Assembly (NCBI GenBank): GCA_937922045.1
Contig: CAKZXA010000087.1
Span: 1 to 33,424, forward strand
DNA: 33,424 bases
Source of the DNA: an uncultured Acidimicrobiales bacterium
GTDB lineage: Bacteria > Actinomycetota > Acidimicrobiia > Acidimicrobiales > SZUA-35
Reading direction: 5' to 3'
Position numbers and translations under genes: made by a program. Positions 1 to 33,424 of the stretch are shown here, piece by piece. The notes under the pieces were generated by a model. The model was not told the DNA's origin, did not search any database, and was given only the letters and a program-made list of their open reading frames with translations. How positions within the stretch are numbered: position 1 is the stretch's first letter; each line of letters begins with the position of its first letter.

Positions 1-1
1 G

Positions 2-618
2 GCTGCTTTGGCCGCTCATGGTGCTGAGCATCTCGTGCTCATCGATTCGATTTCGGCTCGGCGAGCCCCTACCGCGGGCCGACCCGCCGAAGCCGAGCAG
101 ATGGACGAGGCCGAGTGGTCGGCGTTTCGTGATCGGATCGCCCACGCCGCCCGCGTGGCCACCGAGGAGTATGGTTTGACCGCCTCAATCCACGCCCATG
201 CCGCCGGCTTTGTCGACTTCCAGCCTGAACTGCAGCGTCTGCTCGACGAGGTGGATGAATCGATCCTGAAGATCTGTCTCGACACCGGTCATCACACCTA
301 TGCCGGGGGAGACCCTGTGGCTTTCATGGGCGAGCATTTCGATCGACTGGCCTACGTTCACTTCAAGACATAGCGCCGACGATCAAGGCTGATGTGATCG
401 AGCATCGCACCGACTTCTACGAGGCCTGCGGGCAGGGCATCTTCTGCAACCTGGGCGATGGTGAGGTTGATTTTCCCGCTGTTCGGCAGCTGCTGATCGA
501 TGGTGGCTATACCGGTTGGTGCACGATCGAACAGGATTGTGACCCGGAGGGTCATACATCGCCGCTGACCGATGCCACTTTCAACCGTAAATACCTGGCT
601 TCGATCGGGTTCGACTAG
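2..618 (+). pseudogene. IolE-like sugar phosphate isomerase/epimerase or inosose dehydratase, 5' partial and frameshifted
   Basis: This is the C-terminal two thirds of a xylose-isomerase-like TIM barrel, open at the left window edge. It is read in two frames: frame 2 up to a stop at 371-373, then frame 1 from about 370 to the stop at 616-618. Joined, the protein runs smoothly through 'YVHFK(D)IAPTIKADVIEHR', which is what this family has, so one base (probably a G after the AAG at 365-367) is missing. The motif LDTGH at about 275-290 carries the usual metal-binding Asp and His, and the late IEQD holds the last metal-ligand Glu. IolE converts 2-keto-myo-inositol to a diketo product, and related proteins act on other keto sugars. 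The sugar importer downstream fits a catabolic role. Whether the frameshift is real or a sequencing error cannot be told here. Confidence 0.75.
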
Positions 619-621
619 CTC

Positions 622-633
622 GACAACCTTGTC
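622..633. promoter_or_regulatory. operator-like palindrome, possible third LacI-type site
   Basis: GACAACCTTGTC differs at one central base from the core GACAACGTTGTC of the two operators at 4899-4943. It lies 3 nt after the stop of the IolE-like gene and about 140 bp before the SBP56 gene. Similarity to the other sites is seen directly; binding by the same regulator is inference. Confidence 0.35.
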
Positions 634-771
634 CTAAAATCGTTGCTACCCAATCCGATGTTGTACCTTTGACATGGTTGGCAGTTTTGCTGATTCACGT
701 TTCTTGTCTCGGTGAACCACCGGGCGTGAGCAGTTTTCTTCATACGCAAATACATCGGAAGGACCACCGTC

Positions 772-2133
772 ATGACCACCGAAGACTCCGCCTGCTGCGG
801 CCCCGGCTATGCCTCACCAGAAGAGGCCATGCGGGCCGATCGCGAAAAGCTTCTTTACACGGTGTGTCTCTACACCGGTACCGGGGTTGAAGCTCCCGAC
901 TATCTTGCCACCATCGATGCCGACCCTGAGTCACCGACCTACTCGCAGGTGATTAGTCGTCTCGAAATGCCCAACATTGGCGATGAGCTGCACCACACCG
1001 GCTGGAACGCCTGCTCATCATGTCACAGCGACTCTTCGAAAGAACGAAAGTTCATGATCGTGCCCGGTGTGCGTTCATCTCGTCTTCATATCGTCGATAC
1101 GGCAACCGATCCCCGCAACCCCACCCTTCACAAGGTCATCGAGGGCGACGAGATCAAGTCCAAGACAAACCTCTCGGCGCCCCACACGGTGCACTGCCTC
1201 GGCTCAGACATCATCATCTCCATGCTGGGCGACGCCGACGGTGAGGCTCCAGGAGGCTTCCTTCACCTCAACGAAGATTTTGAGATCGTCGGCCGGTGGG
1301 AAGAGAACATCACCGGCATGAACTACAACTACGACTTCTGGTACCAGCCCAGGCACAACATGATGGTGTCCTCGGAATGGGCTGCGCCCAACACCTTCAT
1401 GCCGGGCTTCGACCTCGCCGACGTCGATGCGGGCAAGTATGGGCACTCCATCCACTTCTGGGATTTCGAGGCTCGGAAGATTACCAAATCTGTCGATCTG
1501 GGCGAGGAAGGTATGATCCCGCTCGAAGTCCGTTTCATGCACAACCCCGACTCGACGCACGGCTTCGTTGGCGCCACCCTTTCATCAAACATCTTTCATT
1601 GGCACCAGAACGGCTCCGGTCCGCAGGTCGAGAAGGTCATCGATGTGCCGCCGGTGGAACTCGAAGGCTGGGATTTCCCGGTGCCAAGTCTGATCACCGA
1701 CGTGCTCGTCTCCATGGACGACCGCTTCCTCTACTTCTCGAACTGGCTCCACGGTGATGTTCGCCAATACGACATCAGCGATCCGTCCAACCCGAAGCTG
1801 ACCGGTCAGGCCTGGATGGGCGGACTTTTGGGCAAGGCTCCCGTGGTGAACGGTCGGGAGATCCAGGGGGCGCCTCAGATGATTCAGCTCTCGCTCGACG
1901 GTAAGCGCTTGTTCGTGACCACCTCACTGTTCTCGACCTGGGACAACCAGTTCTACCCCGGCATGAACGAGGCGGGCTCGGCCATGATCATGGTTGATTG
2001 CGACACCGAAAGCGGTGGTATGTCGATCAACCCCGACTTCTACGTCGACTTTGGGGCTGAACCCAACGGCCCTTCTCGCTGCCACGAAACCCGGTATCCA
2101 GGAGGCGACTGCACGTCGGATATCTGGGTCTAG
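772..2133 (+). CDS. selenium-binding protein 56 family, methanethiol oxidase
   Basis: This is a full-length member of the SBP56 family (453 aa, typical 430-470). Bacterial members (MtoX) oxidise methanethiol to formaldehyde, hydrogen sulfide and hydrogen peroxide, using copper. Family hallmarks are visible: CLYTGTG near residue 32, a segment LGDELHHTGWNACSSC-like at residues 70-84 with the conserved CxxC (Cys81, Cys84), and the C-terminal RYPGGDCTSDIWV. The ATG at 772 is preceded by GGAAGGA at about 756-762, a good ribosome site. No signal peptide is seen, so the product should be cytoplasmic, unlike the periplasmic MtoX described in Hyphomicrobium. A ferredoxin gene starts 30 nt downstream and may share the transcript. 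The family assignment is strong; the substrate is inferred from the family. Confidence 0.9.
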   Translation: MTTEDSACCGPGYASPEEAMRADREKLLYTVCLYTGTGVEAPDYLATIDADPESPTYSQVISRLEMPNIGDELHHTGWNACSSCHSDSSKERKFMIVPGVRSSRLHIVDTATDPRNPTLHKVIEGDEIKSKTNLSAPHTVHCLGSDIIISMLGDADGEAPGGFLHLNEDFEIVGRWEENITGMNYNYDFWYQPRHNMMVSSEWAAPNTFMPGFDLADVDAGKYGHSIHFWDFEARKITKSVDLGEEGMIPLEVRFMHNPDSTHGFVGATLSSNIFHWHQNGSGPQVEKVIDVPPVELEGWDFPVPSLITDVLVSMDDRFLYFSNWLHGDVRQYDISDPSNPKLTGQAWMGGLLGKAPVVNGREIQGAPQMIQLSLDGKRLFVTTSLFSTWDNQFYPGMNEAGSAMIMVDCDTESGGMSINPDFYVDFGAEPNGPSRCHETRYPGGDCTSDIWV

Positions 2134-2163
2134 GGGCCTGGCTCGACGTTCAGGATCGGCGAT

Positions 2164-2502
2164 ATGCCGAGCGAAGATCCACCACCACTTCACAAGGTTG
2201 TTCTTGTGAATGAGGATGGCCGAGCGCTGACCGTGCCCGCCGACCAGACCGTGCTTGACGCGGCTGAGGAGGCGGGCATGGTCCTGCCCTACGGCTGTCG
2301 CTACGGCGGCTGTGTGACCTGCGCTGCTCGCCTCGTGTCTGGCGCCATCGACCAGCCCGAGGCGGTTGGTTTGAAGGACTACATGGCTGAAGCCGGCTAC
2401 GTGCTGACGTGTGTTGCCTACCCCCGTAGCGACTGCGAGCTCGAGGTGGGGGTGCGAAGCCACTTCCGTGGGCTCTACCGAAACCCGTTCCGGGGAGGCT
2501 GA
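2164..2502 (+). CDS. plant-type 2Fe-2S ferredoxin
   Basis: A 112 aa protein with a beta-grasp ferredoxin pattern. The cluster ligands are Cys45, Cys50 and Cys53 (C-x4-C-x2-C in YGCRYGGCVTC) and Cys83 (YVLTC). It is a soluble one-electron carrier. AGGA at 2152-2155 lies 8 nt before the ATG. It starts 30 nt after the SBP56 gene on the same strand, so co-expression is likely and it could serve a redox enzyme encoded nearby; the partner is not known. No signal peptide is present. The fold call is firm; any link to methanethiol oxidation is a guess from gene order. Confidence 0.88.
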   Translation: MPSEDPPPLHKVVLVNEDGRALTVPADQTVLDAAEEAGMVLPYGCRYGGCVTCAARLVSGAIDQPEAVGLKDYMAEAGYVLTCVAYPRSDCELEVGVRSHFRGLYRNPFRGG

Positions 2503-2550
2503 CAATCGCGCGCCCTCGTCGGGTCTTTCGGTCGTCGGTAGAAGGCCCGC

Positions 2551-2562
2551 TACTCTGTCTCG
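2551..2562 (+). promoter_or_regulatory. -10 element for a leaderless transcript
   Basis: TACTCT at 2551-2556 is followed by 6 nt and then the ATG at 2563. No Shine-Dalgarno is present. The spacing puts the transcription start at or next to the start codon, as in leaderless actinobacterial genes. Confidence 0.45.
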
Positions 2563-3327
2563 ATGACCGAGTCGCCACTCTGGCTGATCGAACTCCGGGC
2601 GGAGCTGAGCGAGGCAGGGCTAGGGCTTTGCGACATCATCGACGTGGACCGGCTCGATGACGCTACATGGATGGTGCCAACTGCTGAGCGGCCTGCAAGC
2701 GGCAGCCTGCTCCTCGTTGGTAATGCTGGCGCTGGCCTCTGGCGTTCCTTGCCGGAGGAGAACTCGGGTTCCGTTCAACGGCTAGATCCAAGCACCGATC
2801 CGGTGGACTCCTTCAGCCACCGCATCACCGACAAGGCGCTGAACCGGCACCTACCCGATGTTGAGCGGATGTCCCTCTATCCATTCGGTCGATGCCCGGC
2901 TGATCTCGTTGCCCTCGGATCGGTACTCGGCTGGCACACCCCATCGCCGATGGGTCTTGGCATCCACCAGTCTTTCGGCATGTGGACCGCCTACCGGGCG
3001 CTTTGGTGGTTGAACACATCGGCGGTTGGTCCCACGGTCGGGGCGTCGACGGCGCTGGTCGACCGCAATCGTCCGGGGCCATGCGACAGCTGCGCGACGA
3101 CCGATTGTGTCGAGGCCTGCCCTCCTCAGGCCCTCGAACGTGGCCGACGCATCGATCTCGACGCTTGCATTGGTCACCGAACGAAGGCGGGGAGCAGCTG
3201 CGCCCAACGATGCCTCGCTCGGGAAGCCTGCCCGGTGGGTTCGCATCATCGCTACAACGACGATCAGATCGCCTACCACTACTCGATTTCGTTGCAGTCG
3301 ATGTTGCGCAACATCGGTGGGGTCTAG
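2563..3327 (+). CDS. QueG-like 4Fe-4S dicluster protein
   Basis: A 254 aa protein whose C-terminal third holds two cysteine sets: Cys174, 177, 182 and 186 (C-x2-C-x4-C-x3-CP) and Cys202, 213, 217 and 223. This resembles the two 4Fe-4S clusters of epoxyqueuosine reductase (QueG), but the protein is much shorter than QueG and I do not see its cobalamin-binding part clearly. Short proteins of this type are often annotated '4Fe-4S ferredoxin' without known function. The N-terminal half has a glycine-rich stretch (LLVGNAGAGLW) near residue 50. It follows the 2Fe-2S ferredoxin by 60 nt but appears to have its own promoter. It is an iron-sulfur redox protein of unknown substrate. Confidence 0.65.
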   Translation: MTESPLWLIELRAELSEAGLGLCDIIDVDRLDDATWMVPTAERPASGSLLLVGNAGAGLWRSLPEENSGSVQRLDPSTDPVDSFSHRITDKALNRHLPDVERMSLYPFGRCPADLVALGSVLGWHTPSPMGLGIHQSFGMWTAYRALWWLNTSAVGPTVGASTALVDRNRPGPCDSCATTDCVEACPPQALERGRRIDLDACIGHRTKAGSSCAQRCLAREACPVGSHHRYNDDQIAYHYSISLQSMLRNIGGV

Positions 3328-3352
3328 CGGCCGGTCGTGGCCGCCACGCTAG
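3324..3352. terminator. possible GC-rich bidirectional hairpin between convergent genes
   Basis: Two alternative stems sit between the convergent stop codons: CTAGCG (3324-3329) with CGCTAG (3347-3352), and GCGGCC (3327-3332) with GGCCGC (3339-3344). There is no T-run on either side, so terminator function is only plausible. Confidence 0.3.
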
Positions 3353-4614
3353 TCGCGGACCACCACCGGTGTGCCGTTTGGCAGTAGAGATGGCAGGTAC
3401 TCGGCAATGTGCATCGGGACTCGGACACAGCCGTGGCTGGCCGGGTACGACGGCACCGAGGTGGCCCCATGAAACGCTATGCCCCCACTGGTGAAGTAGA
3501 GGGGGTTATAGAGTCGTCCAATGCCGAGGCTCGACTCGCGCCAGCCCCGAATGCGACGGGTGATGGTGAACTCGCCGGTGGGCGTGATCGATTTGCCGCT
3601 GTAGCGGCCTTGACGCCACGGTATGCCGCTGCCGCTGGAGACGTGGCTGACGAGCACGGGAACGGTCTGGCCCGGGTCATACATCATCATCAGCTGTTGA
3701 GAGAGATCGACCTCCACCCATCGACGTTCGTAGGAGGCAGCGGGGCCCCCAATCGACCCGTTGAGCACGCCTTCGAGAGCAGCCTGATCGTCGTCGCCCC
3801 ATGAGCCATCCATCGAAAGTCCGGCCAGCTTCTCCAGTGACCAGATCGCCTGCTTCGTCTTGGTGCCGTAGGAACCGTCGGCCAGCCCCGGGTCGAAGGG
3901 GCCATCGGCGAGTTGCTGCTGGTATGCCTTCGTCGCAGTTTTCGCGTTGGCGGCGTCATTGGTTGCGGTAGCTCCTGAAGCGTCACCAGTTGTTGCGTTC
4001 GTGTCGGTGGGGTTGGCGCCGCCGCCACTGTCTCCGGCGACGCCGCTGGCTCGGCCGTCGAAGCTGGCGAGTGCTGAGGCGGTGGCGGCGTCGACCTTGC
4101 CGGTGACCGCGAGCCCAACCTGCCGCTGGAAAGCTTCAATACCTGTCCGGGTCTTGCGCCCGTAGAGGCCGTCGACCGGTCCTGGGTTGAACCCGGCGTC
4201 GACGAGATGTTGCTGGGCTTCCCTGATCGACATCGTCGGTGACGGGTTGTTCGAGGCGGCGGTTGATCCGGTTGGGGCTTGATAGGCATCGAGCGCGGTG
4301 GAACTTGCCGCGTCGAGCTTGCCGGTCTCGGTCAGTCCGACCGCTCGTTGCATCGAGGAGACCGCGGCCGCCGTTTTGCGACCGTAGATTCCATCGACAG
4401 GGCCTGGCGCAAAGCCCTTGTCGGCGAGGCGTTGTTGGAGATTGCGAACAGTGTCGCCTCGATCTCCTCGTTGAGCCAGCACGGTTGAAATCGCATCGCT
4501 GCTTTCAGCCTGCTGGGCTATGACCGGTTGTGTACTGACCGTCGGTACGGCTGGTCCCGGCTGAAGAAACCCAACGATCAGGGTTGCTCCTGCCAACGCT
4601 AGTACTGCCATCAT
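3349..4614 (-). CDS. L,D-transpeptidase (YkuD) with three peptidoglycan-binding domains
   Basis: This secreted cell-wall enzyme would form 3-3 cross-links or attach proteins to peptidoglycan. From the ATG at 4614 (or 4611) it is about 421 aa. It has an N-terminal hydrophobic segment (LALAGATLIVGFL), then three PG_binding_1 repeats, each with the GPVDGxYGRKT-type core (the third is degenerate: GLADGSYGTKT), then a YkuD domain with an upstream HG and the catalytic SHGCVR motif (Cys396 counted from 4614). The reading frame is open further upstream to 4800, but AGGAGG (complement of 4618-4623) lies 3 nt before the ATG at 4614 and 6 nt before that at 4611, so the shorter start is preferred. It is convergent with the 4Fe-4S gene. 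Confidence 0.9.
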   Translation of the reverse strand: MMAVLALAGATLIVGFLQPGPAVPTVSTQPVIAQQAESSDAISTVLAQRGDRGDTVRNLQQRLADKGFAPGPVDGIYGRKTAAAVSSMQRAVGLTETGKLDAASSTALDAYQAPTGSTAASNNPSPTMSIREAQQHLVDAGFNPGPVDGLYGRKTRTGIEAFQRQVGLAVTGKVDAATASALASFDGRASGVAGDSGGGANPTDTNATTGDASGATATNDAANAKTATKAYQQQLADGPFDPGLADGSYGTKTKQAIWSLEKLAGLSMDGSWGDDDQAALEGVLNGSIGGPAASYERRWVEVDLSQQLMMMYDPGQTVPVLVSHVSSGSGIPWRQGRYSGKSITPTGEFTITRRIRGWRESSLGIGRLYNPLYFTSGGIAFHGATSVPSYPASHGCVRVPMHIAEYLPSLLPNGTPVVVRD

Positions 4615-4659
4615 GACCCTCCTCTGCTCGCCGTTCGCTAACCCATTCGTCACGTAATG

Positions 4660-4688
4660 GACGTATGCGTTTACTAGACGTATGCGTT
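4660..4688. repeat. two perfect 12-bp direct repeats upstream of the L,D-transpeptidase
   Basis: GACGTATGCGTT occurs at 4660-4671 and again at 4677-4688, a period of 17 bp. They lie 46-74 bp upstream of the L,D-transpeptidase start, in the promoter region. Such paired direct repeats are typical of response-regulator boxes; which protein binds is unknown. Confidence 0.6.
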
Positions 4689-4890
4689 CGCACACCCGAA
4701 GGACGAGAACGGCCTCGCTTCGACGTCGCTCCTGCCCGGAGAGTGTCCTTGTCGACCATTGTCGCGCGAATCGGTGTTGTTGTGCTATCGGGTGCATCAT
4801 CGATCGGCATTGTTCGGACGAGAACGATCTCGGCAGGGAAGTTCTTTCGAAATTCGGTTCGATGTCGGGGCGCCACTGATGCCTTTTTCG
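4689..4890. other. intergenic stretch without recognisable gene
   Basis: Part of the 391-bp gap between the divergent L,D-transpeptidase and sugar-importer genes. Open frames cross it on both strands but none shows a recognisable domain or ribosome site. Apart from the direct repeats and the operator region on either side, I see nothing definable in it. Confidence 0.5.
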
Positions 4891-4897
4891 CGGTTGC

Positions 4898-4943
4898 TTG
4901 ACAACGTTGTCAGGGGGGTCATAGAGTCCTCACAACGTTGTCA
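4898..4943 (+). promoter_or_regulatory. sugar-importer promoter with two LacI-type operators
   Basis: TTGACA at 4898-4903 is a perfect -35; possible -10 elements are CATAGA (4920-4925) or TAGAGT (4922-4927). A perfect 14-bp palindrome TGACAACGTTGTCA spans 4899-4912 over the -35, and a second copy with one mismatch, TCACAACGTTGTCA, spans 4930-4943 near the start point. Their centres are 31 bp apart, about three helical turns, so two dimers would sit on the same face. The central CG and the symmetric half-sites are typical of LacI-family sugar repressors. The regulator gene is not in the window. Confidence 0.75.
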
Positions 4944-5005
4944 ATTCATGTCTAAACAGGTGTGGAAGACAGCGTGGAGACAGAAACCTTTCGAGGGGAG
5001 CACAT

Positions 5006-6112
5006 ATGAACATGCAACGTAAGGGCTGGCGCCTGCTAGCTCTCGTTTTTGCATTCGCACTGACGGCAGCGGCCTGCGGTGATGGCGACGACGCGGCCAG
5101 TGGTGGAGACGGAGATGGTGAAGTATCCGTTTCATTGATCACGAAGGATTCAACCAATCCGTTCTTCGTGGCCATGCAGGAGGGTGCCAAGGAGAAAGCT
5201 GCTGAGCTAGGCGTAGAGATCAAGATCGGTTCCGGCAGCGAAGAAGGCGACGACCAAGGCCAGATCAACCTGATCGAAGAGGCCATCTCGCTCGGGCAGG
5301 ACGGCATCCTGATCACCCCGATGTCGGTCAACGTTAACAACGCTATTCAGAAGGCTCGTGACGCTGGGCTCTACGTGATCGCGCTGGACACACCAACCGA
5401 CCCACCCGACGCTGTCGACATCACCTTCGCCACCGATAACTGCAAGGCTGGCGAGGCTATCGGCCAGTGGGCGGCGGGCAAGCTCAACGGCGAAAAGGCC
5501 GTCATCGCTCGTCTGGTGATCTTCGACGACCGCACCGTATCGGTCGACTACTGCCGTGATAACGGCTTCCTCAAGGGCATGGGTATCGATATCGGCGAGC
5601 TTGAGATCATGGGTGACGAGCCCGAGTCCGGCAGCTACACCACCGGTGCCGGTGGCGACTACGAGTGGGTTTGCCTTGAAGCGACCGGCGCCAACGAGGA
5701 AGGCGGCCGTACAGGCATGGAGACATGTCTCTCGAAGAACCCCGACATCAACGTCGTCTACACCATCAACGAACCGACCGCCTTTGGTGCAGCAGCTGCG
5801 CTTGAAGCGGCGGGCAAGATTGTTGGCGACGACGTCATCGTGGTCTCGGTCGACGGCGGCCTGGCTGGCGTCGAAGCGGTGCAGAGTGGCAGCATCCAGG
5901 CCACCTCACAGCAGTATCCGCTGCGTATGGCCAGCCTCGGCGTCGAAGCCATCAACAAGATTGCTACCGGCGGCGACGCCCCAAGCAACACCTCTGATGA
6001 CGGCACGTTCTTCGATACCGGCGTGGCCTTGTGTACCGATGATCCAATGGACACGGTGACCGTAGCCGATCAGGAAGAATCCCAGTACTGCATCGATAAC
6101 GCCTGGGGCTAG
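5006..6112 (+). CDS. sugar ABC transporter substrate-binding lipoprotein (ribose/fructose/rhizopine type)
   Basis: A 368 aa type I periplasmic-binding-fold protein (Peripla_BP_4). It would capture a sugar outside the membrane for the permease and ATPase encoded next. A signal peptide (MNMQRKGWRLLALVFAFALTAAAC) ends in a lipobox with Cys24, so it is anchored as a lipoprotein. Family features are STNPFFVAMQEGAKEKAAELG after the first strand, GILITPMSVN, and DVIVVSVDGG near the C-terminal half. Four extra cysteines lie in the mature protein. GGGGAG at 4995-5000 gives the ribosome site for the ATG at 5006. It is transcribed from the LacI-operator promoter and followed by a strong hairpin, which would let the binding protein be made in excess over the membrane parts. 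The ligand is not determinable. Confidence 0.92.
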   Translation: MNMQRKGWRLLALVFAFALTAAACGDGDDAASGGDGDGEVSVSLITKDSTNPFFVAMQEGAKEKAAELGVEIKIGSGSEEGDDQGQINLIEEAISLGQDGILITPMSVNVNNAIQKARDAGLYVIALDTPTDPPDAVDITFATDNCKAGEAIGQWAAGKLNGEKAVIARLVIFDDRTVSVDYCRDNGFLKGMGIDIGELEIMGDEPESGSYTTGAGGDYEWVCLEATGANEEGGRTGMETCLSKNPDINVVYTINEPTAFGAAAALEAAGKIVGDDVIVVSVDGGLAGVEAVQSGSIQATSQQYPLRMASLGVEAINKIATGGDAPSNTSDDGTFFDTGVALCTDDPMDTVTVADQEESQYCIDNAWG

Positions 6113-6129
6113 AAACCCAGACTTGACGT

Positions 6130-6169
6130 GAAAGAGGACGGCGACCCAAACCGGTCGCCGTCCTCTTTC
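6130..6169 (+). terminator. strong hairpin between binding-protein and permease genes
   Basis: A perfect 17-bp stem (6130-6146 with 6153-6169) with a 6-nt loop, starting 17 nt after the stop of the binding-protein gene. The 3' arm ends in CTCTTTC but no long T-run follows. It most likely acts as a partial terminator and mRNA stabiliser, a common arrangement in sugar importer operons. Confidence 0.75.
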
Positions 6170-6259
6170 GGTCTAGATCTCCACGTGGACGCCACCTTGG
6201 TCGGTGTCCCGAAGTGATGTGCACGATCTCTAACTCGAAGATGGCGAGGGCCCAATCCC

Positions 6260-7321
6260 GTGACTACAACTGCTACCGCTGACGCGAACGGCGTCGATCT
6301 AGCCGGGGAGTTTGATCCGCCGGGCGGGCTGCTGGCCGGCGTTCAGCGAACGCTCCACAAGTACCCGTACCTCAGCCCCTTGGCTGTGCTGATCATGGCC
6401 ATGATCATCTTCACTCTGCTGAACGAGCGCTTCATTTTCGCCGGCAACCTTTCGTTGATGACCCAGCAGACCGTCATCATCGGCACGCTCGCTATCGCAC
6501 AAACGCTTATCATCCTTACCGCTGGTATCGATCTGAGTATTGGCGCCGTCATGGTTTTCGGCCAGATGATGATGGCCAACCTCGCCGTATCGGCAACTGC
6601 ATCGAATGTGACCTTGGGCGGCTGGCCAGCCCCCGCTGCGATCCTTGTCGGCATCCTTATCTCCACCCTGGCTGGCGCGGCGAACGGGCTTCTTATCGTC
6701 CGGTTCAACCTGCCGCCATTCATCGTCACCCTGGGCACCCTGAGCGTGTTCACGGCCCTCACCCTGATCTTCTTCAAGGCTCGCACCATCCAGGGGCCGG
6801 AGTTGCCGAACATGATGACATGGATGGGCAACACCTTCGAGGTCGGCCCCTTTGACGTGGCCGTCGGTGTGCTCCTCATGTTCGCCCTCTACGGCATCTT
6901 CGCCTACATCCTGCGCAACACCGCCTGGGGCACACACATCTATGCCGTCGGCGACGATCCGGACGCGGCCGAACTATCGGGCATCAGTACCGGCCGAGTC
7001 CTCCTCGGGGTCTATACCGTGTCGGGTCTGATCATGGGTATCGCCGGCTGGATCACGATTGGTCGCGTCGGCTCGGCTAGCCCGAATGTCGCTCCCGAGA
7101 TCAACCTCGATTCGATTACTGCGGTGGTCATCGGTGGAACCTCTCTCTTCGGAGGTCGGGGGACCATGGCGGGCACTCTGCTTGGTGCCTTGCTGGTAAC
7201 CGTGGTGAAGAACGGGCTTTCCCTGGCTGGCCTCGATCAGGCCTACCGTGTGCTCGCCATCGGGTTGCTGGTGATAGCTGCGGTCGCCTTGGACCAATGG
7301 ATCAGAAAGGTCAAGGCCTAA
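6260..7321 (+). CDS. sugar ABC transporter permease (RbsC/FrcC type)
   Basis: A 353 aa polytopic inner-membrane protein of the BPD_transp_2 (branched-chain/ribose) family. Many hydrophobic helices are visible from residue 36 on, with the family motif LTAGIDLSIGAVM near residues 86-100, PPFIVTLGTLSVF, and the late VIGGTSLFGGRGTMAGTLLGALL that contacts the ATPase. A homodimer would form the channel. The GTG at 6260 is preceded by a weak GAGGG at 6246-6250; an N-terminal tail of about 35 residues precedes the first helix. The next gene begins 2 nt after the stop, so the two are translated from one message. Confidence 0.92.
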   Translation: MTTTATADANGVDLAGEFDPPGGLLAGVQRTLHKYPYLSPLAVLIMAMIIFTLLNERFIFAGNLSLMTQQTVIIGTLAIAQTLIILTAGIDLSIGAVMVFGQMMMANLAVSATASNVTLGGWPAPAAILVGILISTLAGAANGLLIVRFNLPPFIVTLGTLSVFTALTLIFFKARTIQGPELPNMMTWMGNTFEVGPFDVAVGVLLMFALYGIFAYILRNTAWGTHIYAVGDDPDAAELSGISTGRVLLGVYTVSGLIMGIAGWITIGRVGSASPNVAPEINLDSITAVVIGGTSLFGGRGTMAGTLLGALLVTVVKNGLSLAGLDQAYRVLAIGLLVIAAVALDQWIRKVKA

Positions 7322-7323
7322 CC

Positions 7324-8184
7324 ATGGATGATTCTGCTACCGACACCCAGGCAGCCTCCGAGATGTTGTCAGACCTCCAGCCGATTCTACGAGGCCAAGA
7401 TCTAGTCAAAACCTTCGGCCGGGTGGTTGGTCTCAACCGAGCGAATATCGAGTTGTATCCCGGTGAGGTTCTCGCCGTGATCGGGGACAACGGCGCGGGC
7501 AAGTCAACACTGATCAAGTGCTTTGCCGGCGCCCACCAGCCCGACGGCGGCACGATGGAGATCGACGGCCAAGAGATCGCTTTCGGTAGTACGAACGCGG
7601 CTCGAGAGGCTGGTGTGGAAACGGTCTATCAGAACCTGGCGGTCTCGCCCGCTCTCGACATCGCCTCCAACCTGTACCTCGGTCGCGAGATCCGTAAGCC
7701 CGGTGTGCTGGGCTCGGTGTTTCGCATGCTGGACAAGAAACAGATGCGGATCGACTCGGCCCAACACCTCAAAGACCTCGGCATAGGCACGGTGCAAAAT
7801 ATCACCCAAGCCGTCGAAACGCTGTCTGGTGGTCAACGCCAGGCGGTAGCGGTGGCTCGGGCCGCCGCCTTCGGGAGCAAGGTCATCATCCTCGATGAGC
7901 CAACCGCAGCCTTGGGTGTTCGCGAGTCGGCTCGCGTGCTCCAGCTCATTCACGATCTGCGATCACGGGGCATGCCCGTGATTCTCATTTCCCACAACAT
8001 GCCCCAGGTCTTCGACGTGGCCGACCGGATCCATGTGCAACGGCTCGGCCGACGGGCCGCGGTGATCACCCCCCAAAGCCATTCGATGAACGATGCTGTA
8101 GCCATCATGACGGGAGCCATGACGGTAGATGAGGCCGACCAGGCACTCGGCCCTGTGCGAGAGCCTGCTGAGGTCGCCTCGTAA
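7324..8184 (+). CDS. sugar ABC transporter ATP-binding protein, single domain (FrcA-like)
   Basis: A 286 aa ATPase that powers the importer. Motifs in order: Walker A GDNGAGKS (54-61), Q-loop Gln103, signature LSGGQ (167-171), Walker B VIILDEP (187-193) and switch His224 (ISHN). It has one ATPase domain, unlike RbsA-type proteins of about 500 aa with two, and so is like FrcA. The frame is open back to an ATG at 7297 inside the permease gene, but the ATG at 7324, 2 nt after the permease stop, fits operon structure better. The C-terminus is acidic and alanine-rich. It ends 12 bp from a convergent gene, with no clear terminator between. Confidence 0.93.
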   Translation: MDDSATDTQAASEMLSDLQPILRGQDLVKTFGRVVGLNRANIELYPGEVLAVIGDNGAGKSTLIKCFAGAHQPDGGTMEIDGQEIAFGSTNAAREAGVETVYQNLAVSPALDIASNLYLGREIRKPGVLGSVFRMLDKKQMRIDSAQHLKDLGIGTVQNITQAVETLSGGQRQAVAVARAAAFGSKVIILDEPTAALGVRESARVLQLIHDLRSRGMPVILISHNMPQVFDVADRIHVQRLGRRAAVITPQSHSMNDAVAIMTGAMTVDEADQALGPVREPAEVAS

Positions 8185-8196
8185 TCGTTGGTGCAG

Positions 8197-9225
8197 CTAA
8201 CCCGGAATCTGTTCCACCGGGGTGAGGGTACCGGTGCTCAACGATTCCGTCGCGGCCAAGGCGGCGGCCAAGGATCGCAGCCCGTCGATTCCGGTGACCA
8301 GGGGTTCGGTTCCGGTTCGTATCGCTCGCTCAAAGTGGGCGACGGCGGTGAGGTAGAGATCGGAGCGGTCGGCGATGTCGATTGTTTGGGTTTCACCGTC
8401 GCGGTACACGGTGACCTCGCCAACGGGGTCTCCCGTCATGGCGTTGTGAGCTCTGATGGCACCGGTTTCGCCTAAGAGCTCAACGCTGGTGGGAAGGTCG
8501 TAGTTGTCGTAGGCGTCGTGGGTCTGCACGATCACCTCGTCTGACCACTCCACCACCGACATGACCGAATCGGGGGCTGCCGGGCTGTCCGCCGCCTGTC
8601 GCCTCAAGGCGAGCACGGCTTGAGCCTGGCCACCGAGGATGGCGGCCACGGCTGCCATGTCATGGATAAAGACGTCGAGGATTACGCCCCCGCCAACGGG
8701 ATCATTTACCCGCCACCCGCGCAGCCGGTCGGGGAGGCCTACGGCATGATTCACGTGGACGGCTCTAACCGTTCCGATCTCGCCAGCGGCGACCAATGCC
8801 TTCATCGCCAGATGGACCGGCGAGGCGGGAAGATGATGGTTGGTAGCAATCACCACGCCTGCCTCGTCACAAGCACCCACCATCGCTTTGGCCTCGGCCA
8901 GGCTCAAGGCCAGCGGCTTTTCGGCCAACACGTGCTTGCCCGCCTTGGCCGCAGTAATCACCTGATCGTGATGCTTGTGGTTCTGCGAGCTGACATAGAC
9001 AGCATCGACATCGGCCCGTTCTACCGCCTCGGCTACCACCGTGGTGTGGTTGTCGAGGCCGTGAGATGCGGCGTAGGCCGCTGCCCACACCGGGTCCCCT
9101 GATTGAACGATCGTTATCTGTCCACCGTTGGCGCGAATGGCAGGCATGACTCTGCTGGCTGCGATGTCGCTTGCGCCGAGCAGCGCCCAACGCGTCGGCT
9201 GGCTTTCGGTGAGCTGTCGTGACAT
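8197..9225 (-). CDS. Gfo/Idh/MocA family NAD(P)-dependent oxidoreductase
   Basis: About 342 aa, normal for the family. The N-terminal Rossmann fold shows WALLGASDIAASRVMPAI (a variant of GxGxxG), then HVLAEKPLALS with the conserved EKP of the catalytic region, and a C-terminal beta-sheet domain with YRDGETQTIDI. Members oxidise or reduce sugars, inositols and related polyols. The frame is open to 9267, but the ATG at 9225 gives the usual family N-terminus. That start lies 8 nt after the gcvP stop, so it seems translationally linked to the glycine cleavage genes, an odd partner for a sugar dehydrogenase. It converges on the sugar importer. The substrate is unknown. Confidence 0.9.
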   Translation of the reverse strand: MSRQLTESQPTRWALLGASDIAASRVMPAIRANGGQITIVQSGDPVWAAAYAASHGLDNHTTVVAEAVERADVDAVYVSSQNHKHHDQVITAAKAGKHVLAEKPLALSLAEAKAMVGACDEAGVVIATNHHLPASPVHLAMKALVAAGEIGTVRAVHVNHAVGLPDRLRGWRVNDPVGGGVILDVFIHDMAAVAAILGGQAQAVLALRRQAADSPAAPDSVMSVVEWSDEVIVQTHDAYDNYDLPTSVELLGETGAIRAHNAMTGDPVGEVTVYRDGETQTIDIADRSDLYLTAVAHFERAIRTGTEPLVTGIDGLRSLAAALAATESLSTGTLTPVEQIPG

Positions 9226-9233
9226 GGTCAATC

Positions 9234-12092
9234 TCAGACTTCGGTGTAGGCCTCCAGTGGAGGGCATGAGCAGGCGATGTTGCGATCACCGTGGGCGTTA
9301 TCGATCCGGCCGACGGGGCAGAAGTACTTGTCGGTCGTCATGCCTGGCAAAGGAAACGCTGCCTGGCGTCGGCTGTAGGGGCGATCCCACTCCTCGGCCA
9401 GGAGGTCGTCGAGGGTGTGCGGGGCGTGGCGGAGCACGCTGTCATCCAGTGCCACCTTGCCGGTCGCTACCTCATCGATTTCGCCCTTGATGGCGATCAT
9501 GGCATCGCAGAACCGATCGAGTTCGGCCAGACCTTCCGACTCGGTCGGTTCGATCATGAGGGTGCCAGCCACCGGAAACGACATGGTGGGGGCGTGGAAG
9601 CCGTAGTCGGCGAGACGCTTGGCCACATCATCGTTGGAGACACCGGTTTCGGCCGTGATATCGCGCAAATCGATGATGCACTCATGGGCCACCAGATCTT
9701 CGTTGCCGGTGTAGAGCACGGGGAAGTGAGGGTTGAGCCGGTGGGCCACATAGTTGGCGCTTAGCACCGCTGCTTCGGTTGCGGCCAGCAAGCCGTCGGG
9801 CCCCATCATCTTCATGTACATCCAGGTGATAGGCAGGATGCTGGCCGACCCCTGAGGCGCCGACGACACAACACCGGTCGAACCGCCATCTCGATCGGGT
9901 ACGACGGGGTGACCGGGAAGGAAGGGCGCAAGGTGGGCGCCGACCGCAACCGGTCCGATCCCGGGGCCGCCACCGCCGTGGGGGATGCAGAATGTCTTGT
10001 GCAGGTTGAGGTGACTCACGTCGGAACCGAACTCGCCCGGCTTGGCGATACCGACAAGGGCATTCAGATTCGCCCCATCGGTGTAGACCTGACCACCAGC
10101 ATCGTGGATGATCTTGCAGACCTCTTGAACCGTCGCCTCATAAACCCCGTGCGTCGATGGATAGGTCATCATGAGAGCGGCTACCGCACCCTCGTTGGCG
10201 GCGGCCTTCACTCGGAGGTCGTCGACGTCGATGTTGCCGTTGTCGTCGGTGGCCACGACCACAACCTTCATGCCAGCGAGCACCGCCGACGCTGCGTTTG
10301 TGCCGTGGGCCGACTGGGGGATAAGGCAGATGTTGCGGTCGCCTTCGCCTCTGGAATCGAGCCAGCCTCGAATGGCCAGCAGGCCGGCGAACTCGCCCTG
10401 GCTGCCGGCATTCGGCTGAAGCGAGACCTCGTCGTAGCCCGTGATCTCACACAGATACTGCTGGATCTCCTCGATCATGGCCAGGTAGCCCTGGGTCTGA
10501 TCGGCTGGGGCGTAGGGATGCATGTTGGCGAACTCTGGCCAGCTCACGGGCTCCATCTCGGCCGCGGCATTGAGCTTCATCGTGCATGAACCGAGCGGGA
10601 TCATGGTGCGATCGAGGGCAAGGTCACGGTTGGCCAGCTTCGTCAACCAGCGAAGCATCTCATGTTCGGTCTGGTACCGATGGAAGTTGGGATGATCCAT
10701 GAAGCTGCTCGTGCGGCGCATAGCTTCGGGGATCCGGTTCGGTGCCACACCCAACGAGACTTTGGTTGCTGATGGGTCTCCACCGAAGACATCGAGCACC
10801 GCTTCGACGGTCGCAAGGTCTGAGGTTTCGTCGAGGGAGATGCCGATGTTGTTGGCATCAATGGGTCGAAGGTTGAAGCCCTTTGCCCTGGCTTCTCTCA
10901 CGATGGGATCGGCCGATCCGTCACAGCGCACGGTGATGGTGTCGAAAAAGGCGTCGGTCACAGAAAAGCCGAGCGCTTCAACTCCGGCGGCAAGGGTGCT
11001 GGCCAAGGAATGGATGCGGTTAGCGATTGCGGTTAAACCATCCGGCCCATGCCAGGCCGCGTAGGCAGCGGAGATGTTGGCCAAAAGGGCCTGGGCTGTA
11101 CAGATGTTGGACGTGGCCTTCTCTCGCCTGATGTGCTGCTCCCTGGTTTGGAGCGTGAGGCGGAAGGCGGGGCGCCCGGCCGAGTCGACCGAGACGCCGA
11201 CCAGACGCCCCGGCAGCGAGCGCACATGCTTCTCGGATGTGGCCATGAAGCCGGCGTGAGGTCCGCCGAAGCCCATCGGCACACCGAAGCGTTGGGCTGA
11301 TCCGACGACGACATCGGCGCCCAGTTCGCCCGGGGGTGTGATGAGGCAGCAGGCCAGCAAGTCTGTGGTCACAGCGATGAGGGCGCCAGCGTCATGCACG
11401 GCGTCGATCAGTGGTTTGATATCCCGAACCGTGCCCGATGAGCCGGGTTGGGCCAGCAGCGCTCCGAAGATGCGTTGAGCAACGCCCTCGTTCATGAGGT
11501 CGGCCTGATCGGCAATGATGAGCTCGATGCCAAGCGGCTCGGCTCTGGTCTCCACCACCGCGATGGTCTGAGGGTGGCAGTCGCGGTCGACGAAGAAGGC
11601 GGCGTTCTTAGAGCGGCCGATCCGCCGCAGCATCGTCATTGCTTCGGCTGCGGCGGTGGCCTCATCGAGGAGGGACGCATTGGCGATTTCGCAGCCGGTG
11701 AGATCGGCGACCATTGTTTGGAAGGTGAGCAACATCTCCAAACGTCCCTGGCTGATCTCCGGTTGATACGGCGTGTAGGAGGTGTACCAGGCCGGATTCT
11801 CAAACATGTTGCGTCGGATCACTGCCGGTGTGATGCAGTCATTCCAACCGGCGCCGATCAGTGTTGTGTACACCTGGTTCTGTTTCGCCAGCTTGGCCGC
11901 GGCCGCCAATGCCTCCTGCTCGCTCATCGCCGGTTCAAGAGCGAGGGCGGTACCGATCTGGATCGAATCGGGCACGGCGGTGGCCAGCAGTGCTGAGGCC
12001 GAATCATAACCAAGGGCCGACAGCATCAGCTGCTGTTCCTCGGGGCTGGTGCCGATGTGGCGGCGGGTGAAGTCGTCAGGATTGATCGTCAT
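9234..12092 (-). CDS. gcvP: glycine dehydrogenase (decarboxylating), P protein
   Basis: The P protein decarboxylates glycine and passes the aminomethyl group to lipoyl GcvH. At 952 aa it is the fused (single-chain) form of the usual size. The N-terminus [17 protein letters not shown] is typical. The pyridoxal-phosphate lysine is Lys699 in [18 protein letters not shown], with the glycine-rich loop right after it. The frame runs back to 12308 inside gcvT, but AGAGGA (12099-12104, complement) 6 nt before the ATG at 12092 and the homologous N-terminus fix the start. It begins 31 nt after gcvT and is followed by the Gfo/Idh/MocA gene, so all three should lie on one riboswitch-controlled transcript. 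Confidence 0.97.
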
Positions 12093-12123
12093 CTCATGTC
12101 CTCTTAGGTGCTCAGGCGGGGCG

Positions 12124-13239
12124 TTAGCGGCGATAGTTATGGGGAGCGAACGGCAGGTCGGCCACGGTGCATGCCACCGATTTGCCTCGAACATCGGCTT
12201 CCAGTTCGGTCCCGGACTCTTTGAGGTCGGGGTGGACATAGGCCATGGCCACCGGTCGCTCGACGCTGGGTCCGAACCCACCGCTCGAAACCGTGCCGGC
12301 GCTTCCATCGGTGTGGCCGGTGCCGGATAGTGTCGCTCCGTCGCGCACGGGGCGCTTTCCTCCTGGCGCGAGTCCTACCCTGACCCGGCTTGGGCCGTCG
12401 GCCAGCTCGGCTTGCACCCGTGCGGCGCCGAGGAAATCGCCAGCTTCGCGCCGTCGCTTCGGCATCGACCAGACCAGGTCGGCTTCGACGGGGCTTGTCG
12501 TCTCGTCCAGATCATTGCCGTAGAGACACAGGCCGGCCTCCAGGCGAAGCGTGTCTCGAGCGCCGAGGCCCGCTGGCTTGACCGCCTCGTTGGCGAGCAA
12601 GGCTTCGGCTAGAGCTTGTACGTCAGCGCCGTCGACCGCTAGCTCAAACCCGTCCTCGCCGGTGTAGCCGGAGCGGGCAACCGCAACGGACACAGGGCCC
12701 GATCCCGTGGCCAGCGCCGCCAGTCGGTTGTCGAGAAAGACCATTTCGTCGATCAGCTCTGGCCCGTCAGTGGAAAGCGATGCAACCGCTTCGGCGGCCC
12801 GAGGGCCCTGAATGGCGATGAGGGAGATGTCGGGTCGCTCGACGATGTCGACGTCGTCGAGGTGCTGGCTGAGAAAGGCCATGTCGGCATCTCGGCGCGA
12901 GGCGTTGGCCACCATGGTCAGATGCTCGCCCCAGTTGGTGACCATGAAGTCGTCGACGACACCGCCGGTGTCGTTGAGCAGAAGACCGTATCGCTGACGG
13001 CCAACAGCCAGGGTGGTTATGCCTGCGGGGGTTATGCGCTCGAGAGCGGTGGCGGCGTCAGCACCCCATAGCTCGATCACGGCCATGTGTGAGACGTCGA
13101 ACAGGCCGGCATTTGATCGGCACCAGAGGTGTTCGGCGATCACGCCTTCGTACTGCAACGGCATTTCCCAGCCAGCGAAGGGAACTAACTTGGCTCCGAG
13201 CGACTGGTGTAGGCCGTGGAGTGGCGTTGATTTTGTCAT
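12124..13239 (-). CDS. gcvT: glycine cleavage system T protein (aminomethyltransferase)
   Basis: GcvT releases ammonia from the aminomethyl-lipoyl group of GcvH and transfers the one-carbon unit to tetrahydrofolate. The protein is 371 aa, normal length. The N-terminus [26 protein letters not shown] and then FDVSHM are family signatures, and [11 protein letters not shown] lies in the middle folate-binding region. GAGG (13249-13252, complement) is 9 nt before the ATG at 13239. It is the first gene after a tandem glycine riboswitch. The gene for the H protein is not in the window. Confidence 0.96.
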
Positions 13240-13263
13240 GTGTAGGTACCTCGCAGCAGGGCA

Positions 13264-13284
13264 GGCCGAACGGATGCTTCGGCC
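13264..13284 (-). promoter_or_regulatory. hairpin between riboswitch and gcvT, candidate expression platform
   Basis: A perfect 7-bp stem (13264-13270 with 13278-13284) with a 7-nt loop. On the minus-strand RNA its first arm overlaps the last bases of the second glycine aptamer (GGGGGCC), so the two could compete. No U-run follows, which argues for translational rather than termination control; this is inference. Confidence 0.4.
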
Positions 13285-13462
13285 CCCTCTGTCTTTGGTA
13301 CCTGAGAGATTCAGAGGGAGCCAGCTGGCTTCCTCTTTTCCCCTTCGGTGGTCGATGACGACACTCTCCAGAGCGGTCCGTGAACCCTGCGGTACGGGTG
13401 CCTGAGAGTTTCCGGGGCGGTTGCTCCTTCGGCGAGCCGGATGAACCAGCTTCTCTCCCGCA
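13280..13462 (-). ncRNA. tandem glycine riboswitch
   Basis: Upstream of gcvT the minus strand carries two copies of the glycine aptamer. Aptamer I runs from about 13462 to 13362: GGGAGAG, then GCCGAAGGAGCAA, AACTCTCAGGCACC, GGACCGCTCTGGAGAG. Aptamer II runs from about 13360 to 13280: ACCGAAGGGGAAA, ATCTCTCAGGTACC, AGACAGAGGGGG. The repeated CCGAAG and CTCTCAGG blocks are diagnostic of the glycine riboswitch class. Its place before gcvT and gcvP fits an ON switch that raises expression when glycine is high. Confidence 0.93.
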
Positions 13463-13485
13463 GAATCAATGCGGACCTGGCCTGC

Positions 13486-13514
13486 ATAGTAACACCTTTG
13501 CCGCCCAACGTCAT
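13486..13514 (-). promoter_or_regulatory. promoter for the riboswitch-gcvT-gcvP transcript
   Basis: On the minus strand a -35 element ATGACG (complement of 13509-13514) is separated by exactly 17 bp from a -10 TACTAT (complement of 13486-13491). This places transcription start near 13479, about 17 nt before the first riboswitch helix. Confidence 0.65.
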
Positions 13515-13524
13515 CGGTCTCGAC

Positions 13525-13848
13525 CTAGGGTGTCGGTCCCCAGGGAGCACTCGTCATCAGCTGAACTTCCTGGTGGGCGATGTTTGGCCGAAGTACACCG
13601 GCAAAAACCATGAAAGCTTCGTCGGCGAAGAGACCCTTCCAGAAGGCGCGCCGGGCTGCGTCATCGTCGAAGCGCCAAATATGGATGAGTTGATGGAGCG
13701 GACCGGTATCGCTGATGAAATAGCCGACGAGGTTGTCGGCATAGCCGCCAGCCTCAAGGGCCGCCCACCCCTGCTCCTTGTAGAGCTGGATGACAGTGTT
13801 CATCTGTCCCACGGTGATGTCGTAGGTCCGCTTCTCGTAAATGGCCAT
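13525..13848 (-). CDS. NIPSNAP family protein
   Basis: A 107 aa protein with the NIPSNAP (dimeric alpha/beta barrel) pattern: IYEKRTYDITVGQMNTVIQLYKEQG at the start and LHQLIHIWRFDDDAARRAFW in the middle. The function of the family in bacteria is not established. Two starts are possible, GTG at 13854 and ATG at 13848; the ATG gives the standard N-terminus. It lies 57 nt after the phosphotransferase gene on the same strand, so they may share a transcript. Confidence 0.85.
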   Translation of the reverse strand: MAIYEKRTYDITVGQMNTVIQLYKEQGWAALEAGGYADNLVGYFISDTGPLHQLIHIWRFDDDAARRAFWKGLFADEAFMVFAGVLRPNIAHQEVQLMTSAPWGPTP

Positions 13849-13905
13849 AGGCACGACTCTATGTCGCGACGGTGAACTGGTCTAAAGCTGCAATTTACGG
13901 CAGAC

Positions 13906-15000
13906 CTAGAGCAGGGCGACTGCATCCTCGGCCAGCTGTTCGACCTGGATCTTGTAGTCGTCGGTATCGACCGAATCGTCGACCATGACACCCTTCAAGT
14001 AGCGGGCCAAAACACCTTCGACGATGGCCCCAAGTCGCCAGCTTTGAAAGGCTCGGTAATAGTTGACGCTGCTGTTGATGTGGTCGACGTCGAAGCCGGT
14101 CAGATCGCAGTAGCGCTCGACGAGGGCTTCGCGAGAGCTGAAGCCACCTGCATGGGTTGGGAAGGCGGTGGCTCCGCGGAAGGTCTCCTCGCCAGGCTGC
14201 ACCCAGTTGTTCAGCAGGTAGCCGATGTCGGCCAGCACATCGCCCAGGGTGCACAACTCCCAATCGAGCACAGCGGCGATGCTGCCCGTGGCGGGATCCA
14301 CCAGCATGTTGCCGAGACGGTAGTCGCCGTGCACGATGCCGGTGTAGCGCTGCTCAGGCTTGCCGGTGAGAAGGCGTCGGTAGGCCTCCTCCATCACCGG
14401 GAGTTCACGGGTCTTCGATTTCTCCCACTGGCCACTCCAGCGCTTCAGCTGGCGATCGATGTACGACTCCTTGCGCCCTAGGTCGCCCAGCCCGATCATG
14501 TCGGGGTCAGCGGTGTGAAGACTGGCCAGAACCTCGACAACCGAGCGGCTAGCGGCAGCTCGCTGTTCGGGTGCTGGCAGCTCGGCTTCGGCTGTTTCCT
14601 CGTCGGCAAAGACGACGCCATCGACGAAATCCATGATGTAAAAAGGAGCGTCGTTTATCGACTCGTCGGTGCACAAACCAAGAGCGGCCGGAACCGGTAC
14701 GTCAGTCTTGGCGATCGCCGAAATAATGCGATGCTCACGGCTCATGTCGTGGGCGGTGGCCAACACCGAGCCGAGCGGAGGGCGACGTAGTACGAGATTG
14801 CGCCCGTCTCCGCCGGTCACGCGAAAGGTGAGGTTCGAGTGACCGCCGGTGATTGCTTCGAAGGTGAACGGTGCGATGGCGCCATCGATGTTGTCGAGGA
14901 GCCATCGCTCGACTCGGTCAGCTCTGATGCCTTTCACCGCCTCAGACCCCGCAGGCGTAGCGGTGGTCTCGTCGGTCGTCTCGTCGTCGGTCATGTGCAT
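13906..15000 (-). CDS. phosphotransferase family protein (APH fold, ACAD10-like)
   Basis: A 364 aa kinase-like protein of the aminoglycoside phosphotransferase fold. It shows GGHSNLTFRV and LVLRRPPLGSVLATAHDM (nucleotide-binding lobe), the Brenner motif HGDYRLGN with catalytic Asp, and the metal-binding DWE (AVLDWELCTLGD). This subgroup matches the kinase-like domain of ACAD10/ACAD11, which is linked to acyl-CoA dehydrogenases and breakdown of 4-hydroxy acids; antibiotic resistance is not implied. ATGs at 15000 and 14994 are both possible starts. The thiolase and SDR genes at the other end of the window are also acyl-CoA enzymes, but they are 15 kb away. Confidence 0.88.
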   Translation of the reverse strand: MHMTDDETTDETTATPAGSEAVKGIRADRVERWLLDNIDGAIAPFTFEAITGGHSNLTFRVTGGDGRNLVLRRPPLGSVLATAHDMSREHRIISAIAKTDVPVPAALGLCTDESINDAPFYIMDFVDGVVFADEETAEAELPAPEQRAAASRSVVEVLASLHTADPDMIGLGDLGRKESYIDRQLKRWSGQWEKSKTRELPVMEEAYRRLLTGKPEQRYTGIVHGDYRLGNMLVDPATGSIAAVLDWELCTLGDVLADIGYLLNNWVQPGEETFRGATAFPTHAGGFSSREALVERYCDLTGFDVDHINSSVNYYRAFQSWRLGAIVEGVLARYLKGVMVDDSVDTDDYKIQVEQLAEDAVALL

Positions 15001-15157
15001 GTGATAGTCGATGGCGTGCCTCAGGGTCTAGCCGGAACGGTTGGCGCGCTTCGGCGGGCCGCAACCGAGCGGGTAGCCTGGATGTATTCAACACCGACCG
15101 TCGACGCCCATCTCTCTTGCCACAGTTCTGCGAAAGCTGGCACCGGCCGCTCTCGCC

Positions 15158-16648
15158 GTGGTGGTCTGCGCCCTCGTCGCCACCGCTTGCTCATTGCCGG
15201 CTGAGCTGGCCGAGAGCGTTCGAGAAGATGAAGCGACCGAGACCCCGGCGGAAGGCGAGGTTGGTGGCTCCGAGGGCGACGACCCCCTCGACAGATCAGC
15301 CGAGCGACAGGGCGGCCCCCTCCGCCTGACGGTCCAGGAGACAGCGGAACGAATCGCCGAACTTGGTGGTCAGCTCGCTATCGGCAACGGTCCAGAGCTG
15401 AAGGTGACCCGTCCTGACGGCGGAGCGGCGACTGTGCTCGACGGCGCCGACGGTGCTTCGGTAGCGGCTCAGCCCGTCTGGTCGAACGAAGGAACGTCGT
15501 TGGCATGGGCGTCTTCGAGGCCAGGAGTCGATGGCGCGGGCGCCTCCGTACAGGTCCAACCGTTCGACGAACAGGGTCAACCGACCGACGAACGACTCGA
15601 ATCCGCAGCCCCCGGGTTCCCAATCTTCTACCTGGCATGGGATGCGGCCGATGAGCAACTCGCCTCGCTGCGCAATGGTCCGAACGGAGCAGGACAAGTC
15701 GAGCTTGGGTCGATCGTGCCCGGTTCGCCCCTTCAACCTTGGGCCTACGGAGCCCCCTTCTTTGTTGCCTGGGCTCCAGAGGACGCCCGACTCGCGGCTC
15801 ATGTAAATGCCAGGGCTGTGTGGGTGGCCGATCCGCCGACGACGGGGCCAGGGGCCAAGCCGGGCGCCGAGTCACTAGCGGCCGGAGACGTGCTCGGAGC
15901 GGTCACCGGTACGTTCAGTGTGCTCGACTGGATCGATGACCAGTCGCTGTTGGTCGCCCACGATGGCTTTCTAGCCCTGTTGACGCTCGCGACCGGAACG
16001 AACACCGAATCAAGGTTGCAACCGCTGGTGGCGGTTCCGGATCCTATCGAGTTCACCATCAGCCCCGATCGGACGAAGGTCGCGTACCAAGGCGTGTCGG
16101 CCGACGCTGGAGCGATCACCGTGTCGACAACCTCGAACCCGTCTCCACCTATCTCCGGACGCACCGATGAGATCCAGATCGGCCCGAACGAGCGCAGCCT
16201 GCTGGTCCTCAACTTCCAGACGAACGAGATCGAGATCGTGGCTCGAGACGGCGCGGTGGCTTGGGAGTGGAGCCCCGACAGTGAGCGTCTGGCGTGGCTG
16301 GCGCCGGCCGGGCCTGGTGGCGGCGTGCGGTCCTTGCACCAATGGAATTTCTGGACGAAGGATGATGACGGTGGTACCGGCACAGCCTCCACACAAGCGT
16401 TCACCCTTTCGCGCGCGGTCGAATCGACCTATCTACCCTTCTTCGTTCAGTACAGCCAAAGCGTTACACGATGGTCTCCCGATTCCACCGCTTTCGCCTA
16501 CGCTGCCCGCTTCGGAAGCGATGGTCAGGTGCTGGTTCAGCTGGTCAACGCGGTGGCCCTGCCGCTACCGGTAAGCGAGGGTGACGTGGTCACCTGGGGC
16601 ACCGGGCCAACACCCCCACCCCCAGCGGGTGGCGTCTCGCCGGCCTAG
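15158..16648 (+). CDS. beta-propeller (TolB/WD40-like) lipoprotein
   Basis: An unrecognised secreted protein of at least 496 aa. A run of repeats carries the TolB-like signature: VWSNEGTSLAWAS, FYLAWDAADEQLAS, FVAWAPEDARLAA, FTISPDRTKVAYQG, AWEWSPDSERLAWLA and RWSPDSTAFAYAA. This points to a propeller of about six or seven blades. The hydrophobic start ending in VATAC is a lipobox. The GTG at 15158 gives too short a signal; the frame is open upstream and reads LRKLAPAALAVVVCALVATACS, a proper lipoprotein signal, but I find no ATG, GTG or TTG there in frame, so the start is unresolved (a rare start codon or an upstream sequence error). The next gene encodes a sigma/anti-sigma fusion about 125 nt later, suggesting an envelope sensing role. 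Confidence 0.7.
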   Translation: MVVCALVATACSLPAELAESVREDEATETPAEGEVGGSEGDDPLDRSAERQGGPLRLTVQETAERIAELGGQLAIGNGPELKVTRPDGGAATVLDGADGASVAAQPVWSNEGTSLAWASSRPGVDGAGASVQVQPFDEQGQPTDERLESAAPGFPIFYLAWDAADEQLASLRNGPNGAGQVELGSIVPGSPLQPWAYGAPFFVAWAPEDARLAAHVNARAVWVADPPTTGPGAKPGAESLAAGDVLGAVTGTFSVLDWIDDQSLLVAHDGFLALLTLATGTNTESRLQPLVAVPDPIEFTISPDRTKVAYQGVSADAGAITVSTTSNPSPPISGRTDEIQIGPNERSLLVLNFQTNEIEIVARDGAVAWEWSPDSERLAWLAPAGPGGGVRSLHQWNFWTKDDDGGTGTASTQAFTLSRAVESTYLPFFVQYSQSVTRWSPDSTAFAYAARFGSDGQVLVQLVNAVALPLPVSEGDVVTWGTGPTPPPPAGGVSPA

Positions 16649-16774
16649 AAGGATTCACCGGCGGCGCCGGTACCCTTAGCGGTGGCTTGGTTAGGAGTCT
16701 CAAATGTCGCCCATGGCGGCACGGAGATACCCAAGGCGAGGTGCGGGTTATAGCCGAGGGAAGGCCGGTTCTCT

Positions 16775-18409
16775 GTGGACGGTGTAGCAGGACAACAAGT
16801 GACTCGAGACATCGACGACCTGGGGCGCGTGTACGACGTACACAGCGGCCCGGTAGCGGCTGTCCTGTCGACCCTTGTCCGGGATCCGCTGATGTTGGAC
16901 ACCGGTGTTGCCCAAACGTTCCTCACCGCTTGGCAGGCATCGAGATCGTTCGAATCGTCTCGTCCTCTGGCCCCCTGGCTCTTCACCCTCGCTCGTCGCG
17001 TCGGCGTCGAGCTGGCGTCGAGCGATGTGTCATCGGGCTCTGGCCAGCAAGACCCCGTCGGAAACTCCGTGCTGCCTCCTCCTGATCTGCCCGGCCTCGA
17101 TCAGACGTGGGAAATCTGGGAGGTTCGAACCGCGGTCGACCAGTTGAGCGAGAGGGAGGCAATCGTGCTTCGCCTCGAACACTTCGAGCGGCTCACCCAC
17201 CCCGAGATAGCTGATCGGTTGGGGATAGCGGTCGGCACGGTGAAATCACGATCCTACGGAGCCCATCGACACCTCGTTCGATCGCTCGCTCCCATGATCG
17301 GTGGGGTCGGCGAAGGAATCGGTAACGGGCTGGATTTGCGAACGGTAGAGACATCAACCAACCTGTCCGATCTCGTCGGTACGGCCGATGAGATGCGCAC
17401 GGTCAGTACAGTCGCCGAGGGCGACCGGGCCCGTCTGACCGTCGTCCCGGGAGATGTGTCCGTTGGCGACGGTGCCGCAATCAGCGGTGAGATCAGTGAC
17501 GAGGCCGGCGTCGACCCGCAGCTATCGGAGCAGGAGATCCAGCAGCGTCAGCTCGAAGAGGAACATGAGACAGCCCTCAGCTGGTATCTGCACGGGCATG
17601 CTGATGGATCCGCGCTCGAAGTCGCTCAGCGCGAGGTTATTCAGAGGATTCGTCGTCATCTTGCCACCACATGGATGTGGGTTCGGCCGAGCCAGGAGCT
17701 GAGGTTCCGGCTGTTGGCCGAGGCTTCCGGTCAGCCGGTTGATTCAGCCTCCGGCAACCCGGTCAATTTCGCGGACGAGGCCCGTGTCTCCTCGATTGAG
17801 AACACCGCTGTCGCCGTACCGGGCCTGAATCCTTTGCCGCACGAGCAGATCGACCCCGTCGGCGATGAATCGTTGGCGCGCTCGTCTCGACGTCTCCATA
17901 TGCCCTCCAAGATCGCAGCCGACGATGGCGTGGAGCCACGGCAATCGGGCTTTTGGCCCCTGCTGATGGCAGGCGCAGCAATGGTTGTGTTGCTCGGTTT
18001 CATCGGGATGCGGGTTTTCCAGGGCGCTGATGAGCCGATCGATTCCTGGATAGTCCAAGTCGAGTCTCAATCATCGGTTGCTACCGGCCCGGCCACGGTG
18101 GTTGTCCGCCCGACCGCGGGTGGTCTGGAGCTGGAACTCACGCCATCAGGTCTCGGTCGGCCGGTCGGTGGAAGCTACTACGCCGTTTGGCTGCAGACTG
18201 AAAATAGGGATCGCACGGTCCCTGTCGGTTCGTTCTGGTGGCGAGGCGACGAGAGCGCCGTCACCTTGACCAGCGGCGTCGACCCTGCACCTTATAGTCG
18301 TCTTCTGGTGACATCGCAGAGCGAACCTACCGGTGAGAGTTCGCTGCGTCCGAGCGACACCGTCGTCTATGCCGGTTCGATAACTCGTAGCACGCTGATC
18401 GACGACTAG
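16775..18409 (+). CDS. membrane-tethered ECF sigma factor fused to an RskA-like anti-sigma domain
   Basis: A 544 aa fusion. Residues about 15-85 are sigma region 2 (VAQTFLTAWQASRSFE, PLAPWLFTLARRVG); 120-170 are region 4 with the helix-turn-helix (LSEREAIVLRLEHFERLTHPEIADRLGIAVGTVKSR-like). A long acidic linker follows, with an Arg-rich helical patch at 255-315. One membrane span lies at 393-415 (FWPLLMAGAAMVVLLGFIGM). The outside part (425-538) matches the C-terminal domain of RskA anti-sigma-K: YYAVWLQTENRDRTVPVG, VTLTSGVDPAPYSRLLVTSQSEP. Normally sigma and anti-sigma are separate genes; here one chain would hold the sigma factor at the membrane, needing proteolysis or a conformational switch for release (inference). 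The GTG at 16775 follows GAGGGAAGG by 9 nt; the GTG at 16799 is an alternative. Confidence 0.8.
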   Translation: MDGVAGQQVTRDIDDLGRVYDVHSGPVAAVLSTLVRDPLMLDTGVAQTFLTAWQASRSFESSRPLAPWLFTLARRVGVELASSDVSSGSGQQDPVGNSVLPPPDLPGLDQTWEIWEVRTAVDQLSEREAIVLRLEHFERLTHPEIADRLGIAVGTVKSRSYGAHRHLVRSLAPMIGGVGEGIGNGLDLRTVETSTNLSDLVGTADEMRTVSTVAEGDRARLTVVPGDVSVGDGAAISGEISDEAGVDPQLSEQEIQQRQLEEEHETALSWYLHGHADGSALEVAQREVIQRIRRHLATTWMWVRPSQELRFRLLAEASGQPVDSASGNPVNFADEARVSSIENTAVAVPGLNPLPHEQIDPVGDESLARSSRRLHMPSKIAADDGVEPRQSGFWPLLMAGAAMVVLLGFIGMRVFQGADEPIDSWIVQVESQSSVATGPATVVVRPTAGGLELELTPSGLGRPVGGSYYAVWLQTENRDRTVPVGSFWWRGDESAVTLTSGVDPAPYSRLLVTSQSEPTGESSLRPSDTVVYAGSITRSTLIDD

Positions 18410-19548
18410 TCGCCTGTAGGCAGCTGGAAAAGAGCATCCGGATTGTCGGCGAGCCATGTGGCAGCCGAGATGGGTTCAGATCGCTCGTAACCCACCGGCA
18501 GCACCACCGGACCCTCCGTCGTGCGGAAGTAAATCTGCCAGCCGTGGTACCCGTAGTAGGCCTCTTCGTTTGTGGCCATTACCGAGGCGTAGGCCTTGAC
18601 GGCGCCAACGTAATCGTCTGATCGGTTGTAGCCAAAGATCGCCTTGTCCATGTTGTCCGGACCGCCACGATTCACAAGGTAGGTGGCACCTCCGATGATG
18701 GCGTCGCGATCATTGGTCGGATCGCCGGTGCAGCAATCGTTCCAGGTCGAGGGAAGAAACTGCATAGGACCGACCGCCCCCGCGGTGGAGACGCCGGAGA
18801 TTCGTCCGACCCGAGTTTCGATCACATTGATGGCGGCCACGTATGTCCAGTCGATGCCAGTGGCGGCCTCAGCCTCTCGGTAGTAGCTCAGGAGCTCATC
18901 TGCCGGCAAGGGCTCCTTGATCCGCCAGGCCGGCAGCTCATCGGTTACACCGTGATGTTCGACGAGAGCATCCAGGTGTTCACGAGCTGTCCAGTTGGTT
19001 TCGATTGCGGTGGCGATCTCGGCGTCGCTCCCTGGAGCGGAGGTCGTGCTCTCCATCGTTTCCTGCTCCCACTCGGGGCGGAACGACAGCACGGCGTAGA
19101 GCGATTGCTGATAGCGACCCCAGGCGGATCGGGCCTCGGTCGACAGGCTCGTGTTGCGGATGGCTTGTTCGGCTTCAACGAGCCGAACCGCGAGTTCTTG
19201 CGCTGACGTTGGGAGTTCGCCATCGTTGCTTGGAACCGCTTCGAGTTGGGTAGACGGCACCGACGCCGAAGTGGATGGTGCCGATTCACTGGTGGCTAGT
19301 AACGTCTCTGCGGCCCTTGTCGTCGCCGTTGTGGATGGCGTCGACTCGACCTCGTTCGATGATGTTTCGGAGGTCGCAGCAGTAGTGTCGTCGCTGGCAG
19401 ATGAGCCGCAGCCGGCAAGGGCGGCGCTTGCCGCGAGCACAACCCCAAGGCCGATCATGAGGCCGCGCCGATACTCGGTGGATGATCGGGTAAGCCGTGC
19501 ACGCCTTGATAGATCGGCATGACTGAAGTTTGAGAGAGGATCGCCCAT
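18406..19548 (-). CDS. lytic transglycosylase lipoprotein
   Basis: A secreted peptidoglycan-cleaving enzyme of about 380 aa. After a basic N-terminus (SRRARLTRSSTEYRRG) comes a hydrophobic stretch and lipobox (VVLAASAALAGCGSS), then a long Ser/Thr linker, then a helical region, and a C-terminal SLT/MltB-like domain: INVIETRVGRISGVSTAGAVGPMQFLPSTW, where the Glu of IETR is the likely catalytic acid. AIFGYNRSDDYVGAVKAYA is the usual late motif. GTG at 19554 and ATG at 19548 are both possible starts. Its stop codon shares the CTAG at 18406-18409 with the stop of the convergent sigma fusion. The DUF4214 gene lies directly upstream on the same strand. Confidence 0.88.
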   Translation of the reverse strand: MGDPLSNFSHADLSRRARLTRSSTEYRRGLMIGLGVVLAASAALAGCGSSASDDTTAATSETSSNEVESTPSTTATTRAAETLLATSESAPSTSASVPSTQLEAVPSNDGELPTSAQELAVRLVEAEQAIRNTSLSTEARSAWGRYQQSLYAVLSFRPEWEQETMESTTSAPGSDAEIATAIETNWTAREHLDALVEHHGVTDELPAWRIKEPLPADELLSYYREAEAATGIDWTYVAAINVIETRVGRISGVSTAGAVGPMQFLPSTWNDCCTGDPTNDRDAIIGGATYLVNRGGPDNMDKAIFGYNRSDDYVGAVKAYASVMATNEEAYYGYHGWQIYFRTTEGPVVLPVGYERSEPISAATWLADNPDALFQLPTGD

Positions 19549-19578
19549 TCGCACGGCCTGCTGGCCGACCTCGTTTCG

Positions 19579-20430
19579 CTAGCTGCTTGGAGGTTGAATC
19601 TGCCAGCCCAGTCTATGACTGCCGATCGATTCAGGATAGAACACAACCGCCCAACGCGTTGACGAGTTGGCCGAGACGTTCAAAGTATCGGCCAGGCTGT
19701 CACCACTGTGGAGGTGATAGTCCCAGTTGTAGAGGGTGAACCCCGTGCCGATGGTGGCTGAACCGATCGGGGACATCAGAGTTGAGCCGGAAAAAGTTGC
19801 GAGCTGAATGGTGGTGTCGAGTTGCCCAGCGTTCTTGGCGAAGTAGTCGACGTAGGTTATGTTGGCCACCGGAATGATGCTGGTTACCGTGGTCCCCGTC
19901 CCGCAGTACCAGCGCACGCCCTTCGGGTACCAGCGGTAGTAGCCGGCCAGCGGTGTCGCCGTATTGGTTCGTACCACATGCTCTCGTGATTCGCTCAAGG
20001 AGAGAGTGACCTCGCCCCGCGAGGTTCCGGTTTCGAGTGCGATCAGCCAGTGATCCTGTTCGGACTGATCGGGAAGGCGGGCGAACATGTTCGAGTAGAG
20101 CAGGCCGAGGAATTGAACGTCGTCCAACGTTCCGTACCTAGCCACGAAGGTGTCGGAGGTGGCGAGATAGTCGGCGATCTCAAGCAGGTTCATCTCGGCC
20201 GTCTGGTATTTGGTCGCCCAGAAATGCTTGATCGTCGGCGCTGGGTGTTCGTTGAAGTAGGCGAGATGCAATCGCATGATCGAGTCGGTGATTTCCGGGC
20301 ATCCCAGGACCTGGTTCGTGCCAGCCGATGAAGCTGTCGCTCCACTCAACGAGGCCATGAGGAATCCGACGAGAGCCAGGGCGATTCTGAATCGCCTGCG
20401 CGCTGGTTTACTATGCCCCATAGAGATCAT
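19579..20430 (-). CDS. secreted DUF4214-domain protein
   Basis: A 283 aa exported protein. A signal peptide (RRRFRIALALVGFLMASLSGATASSAG) covers about the first 36 residues. Residues about 60-150 look like DUF4214: FVARYGTLDDVQFLGLLYSNMFARLPDQSEQDHW, then SLSESREHV. DUF4214 is found in S-layer-like and surface proteins with no set function. The C-terminal half is a predicted beta domain (GSTLMSPIGSATIGTGFTLYNWDYHLHSGDSL) without a recognised family. ATGs at 20430 and 20421 are possible starts. It ends about 30 nt before the lytic transglycosylase gene, so the two are probably cotranscribed. Confidence 0.75.
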   Translation of the reverse strand: MISMGHSKPARRRFRIALALVGFLMASLSGATASSAGTNQVLGCPEITDSIMRLHLAYFNEHPAPTIKHFWATKYQTAEMNLLEIADYLATSDTFVARYGTLDDVQFLGLLYSNMFARLPDQSEQDHWLIALETGTSRGEVTLSLSESREHVVRTNTATPLAGYYRWYPKGVRWYCGTGTTVTSIIPVANITYVDYFAKNAGQLDTTIQLATFSGSTLMSPIGSATIGTGFTLYNWDYHLHSGDSLADTLNVSANSSTRWAVVFYPESIGSHRLGWQIQPPSS

Positions 20431-20541
20431 GATCCTAGCATTGAGCGTGGCGATTCCTCAATGTGGTTCGCCATGAAACCAGCTCGATTTAGATGGTTTA
20501 AGCTGCAATCTCTATCCATTACTCCTCCCATGTAGCTCGAC

Positions 20542-20554
20542 TATCGTCGGCTCT
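20542..20554 (+). promoter_or_regulatory. -10 element for a leaderless transcript
   Basis: TATCGT at 20542-20547 is followed by 7 nt and the GTG start at 20555. No Shine-Dalgarno is visible. Confidence 0.4.
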
Positions 20555-22372
20555 GTGACTCAGGAACTGGCTCCGCCCTACCAGAGGCACATGCCTGCCG
20601 CCGGCATACGTTCCTTCCTGGACCACCTCGATCCAGGGGAGTATTTTGACTGCGGTCGTGCTCGCCTCGAAGGTATCGATGAGGTCCTCGAAGAGGAAGC
20701 CGTTCGCCGCGGGCGCCCTCTTGGCGAAGATTCTTTCATGCTGGTGGCTACCGATGTCGGCCTCATCTATTGCAGGCCATCGATCAGCTTCGCTATTGCG
20801 GGAAAATGGTCCGACATTGGGATCGTCGAACCGGCGGCTGATACGTCCGACTCGGCCTCGTGCCGACTGGCTGTTACTTGGCCAATTCATGGCGAACTGA
20901 GCTTCGTCTTAAGTCGACGACTGGGCACGAACCTCCATCGGCGCTGGGCCCAAGTCCATTCCCACAACACGGCGATAGCTTCGGTCGATGCAAACGCCCG
21001 ATTCGATTCGGCGAGGTTGGCCAAATCTGGCCAGGTGGTGGAGCCGACCGAGACGGACGGGGTGGAGCGGATCGACAATATCGAGCAGGAGCTCAGCAAG
21101 CAGGTGGCGTCGAACGAGACCCAGGTGATGACGCTGGCCGAGGCCGCAGCCACGCTACGCAACCTTGAGATGGTCAATGGCCTTGGAGTCAACAAGGCTG
21201 CCGATGGACCGACGATGAACGGCAACGGCAACGGTCATCACTCCAGCACCGCCGTCAACAGCACCGCCGTCAACAGCACGAACGGCGACATCGGCGACGA
21301 TGACATGGGTGGTGGCACGAACGGTGCTGACAGCACCCGCCAAGGCGGTATTGCAGTCGGTAGCAATGGTCGCCACCCGTCCTCCGAATCGCAGGATGAG
21401 CGTGCGATGATCCCGACGCCGCTCATCGCCAGTGCACGTTTGGCGCCAGACGCAGATGTTGTCGAACAAACGCCCACGCCTGCCCCGAGGCCGAACCTGC
21501 GCCCTCCGGTGCCGCAACGATCTCCCCGAGTCGAAAACCGTCGTCGGGATTGGTCCGACGACGGGCTTCGTCATACTGGCGAGGTCGGCGGAGGCACTGG
21601 GTTGACCTTGCCCGAGGTCGAAGAATCGGTAGGAAGCCTTTCCGAGGATGCTCGTCTACTGGACCGACCACGAGGCTTTGGATCAACGCGGCGTTCGTCG
21701 AGACGTGGTAGCCCTCGCCCGAGACGAAGCGGAGCCAGCCAGGTCTCGTATGGCTACGGGCGTCATGCCGTGGAAGATGAGCGGAACAACGAAGGTGACG
21801 ATGAGCAAGAATGGTCATCCGACTACCGTTCGAGGCCTCCGTCGAAGCCGGTCGATCTTGGTGATCTGTGGATCGACAACAAGGGCCTGTTCTTGGCCGT
21901 GGGCCTCCTCGTGCTTACCCTCGTGTTGACGATCGGAGCTATCAGCTCGCGTCGCAACACGGGCACCGACCAGAGCCCTGTCGGACCGGTCGCGACCGAA
22001 AGTGGCCAGTCGGACGACTCGGGTGCGACCGGCGTGTCGAGCGCCACCGAAGCTGATCCTGGCTCGGTGAGCGACAACCCGACGTCGACACTGGCCACCC
22101 TTCCCGCTCTAACCACCGCCTCAACCGATCGGCCGGTTGCGAGAATTACCACCGATGTGTCGCCAGCCACGGCTCAGCTCTGTCACTCGAACTACAGCGG
22201 CTGCGTACCGCTCGACAGTGATGTCGACTGTGTGGGGCAAGGGAAGGGTCCAAGCTTTCAGACCGAACCGGTCGTCGTGCTCGGCGTCGACGTCTACCGT
22301 CTCGACAGCGACAACGACGGCACAGCCTGTGAGGAAGATCAGCCCGATACCGACGATGAGGGCGACGACTAG
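20555..22372 (+). CDS. single-span membrane protein with C-terminal Excalibur domain
   Basis: A 605 aa protein I cannot name. The N-terminal 140 residues look like a small beta-rich cytoplasmic domain, possibly PH-like (FMLVATDVGLIYCRP, GKWSDIGIVEP, LSFVLSRRLGTNLHRRW). A long low-complexity linker follows (Asn/Gly/Ser/Thr repeats near residues 220-265, then Arg/Ser-rich). One membrane span lies near 442-463 (GLFLAVGLLVLTLVLTIGA). The outside end holds CHSNYSGCVPLDSDVDC and then VYRLDSDNDGTACEE, the Excalibur calcium-binding motif. So the cytoplasmic and outside domains are joined through the membrane, a sensor or scaffold shape. The GTG at 20555 is chosen because a -10 element sits 7 nt upstream. 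Confidence 0.75.
   Translation: MTQELAPPYQRHMPAAGIRSFLDHLDPGEYFDCGRARLEGIDEVLEEEAVRRGRPLGEDSFMLVATDVGLIYCRPSISFAIAGKWSDIGIVEPAADTSDSASCRLAVTWPIHGELSFVLSRRLGTNLHRRWAQVHSHNTAIASVDANARFDSARLAKSGQVVEPTETDGVERIDNIEQELSKQVASNETQVMTLAEAAATLRNLEMVNGLGVNKAADGPTMNGNGNGHHSSTAVNSTAVNSTNGDIGDDDMGGGTNGADSTRQGGIAVGSNGRHPSSESQDERAMIPTPLIASARLAPDADVVEQTPTPAPRPNLRPPVPQRSPRVENRRRDWSDDGLRHTGEVGGGTGLTLPEVEESVGSLSEDARLLDRPRGFGSTRRSSRRGSPRPRRSGASQVSYGYGRHAVEDERNNEGDDEQEWSSDYRSRPPSKPVDLGDLWIDNKGLFLAVGLLVLTLVLTIGAISSRRNTGTDQSPVGPVATESGQSDDSGATGVSSATEADPGSVSDNPTSTLATLPALTTASTDRPVARITTDVSPATAQLCHSNYSGCVPLDSDVDCVGQGKGPSFQTEPVVVLGVDVYRLDSDNDGTACEEDQPDTDDEGDD
21245..21274 (+). repeat. in-frame 15-bp tandem repeat in the linker of the Excalibur protein
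   Basis: AGCACCGCCGTCAAC occurs twice in tandem (21245-21259 and 21260-21274), giving STAVN-STAVN in the protein. A short AACGGC repeat lies just before it at about 21217-21234. Slippage here would change linker length without breaking the frame. Confidence 0.75.
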
Positions 22373-22402
22373 GCGAACGTCTAGATCGAGGCAGTATCCG
22401 GA

Positions 22403-23236
22403 TCAACCACCGAAACGATGGGCGGCCCAGCCCTCCGACTCGACGGATGCGATGACGGATAGTTGGCTATAGCTTTCCAGGATCTGCTCTTGCTGTTCCA
22501 CCAGATAGCCGGAGGTAAGGAGCTCGCCATCAGCCGCCATCAGATCCGCGATGATCTGGGCGGCCGCCTGGTGCACGGGGAGCAGAACGTTGGCCATGAT
22601 GAGGTCGTAGCCGATCGTGTCGGCGCCTAGGAGATGCTCGCCCGGTGTCAGCTGACTGACGTCGTCGAGAACAACCGTCGCTCGTTCGTCGAGGCCAGCT
22701 GTCGTGAGGTTCGAGCGAGTCTGTTCGATCGCCGATGGTTCAACGTCGACCGCGGTGGCATGCGAGGCGCCGAGCAGGAGAGCCGCAATCGTCAGGACGC
22801 CGGTACCGCACCCGACGTCCAGGACCTGGCTCATCGCCGTCTGGCTCGTCGCCAACTGGGGGATCAGCGTGTCATTGTGGCGACGAGCGAGAAGCTCAAG
22901 CGTCAGCCGGGTGGTGGGATGCCCACCGTGTCCGAAGGCGGCCCCGGGGCGAAGCTGAAACTTCTGGTCGGGTCCGAGTGCTACGTCGACAACATGTGTC
23001 GGATCGACCCAGTGTTCGGCTGGAGGTGCGGGTGCCAGGTCGACGGCGGTAGCAACCCGGGGCAGGGCCAGGCGTACACGCTGGGCCAACTCCTTCGTAT
23101 CGAACCCGGCTACGAGTTCGGTCTGGACGTCGTTAGAGGGCCGTTCAAAGATGCCGGAGGTGCCCTGATCCCAAAGCCACGACGAAAGTATCTCCACCTG
23201 ATCGGTCGGGGTGCGGAGCGTCAAAAGCCAGGCCAT
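22403..23236 (-). CDS. prmA: ribosomal protein L11 methyltransferase-like protein
   Basis: A class I SAM-dependent methyltransferase, about 277 aa from the ATG at 23236. PrmA methylates ribosomal protein L11. The SAM-binding motif VLDVGCGTGVLTIAALLLGA is clear, preceded by PGAAFGHGGHPTTRLTLELL (the PrmA G-x-H-x-T block, usually GTGxHxTT) and followed by DLIMANVLLPV, matching the NPPY-like NVLxxV of PrmA. The frame is open to 23329 but a TAGCCT -10 element (complement of 23245-23250) lies 8 nt before the ATG at 23236, and the protein there starts in the PrmA manner (MAWLLTLRTPTDQVEILSSW). It diverges from the Ppx gene. Confidence 0.85.
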   Translation of the reverse strand: MAWLLTLRTPTDQVEILSSWLWDQGTSGIFERPSNDVQTELVAGFDTKELAQRVRLALPRVATAVDLAPAPPAEHWVDPTHVVDVALGPDQKFQLRPGAAFGHGGHPTTRLTLELLARRHNDTLIPQLATSQTAMSQVLDVGCGTGVLTIAALLLGASHATAVDVEPSAIEQTRSNLTTAGLDERATVVLDDVSQLTPGEHLLGADTIGYDLIMANVLLPVHQAAAQIIADLMAADGELLTSGYLVEQQEQILESYSQLSVIASVESEGWAAHRFGG

Positions 23237-23328
23237 ACGAGGGCAGGCTAGCGGGCCGATCACGTCGGATGCCGTCGAAGAATGGTTGAGCAGCACGGAG
23301 GGTGAGAAGGCACAATGGGGAAGTGTCA

Positions 23329-24951
23329 ATGACTCCGCCGAGCTCTTCCCAATCGCCCAACGATATTCACGCCGCTATCGATATTGGAACAAACTCCTTT
23401 CACATGGTTGTCGCCCGATCGAGGTCTGAAGGCGGCTTCGATGTTTTGACGATCGAGAAGGAGATGGTGCGCCTCGGCCAGGGTGCAGGCGAGATGAAGC
23501 AGCTGACGCCAGAGGCCATCGAGCGTGGCGTTGGTGCGCTGGGTCGTATGGCGGCGGTGGCGAGCAGCTACGACGCAATGGTTTCGGCCGTCGCCACCAG
23601 CGCTGTACGCGAGGCTCTGAACCGTCGAGATTTTCTCGACAGGGCCAAGGCCGAGACGGGCGTTGAGGTCGAGGTGATCAGCGGCTTTGAGGAGGCCCGC
23701 CTGATCCACCTAGGGGTGTTGCAGTCGTTGCCGGTGTTCGATCGTCAACTTCTGGTGGTCGACATTGGTGGTGGCAGCACGGAGTTTCTGGTCGGTCTCG
23801 GCCGGGAGGTGAAGGCGGCTCGAAGTCTCAAGCTTGGTTCGATTCGGTTGACCGAGCGATTTTTCGCCCCGGCGCCCGGTGGGTCGTCAGGCGATAAGTC
23901 GATGAAGAAGCGACTCAAGAAATGTCGCAACCATGTTCGTAGTGCCTTGGCCGCCACCGCACACGAGTTGGGTTCGTTCGGCCACGAGGTCGCGATCGGG
24001 TCTTCGGGAACGATCACGGCCATCGCCACTATGATCGCGGTGGCTCGGGGTGAGGACGTCAACCAGATGAATGGCGTCAGCTTCACCGCCGATGAACTGA
24101 CGGCGCTGGTGGAGCGGATCGCGGGCACCGACATGTCACAACGAGAGAATATTCCTGGCCTGGATGCGAAACGTGCCGACATCATCCTCGGTGGTTCTGT
24201 GCTCTTGGAGACGATCTTCGAGTCTTTCGCAATTTCAGCGATGACGGTCTCGGGGTATGCCTTACGAGAAGGCCTGCTGTTCGACCGACTGTCCAAACAA
24301 CGCCTCGACTCCGACAGCCGCCTAACCAACCTCCGCCGCACCAACGTCGAACGTTTGTCGTCAGGCCTCGACCCCGACGCCGCCCACGCCCACACGACCG
24401 CTCGCTTGGCGGTACGCCTCTTCGACGAGACCGTCGACCTGCACACCCTGACCGCTGCCGACCGCGAACTGCTCGAATTCGCTTCGCTCCTGCACAACGT
24501 CGGCCTCTTTATCTCTCACGCTTCCCATCACAAGCACAGCTACTACGTGGTGCGCAACGCCGAGCAGCTCACCGGTTTCAGCGAGCACGAGCTTGAGCTG
24601 ATGGCACTGGTCGCCCGCTACCACCGCAAGGGCCACCCAACCGACAAGCATCCCGAGTTCGCCCAGCTTTCCGAGGACGACAAACGCCGGGTGCGGATCT
24701 TGGCTGGGCTGATGCGGGTCGCGATCGGCCTCGACCGGGCCCACAAGAATGTGGTCGACGACGTGGCCGCCAAGTACCGACGTAAGCGGCGTGCGTTGGA
24801 GATTCGCCCCAAGATACGCGATGGGGTCGATGGGCAGCTCGAACGCTTCGCCGCTCAGGAACGATCGTCGTTGCTGGCGGAGGCTTTGGACGTGAGCGTC
24901 GTGGTGGAAGGCGCGAATGTGATCGAAGCCAGCACCGACGAGGCAGCCTGA
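23329..24951 (+). CDS. exopolyphosphatase / guanosine pentaphosphatase (Ppx/GppA family)
   Basis: About 540 aa, an ASKHA-fold phosphatase that removes terminal phosphate from polyphosphate or pppGpp. Phosphate-binding motifs are AAIDIGTNSFHMVVA at the start and LLVVDIGGGSTEFLVG near residue 140, then LKLGSIRLTERF and AIGSSGTITAIATM. The C-terminal HD-like helical domain (LLHNVGLFISHASHHKHSYYVV, VARYHRKGHP) is the usual Ppx module. The ATG at 23329 has GGGGAAG 6 nt upstream; in-frame GTGs at 23302 and 23323 are alternatives, and a CACAAT lies 6 nt before the GTG at 23323. It probably controls phosphate storage or the stringent response. Confidence 0.92.
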   Translation: MTPPSSSQSPNDIHAAIDIGTNSFHMVVARSRSEGGFDVLTIEKEMVRLGQGAGEMKQLTPEAIERGVGALGRMAAVASSYDAMVSAVATSAVREALNRRDFLDRAKAETGVEVEVISGFEEARLIHLGVLQSLPVFDRQLLVVDIGGGSTEFLVGLGREVKAARSLKLGSIRLTERFFAPAPGGSSGDKSMKKRLKKCRNHVRSALAATAHELGSFGHEVAIGSSGTITAIATMIAVARGEDVNQMNGVSFTADELTALVERIAGTDMSQRENIPGLDAKRADIILGGSVLLETIFESFAISAMTVSGYALREGLLFDRLSKQRLDSDSRLTNLRRTNVERLSSGLDPDAAHAHTTARLAVRLFDETVDLHTLTAADRELLEFASLLHNVGLFISHASHHKHSYYVVRNAEQLTGFSEHELELMALVARYHRKGHPTDKHPEFAQLSEDDKRRVRILAGLMRVAIGLDRAHKNVVDDVAAKYRRKRRALEIRPKIRDGVDGQLERFAAQERSSLLAEALDVSVVVEGANVIEASTDEAA

Positions 24952-24984
24952 GATCTGGGGTTCGACGAAGAGGTCTCGGATCGC

Positions 24985-24996
24985 TACCGTTTGACC
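24985..24996 (+). promoter_or_regulatory. -10 element for a leaderless transcript
   Basis: TACCGT at 24985-24990 is followed by 6 nt and the ATG at 24997; no Shine-Dalgarno is visible. Confidence 0.45.
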
Positions 24997-26397
24997 ATGC
25001 CGAAGGACTATTCCCTCGTCGGTGAAAACGCCGTACGGGCCGTTGACGAAGGCCTGGCCGATGGGGCCTGGTTCATGCCGCCGATCGACCCGGACCGACT
25101 GACAGCGCTCCAGCGTCGGTCCAACGGTCGAGCACTGGCCGAGTTGTTGCTCTGGCTCGGCGCTGTGGTCGGCTTGGCGATCTTGGCGGTAGGTCTATGG
25201 CCGTCGCTGTGGTCGGTTCCCGTGTTGGTCCTCTACGCCGGACTGTACGGAGGCGCAGCCGACGCCCGCTGGCATGAGATGGGCCACAATACGGCCTTTC
25301 GAACGCCCTGGTTGAACGACGCGGTCTACTACCTCTCGTCGTTCATGATGTGGCGCGAGCCGACCCTTTGGCGATGGTCGCACGACCGCCACCACACCGA
25401 CACGATCGTTGCCGGTCGGGATCTTGAGATCGCCTTCAAGCGGCCGACGACACGATCCGATCTGCTCAAGACCTTCGCCGGGTTCGGCGGTTTCGCTCTC
25501 CTCAAACGGATCTGGCTTCATGCCGGCGGCGGCCGCGACCCTGAAGCGGCCGAGTTCATCCCCGAACAGGAATGGGCCAAGGTGCGGCGCGAGGCTCAGC
25601 TCTTCGTCATGATCCTCGTACTGGTGTGTGCACTCTGTCTAGCCGTGAGATCGGCCTTGCCGCTGCTGCTCGTCGGGTTACCGTCGGTCTACGGGCTTTG
25701 GATGGGCGTCTTTTTCGGCGTAACCCAACACGCCGGTCTGCAGGAAAACGTGCTCGACCATCGGCTGAACACGCGCACGATCTACATGAATCCAGTGTTT
25801 CGCTTCCTGTACCTCAACATGAACTACCACATTGAGCACCACATGTTTCCTACGGTGCCGTACTACAATCTGCCTGCTCTTCACGAGGAGATCAAGCACT
25901 ACCTGCCGACTCCGTTACCCAACACATTGGCCGCCTATCGGGAGTTGTTGGGGGCAATGGGCCAGCAGCGGGTTGATGAGTCATTCGAGCTCGATCGGCC
26001 GGTGCCGGCGGTGCCCGAGGCCGCCCGTCGTCAGATTTCGATCGCCGGAAATGGTCCGGTGGTAACAGTCGAGGGCGATCGGGTGCACATTTCGACGGTT
26101 GGGCTCGATGTCGGTCGGGCTCGGCGGGTCGATGTGGGGGATCGGAGCTTCGCCCTCTTTCGCTTGGGCCCGCAAGACTACGTGCTGACCGATGGCTTCT
26201 GCACCCATGGCCAGGCCCACCTGGCTGAAGGGGCCGTGATCGACTGCGCCGTGGTCGAGTGCCCGAAACACAACGGCCGTTTCGATATCCGTTCAGGCGA
26301 CCCGCTGCGCCGTCCGGTCAACGTACCGTTGGCCATTCATAGCGTTGAGGTGGCCCGAGACCATCGCTCCGTGTCGTTTGCTCTTGCCCAGCGTTGA
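24997..26397 (+). CDS. fatty acid desaturase-Rieske ferredoxin fusion (MocD-MocE-like)
   Basis: A 466 aa fusion of a membrane di-iron oxygenase and its likely electron donor. The desaturase part has three His boxes: HEMGHN (93-98), HDRHH (129-133) and HIEHH (278-282), with membrane helices near 48-90 and 205-245. The C-terminal 110 residues form a Rieske 2Fe-2S domain with ligands Cys402, His404, Cys422 and His425 (CTH...CPKH, with HNGRFDIRSG after it), of the MocE type. In rhizopine catabolism MocD (desaturase-like oxygenase) and MocE (Rieske ferredoxin) are separate proteins; here they are one chain. The substrate could be a lipid or a methylated sugar; the sequence does not say. A TTG at 24991 is an alternative start. 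Confidence 0.88.
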   Translation: MPKDYSLVGENAVRAVDEGLADGAWFMPPIDPDRLTALQRRSNGRALAELLLWLGAVVGLAILAVGLWPSLWSVPVLVLYAGLYGGAADARWHEMGHNTAFRTPWLNDAVYYLSSFMMWREPTLWRWSHDRHHTDTIVAGRDLEIAFKRPTTRSDLLKTFAGFGGFALLKRIWLHAGGGRDPEAAEFIPEQEWAKVRREAQLFVMILVLVCALCLAVRSALPLLLVGLPSVYGLWMGVFFGVTQHAGLQENVLDHRLNTRTIYMNPVFRFLYLNMNYHIEHHMFPTVPYYNLPALHEEIKHYLPTPLPNTLAAYRELLGAMGQQRVDESFELDRPVPAVPEAARRQISIAGNGPVVTVEGDRVHISTVGLDVGRARRVDVGDRSFALFRLGPQDYVLTDGFCTHGQAHLAEGAVIDCAVVECPKHNGRFDIRSGDPLRRPVNVPLAIHSVEVARDHRSVSFALAQR

Positions 26398-26459
26398 CAG
26401 CGTTGGCCGAGCCTGGCAAATTCACTGCCGGGCCACCGTCGGCGTGCCATCCTAGGCTG

Positions 26460-27458
26460 ATGACACGCCAAGGCCGATCTCATCCTGCGGTACGTCGCCT
26501 CGTCGCCGCCGATGAGGATGTTGAGGTCGCGCTAGATGTGCTGACCCGGCGCTTGTCCGGAAGCGATCTGACTTCTCTGCTGCTGGACGTGATGAAGGAC
26601 CGAGCCGATGAGCTCAGCGCCTCTGATGTGCTTCGCCAATACTGCAGCGACCGCTTTGTCCAACCGTCGTCGGCTGATGCTGTGGCGCTGGCGCGCTTGT
26701 CGGCGGAGATGCTGTCGGCAGCAGTATCGGTCTTCGACGCGGTGGAGCTGCCACCGGTGGTGCCGCTGGGCACGCATTCGGCGATTGCTGGTGTCGATCT
26801 CAATCGTGTGATCACCACGACGAGACGCACCGAAGTTCAGGCAGACCCTACCAACGCCCTGGCCTTGGAGGCCGCGGTTCGCCGACGGGCGATGCTTGCT
26901 GAGAGTCCGAGATCATCGGAGATGGTTCGGTTGAGCGCGATCGAGCGTGTGGTCCGGGCACAGCGATTCGATGGCCCCCGCTCCTTTGCCCACTTTTCGC
27001 TGTTGGGGCTGGTGATCGCTGGTCGAGATGTTGGCAGTCACCGTTTCGAGATCGACTCGTTGATCGAGCTTGTCACCACACTCGCCGATCTGGTCCGCCA
27101 GGCTTGTGGGGCCCAGGCCCATATCGAACTGAGCGATCTCAGTGGCCACCTGAGGGATGGAGGCACGGCTGGACCTACGAGTGGCCTCGCCGCCGCTTCC
27201 AACGAGATTCTGGCAGCCCTGGAAGCGAGTGCAACTGTGGCGAGTTGCCAGATGGACCTGGGGAGAAAGCAGGGAAAGGGCTATTACTCGAATCTGTGCT
27301 TCAAAATCTGGGTAGACCACGACGGTGAACGGGTCGAGGTTGGCGATGGCGGTGTGGTTCCATGGACGGTTCGTCTCCTGCAGAACCAAAAGGAACGCCT
27401 GACGATTGGTGCCATCTCGTTGGAGCGACTGCTTCTCGTCGGCCATGGCGCCCAATGA
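26460..27458 (+). CDS. conserved protein of unknown function
   Basis: A protein of 332 aa from the ATG at 26460; the frame is open back to a TTG at 26394 that overlaps the desaturase stop. I do not recognise the family. It has no signal peptide or membrane span and looks like a folded cytoplasmic protein: VALDVLTRRLSGSDLTSLLLDVM near the start, PLGTHSAIAGVDLNRVITTT and then EVQADPTNALALEAAVRRR in the middle (a well-ordered, enzyme-like stretch), FEIDSLIELVTTLADLV, and a C-terminal SNLCFKIWVDHDGERVEVGDGG beta region. Its stop overlaps the next start in ATGA (27455-27458), so it is translationally coupled to the ComB-like remnant. Confidence 0.7.
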   Translation: MTRQGRSHPAVRRLVAADEDVEVALDVLTRRLSGSDLTSLLLDVMKDRADELSASDVLRQYCSDRFVQPSSADAVALARLSAEMLSAAVSVFDAVELPPVVPLGTHSAIAGVDLNRVITTTRRTEVQADPTNALALEAAVRRRAMLAESPRSSEMVRLSAIERVVRAQRFDGPRSFAHFSLLGLVIAGRDVGSHRFEIDSLIELVTTLADLVRQACGAQAHIELSDLSGHLRDGGTAGPTSGLAAASNEILAALEASATVASCQMDLGRKQGKGYYSNLCFKIWVDHDGERVEVGDGGVVPWTVRLLQNQKERLTIGAISLERLLLVGHGAQ

Positions 27459-27682
27459 AGGTTCGGCTCGTCGAACTCGACGCGTTGAATGACGACACCA
27501 ACAACAGCGAAGGGGTCGCCATCGTTGTCGACGTCATCCGGGCCTTCAGCACCCAGGCTGCCGCCTTCGCCGCCGGGGCGGCAGAGATCGTCTGTGTCGA
27601 GACGCTCGACGATGCTTTCAACCTCAAATCGGCCTGGCCCGATGCCATCTTGATGGGGGAGGAGCGAGGTGAGCCGCCGGGG
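27455..27682 (+). pseudogene. 2-phosphosulfolactate phosphatase (ComB) family, 5' remnant
   Basis: The ATG at 27455 overlaps the upstream stop as ATGA. The first 76 residues match the N-terminal part of ComB-family phosphatases: VAIVVDVIRAFSTQAAAFAAGA, then VCVETLDDAFNLKSAWPDAILMGEERGEPPG. A complete member is about 230 aa. After GEPPG the expected GFDxGNSP and all later motifs are missing in every frame, while the open frame simply runs on to 28093, across a large hairpin and into the sigma factor gene. So the gene seems to have lost its 3' two thirds. Known ComB makes sulfolactate in coenzyme M synthesis; bacterial homologues have unclear roles. Another family member lies at the right window edge. 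Confidence 0.6.
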
Positions 27683-27734
27683 CGGGTCGTTCACTCGTCG
27701 TGCTGTATCCAGGTTGACTCGGTCGGCCCTAACC

Positions 27735-27787
27735 CTGAAGTCGGCGCGCTGGGGTGTCATAGCGACACCGGATCGCGCCGACTTCAG
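27735..27787 (+). repeat. long nested inverted repeat, terminator-like
   Basis: A perfect 14-bp inverted repeat, CTGAAGTCGGCGCG (27735-27748) with its complement at 27774-27787, encloses a second 6-bp stem GGTGTC/GACACC (27753-27758 with 27764-27769) and a 5-nt loop. A T-rich stretch (TTTGTTGTTAACGTTTT, 27802-27818) follows 14 nt later. It sits between the truncated ComB-like gene and the sigma factor. It may be a terminator or a scar of the event that truncated ComB. Confidence 0.6.
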
Positions 27788-27843
27788 CAGAGCCCGAAGA
27801 GTTTGTTGTTAACGTTTTGCCATGCCAGCCCCCGTAGCTTCCG

Positions 27844-28308
27844 ATGGATGATCCGATCGAGGCTGCCTATCGAGCAGAGCATGCTCGTTTGTGGCGTGCC
27901 CTCGTCGGCTACTGCCGGGATCAAGATCTCGCCACCGAGGCAGAGGCTGAGGCCTGGAGCCAAGCCATCGCTCGAGGATCAGCGATTGCCAACCCGGCGG
28001 CCTGGGTGTGGACGGCGGCCTTCAAGATCGCGTCAGGCATGTTGGTCGACAAGGGCCGCCGCCGGGTATCGCCCTCGAGTGCTGAGCCGCTAGCCGAAGA
28101 ATCGCCTGCTCTCGTCGAACTGCTCGATCTGCTTGGCGAGCTTTCCGACCAGCAGCGAGCCTGTGTTGTGCTGTGCCACGTTGGCGGTCTAAAGCCGGCT
28201 GACGTTGCGGCGGTACTCGGAACCAGTTCCGGTTCGGTTCGGGTTCAACTTCACCGTGCCCACCGCCAACTCAAACCAGCTTTCATGGCTCTCCGGGAGG
28301 ATCGATGA
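27844..28308 (+). CDS. ECF-type sigma-70 family factor
   Basis: A 154 aa sigma factor with region 2 (AYRAEHARLWRALVGYCRDQDLATEAEAEAWSQAI) and region 4 with a helix-turn-helix (LSDQQRACVVLCHVGGLKPADVAAVLGTSSGSVRVQLHRAHRQL). It would direct RNA polymerase to a small regulon, probably including its own operon. The region 2 core is somewhat diverged (the usual DxxQETF is DLATEAEAEAW here). The ATG at 27844 starts the gene; its stop overlaps the next start in ATGA (28305-28308), so the downstream membrane protein is translated with it in fixed ratio, the usual arrangement for sigma and anti-sigma. Confidence 0.88.
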   Translation: MDDPIEAAYRAEHARLWRALVGYCRDQDLATEAEAEAWSQAIARGSAIANPAAWVWTAAFKIASGMLVDKGRRRVSPSSAEPLAEESPALVELLDLLGELSDQQRACVVLCHVGGLKPADVAAVLGTSSGSVRVQLHRAHRQLKPAFMALREDR

Positions 28309-29987
28309 GCGACGATAACCGTCAGGACGAGGCTCCGGTTGTGCATGAGCTGTTCGAGCGGCTTCTGGCCCCTCTCAACGAGCTTGATCCGCCAGACACG
28401 TGGGCCCGCACGGGCACACCGACGTTTCTCGCTACGACACTTCTCGATACGGCAGGTGCAGCAGGTCGAGGAGCAGAGGAAGATCGTGACCGAGCGTCAG
28501 CCGTCGATGGTGGGCAGGACACCGATCGGCGAAGCGTGCGACGGCGGCCGCGCTGGGCACTGGTTGCGGCTGCCGCGGCCGTCGCCATCGGACTTGTCGG
28601 AGGCTGGCGACTCGTCGAGCGCTTCGTCAACACCTCCGATCCGTATAGTGCTGTCGACGTAGCCAGCGCGCTCGACATGACGGAACCTTCCGATCCGGAG
28701 AAGGCCGGGGAATCCCCCGGCCCTGGGAAGGTGCAAGCGTCGCAGGCTCGGTTCTTCGCGATTGAGTTGGAGGACGGGTCTCGGCTGGGCTTGCGGCTTC
28801 CATCCATCGTTGGCCAAGAGCTCACGGTTGCGCCCCAGTCGAACGGGGGCGAGTTGCTGGCCGAGTTCTACGACGGAGAGGTTTTGTCGGGCGCCATCTT
28901 CCTTCGAGGACACTGCGAGATCTATGAACGGGTGCAACCCGAACAAGCCGCGACTACCCGTCGTGGATTGGTCGTTGAGCACCTGCCTTACCCAGCGAGC
29001 GATGCGTTTACGTTCTGCCGAAACCAGCAGCAGTTGACGCTGTCGATCAAAGGCGACGATGCCCTGGCCGACCACCTCGACGAGTTCGACATCTTGCCCC
29101 TGGTTTGCGGTGATCGCCTCCGCATCGACGATCGGTGGACCGCGCCTTGCCAGCCCGACTTGTTCGGACCGGTGACGGTCGCCGACAGCTCGGGCCGCGA
29201 GCTTGTGGTTTCACTGGCGGGATGGGACGGGGGCGTCGTCACCGCTCTCGATGCAGCGACCTTAGCCCACGTGTGGACGGCCGAGCTTGCCGACGACGCT
29301 CGACTGAGCGCAGTGTTCGATGACCGGCTAGTTGTGATCGGCCGCACCGAGATGGCGGCGCTCAAACTCGACGATGGGGCAGAGCTTTGGCATCATCAGA
29401 TGGATGCCGACCTGACCTTGCTGACAGCGGCTGGTTCCGGTGCCGGCTCGGTTCTGTACACCTTGGGAAACTTCCAGGGTGAGGGTTGGGGCGTTGATCG
29501 TGATGAGCGGGCTCCGCTTCTCTATGCTCACGACGTGGGCACTGGGCGGGAGCTGTGGCGGGCCGAGGGCGATCAAGGCCTCGACTGGATGGGTGATGAG
29601 CTGGTCGTTAGCGGCGATCTGGTGATCGTCATAGACCGTCACTCTGGCGGAGAACTTCGGGACAACGCCATCTGGGTCTTTGACCGCGACACCGGTGATC
29701 AGATCGCCCGCCACAGCATCGGCCCCAGCGGAACTGTTGGGGTGACCAACGGCGGCATCCTTGTGACCGACCAAGGTATCTTCGTCTCAGGGCTCAACGA
29801 GACGGTGACCCGGCTCGACGCCACCACCGGCGACCTCCTGTGGCAGACCGAATTGTTCGGCTACTCCTACATCGAAAGCGTTGACGGCGACACCGTTAAC
29901 CTCCACCACGATGAGTCCGACGTCGATGGCCTGCCCGACCTGTGGACCAGCACAAGCCTCGATCTTGAGACCGGGGATCGGCGCTAG
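28305..29987 (+). CDS. membrane-anchored PQQ-type beta-propeller protein, putative anti-sigma factor
   Basis: A 560 aa protein. The N-terminal 80 residues are cytoplasmic (MSDDNRQDEAPVVHELFERLL) and would be the sigma-binding part; no zinc-binding HxxxCxxC is seen. One membrane span covers about 84-100 (WALVAAAAAVAIGLVGGW). The outside part includes a separate domain (about 145-290, with several Cys) and then PQQ-like repeats: GGVVTALDAATLAHVWTAEL, MAALKLDDGAELWHHQM, LYAHDVGTGRELWRAEG, IWVFDRDTGDQIARHSI, VTRLDATTGDLLWQTEL. The ATGA overlap with the sigma gene supports an anti-sigma role; this is inference from context. The propeller may sense a ligand or wall state. Confidence 0.75.
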   Translation: MSDDNRQDEAPVVHELFERLLAPLNELDPPDTWARTGTPTFLATTLLDTAGAAGRGAEEDRDRASAVDGGQDTDRRSVRRRPRWALVAAAAAVAIGLVGGWRLVERFVNTSDPYSAVDVASALDMTEPSDPEKAGESPGPGKVQASQARFFAIELEDGSRLGLRLPSIVGQELTVAPQSNGGELLAEFYDGEVLSGAIFLRGHCEIYERVQPEQAATTRRGLVVEHLPYPASDAFTFCRNQQQLTLSIKGDDALADHLDEFDILPLVCGDRLRIDDRWTAPCQPDLFGPVTVADSSGRELVVSLAGWDGGVVTALDAATLAHVWTAELADDARLSAVFDDRLVVIGRTEMAALKLDDGAELWHHQMDADLTLLTAAGSGAGSVLYTLGNFQGEGWGVDRDERAPLLYAHDVGTGRELWRAEGDQGLDWMGDELVVSGDLVIVIDRHSGGELRDNAIWVFDRDTGDQIARHSIGPSGTVGVTNGGILVTDQGIFVSGLNETVTRLDATTGDLLWQTELFGYSYIESVDGDTVNLHHDESDVDGLPDLWTSTSLDLETGDRR

Positions 29988-30009
29988 ATCCAGCGTGGGT
30001 GTGGTCGTG

Positions 30010-30021
30010 TAGTTTTGTGAC
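30010..30021 (+). promoter_or_regulatory. -10 element for a leaderless transcript
   Basis: TAGTTT at 30010-30015 lies 6 nt before the ATG at 30022, with no Shine-Dalgarno. Confidence 0.45.
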
Positions 30022-30660
30022 ATGAGGCGATTGGCAACGGTGATGACGGCGCTTGGCCTGGTGCTGGCTTGCTCTTGCGGACTCGCGGACGACCAGGTCC
30101 AGCCGAGGCTCGATCGTCTGAGAGGGGCTGGTGCTGCCGCCGAGGAGCGCTGGCCTGAGGTGTTTGATTTCACCGTCCAGCCATCGACGATGGATCCGCA
30201 GGAAGCCGAAGCAGCGGCCGAGCGCTACGCCTTTGACCCACCTCTTGACGGTACGGGCCGGCATCTCGGCACGGTGCGGGCACCCCAAGGCGATACCCAG
30301 CTCTACCGCATCGCCGTGATCGATCCAACCGACGAGGGGCGTTGGGAATGCGTGATCGAGGTGACCGATGAGGAGCTGCCAGGTTCGGTTTGTAGGAGCG
30401 CCGAAGAAGTCGAAGCAGGCAGCGCAGTAACGAATCCGATGGGCAGCGTTGGCGTGGTCTGGGCTTGGGGCCTGCTCGTCGTTGGCGACGAGGTGGACTC
30501 GCTCGTCGGTGTGACCGCCGACGGCCAGCGCTACACGATGACGCCGATCGAAAACGTTGCCTTCGTCCAGTGGCGTGCCGACCGGGGCGATATGCGGGTC
30601 GCCGCCCTCGATGCTGAAGGGTTTGAGCTAGGTTCGGTCCAGCTGGACTCGACCATGTGA
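30022..30660 (+). CDS. small lipoprotein of unknown function
   Basis: A 212 aa exported protein. The N-terminus MRRLATVMTALGLVLACSCG is a lipoprotein signal (lipobox VLAC, Cys17). The mature part is acidic, with an early helical region and later beta strands (LYRIAVIDPTDEGRWECVIEVTDEELPGSVC; VGVTADGQRYTMTPIENVAFVQWR). I recognise no domain. It follows the sigma/propeller pair on the same strand but seems to have its own leaderless promoter. A role in the same envelope signalling unit is possible. Confidence 0.65.
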   Translation: MRRLATVMTALGLVLACSCGLADDQVQPRLDRLRGAGAAAEERWPEVFDFTVQPSTMDPQEAEAAAERYAFDPPLDGTGRHLGTVRAPQGDTQLYRIAVIDPTDEGRWECVIEVTDEELPGSVCRSAEEVEAGSAVTNPMGSVGVVWAWGLLVVGDEVDSLVGVTADGQRYTMTPIENVAFVQWRADRGDMRVAALDAEGFELGSVQLDSTM

Positions 30661-30697
30661 CGCTCTGAGGTGGCTGGGTCAGGTCGTCGGTAGGTAG

Positions 30698-30745
30698 GTT
30701 CTGCTGTTCCCACGCCCCGAAATCGACGCGTGGGAACAGCAGAAC
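30698..30745. terminator. perfect 18-bp inverted repeat between convergent genes
   Basis: Arms 30698-30715 and 30728-30745 are perfect complements with a 12-nt loop. It lies between the lipoprotein (+) and the SDR gene (-), the place for a bidirectional terminator. There is no T-run on either side. Confidence 0.6.
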
Positions 30746-30770
30746 GAGTGAACGCTGCGTGCTGCTGGTA

Positions 30771-31553
30771 CTACGACTTCGGTGGCATCCGGATGCCACC
30801 GTCGAGGCGGATCACTTCACCGTTCATGTAGGGATTCGTGATGCACTCCATCACGCCGAAGGCCAGCTCTTCGGCCGAGCCGAGACGCTTGGGGAAGAGC
30901 ACGCTCTTGCCCAGGGCGGCCTTGAACGCATCCGAAGCCTCGCCTTCACCATAGATGGGAGTGTCGATCAGGCCGGGAGCGATCGTGTTGACCCGGATCC
31001 CGATGGCCGACAAATCACGGGCGATCGGCAGGGTCATGCCCACCACGCCACCCTTGGACGCTGAATATGCAGCCTGACCGATCTGACCGTCGAAGGCAGC
31101 AGCTGATGCCATGTTGACGATGGCGCCTCGTTGGCCATCATCGTCCATTGGCTCGGTCTTGGCCATGGCCGCAGCGGCCTGACTCAACATATTGAACGAA
31201 CCGATCAGGTTGACCTTGATCACAAACTCGAACTTGTCGAGTGGGAAAGCATTGTTTTCCCGATCCACGGTTCGTCCCGCATAGCCCAGCCCGGCCGAGT
31301 TGACCAACGCCCGGAGCGGACCCATGTCGGACGCTCCGGTCACTGCGTCCTGAGCATCCTCGACCGAGGAAACGTCGCAGCGAACGAACAGGCCGCCGAT
31401 CTCCTTGGCCACCGCCTTGCCCTTTTCCTCGTTGAGATCGGCGATGACGACACGAGAGCCGGCGGCAGCCAGCTGGCGAGCACAACCCTCACCAATGCCA
31501 GAAGCACCTCCGGTGACGATCGACGAACTTCCTTCAAGATTTACGCGCGGCAT
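30771..31553 (-). CDS. SDR family oxidoreductase (3-hydroxyacyl-CoA dehydrogenase type)
   Basis: A 260 aa short-chain dehydrogenase. It shows TGGASGIG (14-21) for NAD binding, LVNSAGLG, the catalytic Ser in NMASAAAF and YSASK with Tyr and Lys, and the C-terminal NGEVIRLDGGIRMPPKS. Its insertion of FPLDKFEFVIKVNLIGSFN and the overall pattern resemble type II 3-hydroxyacyl-CoA dehydrogenase (HSD17B10-like), which oxidises 3-hydroxyacyl-CoA in beta-oxidation. It lies 58 nt downstream of the thiolase gene on the same strand, which carries out the next step, so together they form a plausible beta-oxidation pair. Confidence 0.88.
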   Translation of the reverse strand: MPRVNLEGSSSIVTGGASGIGEGCARQLAAAGSRVVIADLNEEKGKAVAKEIGGLFVRCDVSSVEDAQDAVTGASDMGPLRALVNSAGLGYAGRTVDRENNAFPLDKFEFVIKVNLIGSFNMLSQAAAAMAKTEPMDDDGQRGAIVNMASAAAFDGQIGQAAYSASKGGVVGMTLPIARDLSAIGIRVNTIAPGLIDTPIYGEGEASDAFKAALGKSVLFPKRLGSAEELAFGVMECITNPYMNGEVIRLDGGIRMPPKS

Positions 31554-31611
31554 TCTCTAGGTCCTCTCGTTCAAACTTGTGTGTGGTAGCAGGGCTGGAA
31601 GAACAGGAGAC

Positions 31612-32784
31612 TCAGTCGAGTCGCTCGATGATGGTGGCGTTGGCTAGGCCACCGCCCTCGCACATGGTTTGCAGGCCGTATCGGCCTCCGGTGCGCTCCA
31701 GTTCATTGAGCAGGGTAGCCATCAACTTGGTGCCCGAGCAGCCAAGAGGATGCCCCAGCGCAATGGCGCCGCCGTTGACGTTGGTCTTCGAAAGGTCGGT
31801 GTCGTGGGACTGCTGCCAGGCCAGAACAACCGAAGCGAAGGCTTCATTGACCTCGAAGAGGTCGATGTCATCGAGGCTCAAACCCGACCGCGCAATGACC
31901 TTCTCGGTGGCAGGGATCGGGCCCTTCAGCATGGTGACCGGATCGGCGCCAACAACGGCGAAGGTGTGGAACCGTGCCCGTGGCTTTAGCCCGAGCTCTT
32001 CAGCCTTCTCGGCCGACATGATCAGCATGGCCGAGGCGCCATCGGAGATCTGGGAGGCGTTGCCGGCGGTGACCTTGCCGTCTTCCTTGAAGGCGGGCTT
32101 GAGGTTGCCCAGGGTCTCGACCGTTGATCCTTCACGGATGCCCTCGTCCTTGGTCATCATCATGGTCTCGCCGTCGACATCGACCGGCACGGGAATGATC
32201 TCGTTCTCGAAACGACCCTCGGCCGTGGCTACCGCAGCACGACGCTGGCTCTCGGCGCCGAAGGCGTCGAGTTGTTCACGGCTGATACCGAACTCGTCGG
32301 CGATCATTTCGGCACCGACACCCTGTGGGGGCAGGCCGGACTCGGCGTAGCGCTCTTTCAGCAGGCTGTCGGGGAAGGGCCAGCCCATGTCGCCCTTCAC
32401 CACCGACGCACCCATCGGGGTGCGGGTCATAACCTCAACGCCAGCCGCTACGACGATGTCGTAGGCCCCTGCCATCACGCCTTGGGCTGCGAAGTGAACA
32501 GCCTGCTGGCTCGAACCGCACTGGCGGTCGACGGTGGTGGCTGGCACCGACTCGGGCCAGCCAGCGGCCAACACAGCGTTGCGTCCGATGTTGAGCGATT
32601 GCTCACCCACCTGCATCACGCAACCCATTACAACGTCATCGACCAATGCCGGATCGAGGTTGTTGCGCTCTTCCAGCGCCTTCAGTACATGGGCGGCGAG
32701 ATCGGCGGCGTGCCAATCCTTGAACATGCCGTTGCGCTTGCCGGCCGGTGTCCGAACGGCATCGACGATCACTGCGTCTCTCAT
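31612..32784 (-). CDS. thiolase (acetyl-CoA acyltransferase)
   Basis: A 390 aa thiolase with the full set of catalytic residues: Cys89 in TTVDRQCGSS (acyl-enzyme), His345 in GHPLGCSG and Cys375 in CEGGGLANA. It cleaves 3-ketoacyl-CoA to acetyl-CoA and a shorter acyl-CoA, or runs the reverse reaction. The N-terminus MRDAVIVDAVRTPAGKRNG is standard. GGAGA lies about 8 nt before the ATG at 32784. Divergent from a ComB-family gene; the shared 136-bp gap holds promoter-like sites. First gene of a two-gene unit with the SDR. Confidence 0.95.
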   Translation of the reverse strand: MRDAVIVDAVRTPAGKRNGMFKDWHAADLAAHVLKALEERNNLDPALVDDVVMGCVMQVGEQSLNIGRNAVLAAGWPESVPATTVDRQCGSSQQAVHFAAQGVMAGAYDIVVAAGVEVMTRTPMGASVVKGDMGWPFPDSLLKERYAESGLPPQGVGAEMIADEFGISREQLDAFGAESQRRAAVATAEGRFENEIIPVPVDVDGETMMMTKDEGIREGSTVETLGNLKPAFKEDGKVTAGNASQISDGASAMLIMSAEKAEELGLKPRARFHTFAVVGADPVTMLKGPIPATEKVIARSGLSLDDIDLFEVNEAFASVVLAWQQSHDTDLSKTNVNGGAIALGHPLGCSGTKLMATLLNELERTGGRYGLQTMCEGGGLANATIIERLD

Positions 32785-32807
32785 GTGGGGGTCTCCATAC
32801 CTTGAGT

Positions 32808-32835
32808 TCTAGCCGAGTTGGTCTAGCTGAGTTGC
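32808..32835. repeat. 14-bp tandem repeat in the thiolase 5' region
   Basis: TCTAGCCGAGTTGG (32808-32821) and TCTAGCTGAGTTGC (32822-32835) are adjacent and match at 12 of 14 positions. They lie 24-51 bp upstream of the thiolase start, probably in its untranslated leader or promoter. Confidence 0.5.
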
Positions 32836-32848
32836 GTGTCTCATCGAC

Positions 32849-32868
32849 ATTGTATGGCGGTGTACAAT
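32849..32868. promoter_or_regulatory. palindrome with divergent -10 elements
   Basis: ATTGTA (32849-32854), 8 nt, then TACAAT (32863-32868). On each strand TACAAT is a good -10 hexamer, so the palindrome may be two face-to-face promoters for the thiolase (-) and the ComB-family gene (+), or a repressor site, or both. No convincing -35 was found. Confidence 0.45.
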
Positions 32869-32920
32869 CTTGGTCGAAATCAGGCGCCAGAGAATAGCGA
32901 TCGGTGAGTGGGGACCAGGA

Positions 32921-33424
32921 GTGAGCGAGGCCGACAAGAACAGCTGGTTCGCCCAATCATCGGACTCGGTCAGATTGGCCTGGGGCGCTGAAGGTCTTGT
33001 TGCCGTCGGGCCAGGTGCGGACGCGATTGTGATCGTCGATGTTTTGTCGTTCTCGACCGCGGTTGATATCGCGGTGGCGTTCAACGCCGTAATTCTTCCT
33101 TACCGCTGGCACGACGGGACCGAGCAGGCGTATGCGACCGGTCAGAACGCCATCGTGGCCACCAGGCACCCCCAGCCCGGCCGGTTGAGTCTGCGGCCTT
33201 CCTCCCTTGTCGGCATCAAGCCCGGAACTCGGTTGGTTCTGCCATCGCCAAACGGCTCGACCCTGGCCCACGCAGCGCTGTCGCTCGGCGCCTCACAGGT
33301 GGTCGTCGGCTGCCTTCGCAATGCGGCCGCTGTCGTCGCCTACCTCGCTTTGAGGGCACAAACCGTTGCGGTGATTGCCGCTGGCGAACGGTGGAACAGT
33401 ACCGATGGTCCGCTGCGCCCGGCC
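32921..33424 (+). CDS. 2-phosphosulfolactate phosphatase (ComB) family protein, 3' partial
   Basis: The GTG at 32921 opens a frame that runs without stop to the window end (168 codons). GGGGA at 32910-32914 gives the ribosome site. The protein shows ComB-family motifs in order: AIVIVDVLSFSTAVDIAV (the metal-binding Asp in VDVL), LVLPSPNGSTLAHAA, VVVGCLRNAAAVVAYL and VAVIAAGERW, ending in DGPLRPA where the family continues to about 230-260 aa. ComB hydrolyses 2-phosphosulfolactate in coenzyme M synthesis of methanogens; in bacteria without that pathway its role is uncertain. This copy looks intact as far as seen, unlike the remnant at 27455. Confidence 0.8.
   Translation, partial: MSEADKNSWFAQSSDSVRLAWGAEGLVAVGPGADAIVIVDVLSFSTAVDIAVAFNAVILPYRWHDGTEQAYATGQNAIVATRHPQPGRLSLRPSSLVGIKPGTRLVLPSPNGSTLAHAALSLGASQVVVGCLRNAAAVVAYLALRAQTVAVIAAGERWNSTDGPLRPA

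Follow-up and report, generated by a model that had tools for sequence, protein, structure and literature searches.

Putative fusion of an ECF sigma factor with its cognate RskA-type membrane anti-sigma factor in an uncultured genus of Acidimicrobiales

Sequence comparison and analogy with characterized systems make it likely that a single gene in the window (the whole stretch of 33,424 nucleotides from an uncultured Acidimicrobiales bacterium) encodes an ECF sigma factor and its cognate RskA-type membrane anti-sigma factor as one polypeptide. The protein would have arisen from a fused overlapping gene pair, its anti-sigma part would clamp the sigma factor in cis, and the sigma factor would be released by proteolysis. 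The frame opens with GTG at 16775, closes with TAG at 18407 to 18409 and encodes 544 residues with zero internal stops, and the two remaining frames of that strand contain 18 and 19 stops. The original prediction of one uninterrupted frame therefore stands, and the same single-frame fusion occurs in six more genomes of the genus. As had also been predicted, a Pfam search of the neighbors (Table 1) found no separate anti-sigma gene adjoining the fusion: a PD40 protein lies upstream on the same strand and a transglycosylase-like protein downstream on the opposite strand.

Table 1. Features of the fused gene and its neighbors (window coordinates; residues are those of the fused protein)
Feature	Coordinates	Strand	Basis and remarks
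PD40 protein, conserved upstream neighbor	15158..16648	+	Pfam; recurring at other fused loci
Fused sigma/anti-sigma gene (putative)	16775..18409	+	544 aa; GTG start with GAGGGAAGG before it
Sigma domain 2	16808..17044	+	residues ~12-90; Sigma70_r2 subthreshold; sigmaE region 2 fold match
Sigma domain 4	17096..17293	+	residues ~108-173; Sigma70_r4_2 40.8 bits; 3hug fold match
Sigma 4/anti-sigma domain linker	17294..17527	+	residues 174-251; disorder predicted at 178-247
Anti-sigma domain (predicted)	17528..17728	+	residues 252-318; four predicted helices; no Cys; aligned with separate anti-sigmas
Cytoplasmic linker	17729..17950	+	residues 319-392; disorder predicted
Single transmembrane segment	17951..18019	+	residues 393-415; hydrophobicity and AlphaFold helix
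Extracytoplasmic RskA_C-like beta domain	18026..18406	+	residues 418-544; PF10099 E 5.5e-5; seven predicted strands
Transglycosylase-like (SLT) protein, downstream neighbor	18406..19554	-	Pfam; lipobox-like N terminus
DUF4214 protein, downstream neighbor	19579..20430	-	Pfam

Both sigma regions that had been read from the sequence were recovered. In a Pfam scan of the whole protein, Sigma70_r4_2 matched residues 116 to 159 with 40.8 bits (cutoff, 25.7) and Sigma70_r4 matched residues 120 to 160 with 33.2 bits (cutoff, 24.1), whereas Sigma70_r2 at residues 20 to 76 stayed slightly below its cutoff (21.9 bits against 24; E 1.5e-4). NCBIfam PRK09645 covered residues 11 to 172 with 75.9 bits, below the curated 202. 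By sequence profile, the nearest solved sigma factors were SigK of M. tuberculosis (4nqw; E 3.2e-14) and SigL (E 2.1e-12). Residues 8 to 90 of the model superimposed on region 2 of E. coli sigmaE (4lup_A; Z 9.4, rmsd 2.2, 81 aligned), and region 4 of SigL (3hug) fitted sigma domain 4 with an rmsd of 1.0 to 2.2 over 64 to 68 columns. Sigma domains 2 and 4 only, the layout of an ECF sigma factor, were thus found by profile and by PDB profile and fold matches. Residues ~12 to 173 are, by sequence, an ECF sigma factor, and sigma function with RNA polymerase is predicted. The window protein has no close relative, and its sigma part is at most 43% identical to any row of our 37-row sigma tree. The whole-chain rmsd of the modeled sigma domains was ~11 to 15 Å to several anti-sigma-bound ECF structures compared to ~22 to 28 Å to polymerase-bound ones, which hints at an inhibited-like arrangement.

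The helical patch at residues 255 to 315 that had been suggested to bind sigma falls within a segment (252 to 318) that could be aligned to the N-terminal domain found in anti-sigmas that the genus encodes as separate genes; it appears to be homologous to that domain and shares its pattern of YL, a charged helix run and then W, P and LR. AlphaFold predicted helices at 252 to 273, 283 to 296, 299 to 302 and 307 to 318 (block pLDDT, 79 to 90). The whole-protein Pfam scan gave no match of this part to a named anti-sigma domain, and none of the structure matches listed covered it. Position, homology and predicted helices fit a class I anti-sigma domain, which is small, helical and N-terminal, ahead of one membrane span. 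It is not a zinc domain, since there is no cysteine among the 544 residues; the distant split relatives L120 to L122 show H-x3-C-x2-C, as judged by eye. At 78 residues, the linker between sigma 4 and the anti-sigma domain exceeds that of every other fused member seen. In G002, G005 and G006 this linker has ~10 residues, and in the G006 model the block from sigma 4 through the joining linker to the anti-sigma domain (101 to 230) has a pLDDT of 75 to 94.

The single membrane segment placed earlier at 393 to 415 agrees with the only hydrophobic stretch, in which the top 19-residue windows begin at 392 to 397, and with an AlphaFold helix at 395 to 415. The RskA-C-like character proposed for the outside domain emerged only when the domain was searched alone. 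RskA_C (PF10099) matched neither the whole protein nor residues 246 to 544, and 4 of 10 homologues matched when scanned as pieces of the latter type (best, 3.8e-12). Residues 418 to 544 alone gave E 5.5e-5 with 23.9 bits, below the curated cutoff of 29.4, and 20 of 23 homologous outside domains matched (best, 2.4e-16). By sequence, the outside domain is related to RskA_C, significantly so only in this separate search and below the cutoff. AlphaFold predicted seven strands, mostly with a pLDDT of 50 to 62. Sequence profiles of the C-terminal half gave only antibody-like chance matches in the PDB. The RskA_C-like residues 311 to 425 of the G006 model (L119, 5001 to 6275) resembled Cu/Zn superoxide dismutases (best Z 9.0, 111 aligned, rmsd 3.1). 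We keep this likeness as a remark, because the block pLDDT is modest (~55 to 75), no superoxide dismutase was among the 50 Foldseek matches listed, there is no sequence link, and the window outside domain has no histidine or cysteine as a metal ligand.

The fusion was found in 7 of 12 genomes of the genus, namely that of the window, G001, G002, G005, G006, G008 and G009; the G008 copy runs off its contig end, and the remainder of its outside domain is on another contig. Five genomes (G004, G005, G006, G010 and G011) carry a split pair, the anti-sigma gene of G011 running off the contig; G005 and G006 thus have both forms, and the search of the 12 genomes found neither form in G003 and G007. 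A stop between the two parts in related genomes had been named as a reason to reject the fusion. Such a stop does occur (L023/L174 in G010), but it marks the other state of the same locus and is not a refutation, since six further genus genomes hold the single-frame fusion. In the family's other 27 genomes, 13 have a strongly scoring homologous anti-sigma, and in 12 of these sigma and anti-sigma lie in separate frames; for the 13th, L072, no sigma was found under the filter used. Overlapping samples of the order (397 genomes), phylum (396) and class (395), in which at most four candidates per genome were scored at E 1e-20, gave no further single-frame match over both halves; long frames there matched over the sigma part only (e.g., G948, 413 aa; G474, 427 aa; G177, 405 aa; G658, 364 aa). 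The window genome also has an ordinary adjacent pair of an ECF sigma factor and an RskA-like protein at G000:C4:143926-145087. In the window itself, a second sigma-like gene (27844 to 28308), with a region 4 match of 52.1 bits, shares an ATGA overlap with the gene at 28305 to 29987, whose 560-residue product has a PQQ beta-propeller and a single hydrophobic stretch near 85 to 104; from their sequences, the two are probably an ordinary split sigma/membrane anti-sigma pair.

The sigma tree left out eight loci as duplicates, along with those that the pattern filter missed, and its bootstrap had not converged completely. In it, a single branch (support, 99/97) separates the seven fused sigmas from 30 split rows, and one change of state is needed. 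Next to them, with lower support (79/93), are L023 and L025, which belong to split pairs from within the genus. Branches within the fused clade are long, and the trio G001/G008/G009 is itself on a long branch. Six fused loci (L115, L118, L119, L123, L124 and L125) have an N-terminal arm of ~200 to 470 residues with a conserved LSDxEAFxLLAxSM ahead of the sigma part, a pattern absent from the window protein and all other loci scanned. The long fused members L115, L123 and L124 share RTTVQY in the cytoplasmic linker from the anti-sigma domain to the span; the window protein lacks it.

The window order (APH, PD40, fused gene, SLT, DUF4214, Exc, PrmA, Ppx) is mostly preserved at the other fused loci within contig reach. 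The PD40 protein has an N terminus that we take, by eye, to be lipobox-like. Three fused loci (G002, G005 and G006) lack SLT in the slot and continue directly into DUF4214; an SLT gene lies elsewhere in G002, and the search gave no SLT match in G005 or G006. Between the same PD40 and SLT genes (with DUF4214), G010 has the split pair, whose genes overlap by ATGA. In G003, G007 and G011, empty gaps of ~240, 30 and 35 bases separate the PD40 and SLT matches, and the 1.4 kb separating them in G004 gave no sigma or anti-sigma match. Therefore, the slot neighbors predate the sigma pair. The simplest reading is that the pair was gained into the slot and then fused, though the empty-slot genomes may instead have lost it. 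Of 10 split junctions examined, 9 overlap, 8 by ATGA or GTGA and L025 by 8 bases; L117 does not overlap. Since the fused genes form one clade, and the same slot holds a split pair in G010 and is empty in three other genomes, the pair was probably fused only once. The steps of the fusion can thus be read from genomes, one relative having two separate genes at the same chromosomal place.

Since the window protein has no close relative, selection was measured on its relatives, as simple NG86 counts. For the fused genes of G005 and G006, dN/dS was 0.07 for sigma, 0.03 for the anti-sigma domain, 0.10 for the span and 0.11 for the outside domain, with 0.55 for the linker and about 0.5 for the N-terminal arm. 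The split paralogues that G005 and G006 also carry gave 0.14 for sigma, 0.18 for anti-sigma, 0.25 for span plus linker and 0.16 for the outside domain. For G009/G001, the values were 0.05 (anti-sigma domain), 0.04 (span) and 0.07 (outside domain), and dS of sigma was saturated. By these counts, the anti-sigma, membrane and outside parts are under purifying selection in two pairs of relatives, and sigma measurably so in one. That assembly or sequencing joined two genes artificially is scarcely credible. Split relatives with overlaps shifted by one base do exist, but the same fusion recurs in seven genomes of one clade with differing linkers and with selection on both halves; because it is present in 7 of the 12 genus genomes and its relatives are under purifying selection, we regard it as real.

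Inspection of G010 suggested the motif GAACC-N17-CGT; the count at fixed spacing followed looser patterns and was thus not planned beforehand. Eight of the 30 split loci have this motif in their upstream region, among them G010 and the pairs in G005 and G006; the other 22, to which two of the genus's five pairs belong, do not. With spacers of 14, 15, 16, 17 and 18 bases, the counts were 0, 1, 1, 8 and 0, where 0.2 to 0.3 were expected from dinucleotide shuffles. According to the available text of PMC8103513, ECF promoters generally have AAC at -35 and CGT at -10, with positive autoregulation, and the motif is consistent with this. None of the seven fused loci has it, even with one mismatch allowed (1.5 expected), which counts as one event rather than seven because the seven form one clade; a loose pattern gave 11 of 30 split loci (2.5 expected) and 0 of 7 fused loci (0.6 expected). 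One exact match, at window position 19185, is internal to the opposite-strand SLT gene. No motif common to all fused genes was found. L123, L124 and L125 share a near-identical block of ~60 bases, ~60 to 130 bases before the start, with TAGTCTA or TAGTGTA; it is better conserved than its flanks and is a candidate promoter of the fused gene.

The fused sigmas have also changed in sequence. Conservation in at least 85% of the 26 split sigmas compared (L078, L074, L121 and L122 were dropped) defined 46 columns, of which the fused sigmas retain 24 to 33, the window protein 33; the six split rows with a reported count retain 42 to 46, having themselves helped to define the columns. The window protein keeps R74, R75, W53, W68 and GTVKSRS and is changed at three columns invariant in the 26 split rows, E79, D84 and G162, the last just past GTVKSRS of sigma 4. 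G001/G008/G009 have lost both the arginines conserved in region 2 and that of VKSR. Since the split-type promoter is absent from all seven fused loci and otherwise invariant sigma residues are altered, the target promoters of the fused sigmas may differ; an altered promoter specificity is plausible. A bolder reading, which we put forward tentatively and consider rather unlikely, is that rewiring followed the fusion: loss of the positive-feedback promoter and change of the promoter-reading residues would have given a membrane-tethered one-molecule receptor-sigma with new targets or, in the extreme case of G001/G008/G009, a sigma kept for its fold, with the N-terminal arm of six of the seven members as an added input.

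How might such a protein work? The cleavage or switch that the original prediction called for remains an inference. In the resting state, the anti-sigma domain would pack on its own sigma domains and the span would hold the unit at the membrane. By analogy with IutY and RskA-type systems, a signal at the outside domain would trigger a first cut outside; a site-2 protease would then cut in or near the membrane and free a fragment of sigma and anti-sigma domain, whose anti-sigma domain would be trimmed or rearranged, making sigma available to RNA polymerase. The fusion would set sigma and anti-sigma at one to one. As far as the available texts go, IutY of Pseudomonas putida is released by Prc and RseP (PMC5411451), proteolytic release is predicted for ECF48, ECF52 and ECF53 (PMC8999054), and RskA of M. 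tuberculosis is reported to be cut by Rip1, the full anti-sigma being able to act as inhibitor and as activator of SigK (PMC7509140). Because RskA can act both ways, a permanently attached anti-sigma piece is less odd than it may seem. The window genome has five loci for M50 (site-2 type) proteases, which is general rather than specific evidence. Counting against release from a cis clamp are the divergence of the window protein, its 78-residue linker and the lack of a split-type ECF promoter in front.

Two other modes of action are improbable, to about the same degree. A switch without cleavage, in which a conformational change relayed by the outside domain lets sigma work with polymerase while still tethered to the membrane, would be helped by the long, presumably flexible linkers at 174 to 251 and 319 to 392, and the available text of PMC8999054 lists conformational and protein-interaction classes among ECFs with C-terminal extensions. 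However, a tethered holoenzyme would reach few promoters, and IutY, the sole experimentally characterized fusion named in that text, acts by proteolysis. Alternatively, the sigma part may have degenerated: no longer starting transcription, it would have a structural role beside the anti-sigma domain of a membrane sensor. The loss of conserved columns and of arginines in the trio, the long branches and the missing promoter all point this way; opposed to them are the low dN/dS of fused sigma in G005/G006, the good AlphaFold prediction of both sigma domains and the residues that the window protein retains. That an internal start yields free anti-sigma beside the fusion is far less probable still: in-frame candidates in the window gene are ATG at 174 and 207 and GTG at 228, the last with a Shine-Dalgarno-like stretch shortly before it, but no start is common to the fused members, and in the scanned stretch L118 has a single TTG and L125 has none. 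Proteolytic release from a cis clamp remains our preferred reading.

The original prediction had cautioned that novelty would depend on the combination of parts, and rightly so: fusion of a sigma factor to a membrane anti-sigma factor is already known from IutY and from ECF48, ECF52 and ECF53. Among the closest known systems are the split pairs of a SigL/SigK-like ECF sigma factor and an RskA_C-type anti-sigma (e.g., L023/L174 of G010, L113 of Sporichthyaceae and L114 of Kineosporia), with homologous sigma, anti-sigma domain, span and RskA_C domain, in G010 also in the same chromosomal slot; unlike the fusion, they consist of two genes overlapping by a few bases, and these three have GAACC-N17-CGT upstream. 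SigK-RskA of M. tuberculosis (4nqw) provides the best solved sigma by profile, has an RskA_C outside domain and, as described in the literature searched, an anti-sigma domain that is likewise free of zinc, but it consists of two proteins, and SigK has two cysteines that matter (PMC7509140), where the window protein has none. IutY (ECF243) unites sigma and membrane anti-sigma in one polypeptide, according to the available text of PMC5411451, but serves iron cell-surface signaling with an outer-membrane receptor, whereas the window protein is actinobacterial and has an RskA_C-like domain; Pfam found no FecR-type domain in it. The actinobacterial ECF48, ECF52 (SCO4117) and ECF53 also combine sigma, anti-sigma domain, span and outside domain; as described in the available text of PMC8999054, their anti-sigma is a zinc finger (ZAS), in contrast to the cysteine-free window protein, and ECF52 has a proline-rich part and a carbohydrate-binding module, for which Pfam gave no match in the window protein at E ≤1. 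The literature searched contained no fusion to an RskA-type anti-sigma free of zinc, though this one may have been listed earlier in an ECF reclassification.

Sigma/anti-sigma fusions are few, and one of them, IutY, has been worked out. This genus shows an empty slot, a two-gene pair and a fusion at one chromosomal position, and G005 and G006 provide a control within one genome. Therefore, it can be tested what is gained when the inhibitor is never lost or outnumbered, and also whether fusion forces a shift from self-amplifying to nonamplifying control.
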